This document shows positions 1 to 64,000 of a stretch of DNA of 64,000 nt, piece by piece (within the stretch, counting starts at the first letter, position 1; each line of letters begins with the position of its first letter). Source of the stretch: Salinicola avicenniae. GTDB lineage: Bacteria > Pseudomonadota > Gammaproteobacteria > Pseudomonadales > Halomonadaceae. A program made the position numbers and the translations under genes. The notes beneath the pieces were generated by a model. The model saw nothing but the letters and a program-made list of their open reading frames with translations. It ran no database searches and was not told the DNA's origin. The DNA lies in NCBI RefSeq assembly GCF_023736115.1, contig NZ_JAKQZC010000001.1, positions 372,001 through 436,000 on the forward strand, read 5' to 3'.

Positions 1-774
1 GATCAGGCGCGCCCCCTCGGCCAGCGATTCGGTGATCTCGAGACCCAGATCCGGCAGCGGCTCGTCGGCATAGCGGCGGGTAGTGCGCAGGCCGCGACGG
101 GCGCTGTCCGACAACGGCTGCATGGCAGTGAGGCGCAGCGCCGGGTCGCTCGCCATGAACACGATGCCGTTGATGTCGGTGACCAGCAGGCGGGCGCCGA
201 GACGCTGCCACTCCGCCTCGATGGCATCCAGACCGACCTTGACCACCATGACGCCGTCCGGAGCATCGCCGGCATGGCTGTCGGCATCCCAGACCGGCGC
301 TGAGAAGTAGTAGCCGCGAGCACCGGATTGGGTGCCCAGCGCGTGGAAGCGACCACCACGGCCGTTGATTGCCTGGCGATAGTAGCCGCGAAAGGCGTAG
401 TTATGGCCGAGAAAACTGTCCGGGCGCTGCCAGTTGCTGGCGGCGATGGCGGTGCCGCTACGATTCAGCAGGTAGACGTCGTAGACGCCGGCGCGGGCAC
501 GGGTGCGATCCAGCAGCCGGTTGAGCGGCACCGGTTCGCGTTCGGCCGGCGACTGGGCGAGGAATCGGCGCACGCTTTCACGGGTCGCGAGCAGATGGGG
601 CAGATAATCGTGCCGGGTGAGATAGCCGGTGAGGTTGGCCTGAGACAGCCGCAGGTCGTTGCCTGCGCTCTGGATCAGGCTCTCCAGCGCCTGCTCCCGG
701 GCAAGCAGGGCCCCCTGCCACGCGGTCAGCGCCAAACCACCGATCAAGGCGGCGCTTGCCAGTAGATACTTCAT
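1..774 (-). CDS. dctB: C4-dicarboxylate sensor histidine kinase DctB, N-terminal part (cut by window edge)
   Basis: The first 258 residues read without a stop to the window edge. Residues 4-22 form a transmembrane segment. The periplasmic double-Cache sensor domain that follows has the DctB hallmarks: DYLPHLLA (56-63), NWQRPDSFLGHNYAFRGYY (114-132) and the GTQSGARGYYFSAP stretch (147-160). Family members sense external C4-dicarboxylates and phosphorylate the sigma-54 activator DctD, which turns on dicarboxylate uptake. The second membrane segment and the kinase core lie outside the window. I chose the ATG at 774 because an in-frame stop lies upstream at about 862 with no other start between. 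No clear ribosome-binding site is visible. The TRAP genes at 36-39 kb are possible but unproven targets. Confidence 0.88.
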   Translation of the reverse strand, partial: MKYLLASAALIGGLALTAWQGALLAREQALESLIQSAGNDLRLSQANLTGYLTRHDYLPHLLATRESVRRFLAQSPAEREPVPLNRLLDRTRARAGVYDVYLLNRSGTAIAASNWQRPDSFLGHNYAFRGYYRQAINGRGGRFHALGTQSGARGYYFSAPVWDADSHAGDAPDGVMVVKVGLDAIEAEWQRLGARLLVTDINGIVFMASDPALRLTAMQPLSDSARRGLRTTRRYADEPLPDLGLEITESLAEGARLI

Positions 775-911
775 GCGCTCGCGGCGTCGAGCGAGCGGGA
801 GGCAGGTATTCGGGGGCGCATGGCGATTCCTCGACCGGCAACGGGGGAACGCCCGATGCTACGCATGCCGAGCGCTCGAGCCCAGTGTCGTTGGGCGGAT
901 GGTCACGGCCA

Positions 912-2768
912 TCACTTCTCGGCGTTGGCCGTGGCAGCCTGCTCGGCCTCCAGAAAGCCGCCGGATTGGCGTCTCCAGAGGCGAGCGTAGACGCCGTCGC
1001 GACGAATCAGTTCGGCATGTGTACCCTGTTCGACGATGCGCCCTCGCTCCATCACGACCAGCCGATCCATCGCCGCGATGGTCGACAGGCGATGGGCAAT
1101 GGCGATGACCGTCTTGTCCTGCATCAGGCGGTCGAGGTTCTCCTGAATTGCCGCCTCGACGTCGGAGTCGAGCGCCGAAGTGGCTTCGTCGAGAATCAGG
1201 ATCGGCGCGTCCTTGAGCATGACTCGCGCGATGGCCAGGCGCTGGCGCTGCCCGCCGGAGAGCTTGACCCCGCGTTCGCCGACGTGGGCATCGAAGCCTT
1301 CCCGGCCGTGTGCATCGCGCAGCGCCTCGATGAAGGTGTCGACATGCGCCTCGCGGGCTGCCTGCCAGGCCATCTCGTCGGTCGCGTCGGGGCGGCCGTA
1401 GAGCAGGTTGTCGCGCACCGAACGGTGCAGCAGCGAGGTGTCCTGAGTGACCATGCCGATACTGGCGCGTAGGCTCTCCTGGGTGACATCGGCGATATTC
1501 TGGCCGTCGATGCGGATCGCCCCGGCCTCGAGATCGAAGAAGCGCAGCAGGAGATTGACCAGGGTCGACTTGCCGGCGCCCGACGGGCCGATCAGGCCGA
1601 TCTTCTCGCCGGGGCGGATATGCAGCGAGAGGTCGTCGATGACGCCGCCGCCCTTGCCGTAATGGAAACGGATATGGTCGAAGACGATATCGCCCTGCGC
1701 GATCGCCAGCGGCGTCGCGGTGTCGCGATCCTCGATCTGACGCGGCAGCGACAGTGTCGACATGCCGTCCTGCACCGTGCCGATGTTCTCGAATAGCGCC
1801 GAGACTTCCCACATGATCCACTGTGACATGCCCCACAGCCGCATCACCAGCCCCAGGGCGACCGCGACCGCGCCGACGCTGACGGCTTCCTCTAGCCAGA
1901 GCTGGATCGACAGCCAGCCGACGCCGAACAGCAGCAGCGCGTTGAGCAGATAGAGCAGGCCGTAGAGCCCGGTGACCAGGCGCATCTGGCGGTAGACGGT
2001 GGTCAGGAAGCCGGCCATGCCCTCGCGGGCGAAGGCGGCTTCCCGACTGGCGTGGGAAAAGAGCTTCACCGTCTGGATATTGCTGTAGCTGTCGACAATG
2101 CGTCCGGTCATCTGCGAGCGGGCATCGGCCTGGGACTTCGACACCCGGCCCATGATCGGCACGAAGACCCGCAGCAGCACGATGTAGCCGGCCAGCCAGA
2201 TCACCAGCGGCACCGCCAAGCGCCAGTCGGCGCTGCCGACCAGCAGCAACGTGCCGAGGAAGTAGACGCTGACGTAGTTGAGCACCTCGAACAGCTTGAT
2301 GATGCACTCGCGCACCGCCAGCGCCGTTTGCATCACCTTGGTCGCGACGCGACCGGCGAACTCGTCCTGATAGAAGTGCATCGACTGGCGTAGCAGGTAG
2401 CGGTGCGCCAGCCAGCGAATGCGCATCGGATAGTTGGCCATCAGCGTCTGTTGCTGGAACAGCGAGTGCAGCCAGACCATGCCGGGCAGCAGTACCAGGA
2501 TGACCAGCGCCATGCCGATGAGCTTGCCTCCCTGATCGGCCAGGAAGGTTTCCCGGTTCTGTGCCGAGAGCCAGTCGACGATGTTGCCGAGAAAACCGAA
2601 CATCCACACCTCGACGCCGGCGATCAGCGCCATCAGCACGGTGGCGCCCAGCAGGTAGGGCCAGGCGCCGCGTGTGTAGTGGAGGCAGAAGGCGACCAGC
2701 GAGTCCGGCGGTCGCACCGGCTCCTGGGGCGGGAAGGGGTCGAGACGTTGTTCGAACCAGCGAAACAT
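912..2768 (-). CDS. ABC exporter, fused transmembrane and ATP-binding domains
   Basis: A 618-residue half-transporter of the MsbA/multidrug class. An N-terminal membrane domain with about six helices spans residues 35-320. The nucleotide-binding domain follows: Walker A GPSGAGKST (394-402), signature LSGGQRQR (503-510), Walker B ILILDE (523-528), D-loop SALD and the H-loop histidine near 559. It should act as a homodimer exporting a hydrophobic substrate across the inner membrane, but the substrate cannot be read from sequence. All catalytic motifs are intact. The ATG at 2768 has an AGGA about 11 bases upstream. Its neighbours dctB and trhA lie on the same strand with gaps of about 135 bases and give no functional hint. 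Confidence 0.93.
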   Translation of the reverse strand: MFRWFEQRLDPFPPQEPVRPPDSLVAFCLHYTRGAWPYLLGATVLMALIAGVEVWMFGFLGNIVDWLSAQNRETFLADQGGKLIGMALVILVLLPGMVWLHSLFQQQTLMANYPMRIRWLAHRYLLRQSMHFYQDEFAGRVATKVMQTALAVRECIIKLFEVLNYVSVYFLGTLLLVGSADWRLAVPLVIWLAGYIVLLRVFVPIMGRVSKSQADARSQMTGRIVDSYSNIQTVKLFSHASREAAFAREGMAGFLTTVYRQMRLVTGLYGLLYLLNALLLFGVGWLSIQLWLEEAVSVGAVAVALGLVMRLWGMSQWIMWEVSALFENIGTVQDGMSTLSLPRQIEDRDTATPLAIAQGDIVFDHIRFHYGKGGGVIDDLSLHIRPGEKIGLIGPSGAGKSTLVNLLLRFFDLEAGAIRIDGQNIADVTQESLRASIGMVTQDTSLLHRSVRDNLLYGRPDATDEMAWQAAREAHVDTFIEALRDAHGREGFDAHVGERGVKLSGGQRQRLAIARVMLKDAPILILDEATSALDSDVEAAIQENLDRLMQDKTVIAIAHRLSTIAAMDRLVVMERGRIVEQGTHAELIRRDGVYARLWRRQSGGFLEAEQAATANAEK

Positions 2769-2900
2769 GAAAGAAGGTCCTGTCTGACGCGGCGGTATGC
2801 TGGCCTCGAAAAGGGCCCGCCGACGATGATCCGTGGAAGTCTGGCGATCATGATAACCGCTATGCCACCGATGTCCTGCGTGGGATCGCGTTTCCGCCGG

Positions 2901-3662
2901 CTAGGGTTCGAACGGTAGTACGGCAGTGTAAACCGCGAAGAAATGGCAGACGCTGCCACCGATTACGAACAGGTGCCAGATCGCATGGTGGAAGGGGATG
3001 ACGGGCAGGGCATAGAAGAGCACTCCGACCGTATAGGTGATGCCGCCGGCGACCAGCAGGGTCAGGCCGGTCTCGGAGAGCTGCTCGGCCATGTCGCCGG
3101 CGGCGACCAGGATCAGCCAGCCCATGACCAGGTAGACACAGACCCGCAGGATACCGAAACGGTCGGGCCAGCGGAGACGCAGCGCGATGCCCGCGGCGGC
3201 CAGCCCCCAGATGATGCCGAAAAGCGTCCAGCCCACCGGGCTGCGCAGATTGACCAGCAGAAAGGGCGTGTAGGTACCGGCGATCAGCAGATAGATCGCA
3301 CAGTGATCGCAGGCCTGGAAAAAGCGCTTCAGGCGCGGGTCGCGCATGCTGTGATAGAGCGTCGAGGCGGTGTAGAGCGCAAGCAGGCAGCTGCCGTAGA
3401 GCGAGACGCCGACGATCTTCCACGGGTCGACGTTCGCCGCGAGACTGGCCACCACGATCAGAACCACCATGCCGGCCAGGCTGAGTGCCGCGCCGACACC
3501 GTGGCTGATGCTGTGCAGCCACTCCTCGAGTCGCGAGAATGTATCTTCAGGTGCGTCGTCTTCCGGCACTTCACGTGCCAGGGCCTCGAGGCATTCAGGC
3601 CCGGGCGCGTCGGGCTTGGCATACGAAGCGCTACGCCTTTGGGACGGGGCGTGATCGGACAT
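2901..3662 (-). CDS. trhA: TrhA/hemolysin III family membrane protein (PAQR superfamily)
   Basis: A 253-residue protein with a hydrophilic N-terminus of about 60 residues and seven predicted membrane helices. It has the family's histidine signatures: HSISHGVG just before the first helix, TLYHS, DHCAIYLLIAGTYTPF in the middle, and FHHAIWHLFV near the C-terminus. PAQR-type proteins are thought to bind a metal with these residues. Bacterial members were named hemolysin III and are linked to membrane energetics or fluidity, and real haemolytic activity is doubtful. I chose the ATG at 3662 because the 52 further codons upstream are arginine-rich and unlike the family. The N-terminal extension before the first helix is longer than in many relatives. 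Confidence 0.88.
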   Translation of the reverse strand: MSDHAPSQRRSASYAKPDAPGPECLEALAREVPEDDAPEDTFSRLEEWLHSISHGVGAALSLAGMVVLIVVASLAANVDPWKIVGVSLYGSCLLALYTASTLYHSMRDPRLKRFFQACDHCAIYLLIAGTYTPFLLVNLRSPVGWTLFGIIWGLAAAGIALRLRWPDRFGILRVCVYLVMGWLILVAAGDMAEQLSETGLTLLVAGGITYTVGVLFYALPVIPFHHAIWHLFVIGGSVCHFFAVYTAVLPFEP

Positions 3663-3873
3663 GGTCTCGAAACCCTCGGCAGGATTTGGAAAGCCGTCTG
3701 AGAGAAAAGTCATCGCCAAAGAGACCGGCCATCGACAAGATCGTTCACGCGTATCGCGCAACCGGCACCTGCTGTCCGGTCGTGGCGACGCCCTGTCGTC
3801 GTCACGATAGAACAACATGATGACGCCGCGATGACGCCGGTGGGAAGCGCCAGTCGCAGCGAGTTGACGAAAA

Positions 3874-4509
3874 TCAGGCGTCGCGTTCGATGTCGACGTC
3901 GCTGGCCGGCGTGAACTCGTCGAGCGCCATCATGTGTCCGAGTTTGCCGACCTTGGTCGTCAGGTAGTGCTCGTTGAACGGGTTGCGTCCGGTGGTGATG
4001 GCCAGGCGCTCGCGAATGTGCACGCCGTCGCGGGCAAGCGCTTCCACCTTGCGTGGATTGTTGGTCATCAGCCGCAGGGCCTGGATGCCGAGATGTTCGA
4101 GCATTGGCACGCAGATATCGTAGCGGCGCTGGTCGGCACCGAACCCCAGCTGCTCGTTGGCTTCGACGGTGTCGGCCCCGTCGTCCTGCAGGGCATAGGC
4201 GCGGATCTTGTTGAGCAAGCCGATACCTCGGCCTTCCTGACGCAGATAGAGCAGGGCGCCACGGCCTTCGTCGGCGATCCGCTTGAGCGCCTCCTGCAGC
4301 TGATAGCCGCAGTCGCAGCGCATCGAGAAGAGCGCGTCGCCAGTCAGACACTCCGAGTGTACGCGCGCGAGGACGGGCTCCGGCGTGGTGATGTCGCCCA
4401 GCGTGAGCACGACATGCTCCTTGCCGGTGGCGGTTTCCTCGAAGCCGTGCAGCATGAAAGTCGCCCAAGGAGTGGGCAATTGCGATGCGGCGATGAAGCG
4501 GATCGACAC
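3874..4509 (-). CDS. ribA: GTP cyclohydrolase II
   Basis: A 211-residue enzyme that opens GTP to 2,5-diamino-6-ribosylamino-pyrimidinone phosphate, formate and pyrophosphate, the first step of riboflavin synthesis. The zinc ligands Cys54, Cys65 and Cys67 are in place ([20 protein letters not shown], 52-71). [20 protein letters not shown] (90-109) and the LMTNNPRK motif near 147-154 are also present. There is no fused DHBP synthase domain, so this is the stand-alone form. The start is GTG at 4509, with GAGG a few bases upstream. Starting there aligns LPTPW with E. coli RibA. It is divergent from hemE across about 110 bases. I see no FMN riboswitch in that gap. Confidence 0.95.
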
Positions 4510-4558
4510 GATGACCTCGCGAGCGGGGAGGCGGACCCCTGATAATTAAAGGGCCGGC

Positions 4559-4564
4559 ATTATA
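4559..4564 (-). promoter_or_regulatory. Consensus -10 box, probable ribA promoter
   Basis: Reading leftward, this is a perfect TATAAT about 50 bases before the ribA start codon, in the short gap shared with the divergent hemE. No good -35 match sits 16-18 bases upstream, so the promoter is a moderate call. A weaker TACAAT on the plus strand at 4587-4592 could serve hemE. Confidence 0.4.
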
Positions 4565-4621
4565 ACAGGCTTGCCGGTCGATCCGTTACAATGCCGGCAA
4601 ATCTCGAATGCGAAGAGAGCC

Positions 4622-5710
4622 ATGACCTTGAACCAGGATTGTGAGCCGCAGGCGCTGCAGAACGATCGCCTGCTGCGGGCGCTGGCCCGCCAACCGGTCG
4701 ACCGCACGCCGGTCTGGATGATGCGTCAGGCCGGCCGCTACCTGCCGGAGTATCGTGAAGTGCGTGCCCAGGCCGGCAGCTTCATGGATCTCTGCCGCAA
4801 CACCGGGCTCGCCTGCGAGGTGACGCTGCAGCCGCTGGAGCGCTTCCCGCTGGATGCGGCGATCCTGTTTTCCGACATCCTGACCATTCCGGATGCCATG
4901 GGGCTGGGGCTCTACTTCGAGCCCGGCGAGGGGCCCAAGTTCCGTAAGCCGTTGCGCACGGCTGCCGATATCGCCGCGCTTAGCGCGCCGGATGCCGAGC
5001 GCGATCTCGACTATGTGATGAATGCGGTGCGCACGATCCGCCACGAGCTGAACGGCCGCGTGCCGCTGATCGGCTTCTCCGGTAGCCCGTGGACACTGGC
5101 GACCTACATGGTCGAAGGCGGCTCGAGCAAGGATTTCCGCCACATCAAGGCCATGCTCTACGGCGACCCGCAGGCGCTGCATACGCTGCTCGGAGTGCTC
5201 GCGACCGCGGTGACCGACTATCTCAACGCGCAGATCCGCGCCGGTGCCCAAGTGGTGCAGATCTTCGATACCTGGGGTGGCGCGCTGTCGACGCCGGCCT
5301 ACCGCGAGTTTTCGCTGGCCTATATGCAGCGCATCGTCGGCGGCCTGATCCGCGAGCAAGGCGGTCGCCGGGTGCCGGTGATTCTGTTCACCAAGAACGG
5401 TGGACAATGGCTCGAGACGATTGCTGACAGTGGCTGCGATGCCGTCGGCATCGACTGGACCACCGAGCTTGGTGATGCCCGACGCCGGATCGGCGAGCGC
5501 GTCGCGATCCAGGGTAACCTCGATCCCAACGTGCTGTTCGCGCCGCCGGCGCGCATCCGCGACGAGGTGGCGCGCCTGCTCGAGAGTTTCGGTCCCGGCG
5601 AGGGTCATGTCTTCAACCTGGGCCACGGCATCAGCCAGTTTACCGACCCCGCCAACGTCACCGCCTTTCTGGAGACGTTGCATGAGCTCAGCCCGGCCTA
5701 CCACCGCTGA
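4622..5710 (+). CDS. hemE: Uroporphyrinogen decarboxylase
   Basis: A 362-residue cytosolic enzyme that removes four carboxyl groups from uroporphyrinogen III to give coproporphyrinogen III in haem synthesis. Length is close to E. coli HemE (354). Family signatures are clear: [13 protein letters not shown] (33-45) with the substrate-binding arginine, the [16 protein letters not shown] region near residue 150, and NLGHGI near the C-terminus. The ATG at 4622 follows GAAGAGAG and keeps the normal N-terminus. The open frame extends 17 codons further up, but those residues do not resemble the family. The next gene begins inside its last 29 bases, so the two are probably translated together. Confidence 0.96.
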
Positions 5711-6182
5711 CGATACGGGCGCCGACGCACTGCTGCTGTTCGACGCCGGTTGCCCGTTCTGTCGCCGCTCGTTGCGCTGGCTACTGGCACGCGAGCGCGC
5801 TGACAGCCGGCTACGTCTCAGCGCGCTGGACGGCCGGTTGTCGCGGCGACTCGGCGGCCACTTTGGTATCGACTTCGCCGGCAGCGACAGTATCTGGCTG
5901 TTTGCCGATGGCGAGATGGCCCGCAACAGCAGCGCCGCCTGGCGTCTCGCAACCCGTCTGCACGGACCCTGGCGCTGGCTAAGCGGTGTGCGCTGGATCC
6001 CCCGGTCCTGGCGCGATGGCGCCTATCGTTTCATCGGCAATCGACGTGGCCGGCTGGCTTTCCTCGATGCCGACAGGCTAGAGGGTCATCCGCGCTGGCT
6101 TGACCGGCTGACCCCGGGTCTCTGTACGCAGCTGGGCCTGCCCATGACTCTGGCCGATGCCGAGGAGTTCGACGCTTCATGA
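5682..6182 (+). CDS. DCC-family thiol-disulfide oxidoreductase-like protein (DUF393)
   Basis: A 166-residue protein with the family hallmark near its N-terminus: a hydrophobic strand ending in [11 protein letters not shown] (residues 17-27), giving a CxxC of Cys24 and Cys27 in the DxxCPxC context that names the DCC family. A basic central region rich in tryptophan and arginine follows. The family is predicted to have a thioredoxin-like fold, but substrates are unknown. It starts inside the 3' end of hemE (29-base overlap) and ends with an ATGA overlap with the VanZ-like gene, so the three look like one transcription unit. The nearest upstream ATG that keeps the full motif was used. Confidence 0.82.
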
Positions 6183-6577
6183 TTCGACGCTTCATGCATC
6201 GACGCCCACACCTGACACCGCGGCAATGCTTGTTCGCGCTGCTGACCTGCGGTTGGGCGGCTGCCATTGCCTGGGGCAGCCTGACGCCGGCGGATACGCT
6301 GCCGCGAGACCTGCCCTGGGACAAGCTCAATCATTTCATTGCCTATGGCGGGCTCGCGATAGGGCTAGGCCTTAGCGGCTGCCGTCGAGGGACCGCGCTG
6401 ATTGCCGCCGTGGCCTTCGGTGCGGCCATCGAGTTTCTGCAGATCCCGGTGCCCGGCCGTCACGGGGGTGATCCGGCGGATCTGCTGGCCAATGGGCTGG
6501 GTGCCCTCAGCGGGATCCTGCTGGGGCTCGGCGTTGCCGCATTCCGCGAGCGTCACCCGCAGCGGCACAGGCAGTGA
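6179..6577 (+). CDS. VanZ-like family membrane protein
   Basis: A 132-residue membrane protein with about four helices. It contains the VanZ-like pattern: a first helix ending WGSLTPAD, then DKLNHFIAYGGLAIGLG, then a helix with AIEFLQIPVPGRHGGDPAD and a final small-residue helix. VanZ gives low-level teicoplanin resistance in enterococci. The function of most bacterial VanZ-like proteins is unknown, and a resistance role should not be assumed. The start overlaps the previous stop by four bases (ATGA), which implies translational coupling to the DCC gene. The short arginine- and histidine-rich C-terminus is probably cytoplasmic. Confidence 0.8.
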   Translation: MIRRFMHRRPHLTPRQCLFALLTCGWAAAIAWGSLTPADTLPRDLPWDKLNHFIAYGGLAIGLGLSGCRRGTALIAAVAFGAAIEFLQIPVPGRHGGDPADLLANGLGALSGILLGLGVAAFRERHPQRHRQ

Positions 6578-6641
6578 CGCGGGGCGACGACGGGGCTATC
6601 GGTGAGGTCTCCGTTCAGCATTGAACACCGATTCAACAAAA

Positions 6642-6658
6642 CGCACCTCGGTGGTGCA
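6642..6658. promoter_or_regulatory. NtrC-like binding site upstream of aapJ
   Basis: The sequence CGCACC-TCGGT-GGTGCA matches the enterobacterial NtrC site TGCACC-N5-GGTGCA at 11 of 12 defined positions. It lies about 165 bases upstream of the inferred aapJ transcription start, a normal enhancer distance for sigma-54 activators. A smaller inverted repeat, TTGAA-N6-TTCAA, sits just upstream at 6621-6636. Confidence 0.6.
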
Positions 6659-6786
6659 TCTGTGCGATTCCTGCAGCTTTTCTGCAACAAATTGTAGCGA
6701 TATGCCCGTTCAGCCAATACCTCATCGGGGCGATAACCGCTCGTAGATAGCGTTGAAACAAGGTTTTAGGGCGGTTTGGGCGAGAG

Positions 6787-6802
6787 TGGAACGAACTTTG
6801 CT
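6787..6802 (+). promoter_or_regulatory. Sigma-54 (RpoN) -24/-12 promoter of the aap operon
   Basis: TGGAACGAACTTTGCT matches the sigma-54 consensus TGGCACGNNNNTTGCW at all but one defined position, with the invariant GG and GC separated by ten bases. Transcription should start near 6814, leaving a leader of about 50 bases before aapJ. Together with the NtrC-like site upstream, this predicts induction by nitrogen limitation. Confidence 0.7.
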
Positions 6803-6863
6803 ACCGTCTTGGAGGCATGCTCATGCATGCACTCAAATGACAATGCGAGGGAGTTGATTCCAC

Positions 6864-7892
6864 ATGCGCTATAAGAACAAGAGCCTGCTGGCTCTGCCCG
6901 CAGCCGCCGTGGCACTGGTAGCAGTGTCCAACGCTCAAGCCGCCACTCTGGACGACGTCATGGACGCCGGTGAATTCAACTGTGGCGTCAGCACCGGTCT
7001 CGCCGGTTTCTCCGCGCCCGATGACACCGGCACTTGGCAGGGCATCGATGTCGAAGTCTGCCGTGCCGTCAGCGCCGCTGTACTGGGCGACCCCGAAGCC
7101 GTCAATTTCACGCCGCTGACCGCCGTCGAGCGCTTTACTGCCCTGCAGTCCGGCGAGATCGATGTGTTGTCGCGCAACACGACCTGGACGGCCACCCGCG
7201 ACAACTCGCTGGGTCTCAACTTCACCGGCGTCAACTTCTACGACGGCCAGGGCTTCCTGGTGCGTAGCGATCTCGGCGTCGACAGTGCCATGCAGCTCGA
7301 TGGCGCGGCAGTCTGCGTGCAGTCCGGTACCACCACCGAGCTCAACCTGGCCGACTACTTCCATGCCAACGACATGGAGTTCCAGCAGGTCTCCCTCGAC
7401 ACCTCCGACCAGTCCGCGCAGGCCTTCGACAGCGGTCGCTGCGACGTGCTGACTTCCGACTCCTCGCAGCTGGCGGCCCTACGCCTGCAGCTGGCCGATC
7501 CGGAAGGCGCCGTGATCCTGCCGGAACGCATCTCCAAGGAGCCGCTTGGCCCCGTCGTGCGCCAAGGCGACGACCAGTGGTTCAACATCGTCAAATGGAG
7601 TCTGTTTGCCATGCTCGACGCCGAAGAGCTCGGCGTGAACAGCGAAAACGTCGACGAGATGCGCGACAACCCGCCGAATCCGGACGTTGCTCGCCTGCTG
7701 GGTCAGGACGGCAACTTCGGTGAACAGATGGGTATCAGCAACGACTGGGCCTACAACATCATCAAGATGGTCGGCAACTACGACGAAGTCTTCCAGGAAA
7801 CCGTCGGTTCCGGTTCGCCGCTGGAGCTCGAGCGCGGTGTCAACGCCCTGTGGACCGATGGCGGCATCCAGTACGCTCCGCCCGTCCGCTAA
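6864..7892 (+). CDS. aapJ: General L-amino-acid ABC transporter, periplasmic binding protein
   Basis: A 342-residue secreted solute-binding protein of the AapJ/BztA group. A basic N-terminus and hydrophobic stretch ending near NAQA (about residue 27) form a signal peptide. The mature protein begins TLDDVMDAGEFNCGVSTGLA. The RNTTWTATRD motif is characteristic of this family, whose members bind a wide range of L-amino acids, often acidic and polar ones. It is the first gene of a four-gene transporter operon. The ATG at 6864 has GAGGGA about 11 bases upstream. The matching permeases and ATPase follow in order. Exact substrate range cannot be deduced. Confidence 0.93.
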   Translation: MRYKNKSLLALPAAAVALVAVSNAQAATLDDVMDAGEFNCGVSTGLAGFSAPDDTGTWQGIDVEVCRAVSAAVLGDPEAVNFTPLTAVERFTALQSGEIDVLSRNTTWTATRDNSLGLNFTGVNFYDGQGFLVRSDLGVDSAMQLDGAAVCVQSGTTTELNLADYFHANDMEFQQVSLDTSDQSAQAFDSGRCDVLTSDSSQLAALRLQLADPEGAVILPERISKEPLGPVVRQGDDQWFNIVKWSLFAMLDAEELGVNSENVDEMRDNPPNPDVARLLGQDGNFGEQMGISNDWAYNIIKMVGNYDEVFQETVGSGSPLELERGVNALWTDGGIQYAPPVR

Positions 7893-7975
7893 GCCATAGC
7901 ACCCTTTCGACATCTCGTCTCCGGCCGGCGCCGGAGGCGAGGTGCCTCTCAACGCTCGAGTAGAGATAGATACTC

Positions 7976-9166
7976 ATGCTGCGTCCATCGACTTCTCTAC
8001 CGCGACGGGGACAGGGTCCTCTGTGGCGTAACCCCGCCATGCGTGCACTGGTCATCCAGGCCGTGCTGTTCATCGCGTTGGCGGGCTTCATCAGTCTGCT
8101 GGTTCACAACACGCTGCTCAACCTCGACGCCCGCGGTATCCATACCGGTTTCGGCTTCATGGACGAGCGTGCCGGTTTCTCGATTTCGCAGACCCTGATC
8201 GAATACACCAACAGCAGCACCTACGGGCGCACCTTCGTCATCGGTCTGCTCAATACGCTGCTGGTTTCCTTTCTTGGCATCATCGCCGCGACCATCATCG
8301 GTTTTCTGGTCGGGATCGCGCGACTGTCGCCCAACTGGCTGCTGGCGCGGCTGGCGACCGTCTATGTCGAGATCTTTCGCAATATCCCGCTGCTCGTGCA
8401 GATCCTGTTCTGGTACTTCGCTGTGCTGCGGGCCCTGCCATCGCCGCGAGATAGCGTCTCGCTGTTCGAGGCGTTCTTCCTCAACGTGCGCGGGCTGGTG
8501 ATACCCGATCCGCAGCCGCTGGAAGGGTTTGCCGCGACTCCCTGGGCACTGCTGGTCGGTATCGTCATCACGGTGCTTTTCAGCATCTTTGCCAAGCGTC
8601 GGCAGATGGCCACCGGCAAGGCGTTGCCCGTCTACTGGATCGGGGCAGCGATCGTCATCGGGCTGCCGCTGATCGTGTTTGTTGCCACCGGCGCGCCGCT
8701 CGAGTGGTCGCTGCCCGAGCTGACCGGCTTCAACTTCCGCGGGGGCATCAATATCCTGCCGGAACTGGTCGCCCTGTGGCTTGCGCTGTCGATCTACACT
8801 GCTGCCTTCATCGCCGAGATCGTGCGCTCGGGCATCCTCTCGGTCCCGCACGGGCAGACAGAAGCCGCCCGCTCGCTGAGCATTCCCGGCGCCATCACCC
8901 TGCGCAAGATCATCATCCCGCAGGCCATGCGCGTCATCGTCCCGCAGATGACCAGCCAGTACCTGAACCTGATCAAGAACTCGTCGCTCGCCACCGCAAT
9001 CGGCTATCCGGACCTGGTTGCCGTCTTCGCCGGCACCACGTTGAACCAGACCGGCCAGGCGATCGAGATCATCGCCATGACCATGGCGGTCTATCTGGTC
9101 ATCAGTCTGACGGTGTCGTTCCTGATGAATCTCTACAACGCGCGTACGCTGCTGAAGGAGCGTTGA
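7976..9166 (+). CDS. aapQ: General L-amino-acid ABC transporter, permease AapQ/BztB
   Basis: A 396-residue inner-membrane permease. It begins with one helix near residues 23-45 and continues through the HisMQ-type transport domain, starting with IGLLNTLLVSFLGIIAATI. The cytoplasmic EAA loop near residues 295-325 (QTEAARSLSIPGAITLRKII) contacts the ATPase. Length fits AapQ/BztB, which are longer than single-domain HisQ proteins because of an insertion in the middle. It lies 83 bases downstream of aapJ and one base before aapM, so it is clearly in the operon. The Shine-Dalgarno before this ATG is weak. It should pair with AapM as a heterodimeric channel. Confidence 0.93.
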   Translation: MLRPSTSLPRRGQGPLWRNPAMRALVIQAVLFIALAGFISLLVHNTLLNLDARGIHTGFGFMDERAGFSISQTLIEYTNSSTYGRTFVIGLLNTLLVSFLGIIAATIIGFLVGIARLSPNWLLARLATVYVEIFRNIPLLVQILFWYFAVLRALPSPRDSVSLFEAFFLNVRGLVIPDPQPLEGFAATPWALLVGIVITVLFSIFAKRRQMATGKALPVYWIGAAIVIGLPLIVFVATGAPLEWSLPELTGFNFRGGINILPELVALWLALSIYTAAFIAEIVRSGILSVPHGQTEAARSLSIPGAITLRKIIIPQAMRVIVPQMTSQYLNLIKNSSLATAIGYPDLVAVFAGTTLNQTGQAIEIIAMTMAVYLVISLTVSFLMNLYNARTLLKER

Positions 9167-9167
9167 G

Positions 9168-10289
9168 ATGACCGCGACGACTAGCAACTCTACCTTCCGC
9201 ACAGAAATGATCGAGGCGCGCCGCGCGCCGGATCAGCGCCGCGGCGTGTCCGGCTGGCTGCGTGCCAACCTGTTCAGCAGCCCGCTCAACAGCGTGGTGT
9301 CGATTGTCGTGATTCTGGTGATCGCGCGGTTGATCTGGCCGCTGCTGGAGTGGGCGGTCATCGACGCCAACTTCATCGGTGCCAGCCGCGACGCCTGTAC
9401 CGGTGCCGGCGCCTGCTGGGCGTTTATCGGTGCGCGCTTCGATTCGATCATCTACGGCTTTTATCCGGAGGGCGCGCGCTGGCGGGTCGACATCGTCTTC
9501 GCCATGCTGGCGATTCTGGTCGCCTGGCTGGCCGTGCCACGTCTGCCGCAGAAGAAGTGGGTGGCGCTGTTCGCGCTGGTCGGCTTTCCGATCATTGCCT
9601 ATTTCCTGCTGCTGGGTGGCAGCTTCGGGCTGGAGTATGTGCCAACTCGTGCCTGGGGCGGCCTGATGCTGACGCTGACGATTGCCGTGGTCGGCATCGT
9701 CGGCTCGCTGCCGATCGGTATCCTGCTGGCGCTGGGGCGCCGTTCGCAGATGCCTTTCGTCAAGGCGGTCTGTGTGATCTTCATCGAGTTCTGGCGCGGC
9801 GTGCCGCTGATCACGGTGCTGTTCATGGCGTCGGTTATGCTGCCGCTGTTCGTGCCCGGAAACATCGAGTTCGACAAGCTGCTGCGTGCCCTCGTCGGCA
9901 TCATGCTGTTCTGGAGCGCCTATATGGCGGAAGTCATCCGCAGCGGGCTGCAGGCGATCAGCAAGGGGCAGGATGAAGCCGGCAAGGCGCTTGGGTTGAG
10001 CTACTGGCACCGCATGGGGCTGATCATCCTGCCGCAGGCGCTCAAGCTGGTCATACCCGGCATCGTCAATACCTTCATTGCGCTGTTCAAGGATACCTCG
10101 CTGGTGCTGATCATCGGGCTGCTTGACATGCTGGCGATCATCCGCGCCGGCCTGACCGACACCAACTGGCTGGGGTTCTCGACCGAAGGATATGTCTTCG
10201 CGGCGCTGGTCTACTGGGTCTTCTGTTTCAGCATGTCGCGCTACAGCCAGTACATCGAACGTCGCCTGAACACCGGACACAAGAACTGA
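9168..10289 (+). CDS. aapM: General L-amino-acid ABC transporter, permease AapM/BztC
   Basis: A 373-residue inner-membrane permease, the partner of AapQ. An early helix is followed by an extended loop containing two close cysteines ([12 protein letters not shown]), as is common in AapM/BztC. Then come several helices and the HisMQ domain with [15 protein letters not shown]. The EAA-type loop ([20 protein letters not shown]) lies near residues 267-286. AAGGAG seven bases upstream of the ATG gives a strong start, one base after the aapQ stop. The gap of 68 bases to aapP holds only a ribosome-binding site and a GC-rich inverted repeat (cgccccgcgtcgtcgcgggg). Confidence 0.93.
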
Positions 10290-10357
10290 CGTCGCGCCCC
10301 GCGTCGTCGCGGGGTGGCGGTTTCGCCCAACAAGATCGTCATCAGGAACGCACTGCC

Positions 10358-11134
10358 ATGACCGAAGCAACAGCCAGCCGGCCGACAGCAGGCAAGGACA
10401 CCCCGATGGTCGAGATCGATCATCTCAACAAGTGGTACGGTGACTTTCACGTACTGCGCGATATCAACCTGACCGTGAGCAAGGGCGAGCGTATCGTCGT
10501 CTGCGGCCCGTCCGGCTCCGGTAAGTCGACCATGATCCGCTGCATCAACCACCTGGAGGAGCATCAACAGGGGGCGATCGCGGTCAACGGTATTCCCATG
10601 AACAACGACGTCAAGCGGATCGAACAGATCCGGCGCAACGTCGGCATGGTGTTTCAGCACTTCAACCTGTTCCCGCATCTCACCGTGCTGGAGAACTGCT
10701 GTCTGTCGCAGATCTGGGTACAGAAGAAGCCGCGTGCCGAGGCCGAGAAGACGGCGATGGAGTATCTTGATCGCGTGCAGATCGCCAACCAGGCGCAGAA
10801 ATATCCCGGCCAGCTTTCCGGCGGCCAGCAGCAGCGCGTAGCGATCGCCCGGGCGCTCTGCATGCGGCCGGAGGTAATGCTGTTCGACGAGCCGACCTCC
10901 GCGCTCGATCCGGAGATGATCAAGGAGGTGCTCGACGTCATGATCGAGCTTGCCCACGAGGGCATGACCATGCTCTGCGTCACCCACGAAATGGGCTTCG
11001 CCAAGACCGTGGCCGACCGGGTCATCTTCATGGACCAGGGCCAGATCATCGAGGAGGCGCCGCCGACCGAGTTCTTCAACAATCCTCGCTCGGAGCGCAC
11101 GCAGTTGTTCCTCAGCCAGATCCTGGGGCACTGA
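10358..11134 (+). CDS. aapP: General L-amino-acid ABC transporter, ATP-binding protein
   Basis: A 258-residue ATPase of the HisP/GlnQ class that powers AapQM. Core motifs are intact: Walker [12 protein letters not shown]-loop [16 protein letters not shown], signature LSGGQQQR, Walker [16 protein letters not shown] and the H-loop in [16 protein letters not shown]. The protein begins with a hydrophilic tail of about 16 residues before [13 protein letters not shown] second in-frame ATG lies there, but AGGAA upstream of 10358 favours the longer form. Its stop codon shares one base with the start of the RidA-family gene, so that gene is probably translated from the same message. Confidence 0.95.
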
Positions 11135-11529
11135 TGGGTATCGAAAAGCGCTTCGTCGAAGGGGCGCCGCAGCCGATCGCGCCGTTCTCCCACGCCTGTC
11201 GCGTGGGGGAGCTGGTCTTCATCACGGGTCAGATGCCGACGGTGCCGGAAACCAACGAGATGCTGCTTGGCACTTTCACCGAGCAGACCCACCGGGTGAT
11301 GAAGAACCTGGCGATCGTGCTCGAGGCCGTCGGCAGCAGCTTCGAGCATGTTGTGCAGAGTCGGGTCTTCATCACCAACATGGGGCATTTCGACGAGGTC
11401 AACAGCGTCTATGCCAGCTACTTCGAGGCGCCGCTGCCGACGCGTACCTGTGTCGGCGTTACGGGGCTTGCCGGCGGCGCCGACGTCGAGGTCGATATGA
11501 TCGCCTGGATTCCTCCGGCTCACGACTGA
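11134..11529 (+). CDS. RidA family (YjgF/YER057c/UK114) protein
   Basis: A 131-residue protein of the RidA superfamily. These form trimers, and the archetype hydrolyses reactive enamine/imine intermediates released by pyridoxal-phosphate enzymes. The conserved active-site arginine is present as Arg104 in LPTRTCVGV, and the N-terminal FSHACRVGELVFITGQMP stretch is typical. Some subfamilies lack deaminase activity, and I cannot assign this one. It overlaps aapP by one base and is followed by a strong hairpin, so it is the last gene of the amino-acid uptake operon. That suggests it deals with a product of the imported amino acids. Confidence 0.88.
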   Translation: MGIEKRFVEGAPQPIAPFSHACRVGELVFITGQMPTVPETNEMLLGTFTEQTHRVMKNLAIVLEAVGSSFEHVVQSRVFITNMGHFDEVNSVYASYFEAPLPTRTCVGVTGLAGGADVEVDMIAWIPPAHD

Positions 11530-11551
11530 GCCGAAGGTGACGCCGAACACT

Positions 11552-11577
11552 CAGCGCCCCGCCATCGCGGGGCGCTG
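11552..11577 (+). terminator. Hairpin terminator after the aap-ridA operon
   Basis: An 11-bp perfect stem, cagcgccccgc / gcggggcgctg, with a four-base loop starts 22 bases after the RidA-family stop codon. The downstream sequence tcgtttccgtt is only moderately T-rich, so termination may be partial, but placement and stem strength support the call. Confidence 0.65.
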
Positions 11578-11708
11578 TCGTTTCCGTTATCGCAGCGAGA
11601 ACGATGCCGGCATCCAGGCCTCGGAAGGCACTGGGAAAGCGTGGCCTTGAGCGGCGACGAAATCTCTACCACGCTTAGGTCACGATCCACGGAACCGGAG
11701 AGTGAGTC

Positions 11709-12131
11709 ATGGAAAAGATCTATGTGGTTGCCGCCGATGCGGCGCGGGCTCGCATCTTTGCGCGCCAGGCCAATGTACTGCGCGAAGTCGAGACGCTGAC
11801 GCATCCTGAAGGGAGGGCCCATACGGGCGATCTGCGTACCGGAGGCAAGGGAGAGGCTACGTCGGGGCCCAGTCAGCGCCAGACCGGCGACGACAACGCG
11901 ACCTCCGACAAGCAGGAGATGTTCTTTGCCAAGGAAGTCGCCGATTACCTGCGCGACGCGCGCACTCAGGGCAAGGCCGACGAGTTCATCCTGATCGCGG
12001 CGCCGCAGTTCCTAGGGCTGCTGCGTGACAAGCTGGACAAGCCGACCCACTCGCTGGTCACCAAGACGCTCGACAAGGACCTGTCGAAGGCGAGCGAAGA
12101 CGAGATTGCCAGCAAGCTTGGCTGGTCCTGA
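11709..12131 (+). CDS. Host attachment family protein (Host_attach domain)
   Basis: A 140-residue acidic cytosolic protein beginning MEKIYVVAADAARARIF, the usual start of proteins in the family named for an Agrobacterium protein said to be required for attachment to plant cells. The second half (EFILIAAPQFLGLLRDKL, then a lysine- and leucine-rich C-terminus) also fits. The fold resembles the eRF1/Dom34-like domain group. The biochemical role is unknown and the attachment name should be treated with caution. A good GGAGAG lies upstream of the ATG. The gene stands alone, bounded by the aap terminator on the left and two hairpins on the right. Confidence 0.8.
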   Translation: MEKIYVVAADAARARIFARQANVLREVETLTHPEGRAHTGDLRTGGKGEATSGPSQRQTGDDNATSDKQEMFFAKEVADYLRDARTQGKADEFILIAAPQFLGLLRDKLDKPTHSLVTKTLDKDLSKASEDEIASKLGWS

Positions 12132-12166
12132 ACGCGTAGACGGGGTCATGCCCCGTCGTTCGGTAT

Positions 12167-12200
12167 CGTAGCGCGCCGCTCTCCGGAGCGGCGCGCTACG
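12167..12200. terminator. Long perfect hairpin between the Host_attach gene and the LysR gene
   Basis: A 15-bp perfect stem, cgtagcgcgccgctc / gagcggcgcgctacg, closes a four-base loop. A smaller hairpin (gacggggtcatgccccgtc, 12138-12156) precedes it. The two lie between convergent genes and probably end transcription from one or both sides. No T-run follows on either strand, so intrinsic termination is not certain. Confidence 0.5.
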
Positions 12201-12301
12201 TTAGGGCTTGTCGGTAGGGACCGCCCTCGCGACCTAGGCCGGTGCCGCTTTGTGCCTGATATCGGTATCGCATCCGAGCACTTTCGAACGCTGGTCGGCG
12301 C

Positions 12302-13228
12302 TCAAGGAATGGTCGGCAGCTTGATTTCGTCACTGCGCTGGGCCCCCACGGTCATTTCGCGACACAGGCGCAGGAACTCGCGCATCGCCGTGGTCAGATA
12401 TTTATGGCGATGCCAGATGAACGCAAAGCTGCGCGTCAGGTCGAGCTCCGGCGTGGCGATCGGTACCAGGCTGCCGCGGCGGAAAGCGTCGCGCAACGCC
12501 AGTCGCGACACGCAGCCGATACCCAGGCCCGATTCGACCGCGCGCTTGATGCCTTCCGTGTGCTCCAGCTCCAGCAGGATATTGAAGCGTCCCCGGCGGT
12601 GACGCATGGCATGTTCCAGCGTGCGCCGGGTGCCGGAGCCGACCTCGCGCATGATCCACGCCTCGCGCAGCAGCCGTTCCAGATCGGCGCTGCCTTCGCC
12701 GGCGAGGGGATGTCGCGGCGAGCAGAAGACCGTCAGATCGTCCTCGATCCACGGTTGGATCACGATGTCGTCGTGCTGACAGTCGCCCTCGATCAGCCCC
12801 AGATCGATTTCATGCAGGGCGATCCGTTCGACGATCGACGCCGTGTTCTGAACCTGCAGGCGCACCCGGCTCTCCGGATAACGCTGCATGAAGTCGCTGA
12901 TCAGCAGTGTCGCCAGATAATTGCCGATGGTCAGCGTGGCGCCGACCTCGAGCGAGCCGATGCCGCGCTGCCCCTTGAGCAGCTCCTCGATCTCTTCGCC
13001 ACGATCGAGCAGCGCCACCGCCTTGGGCAATAACTGAAAGCCTAGGGCATTGAGCTTGAGCCGTTTCCCCAGGCGGTCGAGAAGCTGGCAGTCGAACTGC
13101 CGTTCCAGCTCCGCCAGCGCAGTGCTGGTCGCCGACTGAGACATCGATAGCGAGCGGGCCGCACGGGAGACGCTCTGATGTTGGGCAATGGCCACGAACA
13201 CCTCGAGCTGACGCAGGGTATAGCGCAT
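12302..13228 (-). CDS. finR: LysR-family transcriptional regulator, FinR-like
   Basis: A 308-residue LysR-type regulator. The N-terminal helix-turn-helix (about residues 1-60, with SVSRAARSLSMSQSATSTAL) is followed by a helical linker and a periplasmic-binding-protein-like effector domain. It is divergent from the ferredoxin-NADP reductase gene. In Pseudomonas the adjacent LysR regulator FinR is required for superoxide-induced fpr expression, so the gene pair and order argue for the same role here. The inverted repeats at 13236-13268, next to its start, are the likely binding site. Starts at 13228 and 13237 are both possible. I chose 13228 because MRYTLRQLEVF is the usual family N-terminus. 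Confidence 0.82.
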   Translation of the reverse strand: MRYTLRQLEVFVAIAQHQSVSRAARSLSMSQSATSTALAELERQFDCQLLDRLGKRLKLNALGFQLLPKAVALLDRGEEIEELLKGQRGIGSLEVGATLTIGNYLATLLISDFMQRYPESRVRLQVQNTASIVERIALHEIDLGLIEGDCQHDDIVIQPWIEDDLTVFCSPRHPLAGEGSADLERLLREAWIMREVGSGTRRTLEHAMRHRRGRFNILLELEHTEGIKRAVESGLGIGCVSRLALRDAFRRGSLVPIATPELDLTRSFAFIWHRHKYLTTAMREFLRLCREMTVGAQRSDEIKLPTIP

Positions 13229-13235
13229 GGCGGGC

Positions 13236-13268
13236 ATCCATATCGATTTTATGGATATAGGTTATCCA
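13236..13268. promoter_or_regulatory. Overlapping inverted repeats, probable FinR-like operator
   Basis: Two interlocked palindromes lie between the divergent genes: ATCCAT-N9-ATGGAT (13236-13256) and TGGATA-N5-TATCCA (13252-13268). Such nested dyads are typical of LysR-type regulatory and activation sites. The second ends 10 bases before the fpr -35 box, a good position for activation. Confidence 0.6.
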
Positions 13269-13278
13269 AACAATCCAC

Positions 13279-13307
13279 TTAACAGAAGACTCGCCCTTTC
13301 TTATAGT
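13279..13307 (+). promoter_or_regulatory. Sigma-70-type promoter of fpr
   Basis: TTAACA at 13279-13284 and TATAGT at 13302-13307 each match the consensus at five of six positions, with an optimal 17-base spacer. Transcription should begin near 13314, giving a leader of about 50 bases. Confidence 0.6.
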
Positions 13308-13365
13308 TCCGTCATCTACCGAACAGGCAATCTATGCCTTTTTGCTATTACGTCAGGAGTGCCGC

Positions 13366-14142
13366 ATGAGCAAGTTCGCCTTGGAAGAGGTTCTCAGCGT
13401 TCACCACTGGAACGATACGCTGTTCAGCTTTCGTACCACGCGCGAGCGCAGCCTGCGCTTCAAGAACGGTCAGTTCGTGATGATCGGTCTGGAAGTGGAT
13501 GGTAAGCCGCTGGTGCGCGCTTACTCGGTGGCCAGCCCGAACTACGAGGATCATCTCGAGTTTTTCAGCATCAAGGTGCCTGATGGCCCGCTGACCTCGC
13601 GGCTGCAGCACCTCAAGGTCGGCGATCAGATCATGGTCAGCCGCAAGCCGACCGGCACCCTGGTGTGCGACGACTTGCTGCCGGGGCGCAATCTCTACAT
13701 GCTCTCCACCGGTACCGGGCTGGCACCGTTCATGAGCCTGATTCAGGACCCGGAAGTCTACGAGCGCTTCGAAAAGGTCGTGCTGATTCACGGCGTACGT
13801 ACCGTCAGCGAACTCGCCTACGCCGACTTCATTACTCAGGAGCTGCCGGCGCACGAGTATCTGGGCGAGGAGATCAGCGAGAAGCTCGTCTACTACCCGA
13901 CCGTGACGCGCGAGGAATTTCACACGACGGGTCGTCTGACCGACCATATTCGCAGCGGCAAGCTGTTCGCGGATACCGGCCTGCCGCCGCTCGATCCGAA
14001 GCAGGACCGCGCCATGATCTGCGGTAGCCCGGCCATGCTGGACGAAACCAGCGAGCTGCTCGATGAACTGGGCTTCGCGATCTCGCCGCGCATGGGCGAG
14101 CCGGGAGACTACGTCATCGAGCGCGCCTTCGTCGAAAAGTGA
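13366..14142 (+). CDS. fpr: Ferredoxin--NADP+ reductase
   Basis: A 258-residue FAD enzyme that moves electrons between NADPH and ferredoxin or flavodoxin, supporting iron-sulfur repair and oxidative stress defence. The FAD-binding RAYS motif is at residues 51-54. The NADP-binding region STGTGLAPFMS lies near 114-124, and the C-terminus ends ERAFVEK, as in the bacterial subfamily found in Pseudomonas and Azotobacter. The ATG at 13366 follows AGGAGTGCCGC. An in-frame ATG 24 bases upstream has no better signal. Its divergent FinR-like neighbour and the dyad operator suggest induction by superoxide or redox stress. Confidence 0.95.
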   Translation: MSKFALEEVLSVHHWNDTLFSFRTTRERSLRFKNGQFVMIGLEVDGKPLVRAYSVASPNYEDHLEFFSIKVPDGPLTSRLQHLKVGDQIMVSRKPTGTLVCDDLLPGRNLYMLSTGTGLAPFMSLIQDPEVYERFEKVVLIHGVRTVSELAYADFITQELPAHEYLGEEISEKLVYYPTVTREEFHTTGRLTDHIRSGKLFADTGLPPLDPKQDRAMICGSPAMLDETSELLDELGFAISPRMGEPGDYVIERAFVEK

Positions 14143-14248
14143 AGCCTCCATACAGGCCAGGCGCCGGTGAAGCTGGCGCTCGCCACGTAGCGAGCGCCGC
14201 GTCCTGCTCGACCTGATCTTGGCGCGCCAGCGTTTCGATGCCGCAGCA

Positions 14249-14285
14249 AAAAGCCCTCGTCGACATCCTGTCGACGAGGGCTTTT
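14249..14285. terminator. Bidirectional terminator between fpr and glnK
   Basis: An 11-bp stem with a seven-base loop (agccctcgtcg / cgacgagggct, extended by an A-T pair at the loop) is flanked by four A on the left and four T on the right. It can therefore terminate transcription on both strands between these convergent genes. Confidence 0.85.
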
Positions 14286-14312
14286 CAGTGATGTTGCTGG
14301 TCAGCGGGTGTT

Positions 14313-14778
<466 letters not shown>

Positions 14779-14904
14779 CTACGTCGTCAGGGAAACACTG
14801 CCGAGGCCGTGCGGGAAATCCCGAGCCCTGTCGCGCCAGCCTTCTTTCATCGAACCGGTGCCTGTCTGGCAGTGGCCGCGCTGTTGCAACCTTTCTGGCG
14901 GCAT

Positions 14905-14930
14905 TAAAAAAGGCCCCCCGAAGGGGGCCA
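14905..14930 (-). terminator. Intrinsic terminator of amtB
   Basis: Read leftward, the strand carries TGGCCCCCTTCGGGGGGCC followed by six T. This is a GC-rich stem with a TTCG-type loop and a T-run, 34 bases after the amtB stop codon. Confidence 0.85.
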
Positions 14931-14963
14931 GGGGAGCACGCCAGCTCACTCGGTCTATCGGCG

Positions 14964-16214
14964 TTACTTCTTGCCGACGTTGAATTCAGGGTAGGCTTCC
15001 ATACCGCACTCGGCGATATCGACGCCTTCGTACTCTTCTTCTTCGGAGACGCGGACGCCCATGACGGCCTTGATGATCAGCCAGACGACCAGGCTGGCCA
15101 GGAAGCACCAGGCGAAGATGCCGACAACGCCCAGCAGCTGCGCGCCGAAGGTGGCGTCACCGTTGGTGAAGGGCACCACGATCACGCCCCAGATGCCGAC
15201 CACGCCGTGGACGGAAATCGCACCGACCGGGTCATCGAGTTTCAGCTTGTCGAGGCTGACGATGGAGACCACCACGATCAGGCCGCCGATGGCGCCGATG
15301 ATGGCGGAGGCAAAACCGGACGGGGAGAGCGGGTCGGCGGTGATCGCGACCAGGCCAGCCAGGGCGCCGTTGAGTGCCATGGTGAGGTCAGCCTTGCGGA
15401 ACCACAGCTTGGCGAGGATCAGCGCCGCGATGACGCCGCCGGCCGCGGCCGAGTTGGTGTTGACCAGAACCTGGGCGACGTTGTTGGCGGAATCGACGTT
15501 GGAGACCATCAGCTCGGAGCCGCCGTTGAAGCCGAACCAGCCCATCCACAGGATGAAGGTACCCAGCGTGGCCAGCGGCAGGTTGGCGCCGGGGATCGCG
15601 TAGATCGCGCCGTTCTTACCGTATTTGCCCTTACGCGGGCCGAGCACGATGACGCCGGCGAGGGCGGCTGCCGCGCCTGCCAGGTGGACGATGCCGGAGC
15701 CGGCGTAGTCGGAGTAACCCGCTTCGCTCAGCCAGCCGCCACCCCAGGTCCAGTAGCCGGACGTGGGGTAGATGATGCCGGTCATGACCACGGCGAAGGC
15801 CAGGAAGGCCCACAGCTTCATGCGCTCGGCCACGGCACCGGAAACGATCGACATGGCCGTCGCCACGAACACGACCTGGAAGAAGAAGTCGGCGCGCGCG
15901 GAGTAATAGACGTCGCCGCCGCTGCTCATCACGTCATCGACGCTGTTCTCGGCGCCGATCAGGAAGCCGAAGTTGGGGAAGAAACCACCGGCGCTGCTCG
16001 AGTACATCAGGTGGTAGCTGAACAGCAGGTAGACGACGCTGGCGATGGCGAACAGCACCACGTTCTTGGTCAGAATCTCGGTGGTATTCTTGGCGCGTAC
16101 CAGGCCGGCCTCGAGCATGGCGAAACCTGCCGCCATCCACATGACCAGCACACCCGACACCAGAAAATAGAAGGTGTCGAGTGCGTAGGATAGTTGCACG
16201 ACTTGATCATTCAT
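14964..16214 (-). CDS. amtB: Ammonium transporter AmtB
   Basis: A 416-residue trimeric ammonium channel with 11 helices. The twin-histidine pore residues lie in GSGIVHLAGAAAAL and in AISVHGVVGIWGVIV. The aromatic gate and the substrate-site aspartate (DYAGSG) are present. The N-terminus begins directly with the first helix, without a long signal peptide. AGGAG lies eight bases before the ATG, and the gap to the upstream PII gene is only 24 bases, so the two form a glnK-amtB operon controlled by the sigma-54 promoter at 16618-16633. PII binding to the cytoplasmic face blocks the channel when nitrogen is plentiful. Confidence 0.96.
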   Translation of the reverse strand: MNDQVVQLSYALDTFYFLVSGVLVMWMAAGFAMLEAGLVRAKNTTEILTKNVVLFAIASVVYLLFSYHLMYSSSAGGFFPNFGFLIGAENSVDDVMSSGGDVYYSARADFFFQVVFVATAMSIVSGAVAERMKLWAFLAFAVVMTGIIYPTSGYWTWGGGWLSEAGYSDYAGSGIVHLAGAAAALAGVIVLGPRKGKYGKNGAIYAIPGANLPLATLGTFILWMGWFGFNGGSELMVSNVDSANNVAQVLVNTNSAAAGGVIAALILAKLWFRKADLTMALNGALAGLVAITADPLSPSGFASAIIGAIGGLIVVVSIVSLDKLKLDDPVGAISVHGVVGIWGVIVVPFTNGDATFGAQLLGVVGIFAWCFLASLVVWLIIKAVMGVRVSEEEEYEGVDIAECGMEAYPEFNVGKK

Positions 16215-16238
16215 TCTTTTGTCTCCTAGTCCCGCGCC

Positions 16239-16649
<411 letters not shown>

Positions 16650-16719
16650 TTATTATCATGTGGTTACAGTGATCATTGGCCGCCGGTTGGCATGACAGAC
16701 GATGTGTGGGTTTTGTATC

Positions 16720-16736
16720 TGCACCAATAAAGTGCG
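16720..16736. promoter_or_regulatory. NtrC-like enhancer site upstream of glnK-amtB
   Basis: TGCACC-AATAA-AGTGCG matches the NtrC palindrome TGCACC-N5-GGTGCA at 10 of 12 positions and is centred about 120 bases upstream of the inferred glnK start. It also overlaps the region upstream of the divergent ubiK gene. Confidence 0.5.
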
Positions 16737-16860
16737 CACAGCTTTCGTTTGCGCCCCTTTTAAGGGCATTGACAGCGTCAACCTTGGGCGGCGAGGTCGC
16801 GAGAGTTTGCGTATGCTGGTGGCTAGATACCGTCGACTTTCACGAGCAGGAGAACATCTC

Positions 16861-17193
16861 ATGTCCGCACAGGATCGATTCGAGCGTCTGACCCGCCAGT
16901 TGGGCGAACGTCTGCAGGGCGCCTCCCAGGCGCCGGGTGATATTCAGCGTAACGTGCAGGGCGTACTGCGCGGCGCCATGGAGCGCATGGAGATCGTGTC
17001 GCGCGAAGACTTCGACATCATGATGGATGTGCTGACGCGCACGCGGGAGCGTGTCGAAGCGCTGGAAGAGCAGGTGTCCGCGCTGGAAAATGCGATGCAT
17101 AGCGAGCAGGCGGCACAGCCGGCATCGCCCTCTACCCCGGAAACTCCGGCAGAGGATGACGTTGACGGCAGTGCCGACGGCGCCAAGCCCTGA
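16861..17193 (+). CDS. ubiK: Ubiquinone biosynthesis accessory factor UbiK (YqiC family)
   Basis: A 110-residue protein of the UbiK/YqiC (BMFP) family, which helps the Ubi complex carry out late ubiquinone synthesis. An amphipathic N-terminal helix is followed by VSREDFDIMMDVLTRTRERV and a C-terminal coiled coil (RVEALEEQVSALENAM, about residues 62-77) that supports trimer formation. The last 30 residues are a low-complexity acidic, alanine- and proline-rich tail. AGGAGA lies before the ATG at 16861. The gene is divergent from glnK-amtB and precedes comM, the same neighbourhood as in Pseudomonas. Confidence 0.88.
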   Translation: MSAQDRFERLTRQLGERLQGASQAPGDIQRNVQGVLRGAMERMEIVSREDFDIMMDVLTRTRERVEALEEQVSALENAMHSEQAAQPASPSTPETPAEDDVDGSADGAKP

Positions 17194-17338
17194 TCCCCGC
17201 CAACCGGTTACTCGAGGTCGGATGGGTTGCCTTCATGCGTAACAGAATGTAGTCCTATAGGGTGGGGTCGATGCGCTGACATTGTCGGCCCCGCCTGCGG
17301 CAGTCGCCTCAGGCGGATCTCAACCGTGGAGGCGGCGA

Positions 17339-18859
17339 ATGACGCTCGCGATCGTCCAGACCCGTGCCAGTCTCGGGCTCGAGGCACCCGAAGTCTCGAT
17401 CGAGGTGCATCTCAGCAACGGCTTGCCGGGTGTCACTCTGGTGGGGCTGCCCGAAGCCGCGGTCAAGGAGAGTCGGGAGAGGGTACGCAGCGCCCTGATT
17501 AACGCCGGCTTCGAATTTCCCGCCCGTCGCATCACCCTCAATCTCGCCCCCGCCGATCTGCCCAAGGAGGGCGGGCGCTTCGACCTGCCGATCGCCCTGG
17601 GTATTCTCGTGGCGTCCGGCCAGGTGCCGGCAGCGGGGATCGCGGGACTCGAGGTCACCGGCGAACTGGCGCTGGATGGCTCGCTGCGTCCGGTCACCGG
17701 CGTACTGCCGATGGCCCTGGCCGCACGGCGGGACGGTCGCGGGCTGATCGTGCCCTTGGCTAACGCCGATGAGGCCGCACTGGCCGAGGGCATCGAGGTG
17801 TTCGCCGCGGGGCACCTGCTGGAGGTCGTGGGGCATCTGCTGGGGCGCGAGCCGCTGTCACCGCACCAATTTGGCGCACCCCTCGGCACCGCCGCGGCGC
17901 AGCCGGACATGGCCGACGTCAAGGGACAGCATCAGGCGCGTCGGGCGCTGGAGATCGCGGCGGCGGGCGGCCACAACCTGCTGTTGGCGGGGCCGCCCGG
18001 CACCGGCAAGACGATGCTGGCAAGTCGCCTGGGTGGCATCCTGCCGCCGCTAACCCGGGACGAATCGCTGGCGGTGGCCGCGGTACGCTCCGTCTGCGGT
18101 CTGCCGATCATGCCCTACTGGGGGATACGCCCGTTCCGCAACCCGCACCATACCTCGAGCAGCGTCGCACTAGTCGGCGGGGGCTCGCGTCCGCGTCCCG
18201 GGGAGATCTCGCTGGCCCACCACGGGGTGCTGTTTCTCGACGAGCTGCCGGAGTTCGACCGGCACGTGCTGGAGGTGCTGCGCGAGCCGCTGGAGTCGGC
18301 GCAGATCCTGATCTCGCGTGCCAACCATCAGCGCCGCTTCCCGGCACGCTTCCAACTGGTGGCGGCGATGAACCCGTGCCCCTGCGGGCACCTCGGCAAC
18401 CCGCGCCAGCGCTGCCAGTGCACGCCGGCGCAAATCCAGCGCTATCAGTCGCGACTCTCCGGTCCGCTGCTGGATCGCATCGACCTGCAGGTCGAGGTGC
18501 CCGCGATGCCGGCGACCCAGCTCACGGACACGACGCCTGGTGAATCGTCGGCGACGGTGCGCGAACGGGTATTGGCCGCGCGCGAGCGCCAACAGGCGCG
18601 CGGCGGGCTCAATGCCCATCTGCCCGGGGCAGAGGTCGAAGCCGCCTGCGGCCTGTCGAGCGCGGAGCGCGCGTGGTTCGCCGACGTGCTGGACCGGCTC
18701 AATCTCTCCGCGCGCGCCTATCACCGCCTGCTGCGTGTAGCGCTGACGCTGGCGGATCTGAGTGGCGAGACGCGAGTCGGCAAGGCGCAACTGATGGAGG
18801 CGATCGGCTACCGCCAGCTCGATCGAATGCTAGGCAAGCGCGAGCATACCGCCGTCTAA
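17339..18859 (+). CDS. comM: YifB/ComM family Mg-chelatase-like AAA+ ATPase
   Basis: A 506-residue protein with an N-terminal Lon-protease-like domain (SIEVHLSNGLPGVTLVGLPE), a central Mg-chelatase AAA+ module and a C-terminal helical domain. Walker A GPPGTGKTM lies near residue 218, and the sensor-type LFLDELPEFDR and NPCPCGHLGNP motifs follow. A zinc-finger-like cysteine set, CPCGHLGNPRQRCQC, is visible. In Vibrio and others ComM is a hexameric helicase that promotes branch migration during natural transformation. The gene is also widespread in species not known to be competent. GGAGG precedes the ATG. It ends two bases before the convergent aminotransferase, so no terminator fits between them. 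Confidence 0.92.
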   Translation: MTLAIVQTRASLGLEAPEVSIEVHLSNGLPGVTLVGLPEAAVKESRERVRSALINAGFEFPARRITLNLAPADLPKEGGRFDLPIALGILVASGQVPAAGIAGLEVTGELALDGSLRPVTGVLPMALAARRDGRGLIVPLANADEAALAEGIEVFAAGHLLEVVGHLLGREPLSPHQFGAPLGTAAAQPDMADVKGQHQARRALEIAAAGGHNLLLAGPPGTGKTMLASRLGGILPPLTRDESLAVAAVRSVCGLPIMPYWGIRPFRNPHHTSSSVALVGGGSRPRPGEISLAHHGVLFLDELPEFDRHVLEVLREPLESAQILISRANHQRRFPARFQLVAAMNPCPCGHLGNPRQRCQCTPAQIQRYQSRLSGPLLDRIDLQVEVPAMPATQLTDTTPGESSATVRERVLAARERQQARGGLNAHLPGAEVEAACGLSSAERAWFADVLDRLNLSARAYHRLLRVALTLADLSGETRVGKAQLMEAIGYRQLDRMLGKREHTAV

Positions 18860-18861
18860 GA

Positions 18862-20025
18862 TCAGCCTTCCCGCGCCAGCCCCTGCGCCAACGTCGCCAG
18901 GCGCCCGGGCTGCAGCGCATCCTCGAGCGCGCTGATGCGCAGCACGTGGCCCAGTGCCGGATGGGCCGGGCGGTGGATCAGCGTGCCCTCATCCAGCAGC
19001 GCCTGGTGAATGGCGGCGGCCTGTGCGGCGCGGGGCAGACGCAGGCAGACGAAGTTGGTGGTGCTGGGCAGCACCGCCGCGCCCTGCTCGCGTAGCCAGT
19101 CGGCGAGCGCTTCGCGACGGGCGATGACCGCCGCGACGTGCCCGCGGGTCTCGTCGGGATGGGCAAGCACGGTGTCGGCCGCAGCGAGTGCCAGCGATGA
19201 GACGGCGTAGTGAATCCTCACCTTCATCAACATGGCCAGGGTCTCTGGCGTGGCGATGGCGTAGCCCACGCGCAGCCCGGCGAGGCCGTGTGCTTTGGAA
19301 AAGGTGCGCAGGCGGATGATGCCGGCCCAGGCCGGATTGGCCTCGGGGGACCAGGCATCTTCGCGGAAATCGTGATAGGCCTCGTCGAGTACCAGCGTGC
19401 AGCCGGCGGGAAGGGCATCGCGCAGTGCCAGTACGTCGGCGTCGGCGTGTAGATAGCCGGTCGGGTTGTCCGGGTTGGCGAGATAGACCACGCGAGCGCC
19501 CTCGCGATGCGCGGCACCGGCCAGTGCCGAGAGATCCGGCGCCAGCGTTTGCGTGCTGTCGGCGTAGGCCACTTCAATCTCGCGGCAGCCCGCGCCACGT
19601 ACGAAATAACTCCAGGTCGGATAGGTGCCGGCACTGGTGATGACCGGACTGCCCTCGTCGCAGAGCGCCCGCAGCGCGAGCGCCATCAGGCTGTCGGCGC
19701 CGGCATCGACGAGTAGCTGCTCGGGAGAGAGGCCCAGGCGCTCGGCGAGTCGGTGGCGCAGCGACCATGCCTCGGCGTCGCCATAGGTTCGCGCCAGATC
19801 GGCGAGCGCATCGCCGAAACGGGCACGCAGGGCGCGATGCGGCATGTCCAGCCCTTCGTTGGAACCGATACGGTGGGGCAGGGCGTGGCCGAGACGGCGC
19901 TCCAGCGCCTCGAGGCCGGGGAAGGGATTGTATGGGCCATCCTGCTGTTCGAGATGGCGGGCGAAGCGGGGCATGGGCGTCTCGTTGTCGGCGGTGAATG
20001 GATCAGGTCGCGGGTCAAGTGGCAT
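18862..20025 (-). CDS. Class I/II pyridoxal-phosphate aminotransferase (HisC-like)
   Basis: A 387-residue fold-type I enzyme. PLP motifs are complete: NPDNPTG (184-190), the DEAYHDF segment with Asp214 and Tyr217, catalytic Lys244 in TFSKAHGLAGLRVGYA, and a substrate arginine near the C-terminus in HVLRIS. It resembles histidinol-phosphate and broad aromatic/threonine-phosphate aminotransferases. No his genes are nearby, so the substrate is open. Two starts are possible, ATG at 20025 and ATG at 19974, both with weak ribosome-binding sites. The extra 17 residues of the longer form are poorly structured. The gene ends two bases from comM on the opposite strand. Confidence 0.85.
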   Translation of the reverse strand: MPLDPRPDPFTADNETPMPRFARHLEQQDGPYNPFPGLEALERRLGHALPHRIGSNEGLDMPHRALRARFGDALADLARTYGDAEAWSLRHRLAERLGLSPEQLLVDAGADSLMALALRALCDEGSPVITSAGTYPTWSYFVRGAGCREIEVAYADSTQTLAPDLSALAGAAHREGARVVYLANPDNPTGYLHADADVLALRDALPAGCTLVLDEAYHDFREDAWSPEANPAWAGIIRLRTFSKAHGLAGLRVGYAIATPETLAMLMKVRIHYAVSSLALAAADTVLAHPDETRGHVAAVIARREALADWLREQGAAVLPSTTNFVCLRLPRAAQAAAIHQALLDEGTLIHRPAHPALGHVLRISALEDALQPGRLATLAQGLAREG

Positions 20026-20065
20026 CAACGGGCCGGGCGGTGCCCTTCTCGATGCGCCGAGGTGT

Positions 20066-20563
20066 TTACGGCGCGGCGCCGTCAGGCAGCGCGTCCAGGT
20101 CGACCGCCCCGCTGGCCTGCCACTGCCAGTGGGCCGTGCCGTTCGTCGGGCGCGAGAGGTCGAGCTGCAGGCGGTAGGGCTGCAGTGTGCGGTCGCTCAG
20201 GCGCAGCGGCGGCGCCGGCGCGTTCAAGCTGATCTGTAGTAGCCACTGGTCGCTGTCGCCGATGTCGATGGCCTGTGGCGCCCAGTCGAGCACGAGCGGT
20301 GCCTCGGCAGTCGCGAGCAGAGCCCGGCCCAGCGCTTCGTTGAGCGCCTCGGGCGTGATCGGTAGCGGGGCGTCGACCTCGGCCGGGCGCATCAGCAGCG
20401 TGATCTGCGGCGTGCGTTCGGCGGGCCAGGGCGGTTGCTCGAGCAGACCGGAAGCGGCTTTGCCTGCCAGGCCTCCGAGGGCCTGACGCGAATCCGGCGC
20501 TGGCGTCGTCAGCCCGGCGCAGCCGGCGAGCGTCAGCAGGAGCGCAAGCGCCAGCGGCTTCAT
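20066..20563 (-). CDS. Hypothetical outer-membrane or inner-membrane lipoprotein
   Basis: A 165-residue protein with a textbook lipoprotein signal: hydrophobic LALALLLTLAGC with the acylated cysteine at residue 15. The mature part has an Ala/Pro-rich spacer and then a beta-rich domain of about 110 residues with no motif I recognise. Its start codon overlaps the stop of the upstream alpha/beta hydrolase (ATGA), so the two are translated together. The residue after the cysteine is alanine, which gives no inner-membrane retention signal, so an outer-membrane location is likely. The function is unknown. Confidence 0.75.
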   Translation of the reverse strand: MKPLALALLLTLAGCAGLTTPAPDSRQALGGLAGKAASGLLEQPPWPAERTPQITLLMRPAEVDAPLPITPEALNEALGRALLATAEAPLVLDWAPQAIDIGDSDQWLLQISLNAPAPPLRLSDRTLQPYRLQLDLSRPTNGTAHWQWQASGAVDLDALPDGAAP

Positions 20564-21555
20564 GAGGGTAGACGCTCCTCATCGACCAGAGGCCTCGCCT
20601 GGTAGACCAGGAAATCGTCGAGTGACGTGAAGAGCGCTTCGCGAATCTCGGGCGACTCGTTGACCAGGTGATGACGTGCCTCGGCGTGGCGCACGATGCG
20701 GGCCTGTGGAAACTTGCGCTTGAGCGCCTTGAGATTCCAGCTCCAGTCCACCGTGAGATCCTGCTCGCCCTGCAGGATCAGTACCGGCAGCTCGCTCGGT
20801 GGCCGCTTCAGTAGCGTCGGCATCCAGCGGCGCATGGCACTTACCCAGGTCAATGCCAGGTGGTTGTCCTGCAGCGGGTCGTGCAGACGCAGGAAGTCGG
20901 CGAAATCGAGATCGGTCGTGTTGGCCCGATACTTTCGGGGAATGGTGGTCACGAACGGACTGGCGATACGGTGGAGCCAACGGGATTGATTCCAGCCCCA
21001 GGGCCGTACCAGCGGTGCCAGCAGTATCAGCCCCTGCCACGGCGCCTGCTCGCCGCGGGTGAGAGCGTCGGTGGCGATGATCGAAGCTCCGGTGCTCTGG
21101 CCTGTCGCGAGCCACGGGCCGGGGGCCAGGTCACTGTCGACCAGGTGGTGCTCGACGGCGTTGAAGCAGGTCACGTAGTCGGTGAAATCGTCGATCGTGG
21201 CGCGCTCGCCGCTGGAAAGCCCGTGACCGGGCAGATCCCACAGGACGACCTGCCAGTCCCGTGCCAGCAGACGCTCGAGCAGATGTCCGTAGAGTCCCAA
21301 GTGATCGAAATAGCCATGCACCACGAAGACAGTGCCGCGCGGGCGTGCCGGCGCCCAGACCTGGGTCCATAGGTCGAAGCGCTTGCCAGCGTCGCCGTCG
21401 GCCTGCAGGAAGCCGGCATGCAGCGTGAGCGAGGGGTCCGCCTCGAGCAGGCGTGCCAGTCGATAGTGGCGCAGATAGTCGCCCAATGGCGAATCGGCGG
21501 GTGTCTCGATACGCTGGAGCGGGCCGGTAGCCTTCAATGGCGAAAAGTCGAGCAT
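20560..21555 (-). CDS. Alpha/beta hydrolase (serine aminopeptidase/monoacylglycerol lipase-like)
   Basis: A 331-residue alpha/beta-hydrolase-fold protein. The oxyanion-hole region is FVVHGYFDHLGLYGHL and the nucleophile elbow is GQSTG. The catalytic aspartate is probably in LQGEQDLTVD and the histidine in AEARHHLVNES. It most resembles the Hydrolase_4 group of lysophospholipase/monoacylglycerol-lipase-like enzymes. The GQSTG elbow differs from the common GHSMG. No signal peptide is present, so the enzyme is cytosolic or peripherally membrane-bound. AGGAG lies eight bases before the ATG at 21555. It is coupled to the downstream lipoprotein gene. The natural substrate is unknown. Confidence 0.85.
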   Translation of the reverse strand: MLDFSPLKATGPLQRIETPADSPLGDYLRHYRLARLLEADPSLTLHAGFLQADGDAGKRFDLWTQVWAPARPRGTVFVVHGYFDHLGLYGHLLERLLARDWQVVLWDLPGHGLSSGERATIDDFTDYVTCFNAVEHHLVDSDLAPGPWLATGQSTGASIIATDALTRGEQAPWQGLILLAPLVRPWGWNQSRWLHRIASPFVTTIPRKYRANTTDLDFADFLRLHDPLQDNHLALTWVSAMRRWMPTLLKRPPSELPVLILQGEQDLTVDWSWNLKALKRKFPQARIVRHAEARHHLVNESPEIREALFTSLDDFLVYQARPLVDEERLPS

Positions 21556-21696
21556 GCGTGCATCTCCTAATTGGCCCATGCTACTCGTCGTGCTGCCGCG
21601 ACACCATGATCCCGACTGAGTGGTGTGGCGCCGGGGTGAACGAAGGTCGAACGAGACAAGCGGCAGCGGCAGGGATACCATGTGGGAAGCCATTCA

Positions 21697-21711
21697 TGGA
21701 AATGATTTCCA
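21697..21711. promoter_or_regulatory. IclR-type operator upstream of malate synthase G
   Basis: TGGAAATGATTTCCA is an exact match to the palindromic IclR consensus TGGAAATNATTTCCA known from E. coli aceBAK, and the palindrome extends by one more pair on each side. It is centred 74 bases upstream of the glcB start codon, in the likely promoter region. This predicts repression by an IclR-family protein, relieved by glyoxylate or a related ligand. Confidence 0.75.
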
Positions 21712-21777
21712 TAAACGCGCGAACCGTTCATGATCTATCGCGCTGCCCCCAACGACAGGCCGTTTCCGGAGGCTGAC

Positions 21778-23946
21778 ATGACCCAACGTACCGTTCACCA
21801 CCGCCTGCAGGTCGCGGACGCGCTCGAGTGTTTTCTGATCGACGAGGCGCTGCCGAATGCCGGCATCGATGCCGAGACGTTCTGGGCCGGTTTCGACGCG
21901 CTCGTTCACGATCTCGCGCCGCGCAACCGCGAACTGCTGGTCGAACGCGAGCGGCTGCAGGCCAAACTCGACGAGTGGCATCGGGACCATCCGGGCCCCG
22001 TCGAGGATATGGCGGCTTATCGTGCCTTTCTCAAGGAGATCGGCTATCTGGCCGATCCGCCGGTGCATGTCGAGACCACCACCGCCAATGTCGACGCCGA
22101 GATTGCCCGTCAGGCGGGTCCGCAGCTTGTCGTGCCGGTCAACAATGCGCGCTACGCGCTGAATGCCGCCAACGCGCGTTGGGGCAGCCTCTACGATGCG
22201 CTCTACGGCACCGACGTCATTGCCGAGGATGACGGGGCCGAGAAAGGCGGTGACTACAACCCCCGGCGTGGCGAGAAGGTCATCGCCTATGCACGCAATG
22301 TGCTCGATATGGCCGTGCCGCTGGCGATCGCCTCGCATCGCGATGCCGTCGGCTATCTGATCCGCGACGGTCATCTCACCGTCAAGCTCGAGGGAGGGCG
22401 CGAGACCGGGTTGAAGAACCCCGGCCAGTTCGTCGGCTACCTTGGCGAGGCGACAGCGCCCAGCGCCGTGCTGTTGGTCAATCACGGCCTGCACCTGGAG
22501 CTGCAGATCGATGCCGAGCATCCGATCGGTCAGCAGGACCCGGCCGGGGTCAAGGACCTGCTGATGGAAGCCGCGGTGACCACGATCATGGACTGCGAAG
22601 ATTCGGTGGCGGCGGTGGACGCCGAGGATAAGGCCCAGGTCTACCGCAACTGGCTGGGCCTGATGAAGGGCGATCTGGAAGAGCGCTTCGACAAGGGCGG
22701 CAAGACCGTCACGCGGCGGCTTAATCCGGATCGCGACTATACCCTGCCGAACGGCGAGTCGCTGACGCTGCCCGGGCGTTCGCTGATGTTCGTGCGCAAC
22801 GTCGGCCACCTGATGACCACGCCGGCCGTGCTCGATGGCGACGGCAACGAGATTCCCGAAGGCATGCTGGACGCAGTGGTGACGTCGCTGATTGCGCTGC
22901 ACGACCTGCAGCGCGAGCGCGGCAACTCCCGCGCCGGGTCGATCTACATCGTCAAGCCGAAGATGCATGGCCCCGACGAAGTGGCGTTCGCCGATACGCT
23001 GTTCGGGCGCGTCGAGCAGATGCTGGCGCTGCCGGCTAACACGCTGAAAATGGGCATCATGGACGAGGAGCGGCGCACTTCGGTCAATCTCAAGGCATGC
23101 ATCGCCGCCGCCGCCTCGCGCGTGGCCTTCATCAACACCGGGTTCCTCGATCGCACCGGCGATGAGATGCACACCGCCATGAACGCCGGGCCGATGCTGC
23201 GCAAGGGCGACATGAAGGGCAGCCGCTGGATTGCCGCCTACGAGCGCAGCAACGTGCAGATCGGTCTGGCCTGCGGCCTGCGCGGGCGGGCCCAGATCGG
23301 CAAGGGCATGTGGGCAATGCCGGATCTGATGGCGGCGATGCTCGAGCAGAAGGTGGGGCATCCCAAAGCGGGGGCCAACACCGCTTGGGTGCCGTCGCCG
23401 ACGGCGGCCGTGCTGCATGCGTTGCACTATCACCAGATCGACGTGCATGCGATCCAGCGCGAGCTGGAGCAGCAGGGCGAGAGCGACCTGCTCGATGACC
23501 TGCTGACGGTACCGGTGGATCCCGACGCCGACTGGGATGCCGACGCGATCCAGCAGGAGCTGGACAACAACTGCCAGGGCATCCTCGGCTATGTGGTGCG
23601 CTGGGTAGAACACGGCGTTGGTTGTTCCAAAGTGCCGGACATTCACGATGTCGGCTTGATGGAAGACCGTGCCACGCTGAGGATCTCCAGCCAGCATATC
23701 GCCAACTGGCTACACCATGGCATCGTCGACGAGGCGCAGGTGCGCGAGACGCTGGAACGCATGGCCAAGGTGGTCGATGCGCAGAACGCGCAGGATCCAG
23801 ACTACACGCCGATGACCTCGCACCTGAGCGAGTCGACCGCCTTTCAGGCCGCCTCCGATCTAATCTTCAAGGGACGCGAGCAGCCGGCCGGCTACACAGA
23901 GCCGCTGCTGCATCACTGGCGGGCGGTGGACAAGGCGCGCGGCTGA
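21778..23946 (+). CDS. glcB: Malate synthase G
   Basis: A 722-residue monomeric enzyme that joins glyoxylate and acetyl-CoA to make malate, needed for growth on acetate, glycolate and similar two-carbon sources. Length fits isoform G (about 720). Key regions include the [17 protein letters not shown] segment with the Mg-binding acidic residues, the [18 protein letters not shown] motif, and the conserved C-terminal region with [25 protein letters not shown] lies before the ATG at 21778. An upstream in-frame ATG at 21730 lacks this support. No isocitrate lyase or glycolate oxidase gene is in the window. The exact IclR-type palindrome upstream gives a concrete regulatory prediction. Confidence 0.96.
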
Positions 23947-24003
23947 CTCGGGGGCACCAGTGACGATCCGACCGGCATCTCTCGTTGCGGGTCGGGTCGC
24001 GCA

Positions 24004-24034
24004 GGCTGTCTTCCCGGACCGGCTGTCTTCCCGG
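24004..24034. repeat. Two direct copies of a 14-base word downstream of glcB
   Basis: GGCTGTCTTCCCGG occurs at 24004-24017 and again at 24021-24034, with a period of 17 bases. It lies about 60 bases after the glcB stop codon and has no clear role. Confidence 0.5.
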
Positions 24035-24117
24035 CTAAGAGAGAAACGACGGCGGTGGCAGGGGAGCGAATATCGGTCCCTGCCCGACGTGACCAAGCGG
24101 GCGTAACAAACGGGCAT

Positions 24118-24157
24118 AAAAAAAGAGAGCCAGGCGTGCACGCCGGGTCTCCCTCTT
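24118..24157 (-). terminator. Intrinsic terminator on the minus strand, no protein gene upstream of it
   Basis: Leftward, a stem built around the palindrome GGCGTGCACGCC with GAGA/TCTC flanks (one mismatch and one bulge) is followed by seven T at 24118-24124. No minus-strand coding gene ends nearby, so it most likely terminates the candidate RNA. Confidence 0.65.
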
Positions 24158-24306
24158 GGTCAGCTAGGCCAGAAGTGCTGAACTCCTACGGTCATCGCGA
24201 TCCGTATGTCCCTGGCGGCAGTCGTCCTGACTGCGATCCTTGCCAATCCCCATTCCTTGGGGATTGGCCCTCACCGTACGCGCTATGACGCACTATGGAT
24301 AGCACT
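24118..24306 (-). ncRNA. Candidate CsrB/RsmZ-type regulatory RNA that would sequester CsrA/RsmA
   Basis: The inferred transcript is about 189 nt. Hairpin A (24242-24268) has an 11-bp perfect stem with loop AGGAA. Hairpin B (24218-24234) has a 6-bp stem with loop AGGAC. AGGA or ANGGA in a hairpin loop is the known CsrA/RsmA recognition element. About eight GGA triplets occur in all, including AAGGATC, AGGGACA, ACGGATC and TAGGAGT. A TATACT -10 box (minus strand, 24313-24318) lies just upstream and an intrinsic terminator ends the RNA. The -35 region is poor, as expected for an activator-dependent gene. I saw no TGTAAG-N6-CTTACA GacA box upstream. The family assignment is an inference from structure alone. 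Confidence 0.5.
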
Positions 24307-24499
24307 TTCCAAAGTATATTTCGTGTATGGCAGCGAGCTGTTGCGTCGTTCGATGCCGGGTAGCCAACCCTATCGCCCCGATGGTTGGAGAAACCACTCC
24401 TGTGACGCGGTAGCGGGCTTGGGCTATCTTGGCGGCAGGGCCCGCCTTCCGTCTACGCCGAGGCCGACCTTCATCGTATCGCCAGGAGAGAGACGTCCG

Positions 24500-24916
24500 A
24501 TGACCGTCATGACCGCCGCCGAGATCGAGGACTTCCTCGACGATGTCTTTCCCCAGCGCCAGGGCACCATCGAAGCCGTCGATCACATGCGTGCCACCAT
24601 GAGTCTGGCGATCGAGGACGAGCACCTACGCCCGGGGGCCAGCGTCTCCGGCCCCTCGATGGTGAACCTGGCGGACGTCGCGCTCTACGTCGCGATCCTG
24701 GCGCAGATCGGTCCCGAGCCGATGGCGGTCACCAGCAACTTCAACTGCCATTTCCTGCGCCGCGCCCGCGGTGACCGCGATCTGATCGCCAACGCACGTC
24801 TGCTCAAGCTGGGTCGCCGGCTGGCGGTCGGCGAGGTGCAGCTCTTCTCCACCGGGGACAACGAGCCGGTGGCGCTGGTCACCGCGACCTATGTGCTACC
24901 CGATCGCGACGATTGA
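24500..24916 (+). CDS. PaaI/YiiD-type hot-dog thioesterase family protein
   Basis: A 138-residue single hot-dog-fold protein. The central-helix segment PGASVSGPSMVNLADVALYV (56-75) is the usual PaaI-family active-site region, followed by strands TSNFNCHFLRRA and ANARLLKLGRRLAVGEVQLF. Family members hydrolyse acyl-CoA or aryl-CoA esters, but the substrate is not predictable here and no phenylacetate genes are nearby. AGGAGAG precedes the ATG at 24500. The frame remains open for about 100 codons upstream, but that region is the structured non-coding interval, so the downstream ATG was chosen. Confidence 0.82.
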   Translation: MTVMTAAEIEDFLDDVFPQRQGTIEAVDHMRATMSLAIEDEHLRPGASVSGPSMVNLADVALYVAILAQIGPEPMAVTSNFNCHFLRRARGDRDLIANARLLKLGRRLAVGEVQLFSTGDNEPVALVTATYVLPDRDD

Positions 24917-24944
24917 ACCCTCGATCACGGAAGCCTGCGAGCCT

Positions 24945-25334
24945 TCATGACGCGGCGGCCGGCCGCTGACGCCAGGCGCACCAGGCCAGCATCAGCCAGC
25001 CCGCCATCAGCAGCAGCCCACCGAACGGCGTAACGATGCCCAGCGGGCGAATGCCGCTCAGCACCAGCAGATAGAGCGAACCACTGAAGAGCACGATCCC
25101 CGCGAACCACAGGCTGACGACCAGCCTCTGTCCCCGCAGCGCGCGCTGTTGCTGCCACGCCAGGACCCCCATGATCGCCAGGGTATGCCAGGCCTGATAA
25201 CGCACGCCGGTGCGAAACACCTCTAGCTCGTGTGGGGCCAGCGTCGGCCCCAGGGCGTGCGCGCCAAAGGCGCCGGCTGCCACAACGATGAATCCACTCA
25301 ACGCGGCCAGTGTCCAGGCCCACTTTTGGTGCAT
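24945..25334 (-). CDS. DUF423 family membrane protein (YgdD-like)
   Basis: A 129-residue inner-membrane protein with about four helices. It carries the DUF423 pattern: AGAFGAHAL near residues 20-28, then YQAWHTLAI, SGSLYLLVLSGIRPLG and TPFGGLLLMAGW. The family is broadly conserved and its function is unknown. A few helices end in conserved glycines and histidines that may be functional. GGGAGG seven bases before the ATG gives a firm start. It is convergent with the thioesterase gene with only 28 bases between the stops, where no terminator is visible. Confidence 0.88.
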   Translation of the reverse strand: MHQKWAWTLAALSGFIVVAAGAFGAHALGPTLAPHELEVFRTGVRYQAWHTLAIMGVLAWQQQRALRGQRLVVSLWFAGIVLFSGSLYLLVLSGIRPLGIVTPFGGLLLMAGWLMLAWCAWRQRPAAAS

Positions 25335-25505
25335 ACCGTGCCTCCCGGTAGACGATTATGCTGTTTTTTCGCGGCAGCGGCCGGTCAATCCCCGGCCTCG
25401 CGTGGCGCGTCTCGGAATTGACGCCCGCCAGTCTAGCGCGTAAAAACCGCTCCGGCAGCCGCCCTGGCGTCTGCGCCGTCATCGTTCTCCATAAGGATCT
25501 CCGAA

Positions 25506-26981
25506 ATGGAATTCATCACTACTCTGCGCGACGCGGCCTATGCCGTCATGACGCCAGTCAGCGACTTCGTCTGGGGCTACATCCTGCTCTATCTGTTGCT
25601 GGGTGCTGGCCTGCTGTTCACCGTGATCACCGGTTTCATGCAGTTTCGCCTGTTTGGCCACATGGCCCGGGTGACTTTCACCAGCCGCGGTTCCGGCAAC
25701 GGCGTCAGCGGTTTTCAGGCCTTTGCAACATCGCTGGCGGCGCGCGTCGGTACCGGCAATCTGGCCGGTGTAGCCCTGGCGCTGTGGGTCGGTGGTCCGG
25801 GCGCGATCTTCTGGATGTGGATGACCGCACTGGTCGGTTTCGCGACCTCGTTCATCGAATCGACGCTGGCGCAGACCTACAAGAAGCGCAATGAGGACGG
25901 CGTCTATCGCGGCGGTCCGGCCTACTACATCGAGCGGGCACTGGGGCAGCGCTGGATGAGCGCGCTGTTCGCGATCTTTCTGCTGATCGCCTACGGCCTC
26001 GCTTTCAACGGCGCCCAGTCCAACACCATCGCCCAAGGCATGCAGAAAGCCTTCGAGATTCCCAACTGGATGACCGGCGTCGCCCTGGTCCTGCTCTCGG
26101 CACTGGTGATCTATGGTGGACTCAAGTCGATTGCGCGGACGGCCGAGAAGATCGTGCCGATCATGGCGATCGGTTACTTCCTCGTCGCCCTGTGGGTGCT
26201 GCTGGCGAACCTGAGCGAAGTACCGGCGATGCTGGCGCTAATCGTCAAGAGTGCATTCGGCTACGGCCCCGCGGTGGGCGGCGCGGTCGGCTACACGATC
26301 AAGATCGCGATGGAGAACGGCATCAAGCGCGGGCTCTTCTCGAACGAGGCGGGCATGGGCTCGGCACCCAACGCCGCTGCCCAAGCCGACGTGAAACACC
26401 CTGCGGCCCAAGGCCTGGTACAGTCCTTCGGCGTGTTCATCGATACGTTGGTGATCTGCAGCTGTACCGCCGTGGTGATCCTGCTGTCGGGCGTCTACGA
26501 GACGCTGATGAGCACCTCGCCGGGCCAGGAGATCGTCGGGATCCAGCTGACCCAGGACGCGATGGTCGACCACCTCGGCAGCTTCGGTGAGATTTTCATC
26601 GCGGTCGCCATCTTCCTGTTCGCGTTTACCTCAATCATCGCCAACTTCTCCTACTCGCAGATCAACATCGAGTATCTGTTCCAGCGCCATGCCAAGCTGG
26701 CGGTGGGGGTGCTGCGCATCGCGGTGCTGGCGATGGTGATGATCGGTTCGGTGGCGCAGCTGCAGTTCGTCTGGGACTTCGCCGATCTGGCCATGGGGCT
26801 GATGGCGACGACTAACCTGATCGCGATCCTGCTGCTCTGCCCGATCGCCCTGCGTGTGCTGCGCGACTACGAGCGCCAGCGCCGAGAGGGTGTGCGCGAG
26901 CCAACCTTCGATCCGCAGCGTGTGCTCAAGCGGCCCGAGCAGGTCGATGCCGATGTCTGGCCGCGGCGTGACGATGCCTGA
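25506..26981 (+). CDS. Alanine/glycine:cation symporter family (AGCS) transporter
   Basis: A 491-residue sodium-coupled amino-acid symporter with about ten helices. Family signatures include the N-terminal SDFVWGYILLYLLLGAGL, ARVGTGNLAGVALALWVGGP, the AGCS signature GAIFWMWMTALVGFATSFIE, and NEAGMGSAPNAAA. It should import alanine or glycine with Na+, which suits a halophile. AAGGA lies upstream of the ATG. The 170-base leader contains no glycine-riboswitch features that I can recognise. The gene stands alone: thiS follows after 89 bases and is probably a separate unit. Confidence 0.93.
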   Translation: MEFITTLRDAAYAVMTPVSDFVWGYILLYLLLGAGLLFTVITGFMQFRLFGHMARVTFTSRGSGNGVSGFQAFATSLAARVGTGNLAGVALALWVGGPGAIFWMWMTALVGFATSFIESTLAQTYKKRNEDGVYRGGPAYYIERALGQRWMSALFAIFLLIAYGLAFNGAQSNTIAQGMQKAFEIPNWMTGVALVLLSALVIYGGLKSIARTAEKIVPIMAIGYFLVALWVLLANLSEVPAMLALIVKSAFGYGPAVGGAVGYTIKIAMENGIKRGLFSNEAGMGSAPNAAAQADVKHPAAQGLVQSFGVFIDTLVICSCTAVVILLSGVYETLMSTSPGQEIVGIQLTQDAMVDHLGSFGEIFIAVAIFLFAFTSIIANFSYSQINIEYLFQRHAKLAVGVLRIAVLAMVMIGSVAQLQFVWDFADLAMGLMATTNLIAILLLCPIALRVLRDYERQRREGVREPTFDPQRVLKRPEQVDADVWPRRDDA

Positions 26982-27070
26982 ACCGCGCGCGAACTTGATT
27001 GGCGTGGATGCCTGACACGCCGCAAAGCGCTACAATGCGGCCGCTCGAATTCGCCCTTCGGGAGACCGTC

Positions 27071-27271
27071 ATGCAGATCCAGCTCAATGGTGAATCCCGC
27101 CGCCTCGACGGCGACTCGACCCTCGCGCAGTTGATCGAGACGCTCGGCCTGGCCGGGCGTCGCGTCGCCATCGAGGTCAACGAGGAGATCGTGCCGCGCA
27201 GCCAGCACGCGCAGACGCAGCTGGCCGAAGGTGACCGCGTGGAGATCGTGCACGCCATCGGTGGCGGCTGA
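27071..27271 (+). CDS. thiS: Sulfur carrier protein ThiS
   Basis: A 66-residue ubiquitin-fold protein ending IGGG. The terminal Gly-Gly is adenylated and then carries sulfur as a thiocarboxylate for thiazole formation in thiamine synthesis. The body (MQIQLNGESRRLDGDSTLAQ, then RRVAIEVNEEIVPRSQHAQT) fits the family. It lies 30 bases ahead of thiG, which uses it directly. The ATG at 27071 follows GGGAG. The short leader has no room for a TPP riboswitch. ThiF, which adenylates ThiS, is not in the window. Confidence 0.94.
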   Translation: MQIQLNGESRRLDGDSTLAQLIETLGLAGRRVAIEVNEEIVPRSQHAQTQLAEGDRVEIVHAIGGG

Positions 27272-27301
27272 TCGCCGCCACGCTCATTGAAGGAGTGACG
27301 C

Positions 27302-28099
27302 ATGACGCAGCTCAAGCAGGATACCCCGTTGACCGTGGCCGGGCGTCGCTTCGCCTCGCGCCTGCTGGTCGGCACCGGCAAGTATCGCGACTTCGACGAG
27401 ACCGCTGCGGCGATCGAGGCCAGCGGTGCCGATGTCGTCACCTTTGCCGTGCGTCGCAGCAACCTCGGTCAGAATCCGGACGAGCCTAACCTGCTCGATG
27501 TCATCTCGCCCGAGCGTTATACCCTGCTGCCCAACACCGCCGGCTGCTATACCGCGAAGGATGCGGTGCGCACCTGTCGCCTAGCGCGTGAACTGCTCGA
27601 CGGCCATAACCTGGTCAAGCTCGAGGTGCTGGGGGACGAGAAGACGCTCTATCCCAACGTGACCGAGACCCTGGCGGCGGCCGAGACGCTGGTCGCCGAC
27701 GGCTTCGATGTGATGGTCTACACCAGCGACGATCCGATCGTTGCCAAGGAGCTCGAGCGGCGCGGCTGCTGTGCGGTCATGCCGCTCGGTTCGCTGATCG
27801 GTTCCGGCAATGGCCTGCTCAATCCGGCGACCCTGGCGCTCATTCTCGAGCATGCCGAGGTGCCGGTGCTGGTGGATGCCGGCATCGGCACCGCGTCCGA
27901 TGCGGCGCTGGCCATGGAGATGGGCTGCGATGGCGTGCTGATGAATTCGGCGATCGCCCACGCGCGCCAACCGGTGCTCATGGCCGGCGCCATGCGCAAG
28001 GCGGTCGAGGCCGGACGCGAAGCGTTCCTCGCCGAGCGTATGCCGCGCCGGGCCGACGCTAGCCCCTCCTCGCCGTTTGCCGGGCGCATCAACGGCTGA
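27302..28099 (+). CDS. thiG: Thiazole synthase ThiG
   Basis: A 265-residue TIM-barrel enzyme that forms thiazole phosphate from 1-deoxyxylulose-5-phosphate, dehydroglycine and ThiS-thiocarboxylate. The Schiff-base lysine is Lys106 in [17 protein letters not shown]. The phosphate-binding segments [14 protein letters not shown] and [18 protein letters not shown] are present. GAAGGAG precedes the ATG. thiS-thiG form a short operon, and a modest hairpin (28106-28126) follows the stop. The thiD kinase for the pyrimidine half is separate, at 39.5 kb. Confidence 0.96.
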
Positions 28100-28105
28100 T
28101 CTCGT

Positions 28106-28126
28106 GGCCGCTCGTCGAGAGCGGTC
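28106..28126 (+). terminator. Probable weak terminator after thiG
   Basis: A stem of six perfect pairs (ccgctc / gagcgg), extended by two outer pairs including one G-T, with loop gtcga, is followed by a pyrimidine-rich but interrupted run, cctttcctctctt. It sits seven bases after the thiG stop and before trmB. Confidence 0.4.
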
Positions 28127-28159
28127 GCCTTTCCTCTCTTCTCACCGATACCCGACCGC

Positions 28160-28903
28160 ATGACCGACCCGTCAAAACCCGAGAACGATGATCTCCCGCG
28201 CGAGGCGGAAGAAACCCCCAACAAGGCCCATCGTGGCATCAAGAGCTACGTGCTGCGCGCGGGACGTATGACGGCCGCCCAGGAACGGGGGCTCACGGAG
28301 GTCTGGCCACAGTGGGGGCTGACGCTCGACGCCGGCCGTCAGGATCTCGATACCCTGTTTGGTCGCTCGGCGCCGCGCGTGGTGGAGATCGGCTTTGGCA
28401 TGGGGCAATCGCTGATCGAGCAGGCCGAGCGCCATCCGGAGACCGATTTCATCGGGATCGAAGTGCACGCGCCCGGTGTCGGCAAACTGCTCGACGAAGC
28501 CGACAAGCGTGGCCTGACCAATCTACGTGTCTATCGCGAGGATGCCCTGGCGGTGCTCGCGGACTGTCTGCCGGCAGCGAGCATCGACACCCTGCAGCTC
28601 TTTTTTCCCGATCCGTGGCCGAAGAAGAAGCATCACAAGCGCCGCATCGTGCAGCTGCCCTTTGTCGAGCTGGTGCGCACGCGCCTCAAGCCTGGCGGCA
28701 CCTTGCACATGGCGACCGACTGGGAAGCCTACGCCGAGCACATGAGCGAGATCATGGCTGAAGCGCCCGGCTACGAGAACACGGCGCCGGCGGAGACCTC
28801 GCCCTATGTGGCCCGCCCGGCGTTTCGCCCGCTGACCAAGTTTGAAACCCGTGGCGAACGGCTCGGGCACGGGGTCTGGGATCTGATCTATCGACGTACC
28901 TGA
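28160..28903 (+). CDS. trmB: tRNA (guanine-N7-)-methyltransferase
   Basis: A 247-residue SAM-dependent enzyme that makes m7G46 in the tRNA variable loop. Motif I is [15 protein letters not shown] near residue 76, [15 protein letters not shown] follows, and the family-specific [16 protein letters not shown] and [11 protein letters not shown] are present. The N-terminal 35 residues are acidic and lead into the family's typical [17 protein letters not shown]. The ribosome-binding site is weak. Its downstream neighbour on the plus strand is 1.2 kb away, so the 3' end falls in the interval that carries the candidate Fur-controlled RNA. Confidence 0.95.
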
Positions 28904-28985
28904 TCCGCGTGGCGCCAGCGCGAATGTCGGCTGGCGACCGTGGTCAGGGGCCGGATCGAAGGGCGTGAATCGGTAGGTGCCAAAC

Positions 28986-29014
28986 GAAAAAAGGCCGCCC
29001 CAAGGTGGGGCGGC
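28986..29014 (-). terminator. Intrinsic terminator of the candidate small RNA (and possibly the AEC gene)
   Basis: On the minus strand, a nine-base-pair stem, GCCGCCCCA / TGGGGCGGC, with a three-base loop is followed by a run of six to seven T. It is one of the strongest intrinsic terminators in the window. Confidence 0.85.
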
Positions 29015-29103
29015 ACTAAGGACCGTGACTAGCTTGATGAGGAGATAACCATGGCAGGAACCTGACATTCACTGCTGTGGTTAGTGGCGTTTGGCGACGC
29101 CAC
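28986..29103 (-). ncRNA. Candidate Fur-repressed small RNA of the RyhB/PrrF type
   Basis: The inferred transcript is about 118 nt. It opens with a 5' hairpin, GTGGCG-N8-CGCCAC (29084-29103). Next comes an unstructured stretch containing GGTTATCTCCTCATCAAG, whose CTCCTCAT is complementary to an ATGAGGAG ribosome-binding site. It ends in a strong hairpin and T-run. A Fur box (29113-29131) covers the inferred promoter: TTGCAA 17 bases before a weak TAACCT. Iron-starvation RNAs that block translation of iron-using proteins have this layout. The AEC gene ends only 40 bases upstream, so a shared 3' end for that mRNA is the main alternative. The class is inferred from architecture and needs a covariance-model search. 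Confidence 0.55.
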
Positions 29104-29112
29104 GAGAGAAAG

Positions 29113-29131
29113 GTTAATCATTCTCATTTGG
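29113..29131 (-). promoter_or_regulatory. Fur box over the small RNA promoter
   Basis: Minus strand AATGAGAATGATTA matches the Fur core AATGATAATCATTA at 12 of 14 positions. A second GAGAAT half-site in the opposite orientation lies at 29147-29152. It overlaps the region where the -10 box of the candidate RNA should lie, as expected for repression by Fe-Fur. Confidence 0.6.
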
Positions 29132-29170
29132 CTTTGCAAGCTAAACGAGAATATTTTTTATTTGCACGCC

Positions 29171-30091
29171 TCAACTGGCGCCGACCAGCTTCAACAGCAG
29201 CGGCAGCGACGCCATGGCCAACAGCGTCTGGCCGGTGATGATCGCCGCCATCAGCTCGGCATCGCCGCCTAGCTGGCGAGCGAGGATATAGGCCGACGTG
29301 GCGGTGGGTAGCGCGGCGAAGAGTAGTGCGACATCGCGCTCCACGCCGGCAAGTCCGCATAGCCGGGCCAGCACTACGACCAGCAGCGGCATCGCCACCA
29401 GCTTGAGCAGGCTCGACAGCCAGAACGCGCGGCCGCCCTGCCACAGCGCTTGCGGGCGCAGCGCCACGCCCACTGCCACCAGCCCGAGCGGCAGGGCGGC
29501 CGCACCGAGCAATGAGGTCGCCTCGCGGCTCCAGCCGGGCAGACCGAGTCCGGTGAGGTTGAGTGCGATGCCGGCGGCACAGGCGAGAATCAGCGGGTTG
29601 CGTGCCAGCGCCAGGGCACTGCGACCGAGACTGGCACGGCCGAGTGTGCCCGAGGCGATAAAGGCCGCCACGCAGAGTAGATTGGCGCACGGTACCATCA
29701 GGGCCACTGCCACGGCGGCGACCGTGGCGCCTTCGGCGCCATACAGGGCGGCCGCGCCGGCCACGCCGACATAGGTGTTGAAGCGCACGGCGCCCTGAAA
29801 GGTAGAGGTAAAAGGCGCCGGCGGCAGCGCCAGCCATCGCCGCATACGCCATAGCGCCAGCGCCATGACTATCATGGCGCCGAGCAGGGTTACGCCGAGG
29901 CGTGCCACCGGTACGCTGGCGATATCGGCCGTGGCGAGCGTGGCGACCAGCATCGCAGGGAACAGCAGGTAGTAGATGACCCGTTCCAGGCGGGGCCAGA
30001 AGTCGCCGCCGGGAAAACGTGCCCATCCGAGTAGCGCACCGAGTAGAATCAGCAGGAAAAGCGGGCCTAGCGCATTCGCGATGTCGCTCAT
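29171..30091 (-). CDS. AEC family (auxin efflux carrier-like) permease
   Basis: A 306-residue inner-membrane protein with about ten helices. Family features include FLLILLGALLGWARFP in the first helix, the basic loop before RVIYYLLFPAMLVATLA, NTYVGVAGAAALYG, and the closing TSAYILARQLGGD and MAAIITGQTLLAMASLPLLL. Bacterial AEC members export or import small organic acids such as malate or malonate. The substrate here is unknown. AAGGA lies seven bases before the ATG. Its stop codon is 40 bases before the Fur box of the candidate small RNA, and no separate terminator is visible, so read-through into the RNA is possible. Confidence 0.88.
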   Translation of the reverse strand: MSDIANALGPLFLLILLGALLGWARFPGGDFWPRLERVIYYLLFPAMLVATLATADIASVPVARLGVTLLGAMIVMALALWRMRRWLALPPAPFTSTFQGAVRFNTYVGVAGAAALYGAEGATVAAVAVALMVPCANLLCVAAFIASGTLGRASLGRSALALARNPLILACAAGIALNLTGLGLPGWSREATSLLGAAALPLGLVAVGVALRPQALWQGGRAFWLSSLLKLVAMPLLVVVLARLCGLAGVERDVALLFAALPTATSAYILARQLGGDAELMAAIITGQTLLAMASLPLLLKLVGAS

Positions 30092-30179
30092 GTGGCATCC
30101 TTGTCGGCGCGGCGTCGTTCGTGGCTCGTGCCGTACATGTTATCGATCAAGTCCCTGAGGTTGGAGTCTCCAAACGTCC

Positions 30180-30740
30180 ATGGCTGCATACGAAGAGGAT
30201 ACCTACCGGCCGCGTACGCTCAATCTGCTGATTGGTGTGACGCTGGCCACGATCGTGATCGCCCTGTGGTACCTGCTCGACTATTACTATTTGCGCGAAT
30301 CCGAGGCACGCGTGACCTGGTATCCCCCGGCCCAGGGGTGCGTGCTCGAGGAGGGCTGTCGTGCCGGGCTCGGGGTCGCGGCGGCGATGCACTTCGCGAT
30401 GCGCGAGGCGCCGGCGGGCGCCGGACAGTTGACCTTTGACGTCGACGTTCAAGGGTTCGAGGCGAAGCAGGTGAGGATCGAGTTCGTGGGGCGCGAGATG
30501 GACGTGCGTTCGCGCGCGTTCACGCTGGACGCGCAGGGCGACGGCCATTTCATCGGACACGGCGATCTCGGCGCCTGCAGCAGTCACGTGGACGCTTGGC
30601 GCGTGCAGGTCGCGATCGAGAGCGATCATGGACTCAAGGGAAGCTGGTTCGACTTCGACAGCGCCCAGTTTCCCGCGGCGGTCTCGCGTCGCGACAGTCG
30701 CCGCGAGGCAATCGATGGCTGCCTCTGGCGCAACGCTTAG
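30180..30740 (+). CDS. Hypothetical single-span membrane protein
   Basis: A 186-residue protein I do not recognise. A short acidic N-terminus precedes one transmembrane helix (about residues 14-33, LNLLIGVTLATIVIALWYLL). A periplasmic domain of about 150 residues follows, probably beta-rich, with four cysteines: Cys53 and Cys60 in QGCVLEEGCRAG, one in LGACSSHVD and one in DGCLWRNA near the end. These could form disulfides. The layout is loosely like small anchored accessory proteins of the FixH type, but no shared motif supports that. Divergent from the AEC gene and closed by a bidirectional terminator, it is a single-gene unit. The ribosome-binding site is weak. Confidence 0.7.
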   Translation: MAAYEEDTYRPRTLNLLIGVTLATIVIALWYLLDYYYLRESEARVTWYPPAQGCVLEEGCRAGLGVAAAMHFAMREAPAGAGQLTFDVDVQGFEAKQVRIEFVGREMDVRSRAFTLDAQGDGHFIGHGDLGACSSHVDAWRVQVAIESDHGLKGSWFDFDSAQFPAAVSRRDSRREAIDGCLWRNA

Positions 30741-30791
30741 GCCGGATCGCGGGCGGCCCAGAGGGCTGCTCGCGATAGCGACGCCAGAACG

Positions 30792-30822
30792 AAAAACGCC
30801 GGCGCTTGGCCGGCGTTTCTCG
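30792..30822. terminator. Bidirectional terminator between the hypothetical gene and the FKBP gene
   Basis: A ten-base-pair stem, aaacgccggc / gccggcgttt, with loop gcttg has A on the left flank and T on the right. It can stop transcription of both convergent genes. Confidence 0.8.
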
Positions 30823-30836
30823 TGACAGGGCGGTGA

Positions 30837-31562
30837 TCAGCTGTCGCTATCGTTGCCGCTGTCGTCGGGGTTGATGCCGAGCAGCTCGATCTTGAACTGC
30901 AGCGCTTGGTTGGGGCCGATCGGGCCGCCGGTACCGGCCGGACCGTAGGCCAGATCGGAAGGTACAGTGACCTTCCAGGTGTCACCCACGTGCATCATCT
31001 GGAGCGCTTCCTGCCAGCCGGGGATCACCTGATCCACCTGGAACGAGATCGGTTCGCCGCGCTCGTAGGAGCTGTCGAAAACGGTGCCGTCGGGCAGCGT
31101 GCCCTCGTAGTTGACGCGCACGGTATCGTCGCCGCTCGGCGAGGCGCCGTCACCGGACTCGAGCACTTCGTACTGAAGGCCGGAGTCGGTGGTCTCCACG
31201 CCATCCTTCTCGGCGTTTTCGGCGAGGAAGGCTTCGCTATTCGCACGATTGTCCTCGGCGACCTGCTCGCGCTGGGCCTTCTGCTCCTGCATCTTCTGCT
31301 GCTGGTACTGGGTCAGCGTGCTGCTGATCTCGTCCTGGCTTAGCTGCAGGTCGTTGTCGCCGTAGACATCACGGATCGCGGCGGCGAAGGCATCGACATC
31401 GAGATCCTGGATATCCTGGGAAAGCCCCTGGCCCAGCGTGGCGCCGATGCTGTAGCTCAGCTTGGACTGATTGCTGTCGAGGTCGACGCTGTCCTGGGCC
31501 AGTGCCGTCAGCGGCAGAGTGACAAGGCTGCCGAGCGCTACGGCGGTTACCAAACGTTTCAT
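30837..31562 (-). CDS. FKBP-type peptidyl-prolyl cis-trans isomerase (FkpA/Mip-like)
   Basis: A 241-residue periplasmic folding catalyst. The N-terminal signal peptide ends near TALAQ. An alpha-helical dimerisation domain follows (about residues 30-125, with LSYSIGATLGQGLSQDIQD and a long charged helix rich in Gln and Glu). The C-terminal FKBP domain has VRVNYEGTLPDGTVFDSSYE, ISFQVDQVIPGWQEALQMM and DLAYGPAGTGGPIGPNQALQ. This is the Mip/FkpA/FklB architecture. The tail ends with acidic Asp/Ser residues. The protein is notably acidic overall, as expected in a salt-adapted organism. The ATG at 31562 gives the correct signal peptide. Confidence 0.92.
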   Translation of the reverse strand: MKRLVTAVALGSLVTLPLTALAQDSVDLDSNQSKLSYSIGATLGQGLSQDIQDLDVDAFAAAIRDVYGDNDLQLSQDEISSTLTQYQQQKMQEQKAQREQVAEDNRANSEAFLAENAEKDGVETTDSGLQYEVLESGDGASPSGDDTVRVNYEGTLPDGTVFDSSYERGEPISFQVDQVIPGWQEALQMMHVGDTWKVTVPSDLAYGPAGTGGPIGPNQALQFKIELLGINPDDSGNDSDS

Positions 31563-31645
31563 GCAAACTCCTTGGGGTCGCGAAGAGAACCGGTGCTGGC
31601 GGGTGCGAAGATGCCTCAAACACCGGTACGAGTCGTGTTGAGACT

Positions 31646-32152
31646 CTAACAGGTGGCCTCGGGTTCCGCATCCGCTGCCATCCAGGCCGCGAAAAGCGCC
31701 TCGAGCAGCGGTGCGCTGGTGGCATCGACGGGGCCGAGCCAAGCGCTGGCGGCCACCAGTGTTGCCGGCGTCGGCTTGGTGGGCCAGGCCGGTTCGGCGG
31801 GCAGACTGGCGAGCTGGCGCAGGGCTTCCTGCTCCGCCAGCCACTCGGCCTGCTTGAGCGTCTCGCGCAGTGGCACCAGGGCGGGCGAGCGCTGAGCCGG
31901 CGCTTTCAGGCGGCGGCGACGTTCACGCAGCGGCCATGTCATCTCGCGCTGCCAGCGGCGCACGTCCTCCAGCGCCCGGCGGGCCTTGTCGGTGGGCTGG
32001 TGGCCGGCTTCGGCCAGCCAGGCGATCCACAACAGTTCGCAGATATCCCAGCCATGGCGGTCCTGCAGCGTCAGGCAGCATGCCTCGACGCCGGGGCGTG
32101 CGTAGCGGTCGAGGGCGTAGTGCCACAGCGAGAGATCGTCGCTGGCGGACAT
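31646..32152 (-). CDS. TIGR02444 family protein, function unknown
   Basis: A 168-residue cytosolic protein. The N-terminal half carries the family pattern: LSLWHYALDRYARPGVEACC, then LQDRHGWDICELLWIAWLAE. The central part has a helix with paired arginines and tryptophans (RRWQREMTWPLRERRRRLK). The family is found in gammaproteobacteria next to ABC-F ATPase genes of the YheS type, exactly as here, where the two are divergent with 62 bases between the starts. No enzymatic motif is visible. GGGAG lies before the ATG at 32152. The frame is open far upstream, but that extension runs antisense to the ATPase gene and is spurious. Confidence 0.82.
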   Translation of the reverse strand: MSASDDLSLWHYALDRYARPGVEACCLTLQDRHGWDICELLWIAWLAEAGHQPTDKARRALEDVRRWQREMTWPLRERRRRLKAPAQRSPALVPLRETLKQAEWLAEQEALRQLASLPAEPAWPTKPTPATLVAASAWLGPVDATSAPLLEALFAAWMAADAEPEATC

Positions 32153-32214
32153 GCGGTGCTCCCGGTCGGTGACTGTTAGAATGAGCGCCCATTCGACGCG
32201 CCCTGGAGCCCGGC

Positions 32215-34128
32215 ATGATTGCATTCCGCCAACTCGCCCTGCAACGCGGCACACGCCGGCTGATCGAGAACGCCGATCTGGTCCTGCATGAGGGGCACAA
32301 GGTCGGTATCGTCGGGGCCAACGGTGCCGGCAAATCGAGCCTGTTCGCGTTGATTCGCGGCGAGCTGGGGGCTGACGCCGGCAGCGTCGAGATCGCCGGC
32401 GGCAAGCGAATCGCGCACATGGCGCAGGAAGTATCGGCGACCGACCGGGCACTGGTCGAGTTCGTGCTCGATGGCGATACCGCCCTGCGCGAGGCGGAGC
32501 GCGAACTGGCTGCGGCCCAGGCGAGCGGAGAGACCACCCGCGAGGCGTCGCTGCACGGGCGCATCGAGGCGCTGGACGGCTATACCGCGCGGGCGCGGGC
32601 GGAGCAGCTGCTGGCCGGATTGGGATTTGCCCAGGCCGATCTTTACCGGCCGTTGGCTGACTTCTCGGGCGGTTGGCGCATGCGCGTCGGGCTGGCACGG
32701 ACGCTGTTCACGCCGTCGGAAATTCTGCTGCTCGACGAACCGACCAACCACCTCGATCTCGATGCACTGGTCTGGCTGGAGCAGTGGCTGGTGCGCTACC
32801 CCGGCACGCTGATGCTGATCTCCCACGATCGCGATTTCCTCGATGCCGTGTGCGATCACATCCTGCATATCGACCAGGGCCAGCTGGTGCTCTACCGGGG
32901 ACATTACAGCGCTTTCGAACGGGTGCGTGCCGAACGTCAGGCGCAGCAGCAGGCCGCACTCGAGAAACAGCAGGCGCGGCGCGCCGAGATCGAGCGTTTC
33001 GTCGACCGCTTCCGCGCCAAGGCGACCAAGGCGCGCCAGGCGCAGAGCCGGCTCAAGATGCTGGAACGGATGGAGCATATTGCCGCTGCGCGCGTCGATT
33101 CGCCGTTCCGGTTCCGCCTGCCGTGTGCCGACAAGACTTCGTCACCATTGCTCTCGCTCGATCAAGCCTCCCTCGGTTATGCCGAGCGCATTATCCTCGA
33201 GAACGTGAAAGTCTCGCTGTTGCCGGGCGAGCGAATCGGGCTGCTCGGGCCCAACGGCGCCGGTAAGTCGACCCTGATCAAGACGCTGATCGGCAGTCTG
33301 CCGCCGCAGGCCGGTAGGCGTACCGCCGGCGACAATCTGGCCGTCGGCTATTTCGCCCAGCACCAGCTCGAGCATCTCGACATCACTGCCACGCCTTTCA
33401 CCCACGTGCAGCGGCTCTCGCCGACGGCGAGCGATCAGTCGATCCGTGATTTCCTCGGCGGTTTCGGCTTCCGTGGCGACGATGTCTTCGGCGACGTCTC
33501 GCGCTTTTCCGGCGGCGAGAAGGCGCGTCTGGCGCTGTCGTTGGTGGCATGGGAGAAACCCAACCTACTGCTGCTCGACGAACCGACCAACCACCTCGAT
33601 CTCGACATGCGCGAGGCGCTGGCCGAGGCGCTCGCCGAGTACGAGGGGGCGGTGGTGATCGTGTCTCACGATCGCCATCTGTTGCGGGCGAGCGTCGACA
33701 CCTTCTGGCGGGTGGCGGAGGGGCGCGTCGAGCCTTTCGATGGCGATCTCGATGACTACCATCAGTGGCTCAAGTCACGCGAGGCGTCGCAGCGGCAGGC
33801 GGCGCGCCAGGAAAAGTCAGGCGTCGAAGGCGGTGATCGCAAGGCGGTTCGACGCGCCGCCGCCGAGCGCCGCGAGCAGATGAAGCCGCTGCGCAAGCAG
33901 CGTGATGCGGCAGAGAAGCAACTGGAGACCGCGCAGGCCGCGCTCGCCACGCTGGAGGCGCAGCTGGCCGACCCGACGCTCTACGAGGCGTCGCGCAAGG
34001 AAGAGTTGACCCGTCTGGTCCGCGAGCAGGGCGAGCGTCAGACCGAGGTCGAATCGCTCGAAGGCGACTGGCTGGCGGCGGAGGAAGCGTTGGAGGCGCT
34101 GGAGGCGGAGCTCGACGCGGCATCCTGA
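32215..34128 (+). CDS. yheS: ABC-F family ATPase, YheS-like
   Basis: A 637-residue soluble protein with two ABC domains and no membrane part, the same length as E. coli YheS. First Walker A is GANGAGKSS (34-42) with signature FSGGWRMRVGLAR. Second Walker A is GPNGAGKST (near 344-352) with signature FSGGEKARLALS. Both Walker B segments read LLLDEPTNHLDL. The linker between them is rich in Gln, Ala and Arg, and a coiled-coil C-terminal extension (about 520-630) is present. ABC-F proteins bind the ribosomal E site and relieve stalled translation. No resistance phenotype should be inferred. GGAG precedes the ATG. Confidence 0.93.
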   Translation: MIAFRQLALQRGTRRLIENADLVLHEGHKVGIVGANGAGKSSLFALIRGELGADAGSVEIAGGKRIAHMAQEVSATDRALVEFVLDGDTALREAERELAAAQASGETTREASLHGRIEALDGYTARARAEQLLAGLGFAQADLYRPLADFSGGWRMRVGLARTLFTPSEILLLDEPTNHLDLDALVWLEQWLVRYPGTLMLISHDRDFLDAVCDHILHIDQGQLVLYRGHYSAFERVRAERQAQQQAALEKQQARRAEIERFVDRFRAKATKARQAQSRLKMLERMEHIAAARVDSPFRFRLPCADKTSSPLLSLDQASLGYAERIILENVKVSLLPGERIGLLGPNGAGKSTLIKTLIGSLPPQAGRRTAGDNLAVGYFAQHQLEHLDITATPFTHVQRLSPTASDQSIRDFLGGFGFRGDDVFGDVSRFSGGEKARLALSLVAWEKPNLLLLDEPTNHLDLDMREALAEALAEYEGAVVIVSHDRHLLRASVDTFWRVAEGRVEPFDGDLDDYHQWLKSREASQRQAARQEKSGVEGGDRKAVRRAAAERREQMKPLRKQRDAAEKQLETAQAALATLEAQLADPTLYEASRKEELTRLVREQGERQTEVESLEGDWLAAEEALEALEAELDAAS

Positions 34129-34176
34129 GTCTCGCCGACTACACTGTGCGGGAGCTTTCATGTGCAGGAGAGCGCC

Positions 34177-34407
34177 ATGCCCTACGCCAATCGCGACGAG
34201 ATTCCCGACAGCGCCCGCAAGGTGTTGCCACCGCATGCTCGTACGATCTACCGGGAAGCCTTCAACAGCGCCTGGGAAACGTACAAGAACCCCGAGGATC
34301 GGCGCGGCGACAGCTCCCGCGAGGCTGTCGCCCACGCCGTGGCCTGGAAAGCCGTCGAGGCCAAGTATGCCAAAGGTGACGATGGCCAATGGCATCCCAG
34401 GAAGTGA
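34177..34407 (+). CDS. chaB: ChaB family protein
   Basis: A 76-residue soluble protein: MPYANRDEIPDSARKVLPPH, then the helical stretch REAFNSAWETYKNP and AVAHAVAWKAVEAKYAKGDD. This covers the whole ChaB domain. In E. coli, chaB lies beside the ChaA cation antiporter and is called a putative regulator of it. No antiporter gene is nearby here, so the role is unclear. CAGGAGAG precedes the ATG, and the gene lies 48 bases after the YheS-like gene, possibly in the same transcript. Confidence 0.88.
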   Translation: MPYANRDEIPDSARKVLPPHARTIYREAFNSAWETYKNPEDRRGDSSREAVAHAVAWKAVEAKYAKGDDGQWHPRK

Positions 34408-34447
34408 ATCAGGAGAGGCGCCGCGCGGCCAGGCTTGTGGCTCGCAG

Positions 34448-35224
34448 TTAGTCCGCGTAGATCATCTTCCGCGTCATCCCTCCATCGACGGTGATCTGCT
34501 GGCCGGTAATGAAACCGGCCCTGTCGCTGGCGAGGAACTGGATTGTGGCGGCCACGTCGCTCGGTTCGCCGATTCGCCCGACCGGGTGCTGGGTGCGATC
34601 GATGTCGCGAGGCTCGGGAGCCGTCCGCGTCCGTGATTTCTGCCACGGCCCGGTTTCTATCCAGCCCGGGCAGATGGCGTTGACGCGAATCTCGGGGCCG
34701 AGGCTGATGGCGAGCGCGTGGGTCATCGACAGCAGGCCACCCTTGGCGGCGGCGTAGGATTCGCAGTGCGGTTCCGACTGCAGCGCACGGGTCGAGGCGA
34801 TGTTGACGATCGCGCCGTGACGCTCGCGTAGTCCGGGGACCGCGGCGCGCGTGCAGAGAAAGGCGCCGGTCAGATGGCTTTCCTGCCAGCGTCGCCAGTC
34901 GGTCAGCGACAGGTGCTCGATCGGGCCGCATTCGGGGTCGGCAATCCCGGCGTTGTTGACCAGCAGATCTAGCCCGGTTGTCTTGTGGTTCTCCTGCTGC
35001 CAGGCGAGCAGGTGCTGGAACGCTTCCTTGACCTGTAGCTCATCGCTGACGTCTACCACCATCGCCAGCAGCGGGGCTTCCGGATAGGCTTCATCGAGTT
35101 CCGCCACGGCTTCGGGATCTCGGTCCAGCGCGGCCACGCGCCAGCCCTCCTGCAGCAACAATTCCACCGTTGCCAGGCCGATACCCTGGGCACCGCCGGT
35201 AATGATCGCGAGAGGCGTTGTCAT
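34448..35224 (-). CDS. Short-chain dehydrogenase/reductase (SDR) family oxidoreductase
   Basis: A 258-residue classical SDR. The cofactor motif TGGAQGIG is at 9-16 and NNAG at 90-93. The catalytic triad is Ser144, Tyr157 and Lys161 (YAAAKGG). Asp35 after the second beta strand suggests NAD(H) rather than NADP(H). The C-terminal half has the usual ICPGWIETGPW and ITGQQITVDGGMTRKM. The substrate cannot be named; it resembles the FabG/glucose-dehydrogenase-like bulk of the family. AAGGA lies eight bases before the ATG. It ends 40 bases from convergent chaB with no strong terminator between. Confidence 0.9.
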   Translation of the reverse strand: MTTPLAIITGGAQGIGLATVELLLQEGWRVAALDRDPEAVAELDEAYPEAPLLAMVVDVSDELQVKEAFQHLLAWQQENHKTTGLDLLVNNAGIADPECGPIEHLSLTDWRRWQESHLTGAFLCTRAAVPGLRERHGAIVNIASTRALQSEPHCESYAAAKGGLLSMTHALAISLGPEIRVNAICPGWIETGPWQKSRTRTAPEPRDIDRTQHPVGRIGEPSDVAATIQFLASDRAGFITGQQITVDGGMTRKMIYAD

Positions 35225-35475
35225 TTTCGATTCCTTTCTCGTGGCGTCGTGCCACTGTTTCCCTGTCGTCTCCGCCGCACCATGCGGGGAGATCCTGTCG
35301 TTATGAGCGCCTTGTCACTGGCGCCTTGCCCATGGGCGGCGAGACGTGAGGGCCTGGCCCATGGCAATTTTGTTATTGGTTCCGAATTATCCGCCCGTTG
35401 CCGCTGGGTTTGTCACTGCGGTTCCCCCGAGACAGCGGCAGGCGCGTACCAGGCGGCAAGCTATCCGGCGGGGGC

Positions 35476-35913
35476 TCAGGTTTCCAGCAGAAAGGTCACC
35501 GGCCCGTCATTGACCAGCGCCACCTGCATATCCGCCCCGAAGCGCCCCGTGGCGACTTTGGGCCAGGCCGCCTGCGCGCGGGTGACCAGATGCTCGAACA
35601 TCGCCTGGCCGTGCGCCGGGGGAGCCGCGCTCGAAAAGCTGGGCCGCAGCCCCTTGTCGGTGGCGGCGACCAGCGTGAACTGCGACACCAGCAGCAGGCC
35701 GCCCTCGGCCTGCTGCAGATTGCGATTCATGCGGCCCGCCTCGTCGGCAAAGACCCGGTAGTGCAGCAGTTTGTGCAGCAGGCGTTCGGCGCTGGCGGCG
35801 TCATCCTCGGCGGCGACACCGATCAGCGCCAGCAGCCCGTGATCGATACGACCGACGATCTCGTCGTCGACGCTGACCGAGGCGTGGGTGACGCGTTGGA
35901 TCAAGGCTCTCAT
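35476..35913 (-). CDS. dtd: D-aminoacyl-tRNA deacylase
   Basis: A 145-residue homodimeric enzyme that frees D-amino acids mischarged onto tRNA, a proofreading step in translation. The family signatures are the N-terminal MRALIQRVTHASVSVDDEIV, LLVSQFTLVA in the middle, and NDGPVTFLLET at the C-terminus with the Gly-cisPro motif that rejects L-amino acids. Length is normal. The gene sits alone between the SDR gene and the TRAP genes. The gap to the SDR start (250 bases) contains nothing I can recognise. Confidence 0.95.
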   Translation of the reverse strand: MRALIQRVTHASVSVDDEIVGRIDHGLLALIGVAAEDDAASAERLLHKLLHYRVFADEAGRMNRNLQQAEGGLLLVSQFTLVAATDKGLRPSFSSAAPPAHGQAMFEHLVTRAQAAWPKVATGRFGADMQVALVNDGPVTFLLET

Positions 35914-36200
35914 GGGGCGGGCAATCTTTTCCTTGTCGCGAGGGACGGTGCGCGGCCAGTGCGCCGTGGGGCAGGCCGTGCCGCGGACAAGCGTAGCATG
36001 CCGAGGGCGGTTGAAAAGCCCCGCCGGTGGCGAGTCTCACGCCGGGTAGCGCTGGCCGACATTCGGCGGCCTTCTGGTAATCGCGGCGTTCATCTTGTTA
36101 TAAATGAAGTCCTTCGAGCCTGGGGCAGCGGCATCTTCACCCGCCACGGCGCGGTGTTGGCGGCTGTCGTCGGGTGCTTTCCACGACAAGGATAACCGCT
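35914..36200. other. Leader region between dtd and the TRAP permease genes
   Basis: About 290 bases without a gene. A TATAAA at 36098-36103 (within tgttataaatgaag) could be a -10 element for the permease genes about 100 bases downstream. I found no convincing sigma-54 promoter, although DctD-type control would have predicted one. Confidence 0.35.
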
Positions 36201-36839
36201 ATGAATCGAACCTCCACGGCGTCGGGCGGTGGCAAGGAGGGCGGTGCGCTTCTCGGTGCGCTGCTCGCCCTGGATCGGCTGCTGGGGGTGATCGAGCGCA
36301 CCCTGATTGCCGTCGCCATTCTCTTTATGGCGCTGCTCATGAGCGCCCACGTGGTCGGCAACATTCTTTTCAACCAGGGGATCGCCGGCACCTACGAGAT
36401 CACCGAAATGCTGATCGTGGTGATCACCTTTGTCGGCGTCGGCTACGCTGCTCGCCACGCCCGTCATATCAGCATGTCCGCCCTCTATGATCAGTTGAGC
36501 GGACGCGCGCGCAAGGCGCTGATGATTCTGATCTGCCTCGGCACCGCCGTGCTGATGTTCTACTTCTGCTACAAGTCGATCGAGTACGTGATGGCGCTCT
36601 ATCAGCGAGGGCGAACCAGCGCCTCGCTGCAGATTCCGTTCTGGATCGTCTATCTCGCACTGCCGGTGGGCTTCACGCTTGCGGGCATTCAGTACGTGCT
36701 CACGGCGATTCGCAATCTCGTCAGCCCCGGCGTGTGGCGCTCACTGACCGAGGAAGAGGACTACGCCGAGGTGCCCGAGGAGGGCGCCGCGCCGGCCGAC
36801 GGCGTGGCGGCTGACGATACCGCGCCGCGCGAGCGATAG
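36201..36839 (+). CDS. dctQ: TRAP transporter small permease (DctQ-type)
   Basis: A 212-residue inner-membrane protein with four helices, the small membrane subunit of a tripartite ATP-independent periplasmic transporter. Helix 1 includes ERTLIAVAILFMALLMSAHV. The DctQ-typical segment EITEMLIVVITFVGVGYAAR with charged residues follows, then ARHISMSALYDQLSG and the IPFWIVYLALPVGF helix. The tail of about 35 residues is acidic and alanine-rich. It lies 60 bases ahead of the large permease. The ATG at 36201 has only AAGGA upstream. The matching binding protein gene is convergent, beyond the large permease. Confidence 0.9.
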   Translation: MNRTSTASGGGKEGGALLGALLALDRLLGVIERTLIAVAILFMALLMSAHVVGNILFNQGIAGTYEITEMLIVVITFVGVGYAARHARHISMSALYDQLSGRARKALMILICLGTAVLMFYFCYKSIEYVMALYQRGRTSASLQIPFWIVYLALPVGFTLAGIQYVLTAIRNLVSPGVWRSLTEEEDYAEVPEEGAAPADGVAADDTAPRER

Positions 36840-36899
36840 CGGATCGTGAGCTGAACGGATGACTACCGACAACGACAACAGAAGACAAGGACAACCCTC

Positions 36900-38183
36900 A
36901 TGCTGATTGGCCTGGGCCTGATCATGCTGGTGCTGCTGCTGCTGGGCTTTCCCATGATGGTGCCGCTGGCAGCCGGCACTCTCTACATGATGTTCACCGG
37001 AATGACCTTCTTCGGCCCCGATCAGGCGGTGAGCTGGATGATCAGCGGTGTCGGCAGCTGGGTGCTGGCGGCGGTGCCGATGTTCATCTTCGCGGCCGAT
37101 ATTCTCACCAAGGGCCATACCGCCAACCGCCTGCTGGACGTGGTCGATGCCTTTACCCGCCATCTGCGCGGTGGCCTGCCGATCACCACCGCCGCGTCGT
37201 GTGCGCTGTTCGGGGCGGTCTCCGGCTCGACCCAGGCGACCGTGGTGGCCATGGGCGGGCCGATGCGCCCGCGGCTGTTGAAAAAGGGCTACTCCGATCC
37301 CTTTGCGCTGGCGCTGATCATCAACGCCAGCGATATCGCGCTGCTGATCCCGCCGAGCATCGGCTTCATCATCTACGGCGTGGCGATGCAGACCTCGATC
37401 GGCGATCTGTTCCTCGCCGGGATCCTGCCCGGGGTGCTGATCCTGGTGCTGTTCGCGATCTACTGCTGGGTCGATTCGTGGCTCAAGGGCATCGAGCCGG
37501 AACCCAAGGCCTCGTGGCGCGAGCGGGGGCGTGCGATCAAGCGCGTGATCCTGCCGATCGGCTTTCCGATTCTGGTGGTCGGTGGCATCTACGGCGGTTT
37601 TTTCAGCGCCGTCGAAGCCTCGGCGGTCGCTGTGGCTTATGCACTGCTGCTGGAAGTGGTGATCTACCGTCAGGTCTCGGTCCGCGATCTCGGCAGCCTG
37701 GCGCTCTCCACCGGGCTGATCACCTCCGTGGTGTTCATTCTGGTGGCGATCGGCGCCGCCTTCTCCCAGGCGCTGGGAACGGCCGGCGTGCCGAACCAGA
37801 TTCTCGGCCCGTTGATCGATGCCATCGGCGACAATCAGTTCCTGGCGCTGTTGCTGATCGCGGTCGCGTTCTTCATTGGCTGCATGTTCGTCGACCCGAT
37901 CGTGGTGATCCTGATTCTGGTACCGATCTTCAAGCCGCTGGTGGAGTCCACCGGCCTCGATCCGATCCACGTCGGTGTCATCGTGACCCTGCAGGCGGCG
38001 ATCGGCTCGGCCACGCCGCCGTTCGGCTGCGACATCTTCACCGCCATCGCGGTGTTCCGTCGTCCCTATCTGGATGTGATCCGTGGCACGCCGCCATTCA
38101 TCTTCATCCTGCTGCTGGCGACGCTGCTGCTGATCCTGTTTCCGCAGATCTCGCTGCTGCTGCCTTCGCTGGGCGGTGACTGA
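36900..38183 (+). CDS. dctM: TRAP transporter large permease (DctM-type)
   Basis: A 427-residue inner-membrane protein with about twelve helices, the transport subunit of the TRAP system. Signature segments include the start MLIGLGLIMLVLLLLGFPMM, AASCALFGAVSGSTQATVVA, NASDIALLIPPSIGFIIYG and AAIGSATPPFGCDIFT. DctM uses an electrochemical Na+ gradient to import an organic acid delivered by DctP. The substrate is not predictable from this subunit. AAGGA lies nine bases before the ATG. The gene is closed by a palindromic terminator shared with dctP on the other strand. Confidence 0.93.
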   Translation: MLIGLGLIMLVLLLLGFPMMVPLAAGTLYMMFTGMTFFGPDQAVSWMISGVGSWVLAAVPMFIFAADILTKGHTANRLLDVVDAFTRHLRGGLPITTAASCALFGAVSGSTQATVVAMGGPMRPRLLKKGYSDPFALALIINASDIALLIPPSIGFIIYGVAMQTSIGDLFLAGILPGVLILVLFAIYCWVDSWLKGIEPEPKASWRERGRAIKRVILPIGFPILVVGGIYGGFFSAVEASAVAVAYALLLEVVIYRQVSVRDLGSLALSTGLITSVVFILVAIGAAFSQALGTAGVPNQILGPLIDAIGDNQFLALLLIAVAFFIGCMFVDPIVVILILVPIFKPLVESTGLDPIHVGVIVTLQAAIGSATPPFGCDIFTAIAVFRRPYLDVIRGTPPFIFILLLATLLLILFPQISLLLPSLGGD

Positions 38184-38218
38184 CGCCGATCATGGCGCCA
38201 CGCTGGCCATCGAGCCAT

Positions 38219-38252
38219 AAAAAACCCGGAAGCCATGGCTTCCGGGTTTTTT
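38219..38252. terminator. Bidirectional terminator between dctM and dctP
   Basis: The sequence is a near-perfect palindrome, aaaacccggaagcc / ggcttccgggtttt, closed by an AT centre, with five or more A on one side and six T on the other. It serves both convergent TRAP genes. Confidence 0.9.
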
Positions 38253-38312
38253 GTGACTCGGTGACCCGCTCGCCCATGGGCGGGCCACCATCAGCGGTTT
38301 GTCTTTCGCCAA

Positions 38313-39350
38313 TCAGGCGCCGGTGTCGCTGGAACCGGATTCGCTGGCTTCGACCTGCTCGAGGATGATATCGAGGGCTTCGCCGCCACGCTCGCCGACC
38401 ATGTCGACGAATTCCTCGCGAATCGGGCGAGCCAGCTCACGGAAGCGATTACGCTGCTCTTCATCCAGGCGGATGATGTTAATGTCGCTGTTTTCCTGGA
38501 TGGTGCTCAGGCGCTCTTCGTTGAGTTGAGCCTGGATCTCGTGGCCCTTCTGCACCATCTCGTCGATGGTCTCGACGAGCATCTGCTGCTGCTCGTCGGA
38601 AAGCCCTTCGTACCACTCCTGATTGGAGATCAGGTTGGCGATGAACTGCGACTGCCCGGCGAAAATCATGTCGTCCTGAACTTCGTAGAAGCCCATGTTC
38701 TCGTGCGCCCAGACCGGCTGGATATTGCCTTCCGCCTGGCCCTGCTGCAGGGCGCTGTAGAGCTCGCCGTAGGCGATAGTGATCGGCGCGGCGCCGTAGG
38801 CTTCGTAGGTGGCGCGCAGCAGGCTGTTGTCCATTACGCGGATCTGCAGCCCCTGCATATCTTCCGGCGTGTGGATCTCCTTGTTGGCGGTCCAGACCTG
38901 AGCGCCTTCGGGCAGGGCAGCCAGCGGTACCAGGTCTCGCTCGCGGAACGACTGCTGCCAGGCATCGCTCTGCATGAAGGCGTCGGAATTGAGAATCTCC
39001 GCCGTCTCCTGCTGGTCGTTGGGCATGACATAGTTGAGGCTCATCAACTGGCTTTCGGGGACCGTGCCGCCGAGGAAACCGGAGCCGAAGGAGAGCGGAA
39101 TCGCGCCGCTCTGGATGGCATCGTAGAGCGTCGAGTAGCTGGAGCCCCACACGCCGTAAGGCAGAATCTCGACGGTAATGTCGCCGCCGCTCTTTTCTTC
39201 GATAAGCTGCTTGAAGGCCTCGGCATACTCGTACTGCACGCTGCCTTCGGTTTCCTCGAGGCCGAAGCGCCAAGTGTCGGCGAAGGCGGCGGAGGCGGTG
39301 GTCATCATGGTGGCGGCAATCACGCCGGTTGCAATGCTGCGCATCTGCAT
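38313..39350 (-). CDS. dctP: TRAP transporter solute-binding protein (DctP family)
   Basis: A 345-residue periplasmic binding protein. The signal peptide runs to about residue 24 (TTASAAFADTWRFG). The mature protein shows the DctP-family pattern: EYAEAFKQLIEEKSGG, the DAIQSGAIPLSFGS helix, HTPEDMQGLQIRVMDNSLLR with the substrate-carboxylate arginine, and ALQQGQAEGNIQPV. It is strongly acidic. It faces its permease genes tail to tail, so its amount is set by a separate promoter. TTGACA on the minus strand at 39407-39412 is a possible -35 element. AAAGG lies seven bases before the ATG at 39350, which favours this start over the one six bases downstream. Confidence 0.92.
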   Translation of the reverse strand: MQMRSIATGVIAATMMTTASAAFADTWRFGLEETEGSVQYEYAEAFKQLIEEKSGGDITVEILPYGVWGSSYSTLYDAIQSGAIPLSFGSGFLGGTVPESQLMSLNYVMPNDQQETAEILNSDAFMQSDAWQQSFRERDLVPLAALPEGAQVWTANKEIHTPEDMQGLQIRVMDNSLLRATYEAYGAAPITIAYGELYSALQQGQAEGNIQPVWAHENMGFYEVQDDMIFAGQSQFIANLISNQEWYEGLSDEQQQMLVETIDEMVQKGHEIQAQLNEERLSTIQENSDINIIRLDEEQRNRFRELARPIREEFVDMVGERGGEALDIILEQVEASESGSSDTGA

Positions 39351-39502
39351 ACGGATACCTTTAGTCGTTATTCACCCGATTCAGAAGAGGACAGCAGGCG
39401 GCATCTGTCAACTGACGAGGTCGCTCGGACCGTGCGTCGCGACGCCGCGCTGCCATCGCGCGAAAGTTCACTGTAACACGTCGGTGCGCTCGGGGCCGGC
39501 TG

Positions 39503-40324
39503 CTACCACCAGGCATGAAAGTGATGCGGTGGCCCCTTGCCGCGGCCGACGGAAAGTCGCTCGCTGGCTTCCAGCGCGCGATGTAGCCATCCCTTGGCCG
39601 CCTCGATCGCGTCGTCGGCACGGCGTTCGTCCGGCGCCAGCTTCGCCAGCTCGGCGGCGATTGCCGAGGAGAGTGCGCAGCCGGCGCCATGCAGGTTTTG
39701 CGTCGCCAGGCGCGGTGCTTCGAGCCAGCGCGTGCCGGCCGGTGTCCATAGCAGATCCGGACAGCGCGACAGCGTCAGGTGCCCCCCCTTGAGCAATCCC
39801 CAAGGGGCCCCGAGGGCCGAGAGTGCGGTAACAGCCTGTTCCATCGAGGCGAGATCCCGCGGTGTCGGTGTGCCCAGCAGCGCCGCGGCCTCGGGCAGGT
39901 TCGGTGTGATCACGTCGGCCAGCGGTACCAGTACCTCGCGAACCGCGCGCAGTCCCTCATCGTCGACCAGACGATCCCCGCTCTTGGCCACCATGACCGG
40001 GTCGAGCACGATCCAGCGCGGGCGATGCCGCAACAGCGCCTCGGCGATCGTCTCCGCCACCTCGCGACTGGCCACCATGCCGATCTTCACCGCATCGATG
40101 GCGACATCGTCGAGCAGGTTGTCGAGCTGCGTTCGGATCATGCCGGCCGACACCGGCTCGACCGCCTGCACGCCTTGGGTATTCTGTGCAATCACGGCGG
40201 TGATCACGCTGGTAGCGTAGCCGCCGAGCGCCGAGAACGTCTTCATGTCGGCCTGCAGGCCGGCACCGCCGGAGGGGTCGGAGCCGGCGATGGTGAGTAG
40301 ATGCGGTATCGGTACGGGAGCCAT
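39503..40324 (-). CDS. thiD: Hydroxymethylpyrimidine/phosphomethylpyrimidine kinase
   Basis: A 273-residue ribokinase-fold enzyme that phosphorylates HMP and then HMP-P in thiamine synthesis. The N-terminal TIAGSDPSGGAGLQADMKTF is characteristic. Substrate and metal segments AVKIGMVAS, VLDPVMVAKSGDRLV and ITPNLPEAAALLG are present. The anion-hole motif reads HGAGCALSSAIAAELA, with Ala where E. coli has Thr. No ThiE domain is fused. The upstream 570 bases contain no TPP riboswitch that I can recognise. The start ATG at 40324 lies at the edge of that interval. Confidence 0.94.
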   Translation of the reverse strand: MAPVPIPHLLTIAGSDPSGGAGLQADMKTFSALGGYATSVITAVIAQNTQGVQAVEPVSAGMIRTQLDNLLDDVAIDAVKIGMVASREVAETIAEALLRHRPRWIVLDPVMVAKSGDRLVDDEGLRAVREVLVPLADVITPNLPEAAALLGTPTPRDLASMEQAVTALSALGAPWGLLKGGHLTLSRCPDLLWTPAGTRWLEAPRLATQNLHGAGCALSSAIAAELAKLAPDERRADDAIEAAKGWLHRALEASERLSVGRGKGPPHHFHAWW

Positions 40325-40894
40325 GGATCAACATTGCAAGCGACGGGAAAGCAACTAGCCTAAAACAGGACGCTCGGTTGTCCCAACGCTTCTTCGACGC
40401 CGTGTGTCCTGTCTGGTCGCCGCACCTTGCGTGCCTCGGGTTGAATTCGGACGATGTGCGTCCGCGGCGGTGATCGATGCGTGAAAATAACGATGAAAGG
40501 CATCGCCGATTCAATTCCATTAGCCTGCTTGTTAACGTCGAAGAAAGGCGTAAACTTACAAAATTGATAGCTTGATCGATGACGGTTTATTGCCGGATGT
40601 GCCGTCTTTTGGCCGAGAGCTTGGGCAGCACCAAGCGCCGGATTCGGCGGCAAGGTATGAATCGATACACCGATATTAGCCATTGGCATGACGACATCAT
40701 TTTTTGGTAAATCGACGTTACTATTGGCGCAGCAACGTGGTTGTCGTCACCACAACGCGGCTATCAGTACGACGACGTTATTGGCAGCACGGCGTGATGG
40801 TCAGTATGACGGTGTTGCCAGCACGACATAGTCTTTCAGCATGATCATGACGGCGCCGGTCATCGAGTGCCGTCTCTGTCTCGCGAGGGAACGC
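40325..40894. other. 570-base non-coding interval upstream of the nuo operon
   Basis: No convincing gene is present on either strand. The interval is less GC-rich than its surroundings. Recognisable structures are a hairpin, GCTTGG-N6-CCAAGC (40619-40636), followed directly by a small CGCCG-GATT-CGGCG hairpin (40636-40649), and then about 120 bases of degenerate repeats (40730-40853). The nuo promoter must lie here, but no site stands out. TTGATA (40562-40567) and TTGGCA (40683-40688) are possible -35 boxes without good partners. The ribosome-binding site GAGGGA precedes nuoA. Confidence 0.5.
40730..40853. repeat. Degenerate repeats of about 17-20 bases upstream of nuoA
   Basis: Units beginning CAG and reading roughly CAGYAYGRY start at 40765, 40785, 40802, 40819 and 40837 (CAGTACGAC, CAGCACGGC, CAGTATGAC, CAGCACGAC, CAGCATGAT). 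Weaker units begin at 40730 and 40749. The spacing is 16-20 bases. The array ends about 40 bases before the nuoA start codon. Confidence 0.55.
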
Positions 40895-41347
40895 ATGTCC
40901 GATCAGGTCTCTGCATGGATCGCCAGCTACTGGGCCACGGGATTGTTCGTGGTTGCCGTATTTGCGCTCTGCGGCCTGATGATCGGCGCGGCCAGCCTGT
41001 TGGGCGGTAGAAGTCGCGGACGCAGCAAGTCTCTTCCCTTCGAATCCGGCATCGTCGGCGCGGGGACCGCCCGGCAGCGGTTCTCGGTCAAGTTCTATCT
41101 CGTCGCCATGCTGTTCGTGATCTTCGATATCGAAGCCGTCTACCTGTTCGGCTGGGCCGTCTCCGTCCGCGAGGTGGGCTGGACAGGGTTCGCGGCGGCG
41201 GCGACCTTCATCCTGATTCTATTGGCCGGCCTGGTCTACGACGCTCGCGTCGGGGCGCTCGATTGGGCGCCGCGCAAGCGCGGGCGCGAGTCCGACTCGC
41301 GGGCGCGGGAGCTGGCCGCCGTACCGGGCGCGCGCGATGCGCGCTGA
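40895..41347 (+). CDS. nuoA: NADH-quinone oxidoreductase subunit A
   Basis: A 150-residue membrane subunit of complex I with three helices. The conserved loop between helices 1 and 2 is present as [20 protein letters not shown], and the second helix begins [19 protein letters not shown], with the acidic residues important for coupling. The C-terminal 25 residues are a basic, low-complexity tail. It is the first gene of the operon. The ATG at 40895 follows GAGGGA. An in-frame ATG 54 bases earlier has no such signal. nuoB starts 119 bases downstream. Confidence 0.95.
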
Positions 41348-41466
41348 GTCCGGCAAGCACGACCGGTGGCGCGGTCGGCAACAAGATAACGACGGGAGTC
41401 CGTCTACCGTGATGCAGCAAGGCGACTCTCTCGACCGATTTTCGATCTGGTTTGTTGAGGCTAACC

Positions 41467-42147
41467 ATGCAGTACACCCTGACCCGGGCGGAAGGGGGCG
41501 ATTCCGCAGCTGATCGCTATCCCCTCGATCAACGCCAGCACGGCGTCGACGACCCCATGAAGCAGCAGGTTCATCGCAATGTCTTCATGGGCAAACTCGA
41601 AGACGTGCTCAATTCGGCGGTCAACTGGGGGCGCAAGAACTCCCTGTGGCCCTACAATTTCGGTCTCTCCTGCTGTTATGTGGAGATGACCACGGCGTTC
41701 ACCGCGCCTCACGACGTGGCGCGCTTTGGCGCCGAGGTCATCCGTGCCTCCCCGCGCCAGGCGGACTTCATGGTGATCGCCGGCACCTGCTTCATCAAGA
41801 TGGCGCCCGTCATCCAGCAACTTTACGACCAGATGCTAGAGCCCAAGTGGGTGATCTCGATGGGGTCCTGCGCCAATTCCGGCGGCATGTACGACATCTA
41901 CTCGGTAGTGCAGGGTGTCGACAAGTTCCTGCCAGTGGATGTCTACGTGCCGGGCTGTCCGCCGCGGCCGGAGGCGTTTCTGCAGGGGCTGCAACTGCTG
42001 CAGGATTCGATTCAGGAGGAGCGGCGGCCGCTCTCCTGGGTGGTCGGCGATCAGGGCGTCTACCGCGCGGAAATGCCCTCCCAACGCGAAAAGCATCGCG
42101 ACCGGCGAATTGCGGTCAAGGAGCTGCGTACCCCGGACGGTATCTAG
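41467..42147 (+). CDS. nuoB: NADH-quinone oxidoreductase subunit B
   Basis: A 226-residue peripheral-arm subunit that holds iron-sulfur cluster N2, the last cluster before ubiquinone. The four ligands are Cys69 and Cys70 (GLSCCYVEM), Cys135 (GSCANSGG) and Cys164 (VPGCPPRPE). It matches E. coli NuoB nearly end to end from [10 protein letters not shown]. That alignment and GAGG upstream select the ATG at 41467. The protein sits where the peripheral and membrane arms meet and forms part of the quinone site with NuoD. Confidence 0.97.
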
Positions 42148-42234
42148 CCCGATTGTGCGATCGGAGAGTGCCGTTACCGAACCCGCCGGACGCCAGTCGA
42201 CCGGCCGTCGATTTCCCTACCGGGGCCGCCAGCC

Positions 42235-44040
42235 ATGACCGCAGCCGATGAAACGTCAATTGCCAATACCGCCGCGTCGACGCGCAGCGGTGCCGAACGC
42301 GACAGCGACGACGTCGTCGCCGAGCTGACCCGCCAATTGGGTGGCGACCGCGTTGCGCCTCAGGAGACTCTGACCGGCATGCCGGTTATCTGGGTACCGC
42401 GCGAGCAGCTGCGAGACGCGCTGAACTATCTGCGCCGGGTGAGCGGGGCGTTCTCGATGCTCTACGACCTGAGCGCCGTCGACGAGCGCCTGCGCACTCA
42501 GCGACGAGGTCTGCCGCCAGCGGACTTTACCGTCTTCTATCAGCTGCTGTCGGTCGAGCGGAACGCCGACATCCTGCTCAAGGTGGCGCTTACCGAGCGC
42601 GATCTGACGCTGCCGTCGGTCAGCGATATCTTCGTCAATGCCAACTGGTACGAGCGCGAGGTCTTCGACCTCTTCGGCATCGATTTCGCCGGCCACCCGC
42701 ATCTCACCCGGATCATGATGCCGCCGACCTGGCATGGTCATCCGCTGCGCAAGGATTACTCCGCGCGGGCGACCGAGTTCGACCCCTACACACTGACGGT
42801 GAAGGGGCAGGAGGTCGAGCAGGAGGCGCTGCGTTTCGACCCCGAGGCCTGGGGCATGAAGCGTGAAGGTGAAGAGACCGAGTTCATGTTCTTGAACCTC
42901 GGCCCCAACCACCCCTCGGCGCATGGCGCCTTCCGCATCGTGTTGCAGCTCGACGGCGAGGAGGTCGTCGACTGCGTGCCGGACATCGGCTATCACCATC
43001 GCGGCGCGGAAAAGATGGCCGAGCGCCAGTCCTGGCACAGCTTCATCCCCTATACCGATCGCATCGACTACACCGGCGGGGTGATGAATAACCTGCCTTA
43101 TGTGATGGCGGTGGAGAAGCTCGCCGGCATCACGGTGACCGATCGTGCCAAGACAATTCGCGTCATGATGGCGGAGATGTTCCGCATCAATAGTCATCTG
43201 CTGTTTCTGGGTACCTACCTGCAGGATCTCGGCGCGATGACGCCGGTATTCTTCACCTTCACCGATCGCCAGAAGGCCTACGAGGTGATCGAGGCGATCA
43301 CCGGGTTCCGCATGCACCCGGCGTGGTATCGCATCGGCGGCACGGCACACGACCTGCCCAAGGGCTGGGAGAAGCTCGTCCAGGGCTTCGTCGACTGGAT
43401 GCCCAAGCGCCTTGCCGAATACGAGAAGGCAATGATGGAGAATGCCATCGTGCGCGATCGCACGCGCTTCGTGGCGGCCTTCACGACCCAGGACGCGCTT
43501 GACTGGGGGGTCACCGGGCCCAACCTGCGCGCGACCGGCCTCGATTTCGACCTGCGCAAGGCGCGCCCCTATTCCGGCTACGAAAACTTTGACTTCGAGG
43601 TGCCGACGGCCGCCAATGGCGACGCCTTCGACCGCGGCATGATGCGCATCGAGGAGATGCGCCAGAGCGTGCGCATCCTGCAGCAGTGCATCGATCACAT
43701 GCCGGCCGGCGACTACAAGGCCGACCACCCGCTGACCACGCCGCCGCCACGGGAAAAGATGCTGCAGCACATCGAGACCCTGATCACGCATTTCTTGCAG
43801 GTCTCCTGGGGGCCGGTGCTGCCGGCCAACGAGTCGCTGCAGATGATCGAGGCGACCAAGGGCATCAACAGCTACTACCTGACCAGCGACGGCAGCACCA
43901 TGAGCTACCGTACGCGCATTCGTACGCCCAGCTTCCCGCATCTGCAGCAGATTCCCGCCGTGATGCGCGGCGGCTTCGTGCCCGATCTGATCGCGCATCT
44001 GGGCAGTATCGACTTCGTCATGGCCGACGTGGACCGATGA
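42235..44040 (+). CDS. nuoC: NADH-quinone oxidoreductase fused subunits C and D
   Basis: A 601-residue fused NuoCD protein, as in E. coli. The NuoC part covers about residues 25-190, with [20 protein letters not shown]. The NuoD part covers about 205-601 and starts around [20 protein letters not shown]. NuoD helps form the quinone pocket; its family histidine is in NHPSAHG. The C-terminal [14 protein letters not shown] is typical. The fused form fits gammaproteobacteria and is not a misassembly. The ribosome-binding site is weak. The next gene follows within 15 bases. Confidence 0.97.
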
Positions 44041-44051
44041 GGATGGCCGAC

Positions 44052-44567
44052 ATGAACCAGACAACCGCCGATGACGGCGCCCGCATCGCCAGCGATGCCT
44101 TCGCCCTCGATCCCGCGGACCGCGAGGCGATACTCGAGGAGCGTTCGCACTATCCCTATCCGCAGGCGGCGAGTATCGAGGCGCTGAAAATCGTGCAGAA
44201 GCGCCTGGGCTATGTGCCGGATGGCGCCATTCCCGCGATCGCCGACACGCTGGGCATCCGTCCGGCGGACGTCGAGGGCGTGGCGACCTTCTACAGCCTG
44301 ATCTTCCGCCAGCCGGTGGGGCGTCACGTCATCCTGATCTGCGACAGCAGCTCCTGCTTCCTGACCGACTACGAGGCCCTGCGCGATGCCTTTATCGAGC
44401 ATCTGGGCATCCACATGGGGCAGACCACGGCGGACGGGCGCTTCACGCTGCTGCCGGTCTGCTGTCTCGGGGCCTGCGATCGCGGGCCGGCGGTCTTGAT
44501 CGGCGAAACGCTGCATGGCCCGGTGACGCCGGAAGACATTCCGAAACTGCTGGAGGCCTACCCATGA
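44052..44567 (+). CDS. nuoE: NADH-quinone oxidoreductase subunit E
   Basis: A 171-residue thioredoxin-like subunit with the binuclear cluster N1a, working beside NuoF. Ligands are Cys97 and Cys102 (CDSSSC) and Cys138 and Cys142 (CCLGAC), with the spacing of E. coli NuoE. The region [20 protein letters not shown] is highly conserved. Three in-frame ATGs (44037, 44043, 44052) are possible. I chose 44052 because GAGGA lies eight bases upstream. The one at 44037 would overlap the nuoCD stop by four bases. The protein changes by only five residues between these choices. Confidence 0.93.
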
Positions 44568-44610
44568 TTCCGAGGCAAGAGCCGACGCGCATGACGTGGG
44601 GGAGCGAGAC

Positions 44611-45951
44611 ATGAGCCGCATTCTGCAGCCCGCCAGCGAGCGTCGCCCGGAGACGCATCCGCTCACCTTTCGTCTCCACGACGACGAAAGCCCCGTCAGC
44701 TTCGACGAGTATCGCAGCACCCATGGCTACGAGGCGGTTGCCCAGGCGCTCGACAAGCATACATTCGAGTCGCTGACCGACGAGGTCAAAGCGGCGAACC
44801 TGCGTGGCCGGGGCGGGGCTGGCTTCTCTGCCGGGATGAAGTGGAGCCTGACCATGAAGGGCGAGGGCGTGCCGCGCGGCTATGTCGTCTGCAACGCCGA
44901 CGAGATGGAGCCGGGCACGTTCAAGGATCGCCTGCTGATGGAGCAGCAGCCGCATCTGCTGATCGAAGGGATGATCCTGGCCGGCTATGCCAATCGCGCC
45001 AAGCAGGGCTACATCTTCCTGCGCGGTGAATACCATCGCGCCGCTGCCTCGATCCAGCGTGCGCTGTCGGATGCCCGCGCCAACGGCTGGTTGGGCAAGC
45101 GCGTCAACGGCAGCGACTGGGATTTCGATATCGCCCTGCATACCGGCGCCGGTCGCTACATCTGCGGCGAAGAGACGGCCCTGATCAACTCGCTCGAAGG
45201 CAAGCGCGCCAACCCGCGTGCCAAACCGCCGTTTCCCGGCCAGTCGGGTGCCTGGGGGCTGCCCACCGTGGTCAACAACGTCGAGACACTCTGCAACGTG
45301 CCGGGGATCGTCGCCCACGGCGCCGACTGGTTTCAGGCGCTCTCCGGCGAGCTCAGCGACGACGGCGGCACCAAGCTCTACGGCGCCTCCGGCAAGGTCA
45401 AGCAGCCAGGGCTGTGGGAGCTGCCGATGGGCACCAGCGGTCGCGAGCTGCTCGAGCGGGCCGGCGGCATGCGCGATGGCCTGACGCTCAAGAGCTGGCT
45501 GCCCGGCGGCGGCAGTACCGGCTTCCTGCTGCCGGAGCATCTCGAGCTGGCGCTCGACTTCGACACCATCGGCGGCACCGGCAGCCGCATGGGGACCGGC
45601 CTGATCACGGTGGTCGCCGACAACCAGAGTCTGGTTTCGCTGACGCGCAATCTGGAAGAGTTCTTTGCCCGCGAATCCTGCGGCTGGTGCACGCCGTGTC
45701 GCGACGGCCTGCCATGGAGCGTCAAGCTGCTGCGCGCGCTGGAAGCGGGCGAGGGCGAGCCGGGCGATATCGAACTGCTCGAGCAGATGGCGCGCGATCT
45801 CGGCCCCGGCAAGACCTTCTGCGCCCATGCGCCGGGGGCGGCGATGCCGCTGGCCTCCGCCATTCACTATTTCCGTGACGAGTTCGAGCGCGGCATCTCC
45901 CGACCCCGGGGAGAAGCCCACGCGGACCCGATTCCGGTCGGCAGCGTGTAG
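44611..45951 (+). CDS. nuoF: NADH-quinone oxidoreductase subunit F
   Basis: A 446-residue subunit that binds NADH, FMN and cluster N3 and is the electron entry point of complex I. The nucleotide/FMN loop [13 protein letters not shown] lies near residue 69. The cluster ligands Cys357, Cys360 and Cys363 come from [12 protein letters not shown], and the fourth is in KTFCAHAPG. Length equals E. coli NuoF within a few residues. GGGGGA lies before the ATG at 44611. Five residues upstream is another ATG that gives no better fit. Confidence 0.96.
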
Positions 45952-45965
45952 GAGGAGTTCGACGC

Positions 45966-48752
45966 ATGGCTACCATTCATGTCGACGGTAACGACTACGA
46001 GGTCGAAGACAGCGACAACCTGCTGCACGCCTGTCTCTCGCTGGGGCTGGATATTCCCTATTTCTGCTGGCATCCGGCGATGGGCAGCGTCGGCGCCTGC
46101 CGCCAGTGTGCGGTAAAGCAGTATAAGGATGCCGACGACGATCGCGGCATGCTGGTGATGTCGTGCATGGCGCCGGTCAAGGACGACGCCTATATCTCGA
46201 TCGCCGACGACGAGGCCAAGGCCTTCCGCGAGACGGTGATCGAATGGCTGATGGTCAATCACCCGCACGACTGTCCGGTGTGCGAGGAGGGTGGCCACTG
46301 TCACCTGCAGGATATGACGGTCATGACCGGCCACGATCGGCGCCGCTACCGCTTCCGCAAGCGGACGCACCGCAATCAGAACCTGGGGCCGTTCATCGCT
46401 CACGAGATGAACCGTTGCATCACCTGTTATCGCTGTACCCGCTTCTATCAGGACTACGCCGGCGGCGAGGATCTCGGTGCTTTCGGCGCGCACGATAACG
46501 TCTACTTCGGGCGCTACGAGGAGGGCACGCTGGAGAGTGAGTTTTCCGGCAACCTGACCGAAGTCTGCCCGACCGGCGTGTTCACCGACCAGACCCACTC
46601 CGATCACTACACGCGCAAGTGGGACCTGCAGTTCGCGCCGAGCATCTGCCATCAGTGCGCCGCCGGCTGCAACATCAGTCCCGGCGAGCGCTACGGCGAT
46701 ATCCGACGCATCGAGAATCGCTACAACGGTGACGTCAACGGCTACTTCCTATGCGATCGCGGCCGCTTCGGCTATGGCTACGTCAACCGCCAGGATCGCC
46801 CGACGCGCCCGGAATGGCGCCAGCGCAGCCACGAGAGAGCGCTGGCCGAGTCGCCGACGACGCTGGAGGTGGACGCCGCGCTCGATTGCGCCGCCGACAG
46901 CCTGCGTGGCGCCAAGCGGATCATCGGTATCGGCTCGCCCCGGGCCAGCCTGGAGAGCAATCACATGCTCGCGCAGCTGGTCGGCGAGGCGAATTTCTCC
47001 ACCGGCATCGAAGCCGGCGAGCTGACGCGGATCCGGCGCATGCAGGCGCTCAACCGCGAGACCGGCGTGGCCACGCCGAGCCTGCGCGAGATCGAACACG
47101 CCGACGCCGTGCTGGTATTGGGTGAAGATCTTATCCAGAGCGCTGCGCGGGTCGGGCTTAGCGTACGTCAGGCGGTACGTGGCAAAGGTGCCGAACTGGG
47201 GGCGACGCGCGGCATTCCGGACTGGAATGCCGAGGCGATCAAGACCATTGCCCAGGATGCCGGCCATCCCTTGTTCCTGGCGACGCCGGAGGCGACCAAG
47301 CTCGACGGCATCGCCGCGCACGCCTGGCGAGCCGCGCCGCAGGACATCGCTCGCCTCGGTTTCGCTGTGGCCCACGCGCTCGATCCGACCGCGCCGGCGG
47401 TCGCCGATCTCGAGGCGGAGCTTGCCCGCCTCGCCGAACGGTGTGCCGACGCATTGCTGGCGGCGAAGCGGCCGCTGGTGATCGCCGGCGACTCGCTCGG
47501 CGACATGGCGATCATCGAGGCCGCCGGCAACGTCGCCCGGGCGCTGGCCCGGCGTCAGAAGGCCGAGGCGGGCCTGACACTGATTCGCCGAGAAGCCAAC
47601 AGCGTCGGACTCGGCCTGCTCGGCGGCGAGTCGCTCGACTGGGCGCTGGAGCGGCTCGAGCATGGCGATGCCGATGGCGTGGTGATTCTCGAGAATGACC
47701 TGTATACCCGGTTGTCGGCAGCGCGGGTGGAAGCGGCACTGACCGAGGCCGGCTGCGTGGTGGTGATCGACCACCAGCGCACCACGACCTGGGAACGTGC
47801 CGATATCGGGCTGCCCGCCGGAACCTTCGCCGAGAGCGACGGGACCCTGGTCAGCCTCGAGGGGCGCGCCCAGCGCTTCTATCAGGTCTTCGACCCGAGT
47901 TACCTGCGCCCGGAATCACGAATTCGCGAGAGCTGGCGCTGGCTGCACGCCCTCAAGGCGACGCTCGAGCGCCAGACGGTCGAGACCATCGTGCTCGATG
48001 AGCTGACCGAGGCCGTGGCCGGTGTCGCGCCGGCGCTTGCCGCACTGCATCGCAACACGCCGGAGTCGCTGTTCCGTATCCATGGCCTGAAGCTGGCGCG
48101 GGAACCGCACCGCTACAGCGGGCGCACCGCGATGCGCGCCAATCTCGACGTCAACGAGCCGCGGGCGTCGGTCGATCTCGACACGCCGTTCGCGTTCTCG
48201 ATGGAAGGCTATTCGGGCTACCGCGAGCCACGCCGTGAGGTGGCTTTTGCCTGGGCGCCCGGTTGGAACTCGCCGCAGGCGTGGAACAAGTTCCAGGATG
48301 AAGTCGGTGGTCATCTGCGTGCCGGCGATCCCGGCGTGCGCCTGTTTCCGGTACAGCCCGCCAGCGGCGATTACTGCGCCACCCTGCCCGATGCCTTTGC
48401 ACGCAGCGAGCACGAATGGCAGATCGTCGATCTGCCGCAGCTCTTCGGTGGCGACGAGATGTCGCGTCGCGCCGAGCCGATCCAGGCGCGCATGGCACCA
48501 CCGCGGGTGGCATTGAGTCATGCCGATGCCGCGCGACTCGGCATCGATGCCGGGGCGCCGGTGTCGATCACCGTTGGCGAGGCGACGTTCGTGTTATCGG
48601 CGCGGCTCAGCCCGAGCCTGCCCAACGGTATCGTCGGGCTGCCCGCCGGCAGCGTGCCCGAGGCGGCGCCGGCGCTGACACCGGGGACGATCCGCCGTGG
48701 GCGGGTGGCGCCGGGAGCGCGTGATATCGGCACCGGGGAGGCACGCTCATGA
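45966..48752 (+). CDS. nuoG: NADH-quinone oxidoreductase subunit G
   Basis: A 928-residue iron-sulfur subunit of the NADH-dehydrogenase module. The N-terminal ferredoxin domain has [18 protein letters not shown] for cluster N1b. N4 and N5 ligands are in [17 protein letters not shown] and NRCITCYRC with [10 protein letters not shown]-like sequence after them. A fourth cluster motif, CHQCAAGC with a distant cysteine in FLCDRGR, matches the N7 site kept in E. coli. The long molybdopterin-oxidoreductase-like C-terminal domain carries no cofactor in complex I. GGAGGAG precedes the ATG. The stop overlaps nuoH by four bases. Confidence 0.96.
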
Positions 48753-49732
48753 ACTGGTGGACGCCGCAGGTCGCAGCCACCCTGATCGCGATGTTGCAGG
48801 CCGTTGTCATCCTGCTTGCCGTGGTGCTAGCCGGTGCGCTGCTGAGCATGTTCGAGCGGCGCCTGCTGGCACTATGGCAGGACCGCTACGGCCCCAACCG
48901 GGTCGGGCCGCTGGGGCTTTTCCAGATCGTCGCCGACATGCTCAAGATCTTCTTCAAGGAAGACTGGATTCCGCCGTTCGCCGATCGCACCTTCTTCGTG
49001 CTGGCGCCGGCGATCGCCATGGCATCGCTGCTGCTTTCGTTCATGGTGATCCCGATTACGCCTGGCTGGGGCGTCGCTGACCTCAATATCGGCATCCTGT
49101 TCTTCTTCGCCATGGCCGGTATCAATGTCTATGCGGTGCTCTTCGCCGGCTGGGCCAGCGGCAACAAATATGCCTTGCTCGGGGCGCTGCGCGCCTCGGC
49201 CCAGACGCTCTCCTATGAAGTGTTCATGGGGCTGGCGCTGATGGGCATCGTCGCCATGACCGGCTCGTTCAACATGCGCGACATCGTCAATTCCCAGGAG
49301 AACCTCTGGTTCATCGTGCCGCAGTTCTTCGGTTTCTGTACCTTCGTCATCGCCGGCATCGCCGTCACGCACCGGCATCCCTTCGATCAGCCGGAGGCGG
49401 AGCAGGAGCTGGCCGATGGCTATCACATCGAATATTCCGGCATGAAATGGGGCATGTTCTTCGTCGGCGAGTACATCGGCATCGTGCTGATCTCGGCGCT
49501 GCTGGTCACGCTCTTCTTAGGCGGTTGGCATGGTCCGCTGCTGCCACCGATCGTCTGGTTCCTGCTCAAGACCGCCTTCTTCGTCGTGCTGTTCGTGCTG
49601 CTGCGCGCCGCGTTGCCGCGTCCGCGCTACGACAAGGTGATGAGCTTCGGCTGGAAGGTGTGCCTGCCGCTGACACTGGTCAATCTATTGATAACCGGAG
49701 CGATGATCCTGCTCATCGATCCGGCCGCGTAG
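48749..49732 (+). CDS. nuoH: NADH-quinone oxidoreductase subunit H
   Basis: A 327-residue membrane subunit with eight helices, placed at the junction with the peripheral arm. It contributes to the quinone channel. Conserved segments include [20 protein letters not shown], the acidic loop [20 protein letters not shown] near residues 212-231, and [20 protein letters not shown]. The ATG overlaps the nuoG stop (ATGA), and GGAGG precedes it. Confidence 0.96.
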
Positions 49733-49744
49733 AGGAGCGCGATC

Positions 49745-50293
49745 ATGCTGAGTCAGATTCAGAAGATCATCACGGGCACCGGCACGCAGCTGCGCACGTT
49801 GTGGATGGTGTTCAGTCACGCCTGGCGCAAGCGTGAGACGCTCTCGTACCCGGAGGAGGAGGTCTATCTGCCGCCGCGCTATCGCGGACGCATCGTGCTG
49901 ACCCGCGATCCGGACGGCGAGGAGCGCTGCGTCGCCTGCAACCTCTGCGCGGTGGCCTGCCCGGTGGCCTGTATCTCGCTGCAGAAGGGCGAGAAGGAGG
50001 ATGGCCGCTGGTATCCGGAGTTCTTCCGGATCAACTTCTCGCGCTGCATCTTCTGCGGCATGTGCGAGGAGGCCTGCCCGACCTCGGCGATCCAGCTGAC
50101 GCCGGACTTCGAGATGAGCGAGTTCCGGCGCCAGGAGCTGGTCTACGAGAAGCAGGATCTGCTCATCGATGGTCCGGGCAAGGACCACAACACCAATTTC
50201 TATCGCGTGGCAGGGCTGTCGATCGCCGGCAAGGACAAGGGCGAGGCCCAGAACGAAGCCGAGCCGATCGACGTCAAGTCGCTGCTGCCGTGA
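49745..50293 (+). CDS. nuoI: NADH-quinone oxidoreductase subunit I
   Basis: A 182-residue ferredoxin-like subunit with two 4Fe-4S clusters (N6a and N6b). Both motifs are complete: [18 protein letters not shown] from residue 62 and [18 protein letters not shown] from residue 101. An N-terminal amphipathic helix lies on the membrane surface. The clusters pass electrons from the NuoG side to N2 in NuoB. GAGGAG precedes the ATG, 12 bases after nuoH. The gap to nuoJ is 78 bases. Confidence 0.97.
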
Positions 50294-50371
50294 ATCGGCT
50301 GGCACCGGGCGGGCAATCGAAACGGTCAACGGGTGAGCGGCGGCATGGTTGCCGTCGTTGGGGAGAGAAGC

Positions 50372-51016
50372 ATGGAAATCGCGTTTTATCTGAGCGCGCT
50401 GGTCGCGGTACTGGCCACGCTGCGGGTGGTGACCGGCACGCATCCGGTGCATGCGCTGCTCTATCTGATCGTCTCGCTGATCGCCGTGGCGATGGTCTTC
50501 TTCGCACTCGGGGCGCCCTTCGCCGGGGCGCTGGAGATCATCGTCTACGCTGGCGCGATCATGGTGCTGTTTGTCTTCGTGGTGATGATGCTCAATCTCG
50601 GCGACTCCGCGGTCGCGCAGGAGCGTGCCTGGCTCTCTCCACGGGTCTGGCGTGGGCCCGCCATCCTGGCGGCAGTGCTGCTGGTGGTGATGATCGTGAC
50701 CCTGTTTGGCGGTAATCAGGACGGCGTGATCCGTGGCGATACCCTGATGGCGAAGGAGGTCGGTACGCTGCTCTTCGGTCCTTACCTGGTCGTCGTCGAG
50801 CTGGCGGCGATGCTGCTGCTGGCGGCACTGGTGGCGGCCTCGCACCTCGGTCGCAGCGAAGCGCACGATGAGGCCGATCTGGCACGCGAGCGTCAGCGCG
50901 AACAGAGCGATGCCGGCGCTGCGGTACCACGGCCGGCGCCCCAGGAGACACCGCTGGCGGCGCCTCGTCCGGCGACCGCCGATTCGACGAATCGATCGCA
51001 GGAGGGGCGGACATGA
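50372..51016 (+). CDS. nuoJ: NADH-quinone oxidoreductase subunit J
   Basis: A 214-residue membrane subunit with five helices. The conserved third helix is [20 protein letters not shown], with the pi-bulge region known from complex I structures. The C-terminal 45 residues are a hydrophilic, proline- and alanine-rich tail that is longer than in E. coli. GGGGAGAG lies before the ATG at 50372. Thirteen residues upstream is another ATG whose extension is not family-like. The stop overlaps nuoK by four bases. Confidence 0.94.
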
Positions 51017-51321
51017 ACGGTATTCCCATGGAGCACGGCCTGGCGCTGGCGGCGATCCTGTTCGCGCTGGGACTGGCCGGGCTGATGACGCGGCGCAATA
51101 TGGTCTTCGTGCTGATGAGCCTGGAGATCATGATGAACGCGGCAGGGCTGGCGTTCATTGTTGCCGGTACCCGCTGGGAGCAGCCGGATGGCCAGGTGAT
51201 GTTCCTCATGGTGATCACCCTGGCTGCCGCCGAGGCGAGCGTGGGGCTGGCGCTGCTGATGCAGCTCTACCGTCGCTTCCGGACTCTCGATATCGATGCG
51301 GCCAGCAGGATGCGCGGATGA
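51013..51321 (+). CDS. nuoK: NADH-quinone oxidoreductase subunit K
   Basis: A 102-residue membrane subunit with three helices, related to MrpC. It closely matches E. coli NuoK across its length: [19 protein letters not shown], then the helix with [17 protein letters not shown] carrying the conserved membrane glutamate, and [18 protein letters not shown] with the second one. Length equals the family norm. AGGAGG precedes the ATG. The last codons overlap nuoL by four bases, so J, K and L are translationally coupled. Confidence 0.96.
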
Positions 51322-53183
51322 GCTCTTTCATGGAATTCTCGCTCGTAGGTACCTTTGTCTTCCCGCTATTGGGATCGCTGATCCTGGCGCTCTCCTACGG
51401 CCGGCTCTCCGAACGCGCCAGTGCCACCGTGGGCGTGGTCGCAGTCGGCCTCGCGGCCCTCTGCGCGCTGGCCGTGGGCCTGGATTTCTACGACCACGGC
51501 AAGGCCGCCAGAACGCTGACGCTGTGGCACTGGATCTCGGTCGGCGACTTCCAGCCGACCATTGGTCTGATGCTGGATGGCCTCTCGCTGACGCTGCTCG
51601 GCGTGATCACCGGCGTCGGCTTCTTTATCCACTTGTTCGCGGCTTGGTACATGCGTGGCGAAGAGGGCGTGACACGCTTCTTCTGTCACATGAACCTGTT
51701 CGTGTTCAGCATGATTCTGCTGGTACTGGGCGACAACCTGCTGCTGCTCTACTTCGGCTGGGAGGGCGTCGGCCTTTGCAGCTACCTGCTGATCGGATAC
51801 TACTACCGCACGCCGGCCAACGGCTGGGCAGCGTTCAAGGCATTCGTCGTCACCCGCACCGGTGACGTCTTTCTCGCCGTCGGCATGTTTTTGCTCTTCG
51901 TGCAGCTGGGTTCGCTCAATATCCAGACACTGCTGGCACGGGCGCCGACGCTCTGGAGCAGCGGCGACGTGATGCCACAACTGACCGCTTTGATGCTGCT
52001 AGGTGGGGCGGTCGGCAAGTCCGCGCAGCTGCCGCTGCAGACCTGGCTGGCTGACGCCATGGCCGGCCCCACGCCGGTATCGGCACTGATCCACGCGGCG
52101 ACCATGGTCACCGCCGGGGTTTATCTGATCGCGCGTACGCAGGGGATCTTGGCGCTGGCGCCGGACATTCAGCTGCTGGTGGGTATCATCGGTGCGCTGA
52201 CGCTGCTGATGGCCGGTTTCGCCGCGCTGGCGCAGACCGATATCAAGCGGGTGCTGGCCTACTCGACCATGAGCCAGATCGGCTACATGTTCCTGGCGCT
52301 CGGCGTCGGGGCCTATGATGCGGCGATCTTCCATCTGATGACCCATGCCTTCTTCAAGGCCTTGCTGTTCCTCTCCGCCGGTTCGGTGATCATCTGTACC
52401 CATCACGAGCAGGACATGCGGCGGCTCGGCGGGCTGTGGCGCAAGCTGCCGCTCACCTACACCGGTTTCGTCGTCGGCGGAGCCGCGCTGGCAGCGCTGC
52501 CGCTGGTGACGGCGGGGTTCTACAGCAAGGACGCGATTCTGGTCTCCGCGCTGGCCTCCGGCCACGGCATTCTGATGCTGGCCGGGCTGATCGGTGCCCT
52601 GTTGACCTCGATCTATACCATGCGGCTGATTCTCGGCACCTTCCACGGTCGGCCGAAGAGCGACCACGCTCGCGAGGCGCATGAAGGCAAGGGGCTGGTA
52701 CATGGTCTGCCGCTGATCGTGCTGATCGTGATGTCCACTGCCGTCGGCGCGCAGCTGACGCCGCCGCTCGCTGACGTGCTGCCGCCGGGCCCCGAGGGCG
52801 AAGGGGCGGCGGCGCACGCGCTCGAGATCATCGCCATGCTGGTGGCGGTGGGCGGGGTGATACTGGCGCTATGGCTGTTCCAGCGTCGTCGTGACCTGGT
52901 GCGTCGGGCCGTCGCCGATCCGCGCGGTGCACGTCTGTGGCAGGTCTGGCACCACGCCTGGGGCTTCGACGCGCTCTACGACTGGTTCTTCGTGCGGCCC
53001 TATCGCGGCCTGGTGCGCATCAATCGTGGCGATTGGATCAATGCGCTTTGCAATATCGCGCCCTGGCTGGCGCGCAGTGCGCACCGGGGGCTGCGGCGGA
53101 CCCAGACCGGCCGATTGCGCGACTATGCGCTCTCGATGGTGCTCGGCAGCACGCTGCTGCTGGCCTTCCTGCTGGTGGGCTGA
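51318..53183 (+). CDS. nuoL: NADH-quinone oxidoreductase subunit L
   Basis: A 621-residue antiporter-like proton-pumping subunit, the most distal in the membrane arm. About fourteen helices are followed by the long lateral helix and a final anchor helix at the C-terminus ([17 protein letters not shown]). Conserved segments include [39 protein letters not shown] with the lysine/histidine relay following, and [19 protein letters not shown]. The ATG at 51318 overlaps the nuoK stop. A second in-frame ATG four codons later is possible. Confidence 0.96.
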
Positions 53184-53273
53184 GATGCGCACGCGGCGCA
53201 TGGACAAGGCGGTTCCGGTGACGATCGTTGCCGGGCCGGCCACGGAATTCACTCGTTGGCGGAAGATAGACTC

Positions 53274-54797
53274 ATGACGTTAGTCTGGCTGATCTTGATC
53301 CCTTTCATCGGCGGGTTGCTCTGCTGGCAGGCGGAGCGCTTCGGCGATCAGGCGCCGCGCTGGATCGCGCTGGCGACGATGCTGCTCGAGCTCGCGATGG
53401 TACTGGCGCTGTGGGTCGGCGCCGATTTCAGCCTTCCCACCGAAGGCGCGCGCAGCGCCTGGACGCTGGAGTGGCAGGCGGACTGGATTCCGCGTTTCGG
53501 GATCCAGGTTCATCTAGCGCTGGACGGGCTGTCGCTGATCATGATCGCGCTGACCGGCCTGCTCGGAGCGATGGCGGTGATCTGTTCGTGGCGCGAGATC
53601 GTGCGTCGCGTCGGCTTCTTCCACCTGAACCTGCTGTGGATTCTGGGCGGCGTGGTGGGTGTCTTCCTGGCCATCGACCTGTTCCTGTTCTTCCTGTTTT
53701 GGGAAATGATGCTGGTGCCGATGTACTTCCTGATCGCGCTGTGGGGGCACAGCGGTTCCCTGGGAAGCTCGCGCATCGGCGCGGCCACCAAGTTCTTCAT
53801 CTATACCCAGGCCAGCGGCCTGTTGATGCTGATCGCGATCCTCGGTCTGGTTTTCGCGCATCACGCGGTTACCGGGACGTACACCTTCGCCTACGCCGAG
53901 CTTCTCGACACGCCGCTGCCCGAGCACGTGGCCTGGTGGCTGATGCTCGGCTTCTTTGTCGCCTTCGCGGTCAAGCTGCCGGTCGTGCCGCTGCATGGCT
54001 GGCTGCCGGATGCCCACGCGCAGGCGCCGACGGCGGGCAGCGTCGATCTTGCCGGCATCCTGCTGAAAACCGCCGCCTACGGCATGCTGCGCTTCGCCCT
54101 GCCGCTATTTCCGGAGGCCTCACAGGCCTTTGCCCCGGTCGCCATGACACTGGGGTTGATCGGCATTTTCTACGGCGCGATTCTCGCCTGCGGCCAGCAG
54201 GACCTGAAGCGTCTGATCGCCTATACCAGCATCTCGCATATGGGCTTCGTGCTGATCGGTATCTACGCCGGTACCGAGCTGGCGTTGCAGGGCGTGGTGG
54301 CGCTGATGGTCGCGCATGCCTTCTCCGCGGCCGGCCTGTTCATTCTCTCCGGCCAGCTCTACGAGCGATTGCACACACGTGACATGCGCGAGATGGGCGG
54401 CCTCTGGGGACGTATCCGGGGGTTGCCCGGCTTCGCGCTCGTCTTCGTGGCGGCCTCGCTAGGCCTGCCCGGCACCGCCAACTTCGTCGGTGAATTCATG
54501 GTGATGTTCGGCAGTTTCGGCGTGGCGCCCTGGGTCGTGGCGATTGCCAGCATCGGCTTGATCCTGGCGGCAATCTACTCGCTGTTCATCATGCAGCGGG
54601 TCTATTACGGGCCGCCCAAGGCGGAGAGTTCGCTCGACGGCCTTGATCGGCGCGAGACGGTGCTGCTGTTCGGCATCGTGGCGCTGGTGATCTTCTTCGG
54701 GCTCTATCCGCAGCCGCTGCTGGAGACGTCGGCTGGCGCGATGCAGGTGGTGCAGCATGCCTTCGCGGCCGGGACGATGACAGGAGGTGTCCAATGA
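53274..54797 (+). CDS. nuoM: NADH-quinone oxidoreductase subunit M
   Basis: A 507-residue antiporter-like pumping subunit with about fourteen helices. Hallmarks are FFLFWEMMLVPMYFLIALWG with the key membrane glutamate, KLPVVPLHGWLPDAHAQAPT, and RLIAYTSISHMGFVLIGIYA. It lies 90 bases after nuoL. GGAAGA precedes the ATG at 53274. An in-frame TTG at 53256 would add six residues and is less likely. The stop overlaps nuoN by four bases. Confidence 0.96.
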   Translation: MTLVWLILIPFIGGLLCWQAERFGDQAPRWIALATMLLELAMVLALWVGADFSLPTEGARSAWTLEWQADWIPRFGIQVHLALDGLSLIMIALTGLLGAMAVICSWREIVRRVGFFHLNLLWILGGVVGVFLAIDLFLFFLFWEMMLVPMYFLIALWGHSGSLGSSRIGAATKFFIYTQASGLLMLIAILGLVFAHHAVTGTYTFAYAELLDTPLPEHVAWWLMLGFFVAFAVKLPVVPLHGWLPDAHAQAPTAGSVDLAGILLKTAAYGMLRFALPLFPEASQAFAPVAMTLGLIGIFYGAILACGQQDLKRLIAYTSISHMGFVLIGIYAGTELALQGVVALMVAHAFSAAGLFILSGQLYERLHTRDMREMGGLWGRIRGLPGFALVFVAASLGLPGTANFVGEFMVMFGSFGVAPWVVAIASIGLILAAIYSLFIMQRVYYGPPKAESSLDGLDRRETVLLFGIVALVIFFGLYPQPLLETSAGAMQVVQHAFAAGTMTGGVQ

Positions 54798-56245
54798 ATG
54801 CCGTGATGATGGCCATCTCGCCGCTGATCTTCATCTGTCTCACGGTCATCGGTGTGATGCTGTCGATCGCCTGGCGGCGCAACCATACCCTCAGCGCGAT
54901 TCTGACGGCGGTCGGGCTCAATGTGGCCTTGCTCTTGCTGTTATTCGGCTGGCCGCTGGGCACGGTCGACGTCACCGACCTGCTGGTGGTCGACGATCTG
55001 TCGCGCTTCGGCGGCGTGCTGATTTTGGTGGCGACACTCGCCTGCGTGACCCTGGCCCACCACTACCTGGAAGGCTACGAGGGGCCGCGCGACGAGTTCT
55101 ACCTGCTGTTGGCAAGCGCCGCGGCCGGCGGTCTGGTGCTGGTCTCCGCCCGCCACATGGCGACGCTCTTCTTCGGTATCGAGCTGCTATCGATGCCGCT
55201 GTTCGGCATGCTGGCCTACACCTTCCGCGATCGCGGCGCGCTCGAGAGCGGCATCAAGTACATGGTGCTGTCGGCTGCTGCCACCGCCTTTCTGCTCTTC
55301 GGCATGGCGCTGCTTTACGCGGTGACGGGCACGCTCGCCTTTACCGCCCTGGGCGAGGCGCTGGCGACCCACGGCAGCGATCCCTGGCTGCTCGCCGGGG
55401 CGGGGCTGATGCTCGTCGGTCTCGCGTTCAAGCTCTCCATCGTGCCGTTTCATCTGTGGACGCCGGACGTCTATCAGGGCGGACCGGGACCGGCGACGAC
55501 CTTCCTCGCCACGGCGAGCAAGGTGGCGGTCTTCCTGGTACTGCTGCGGCTGTTCCAGTCGGCGCTGGCGCTTCACGAGGGCTGGTGGCATGACCTGCTC
55601 GGCTTTGTTGCGCTGGTGACCATGCTGGTCGGCAACCTGCTGGCGCTGACCCAGAGCGATCTCAAGCGCTTGCTGGGCTACTCCTCGATCGCCCACTTCG
55701 GTTATCTGCTGGTGGCGCTGGTGGTCAACGACGGGCTGGCCGTCGAAACGGTCGGCATCTATCTGGTGACCTACGTGCTGACCACGCTCGGGGCTTTCGG
55801 CGTGGTCACCCTGGTCTCGAGTCCCTATACCGCTACCGGCGGTACGGCGGATGCCAGCCCGCTGCACCACTACCGCGGCCTGTTCTGGCGCCGCCCCTAT
55901 CTGACCGCGGTGATGGCGGTGGCAATGCTGTCGCTGGCCGGTATCCCGTTTACTGCCGGTTTCATCGGCAAGTTCTATATCATCGCCGTCGGGGTCGAGG
56001 CGAGCCGCTGGTGGCTGGTTGGTGGTGTGGTCCTCGGCAGCGCCATCGGTCTCTATTACTACCTGCGAGTGATGGTCACGCTGTTCCTGCTCGAGCCGGG
56101 TATGCAGCGGCGTGATGCCACGCACGACTGGGCCGAACGGGCCGGCGGCATGGTCGTGCTCGGCGTGACCACGCTGGTCATTCTGCTGGGACTTTACCCG
56201 ACGCCGATGATCGACTGGGTGCATTGGGTGGCTTCGGGCTCGTGA
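54794..56245 (+). CDS. nuoN: NADH-quinone oxidoreductase subunit N
   Basis: A 483-residue antiporter-like pumping subunit, the last gene of the operon. It has about fourteen helices with FFGIELLSMPLFGMLAY, LAFKLSIVPFHLWTPDVYQG and LLGYSSIAHFGYLLVALVVN, the expected ion-path motifs. AGGAGG lies just upstream of the ATG. With it the operon has all 13 complex I genes in E. coli order. After the stop there is a weak hairpin (CAGAACGC-N10-GCGTTCTG, 56295-56320) without a T-run. Confidence 0.96.
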   Translation: MNAVMMAISPLIFICLTVIGVMLSIAWRRNHTLSAILTAVGLNVALLLLLFGWPLGTVDVTDLLVVDDLSRFGGVLILVATLACVTLAHHYLEGYEGPRDEFYLLLASAAAGGLVLVSARHMATLFFGIELLSMPLFGMLAYTFRDRGALESGIKYMVLSAAATAFLLFGMALLYAVTGTLAFTALGEALATHGSDPWLLAGAGLMLVGLAFKLSIVPFHLWTPDVYQGGPGPATTFLATASKVAVFLVLLRLFQSALALHEGWWHDLLGFVALVTMLVGNLLALTQSDLKRLLGYSSIAHFGYLLVALVVNDGLAVETVGIYLVTYVLTTLGAFGVVTLVSSPYTATGGTADASPLHHYRGLFWRRPYLTAVMAVAMLSLAGIPFTAGFIGKFYIIAVGVEASRWWLVGGVVLGSAIGLYYYLRVMVTLFLLEPGMQRRDATHDWAERAGGMVVLGVTTLVILLGLYPTPMIDWVHWVASGS

Positions 56246-56356
56246 CGGGGCACGTAACGGGATAGCCCCACGGCGGTTCGTGCCGATCCCCGGTCAGAAC
56301 GCCTCTTCGGCAGCGTTCTGGCAGTAAAAGGAGGGGCGACGTGTCGCGAATTCGGT

Positions 56357-57160
56357 TCAGGCGCTGGTCAGGCCGATGCTGAAGCGGCAGGCGGCGGGCA
56401 GGTGGATATCCACGGCCACCGGCAAATGATCGGAGTACATCGCTTCCAGCACGCGTGGGGCTTCGGCCTTGAGCGAGGCGGAGAGAAGGATGTGGTCTAG
56501 CGCCCGGCGTGGCTGCCAGGCGGGATAGCTGGCGAGCGGCTTGAGCGGGTTGAACTGCAGTGCCCGGCAGAAGCGCGAATGCGTCATCAATTGTTCCGGC
56601 GTGCAGTTGAGGTCGCCCATGACCACCACGTGATGCAGTGGCTCGATCAGCTCGCCAAGATAGTCGAGCTGACGTGCCCGACCGCGCTGGCTCAAGGCCA
56701 GGTGCGCGACGAACACATGCAGGGCCTCCGGCCCCTCGCCATAGCGGGCATGGATGGCGCCGCGTCCGCGCATGCCGGGAAGTCGGTGCTCGTCGATGCG
56801 ACTGGGGGCGAGGCGCGACAGCAGCCCGTTGCTGTGCTGGGCGAGTTGCCCCAGGTCGCGGTTGAGCTGCTGAAAGTGAAAGTCGAACGCGGAGCGGCGT
56901 GCCAGGTATTCGACCTGATTGACCTGACTCGAACGGAAACTGCCGCCGTCGACCTCCTGCAGACCGACGATATCGAAGCCCGACAGCGTGCTCGCCACCC
57001 GATCCAGACGCGAGCTGCGCTTGGGGTGCGGCAACAGGTGCTGCCAGCTGCGGGTAACGTAGTGGTGATAGGCCGAGGTGTGGATGCCGACCTGCAGGTT
57101 GCAGGTCAGCAGGCGCAAGGTCGGCGCAATCTCGCTGGCGGGTTTCGATGTGGCTGCCAT
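56357..57160 (-). CDS. Endonuclease/exonuclease/phosphatase (EEP) family protein
   Basis: A 267-residue metal-dependent hydrolase of the EEP fold. Active-site segments are LLTCNLQVG with the metal-binding Asn, IVGLQEVDGG with the catalytic Glu, VVMGDLNC with the Asp-Asn pair, and the closing YSDHLPVAVDI with the Asp-His pair. It has no signal peptide. The family ranges from DNA repair nucleases to sphingomyelinases and phosphoesterases, and this member cannot be narrowed from sequence alone. It lies four bases downstream of dsbA, so the two are probably co-transcribed. No metal or stress box was seen. Confidence 0.88.
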   Translation of the reverse strand: MAATSKPASEIAPTLRLLTCNLQVGIHTSAYHHYVTRSWQHLLPHPKRSSRLDRVASTLSGFDIVGLQEVDGGSFRSSQVNQVEYLARRSAFDFHFQQLNRDLGQLAQHSNGLLSRLAPSRIDEHRLPGMRGRGAIHARYGEGPEALHVFVAHLALSQRGRARQLDYLGELIEPLHHVVVMGDLNCTPEQLMTHSRFCRALQFNPLKPLASYPAWQPRRALDHILLSASLKAEAPRVLEAMYSDHLPVAVDIHLPAACRFSIGLTSA

Positions 57161-57164
57161 GGAC

Positions 57165-57803
57165 TTACTCGGCCTCGGCGCGTTCCTCGCGAACCTTGTC
57201 GATCAGGGCGCTGGCGATACGCGGCATGTTGTCGAGCGAACCCGCGGAATCCGGTGTCACCACGTAGCGGTTGTCGACGATCAGGTCCGGCACGCCCATC
57301 AGCTGGTAGGCCCGCATCTTCGCGCTGGCCTGCTGAATCTGGCTCTTCACGCCGAACGACTCGAGCGCCTTGTGCGCCTCGTCTTCGGTCACGCCGTATT
57401 GGCTGAAGAAGGCAGCAATATCATCTTCGTCGGTCAGGCGCTGACCCTGCTGATGGATCGCATCGAAGAAGTCCTGGCGCAGGTCGCTTTCGATATCCAG
57501 TTCCTCGGCGGCATAGAACGCCTTGGCATGCTGCTCCCAGATCTGCCCCAACGGCGCGGCCATGCGATCGAAGGTGACGTCGTCCGGTAGTTGATCGACC
57601 CATTCGTTGAGCGGCTCTTCGAGGGCGTAGCAGTGCGGGCAGCCATACCAGAAGACTTCGGTGACCTCGATCTGGTCGGCCGGCGCCTGGGATTTCATCG
57701 GATTGTCGATGACCTGATAGTCCTCGCCCTCGACGATATCCGCTGCCATGACGGCACTCGAGAAGGTAATGCCAGCCAACAGGGCCACAAATGACTTGAT
57801 CAT
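57165..57803 (-). CDS. dsbA: Thiol:disulfide interchange protein DsbA
   Basis: A 212-residue periplasmic oxidase that puts disulfides into secreted proteins. The signal peptide ends at about VMA-ADIVEG (residue 20). The active site is FWYGCPHCY with Cys55 and Cys58, and the cis-proline region is VPDLIVDNRYVV. The CPHC motif is that of E. coli DsbA. AGGAG precedes the ATG. In Pseudomonas the homologue lies beside cytochrome c4 and engB genes; here engB is next, divergent, and no cytochrome gene lies between. DsbB is not in the window. Confidence 0.95.
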   Translation of the reverse strand: MIKSFVALLAGITFSSAVMAADIVEGEDYQVIDNPMKSQAPADQIEVTEVFWYGCPHCYALEEPLNEWVDQLPDDVTFDRMAAPLGQIWEQHAKAFYAAEELDIESDLRQDFFDAIHQQGQRLTDEDDIAAFFSQYGVTEDEAHKALESFGVKSQIQQASAKMRAYQLMGVPDLIVDNRYVVTPDSAGSLDNMPRIASALIDKVREERAEAE

Positions 57804-58025
57804 GCGTTACTGCTCCTGAATGTCGGAAAGGTTACCGGTAATGCGTCCTGCATGATTGGAGCGCCGGGAAACCGGGAGGTTCCCTCGCTAGCCTGCTAGC
57901 GAACGCTTCTCACTAGCCTGACAGAAACACGCCAAAAAGCGTAGGCCCGCCGACATCGGAGACGCCAGGGCGAGCGTGGTACACTGCGCGCCGAAGATCT
58001 CCCACCCAGTCTGCCGAGCCAAGCC

Positions 58026-58652
58026 ATGACCTCGACGCCGCCACGCCTCAATTATCAGACGGCGCGCTTTATGATCAGCGCCCCCAAGCTGGCCCAGTGC
58101 CCGGCCGACGACGGTATCGAGGTCGCCTTTGCCGGCCGCTCCAACGCGGGTAAATCCAGTGCGATCAATGCGCTGACGCAGCAGAAGGCGCTGGCGCGTA
58201 CCTCCAAGACCCCCGGGCGTACCCAGTTGATCAACTTCTTCAGTCTGGGTAGCGATGACGCTCGCCGTCTGGTCGACCTGCCCGGCTACGGCTATGCCAA
58301 GGTGCCGGAGGCGATGAAGAAGGAGTGGCAGGCGCATCTGGCTCAATACCTTCGCCGCCGGCGCACGTTGTCCGGGCTGATTCTACTGATGGATGTACGT
58401 CATCCGTTGAGCGAGTTCGACATCCAGCTGCTGGAGATGGCCGACGACCGCGATCTGCCGGTGCATATCCTGCTGACCAAGGCCGACAAGCTGAAGCAGG
58501 GGCCGGCCAAGGCTTCGCTGGCAAGCGTCAAGCGTCAGCTAGGCGAATGGGACGACCTCGTCAGCGTGCAGCTGTTCTCCTCGCTCAAGCGGCAGGGGCT
58601 GGACCAGACCTACGCCGTGATGGACCGTTGGCTGGCGAGCGCCGACGCCTGA
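58026..58652 (+). CDS. engB: Ribosome biogenesis GTPase EngB/YsxC (YihA)
   Basis: A 208-residue essential GTPase acting in large-subunit ribosome assembly. G1 is [10 protein letters not shown] (36-45), G2 is TPGRTQ (62-67), G3 is DLPGYGYA (84-91) and G4 is TKADK (about 150-154). The C-terminal [19 protein letters not shown] fits. Length is normal. It is divergent from dsbA across 222 bases that contain one short palindrome, CGCTAGC-CT-GCTAGCG (57886-57901), and a possible -10 element, TACACT. Confidence 0.96.
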
Positions 58653-58712
58653 TCTTGTCGGCTTTCTGACGGACTGGTGCTCGCGCTAGTCATGGTCGGC
58701 GATCGTCGCGAG

Positions 58713-59444
58713 CTAGCGAATGCGGTCGTCCAGCAGAGCCACGATCTCCGGCAACTCCCGCACATGCGTGACGCGGTGCACGCGCGGCGGCAGCTCCCGC
58801 TCGCCCTCGTTCTTGGCGTCGATCCACACCGCGTGCATGCCCAGTCGCTGGGCCGCGAGCACGTCCTCCTCCCAGTTGTCGCCGACGTGCAGCGCCCGGT
58901 AGGGCACGGTTCCGAGCTGGAATAGGGCAGAGAGGAAGGGGCGGGTATCGGGTTTGGGCGCGTGCATTTCGCCGGCCAGGATGATCACGTCGAAGTGGTG
59001 GTCGAGCTTGAGCCGGCGCACGTCGACGTTGCCGTTGGTGATGATGCCGAGGCGATAGCGCTGCGCCCAGGCTTCGAACATCGGCTCGACCTCGGGGAAG
59101 GGCTCGAGCGTATGGCGTAGCTGCATGAAACGGTCGAACCCGGCCGCGGCCCAGGTCCGCGCGCGCTCCTCGTCGAGACCGTGCACCTGCAGCAGCTCGA
59201 ACATGGCGCGTTCGCGAATCCAGCTGTGGTCGCCGCGGCTCAGCGGAAAGCGCTGCATCAGCGAGGCGCGCAGGCGCTGATAGGCTTCCAGCGGAAAGGA
59301 GTCCGCCAGCGAGGTGGCCACCTCGGCGCACGCGTCGATTTGCTCGACCAGCCACTGGTAGTGGGTCGGCTCGGCGTGTGCCATGACCGGACCGTTGTGC
59401 CACAACGTGTCGTCCAGATCGAAGGTGATCGCATCGAGTGCCAT
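58713..59444 (-). CDS. HAD-superfamily hydrolase
   Basis: A 243-residue HAD-fold phosphatase. Motif I is FDLDDTLW (8-15), with the nucleophile Asp and the acid Asp. Motif II is GIITNGNVD, the lysine is in MHAPKPDTRPF, and motif IV is VGDNWEEDVL. A helical cap domain inserts between motifs I and II, as in the YjjG/YigB group. It resembles the hydrolase next to xerC in Pseudomonas. AGGAG precedes the ATG at 59444, and the gap to xerC is four bases. A flavin mononucleotide or nucleotide substrate is plausible but not shown by the sequence. Confidence 0.92.
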   Translation of the reverse strand: MALDAITFDLDDTLWHNGPVMAHAEPTHYQWLVEQIDACAEVATSLADSFPLEAYQRLRASLMQRFPLSRGDHSWIRERAMFELLQVHGLDEERARTWAAAGFDRFMQLRHTLEPFPEVEPMFEAWAQRYRLGIITNGNVDVRRLKLDHHFDVIILAGEMHAPKPDTRPFLSALFQLGTVPYRALHVGDNWEEDVLAAQRLGMHAVWIDAKNEGERELPPRVHRVTHVRELPEIVALLDDRIR

Positions 59445-59448
59445 GGGG

Positions 59449-60348
59449 TCAGCTCTCCTGCTGGGTGTCGGGACGCCGCCGCGCTCGGGGGTGCGCCTGA
59501 TCGTAGACCTCGGCCAGCTGTTGCCAGTCCAGTCGCGTGTAGATCTGTGTCGTCGACAGGTTGGCATGACCGAGCAGCTCCTGCACGGCGCGCAGGTCCT
59601 GGCTCGATTCGAGCAGGTGACTGGCGAAGGAGTGACGTAGCCGGTGCGGGTGAAGATGCTCCGGCAGACCGCGACGTCTGGCGATTTCCGCCAGTCGGGT
59701 CTGAATGGCACGATGGCCGAGCCGGCCGCCGTGACGGGCCACGAACAGCGCCCGTTCGCCATCGCCGGCCAGCGCGGCGCGAATGCCCAGCCAGTCGTGA
59801 ATCGCGCTGGCCGCGCGCCGGCCCAGCGGTACCTGACGCGGCTTGCCGCCTTTGCCGACGACACGCACGTGGCGCGTATCCAGGCTGTCGAGGTCGAGTG
59901 CCGCCAGCTCGGCCAGGCGCAGTCCGCAGCCGTAAAACAGCTCGAGCATCGCCTGGTCGCGAAAATCCAGTGGCTCGCCGTCGTGCGGGGTATCCAGAAA
60001 ACGCCCGAGCAGGTCGACATCCACCGGGCTAGGCAGATGGCGTGGTTGCCGTGGCGCCTGGGTCAGCTGGACCGGGTTGTGGTCGAGCTCACCGGACTGC
60101 ACCAGTGAATCGGCGAACCGGGAGAGCGCCGCCCGGCGCCGGGCTAGGGTGCGCGGGGCCAGCCCGCGGGTTCGTTCGTGGGCGAGGTAACGCCGCAGCA
60201 GGCCGACATCGAGCTGCTGCCAGGCTGTCACTCCCTGCGCCTCGAGCCAGTCGAGCAGCCCGGCGATATCGCGGCGGTAGGCGTCCACCGTCGCCGGGCT
60301 GGCGCGCTGCGCCAGGCGTCCCAGGAAGGCATCAAGTGCGGCGTGCAT
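59449..60348 (-). CDS. xerC: Site-specific tyrosine recombinase XerC
   Basis: A 299-residue tyrosine recombinase. With XerD it resolves chromosome dimers at dif. The N-terminal SAM-like core-binding domain runs to about residue 95. Catalytic residues are Arg144 (GLRLAEL), Lys166, His235 and Arg238 (HPHRLRHS), His261 (GHANL) and nucleophile Tyr270. The ATG at 60348 follows GGGAG. A GTG 15 bases earlier is less supported. It overlaps the upstream DUF484 gene by 17 bases. Its place in this conserved block makes it the housekeeping XerC and not part of a mobile element. Confidence 0.95.
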   Translation of the reverse strand: MHAALDAFLGRLAQRASPATVDAYRRDIAGLLDWLEAQGVTAWQQLDVGLLRRYLAHERTRGLAPRTLARRRAALSRFADSLVQSGELDHNPVQLTQAPRQPRHLPSPVDVDLLGRFLDTPHDGEPLDFRDQAMLELFYGCGLRLAELAALDLDSLDTRHVRVVGKGGKPRQVPLGRRAASAIHDWLGIRAALAGDGERALFVARHGGRLGHRAIQTRLAEIARRRGLPEHLHPHRLRHSFASHLLESSQDLRAVQELLGHANLSTTQIYTRLDWQQLAEVYDQAHPRARRRPDTQQES

Positions 60349-61072
60349 GAGCGCTCCCGGCACGCTTGAGCAGCCGGCTGACCACCTCGCCCAGGTATTC
60401 GGTGAAAAGCGTATCCAGCGTGGCGCGGAAATGTTCGCCGTCGTGACTGGCGAGAATCAGGAAGCCTAGGGATTCGCCCTGCGTCAGCCGGGTGATGGCG
60501 CAGGAGCCGGCAGCTTCCGGCGCCGGGCAGTGCGGCAGCAGGGCCTGCCAGTCGTCATGATCGAGCGTCGTGCAGCGGCTGGTCTGCTCGTTGAGCAGCA
60601 GTTCGAGGCGTTGGCGCGCGTCCTCGGTCAGCACGAAGCGCGGTGGCTGCCAGTCGGTAGGGTGGCGCGGTGCGGCGTGGCTGACCGGCGGCGCCTCCAG
60701 CCACAGGCCGATCGCCTGGGTGCGAAAGCGCTCGGCGAGCTGGGTCGAGAGCGCCTGGGCCAGGCTATCGACATCCTCTGCCTCGATCAGGCCAAGGATC
60801 AGCTCCTTGGTTCGCCGATACTGGGCTTCGTTGTAGCGCGCTGACTCGAGCAGGTTCTCGAGACGCCACTCGGCCTCCTCTGCGCGTCGGCGCAGGTCGA
60901 GGACGAGCCGCTCGAGCAGCGAGACCGCGCCGGATGCGTGGGGATGCGGTACCTTGAGCTGCTGCAGCAGTCCCTCGCGGCCGACGAAGAAGTCGGTGTG
61001 CTGTGCCAGCCATTCGGCGACCCGGTCGGGGTCCAGCGTCTGGCGCGGCTCGGGGACCTGGGCACGTGACAT
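60332..61072 (-). CDS. DUF484 family protein
   Basis: A 246-residue cytosolic protein of the DUF484 family. A coiled-coil-prone N-terminal half (LERLVLDLRRRAEEAEWRLE near residues 54-73) is followed by a GAF-like C-terminal domain that includes SCAITRLTQGESLGFLILAS. Family members are nearly always found between dapF and xerC in gammaproteobacteria, as here, and their function is unknown. AGGAG precedes the ATG. It ends inside the start of xerC. Confidence 0.9.
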   Translation of the reverse strand: MSRAQVPEPRQTLDPDRVAEWLAQHTDFFVGREGLLQQLKVPHPHASGAVSLLERLVLDLRRRAEEAEWRLENLLESARYNEAQYRRTKELILGLIEAEDVDSLAQALSTQLAERFRTQAIGLWLEAPPVSHAAPRHPTDWQPPRFVLTEDARQRLELLLNEQTSRCTTLDHDDWQALLPHCPAPEAAGSCAITRLTQGESLGFLILASHDGEHFRATLDTLFTEYLGEVVSRLLKRAGSAHARRT

Positions 61073-61191
61073 GCGGTGGTTCTCCTGTAATCCCTGCGAT
61101 GGCGGCGGTGAGTGATTGCCGCGTCGTTATTTTCTTGTCGTCGGTCTGTCTCGGCGGTCGCCTCGCGTCGCTATCGGCGGCCACTGGATCG

Positions 61192-62025
61192 TCAGGTCAG
61201 GGCGATACGCCCTTCGAAAACCCGGGTCGCCGGCCCGGTCATGATCATCGGCGCATCGCCGCCCGGCCACTCGAGCGTCAGACGGCCACCGCGCAGTTCG
61301 ACCTCGACCGGACTTTCTAGCAGGCCGCGGCGAATGCCGCAGGCCACCGCGGCGCAGGCGCCGGTACCGCAGGCGAGGGTTTCCCCGCTGCCGCGCTCAT
61401 AGACGCGCAGACGGATGGCGTGGGGCGAGTCGACCTGCATGAAGCCGACATTGGCCTGACGCGGAAAGCTCGGATGCTGCTGCACGCGCGGGCCGAGGTC
61501 GGCGACCGGGGCGCTGTCGACGTCGTCGACCTGCAGCACGGCGTGGGGATTGCCCATCGAGGCGACGCTGAGCTCGAGCGGCTGGCCGTCGAGATCGATC
61601 CGCTGCAGCGGGCGATCCTGGTCGGTGACGAACGGGATCGATGCCGGCGCGAAGCGCGGGGCGCCCATGTCGACGCGAACCCGGCCGTCGTCGGCGACCT
61701 TCAGCGTCAGCGGGCCGCCCAGGGTCTCGACCCTGAACTCGCGCTTGTGGGTCAGGCGCTGGTCGATCACGAAGCGGGCGAAACAGCGCGCGCCGTTGCC
61801 GCAGTTTTCCACCTCGCTGCCATCGGCGTTGAAGATCCGGTAGCGGAAATCCATGTCCGGTTGCCTGGGCGGCTCGACCAGAAGTAGCTGATCGAAGCCG
61901 ATGCCGAAATGGCGATCGGCGAGCTGCTTGATCTGCTCTTCACGCAGATGGGCACGTTGGCTGATCAGGTCGACCACCATGAAGTCGTTGCCCAGGCCAT
62001 GCATCTTGGTGAAGTTGAGCAGCAT
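61192..62025 (-). CDS. dapF: Diaminopimelate epimerase
   Basis: A 277-residue PLP-independent enzyme that converts LL- to meso-diaminopimelate for lysine and peptidoglycan synthesis. The acid/base cysteines are Cys75 (NCGNGARC) and Cys219 (ACGTGACA). The N-terminal [20 protein letters not shown] is highly conserved and selects the ATG at 62025. GGAGAG precedes it. The start shares one base with the lysA stop, so both enzymes are made together. DUF484 follows after 119 bases. Confidence 0.97.
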
Positions 62026-63287
62026 CAGTCGCTCTCCGGCAGGCGAGACTCGAGCGCCCACAGCGACTCGACGGACTCACGACGGCGGATCAGATGAGCA
62101 CGATCGGCGTCGACCATGACCTCGGCCGGCCGGCCGCGACTGTTGTAGTTCGATGCCATGGCGAAGCCATAGGCGCCGGCGGAACGAACGGCCAGCAGGT
62201 CGCCCTCGGCGATCGCGAGCTCGCGTGCCTGGCCGAGGAAGTCACCGCTTTCGCAGATCGGGCCGACCACGTCGTAGAGCGCGCTGGGACGTTCGGCACG
62301 GCTATCGACCCGGTCGATGCCCTGCCACGCCTGATAGAGAGAGGGCCGGATCAGGTCGTTCATGCCGGCATCGACGATGGCGAAGTTCTTGGTTTCGCCC
62401 GGCTTCAGGTATTCGACGCGAGTCAGCAGCACGCCGGCATTGGCGGCGATCGAACGGCCCGGCTCCAGCAGCAGGGTCAACTGGCGTCCGGCCAGGCGCT
62501 CACGCACCGCGGCGACCAGCTCGCCGGCCGCCGGCGGGCGTTCGTCCTGGTAGGTGACGCCGAGACCGCCGCCGAGGTCGAGGTGCTCGATCGCGATGCC
62601 GTGATCGGCGAGCCGGTCGACCAGCAGCAGCAAGCGGTCGAGGGCATCCAGGTAGGGCGACAGCTCGGTCAACTGGGAACCGATGTGGCAGTCGAGGCCG
62701 ACCACCTTGAGATAGGGGCGCTCGGCGGCCCAGGCGTAGAAATCGAACACCTCATCCGCGGCAACGCCGAACTTGTTGGCCTTGAGCCCGGTGGAGATGT
62801 AGGGATGGGTCTTGGCATCGACGTCCGGGTTGACGCGAATCGAGACGTTGGCGATCTGGCCGCGCGCCGTGGCGACACGGTCGAGACGCTCCAGCTCCGA
62901 GCGCGACTCGACGTTGAAGCACTTGATACCGACCGCCAGCGCACGGGCCATCTCGTCGGCCTGCTTGGCGACGCCGGAGAAGACCACCTTGGCGGGATCG
63001 CCACCGGCGGCGATGACGCGCTCGAGCTCACCGACGGAGACAATGTCGAAGCCGGCGCCGAGACGGGCGAGCAGGTCGATCACCGCCAGGTTGGAATTGG
63101 TCTTGAGCGCATAGCAGACCAGGTGCGGCATATCGCCGAGGGCGTCGCTGTAGGCCTGGAACTGCTGCGTCAGCGCGGCACGCGAGTAGACATAGCAGGG
63201 CGTACCGAACTGCTCGGCAATGGCCGTCAGCGGCAGGTTCTCGGCGTGCATGACGCCATCGCGAACGGAAAAGGCGTCGAACCTCAC
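62025..63287 (-). CDS. lysA: Diaminopimelate decarboxylase
   Basis: A 420-residue PLP enzyme making L-lysine from meso-diaminopimelate. The PLP lysine is Lys62 in CYALKTNSN. Other family motifs include the HIGSQ segment, the glycine-rich [14 protein letters not shown], and [12 protein letters not shown] for the phosphate. The conserved active-site cysteine of the other subunit is in [11 protein letters not shown]. It starts with GTG at 63287, which overlaps the lptM stop by four bases, with GAGGA seven bases upstream. The first ATG is 12 codons later and would remove conserved sequence. Confidence 0.96.
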
Positions 63288-63568
63288 GGGGTGTCCTCGC
63301 TGTCAGGCTGCGGATTGGCGGGCTGCGCGTCGTCGGGCATGGGGCTGGCCTGAGGTGCGGGCGCCGCTGTGTTGCGCTCCTCCTCGGTGCGAGATTCGGT
63401 CCGTGGATCCTGCGTCGATTGAGGCGCGTCCTCGTAGGCGTTCTGCGGGTCGTAGGTCTCCGCGGACTCGCTATCGCCGGGCAGATAGAGGGGGCCCTTC
63501 TGGCCACAGCCGGCGAGCGCCAGCAGCGCGCCGACAAGAACGCCGAGCAGCAGGGGGTTACGCGCCAT
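63284..63568 (-). CDS. lptM: LPS translocon maturation chaperone LptM (YifL-like lipoprotein)
   Basis: A 94-residue lipoprotein. The signal peptide ends at a lipobox, LAGC, with Cys21 to be acylated, followed at once by the family hallmark [11 protein letters not shown]. In E. coli, LptM helps fold the LptD disulfides for lipopolysaccharide export. The remaining 60 residues are a hydrophilic, proline-, glutamine- and acid-rich tail that is longer than in E. coli. Its stop overlaps lysA, and its start overlaps the argH 3' end by 11 bases. lptM-lysA-dapF is a conserved order in gammaproteobacteria. Confidence 0.88.
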
Positions 63569-64000
63569 GGTCGGTGCCCTCCTGCGGGCCGCCCGCGAGC
63601 GTCGCGAGCGCCTCTCTGGCTCGCTGCGCAGCGGCGCGAACCTGGTCCGGCGCGGTGCCGCCGATGTGATTGCGGGCAGCGACCGAGCCTTCCAGCGTCA
63701 GCACCTCGAAAACGTCATCGTGGATGGCGTCGGAGAAGCGCTGGAGTTCGTCGAGCGACATCTCGGAAAGGTCCTTCTTCTGTTCGATGCCGTAGGCGAC
63801 CGCCTTGCCGACGATCTCGTGAGCATCGCGGAAGGCGACGCCGGCGCGGACCAGATAGTCGGCCAGATCGGTGGCGGTGGAGAAGCCCTTGCGCGCAGCC
63901 TCGAACATGTTTTCCGCCTTGGCCTCTAGCGCCGGCGCCATGTCGGCGAAGGCGCGCAGACAACCCTTGACCGTGTCGAGGGTGTCGAACAGCGGCTCCT
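63558..64000 (-). CDS. argH: Argininosuccinate lyase, C-terminal part (cut by window edge)
   Basis: The last 146 residues or so of ArgH, which cleaves argininosuccinate to arginine and fumarate. The frame runs open to the window edge without a start. [15 protein letters not shown]-type sequence near the edge is typical, followed by [20 protein letters not shown] with the C-terminal helix and [11 protein letters not shown]. The active site lies mostly in the missing N-terminal part. The C-terminus ends TDHGA. It ends inside the start of lptM. Confidence 0.93.

Follow-up and report, generated by a model that had tools for sequence, protein, structure and literature searches.

Iron-responsive small RNAs (sRNAs) are on record from several bacterial groups, and the best-known relatives of the locus reported here are the PrrF RNAs. 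These have been described for Pseudomonas species, nearly all sequenced members of which are described as carrying two copies per genome in a review that also cites ArrF for Azotobacter (PMC4211561). In P. aeruginosa, sdhCDAB, acnA, and acnB are reported to be PrrF regulated (PMC2851614). A title cited in PMC4211561 and PMC4144887 presents ArrF as an iron-responsive sRNA acting on sodB, and HrrF and NrrF (PMC4144887) as well as BrrF of Burkholderia (PMC7377471) also belong among the iron-responsive sRNAs. Titles and abstract openings in the open-licence literature, with subscription journals mostly uncovered, contained no report that we recognized of a native PrrF outside Pseudomonas and Azotobacter, the Halomonadaceae included. 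Here, we analyzed a 64,000-nucleotide stretch of the Salinicola avicenniae genome (the window) and propose that a locus on its minus strand very probably encodes a Fur-repressed, trans-acting sRNA of the PrrF type that spares iron.

Organization of the locus

The putative sRNA gene occupies the intergenic space between a trmB-like gene and a gene for an AEC-type transporter-like protein. Its features, in window coordinates, are the following.

28986 to 29138, minus strand: whole putative PrrF-type sRNA gene with its promoter region and terminator, as spanned by the match to the Rfam PrrF model
About 29103 to 28987, minus strand: predicted transcribed part of the sRNA, between the trmB-like and AEC-transporter-like genes
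29143 to 29160, minus strand: weak upstream Fur-like half site, AATATTCTCGTTT (9 of 14 at 29146 to 29160; similar form in many relatives)
29134 to 29139, minus strand: -35-like hexamer TTGCAA (relatives often have TTGACC or similar)
29112 to 29126, minus strand: Fur box, located in the promoter spacer and overlapping the -10 (11 of 14)
29111 to 29116, minus strand: -10-like hexamer TAACCT, 17 bases 3' of the -35-like hexamer
29084 to 29103, minus strand: hairpin 1, the 5' hairpin (folds and covariation)
29046 to 29083, minus strand: hairpin 2 (folds; inner helix 76.3% paired in the alignment)
29061 to 29067, minus strand: UGUCAGG, apical part of hairpin 2 (TCAGG kept in relatives)
29021 to 29045, minus strand: unpaired core TCTCCTCATCAAGCTAGTCACGGTC, 25 nt, presumed pairing region (invariance and folds)
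28987 to 29014, minus strand: intrinsic terminator with T-run (9 pairs, 8 of them G-C)
28160 to 28903, plus strand: trmB-like gene (tRNA methyltransferase, named by eye from the open reading frame)
29171 to 30091, minus strand: AEC-type transporter-like gene (open reading frame; name from the preliminary description)

Transcription is predicted to start near 29103. A preliminary description of this DNA had named a 5' hairpin and a strong terminator with a T-run, both of which are present (29103 to 29084 and 29014 to 28987, respectively), and had left hairpin 2 (29083 to 29046) unnamed. The stretch that it thought could pair with ribosome-binding sites is CTCCTCAT, within the core at 29045 to 29021. 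On the plus strand, a mini-frame at 29051 to 29065 reads ATG GCA GGA ACC TGA, and given that it has only four codons, the earlier explanation of this frame as the mirror image of an anti-Shine-Dalgarno sequence is reasonable. At the corresponding locus of Salinicola rhizosphaerae (L048), the TrmB-like protein is 90% identical, and ThiG-, AEC-, and FKBP-like neighbors are also present.

Relationship to PrrF and other iron-responsive sRNAs

The Rfam PrrF model (RF00444) matched the minus strand of the locus from end to end (positions 1 to 150 of 150) at 58.2 bits, with an E value of 1.7e-9 in the window stretch and 4.7e-9 in the 4.03-Mb genome, where this was the only match. The homology is significant and full-length, but the score lies under the gathering score of 90 bits, which is why a default Rfam scan of the window came back empty. 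The RyhB model (RF00057) returned no match anywhere in the genome, while the same model matched the control, E. coli, and the Rfam scan showed no iron sRNA other than PrrF here at E values up to 10. We therefore rejected membership in RyhB, the Fur-repressed, iron-sparing RNA of enterobacteria, which follows the same logic and resembles this locus in function only. The preliminary description had placed the locus in a joint RyhB/PrrF class and had pointed to both Rfam models; the PrrF part of this assignment holds, through the match below the cut-off and a near-identical core shared with Pseudomonas, and the RyhB part does not.

Because it fails the Rfam cut-off, we place the locus outside RF00444 as delimited and file it as a divergent PrrF-type variant, homologous to PrrF by its core and most likely acting in the same way. 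It resembles PrrF1 and PrrF2 in its core, the Fur box in the promoter, the 5' hairpin, the terminator, and a length of about 110 nt, and as judged from the sequence it has the PrrF-type combination of a promoter Fur box, a shared unpaired core, and a Rho-independent terminator directly after the core. In contrast, the sequences of the Salinicola hairpins differ, the Rfam score is under the cut-off, the genome holds one match beside trmB in place of a PrrF1/PrrF2 pair, and hairpin 2 carries a UCAGG loop that occurs in most family copies and is rare in Pseudomonas. ArrF is likened to this locus by its description as an iron-responsive sRNA, and NrrF of Neisseria, HrrF of Haemophilus, and BrrF of Burkholderia are functional analogues likened in the same manner.

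Core, fold, and covariation

The core TCTCCTCATCA[AG]GCTA[AG]TCACGGT is common to the locus and to Pseudomonas PrrF, nearly letter for letter. Among 166 cores counted, 111 had the form ATCAGGCTAATCACGGT, 45 the form ATCAAGCTAGTCACGGT, and 10 the form ATCAAGCTAATCACGGT. The Pseudomonas copies listed show the first of these, named copies from the Halomonas group the second, and those from Oceanospirillum the third. Both the core and TCAGG were invariant in all 20 sequences of an alignment hand-picked from 61 folded sequences. TCAGG at least 15 bases 5' of the core was found in 54 of 60 family-type sequences versus 2 of 96 Pseudomonas-type sequences, and is therefore a strong but not universal mark of the family type.

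The stretch from 29107 to 28991 folded at -47.6 kcal/mol compared to -31.2 for shuffles (z -4.9), with none of 200 shuffles as good. Single-sequence folds of the 61 distinct sequences (60 family-type, one from the family labeled f3) usually gave hairpin 1, hairpin 2, an open core, and the terminator, and the core was 86% unpaired on average; a minority folded differently (e.g., L018, L023, L025, L030, and L012_p1928). In the 20-sequence alignment, an 18-pair structure formed in 90.5% of cells and 12 of its 18 pairs had changed on both sides, a signal that none of 500 shuffles reached by any of five measures and that was abolished by sliding the pairing partners. Hairpin 1 was paired in 97.9% of cells, and 5 of its 7 pairs had both partners changed; helix 2 was the weakest (76.3% paired), which we think stems partly from misalignment. 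The RNAalifold consensus of the same 20 sequences departed from most single-sequence folds by pairing a portion of the core with the region of the terminator. These observations bear on the suspicion that the locus is a chance assembly of a neighboring gene's terminator with a hairpin and a Fur-like site. Each such feature is common singly, and 0.8 terminator-like sites are expected by chance in the 1.1 kb scanned (28500 to 29600), yet the Rfam match, the conservation, and the covariation all speak against coincidence; we give it practically no credence, conservation having in effect already refuted it.

Fur box and promoter

The Fur box, TGAGAATGATTAACC (minus strand, 29126 to 29112), agrees with 11 of the 14 scored positions of the Fur-box consensus TGATAATNATTATCA, one fewer than the 12 counted in the preliminary description. 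It is the sole 15-mer in the 64-kb window to score at least 11 of 14, a score reached by 1 of 1,000 shuffles of 29050 to 29170. Scored by a 19-base Fur consensus, the box reached 13 of 19, which other sites in the window equal and one exceeds (14). The presence of the box and its conservation support the Fur control proposed earlier.

A consensus scan of 28500 to 29600 found no sigma-70 promoter; the promoter-like hexamers TTGCAA-17-TAACCT are weak, and relatives show forms such as TTGACC-17-TATCTT. The missing promoter hit would suit a reading in which the RNA is the mere 3' end of the AEC-transporter mRNA, read through to the terminator from no promoter of its own, as would the position of the locus on the same strand, 3' of the AEC-like gene, from which no detected terminator separates it. 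The comparative data argue against such a tail. Among 30 family loci (L001 to L030, viewed to about 1.5 kb on either side), trmB was found in 16, AEC in 14, and neither in 8, so that 16 of 30 loci had no AEC homologue within that distance and the RNA was still present. Furthermore, an upstream Fur site of at least 10 of 14 was found in 59 of 61 sequences (60 family-type, one from f3) versus 6 of 61 when shuffled, and the boxes sit at an intergenic promoter position. We consider an AEC tail very unlikely and favor a gene of its own under predicted Fur control. Outside most of the family, a Fur site of at least 11 of 14 preceded 20 of 24 cores, compared to 2.1% of shuffled upstream stretches.

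Promoter layout is not uniform among relatives. In Halotalea (L066) and Kushneria (L141), a Fur-like palindrome lies 5' of the -35 and not in the spacer, as if control had been retained while the promoter architecture was altered. Two extra copies (L012_p1928 and L014_p1333) are without a Fur box (8 of 14 and 7 of 14), and one of their cores has diverged.

Distribution among relatives

RF00444 matched 117 of 151 genomes drawn from the family labeled f1 at E values up to 0.001, with none of the 151 reaching 90 bits, and 23 of the 117 carried two or three matches. The remaining 34 genomes had no RF00444 match, and a more permissive model built here matches some of them. In a sample of the class, 3 of 369 genomes matched RF00444, namely, this genome, one from f1, and one from f3, the last of which scored 127.5 bits, over the cut-off, and served as a positive control. 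A pattern scan of named genomes found at least 119 stretches, mostly from Pseudomonas among the matches listed, which also included Stutzerimonas, Salinicola, Halotalea, Chromohalobacter, Halomonas, Larsenimonas, Kushneria, Cobetia, and Oceanospirillum.

A wider, sequence-only model built here from 22 sequences matched 60 of 390 genomes sampled from the order, spread over eight families (labels f1, f3, f183, f188, f197, f215, f216, and f217); the other 330 were unmatched at the threshold of this model, which was run without a shuffled control. In four of the 60 genomes even the best match was weak, with E values of 6e-4 to 8e-4 for three of them. We examined 20 of the matched stretches, 17 of which belong to neither f1 nor f3. 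Fifteen hold 24 cores with at most four substitutions, and five keep GCTARTCACGG, four of these with a changed left half, e.g., TCTCCCTCTCATTGCTAGTCACGGTC or TCTCTCATCAAAGCTAATCACGGTT. The fifth, L345, retains little of the left half, yet has a Fur site of 13, and L342 has a core and no Fur box and may be a false match or Fur-free.

Two sets of copies deserve separate mention. At L343, L344, L346, and L328, a Fur-like site, hairpins, GCTARTCACGGT, and a terminator are kept and the CUCC half is altered, which lets these copies serve as a natural test for the half responsible for target pairing. Genome G763 carries five tandem sRNA copies at L327 (C3:1547300-1549200), spaced about 280 to 300 bases apart, and every copy is preceded by a Fur site scoring 10 or 12 of 14.

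Candidate targets

The core contains CUCCUCAU, which could cover Shine-Dalgarno sequences. Between -30 and +20 relative to the start, we counted unbroken runs of bases complementary to the core, and 174 ATG starts that have a strong Shine-Dalgarno, drawn from 478 starts, served as controls; for acnA, 16 genomes were searched and two returned no acnA locus, giving 14 leaders. At least seven complementary bases were found in 11 of 14 acnA leaders versus 11 of 174 controls (Fisher p 1e-9, uncorrected for kinship), one of the 11 matches falling outside the Shine-Dalgarno, and at least eight in 5 of 14 versus 4 of 174 (p 1e-4). At nine bases or more, acnA was no better than the controls (1 of 14 versus 2 of 174; p 0.21). 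Leaders of leuC were enriched as well, reaching at least seven bases in 9 of 16 cases and at least eight in 2 of 16 (p 0.08). The acnA leader of this genome reads ATGAGGAGGACGACTTATG.

Other signals were weaker. By duplex energy, acnA did not stand out (rank 10.6% among 188 starts), and neither did the other candidates scored in this way, two ferritin-like starts included, in a ranking that discriminates weakly and picks starts crudely, the bfr-like (L266), acnB (L264), and sdhC (L252) starts being mispicked. No clear pairing site was seen by eye for sdhC. Across 18 genomes of the genus, seed complements numbered 32 (own gene excluded) versus 30 for a control pattern, and hence there was no excess in the genus; the sRNA gene itself was matched by this search in 18 of 18. 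An Fe-SOD target was rejected, because the two clear SODs carry GGGH-NHSLFW, presumably the Mn-type motif, and the pairing-energy ranking puts their starts at 84% and 88%. A third, strongly diverged SOD-like protein (L251; G000:C7:80400-83200) seems by eye to be without some of the usual metal-binding motifs. Given the negative results for sdhC, SOD, the ferritin-like starts, and the seed count, the targets expected in the preliminary description are only partly borne out: aconitase is supported through the complementarity of the acnA leaders, inspection by eye showed no sdhC site, the two clear SODs look Mn-type, and the two ferritin-like starts scored have unremarkable energies. We regard acnA as the best candidate target and leuC as a possible one, on target evidence that is only suggestive.

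These weak signals (sdhC, seed counts, and duplex energies), and a conserved UCAGG loop without a known partner, would also fit a real Fur-controlled RNA whose main targets are not iron proteins, or one that works as a sponge or protein-binding RNA via the loop of hairpin 2. We judge this unlikely, as the core is the most conserved element and is common to PrrF, whose targets are iron enzymes according to one report (PMC2851614), and the acnA leaders stand out in complementarity.

Elsewhere in the genus, a seed complement, TGGTTTGATG[AG]AGGGG, lies at a TctB/TctA-like junction (named by eye), where the second gene has its ribosome-binding site, in 5 of 18 genomes (L229, L246, L247, L248, and L249), and perhaps reflects a target or coding conservation.

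Proposed regulation and implications

We propose that the sRNA gene is probably switched on by iron shortage. With enough iron, Fur would occupy its box within the promoter spacer, blocking transcription. When iron is short, Fur would leave, and transcription starting at about 29103 and ending at the terminator would yield an RNA of about 115 nt, whose unpaired core would pair via CUCCUCAU with ribosome-binding sites, probably helped by Hfq, so that mRNAs of dispensable iron proteins (aconitase A, acnA, as the best candidate, and possibly leuC) would lose translation. The computed basis for this model consists of the gene anatomy, the core shared with PrrF, conservation, covariation, the Fur box, and the presence of an hfq gene in the genome; from these we infer transcription, dependence on Fur and iron, Hfq binding, and target repression.

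Since the core is common to Pseudomonas PrrF, this means of saving iron seems to predate its known group and to extend beyond it, and the range of PrrF, so far the Pseudomonas group, grows to at least eight families (by label) of the order. A bolder joint reading, which we offer tentatively and consider doubtful, holds that PrrF did not originate in Pseudomonas and is an ancient iron-sparing RNA of the order, in which the GCUARUCACGG 3' half of the core is deepest-kept and the CUCC half varies by lineage, and that the exposed UCAGG loop on hairpin 2 of the Halomonas branch is a second recognition element. If true, one Halomonas-branch RNA would read two partner sets. The natural variant series shows which PrrF bases are kept and makes aconitase A a testable old target. 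In Halomonas biotechnology, the P. aeruginosa PrrF1 scaffold has been imported as a silencing tool (PMC12164125, PMC13414033, PMC13101641); relatives of the Halomonas host that uses this scaffold appear, from their genomes, to own homologues themselves.
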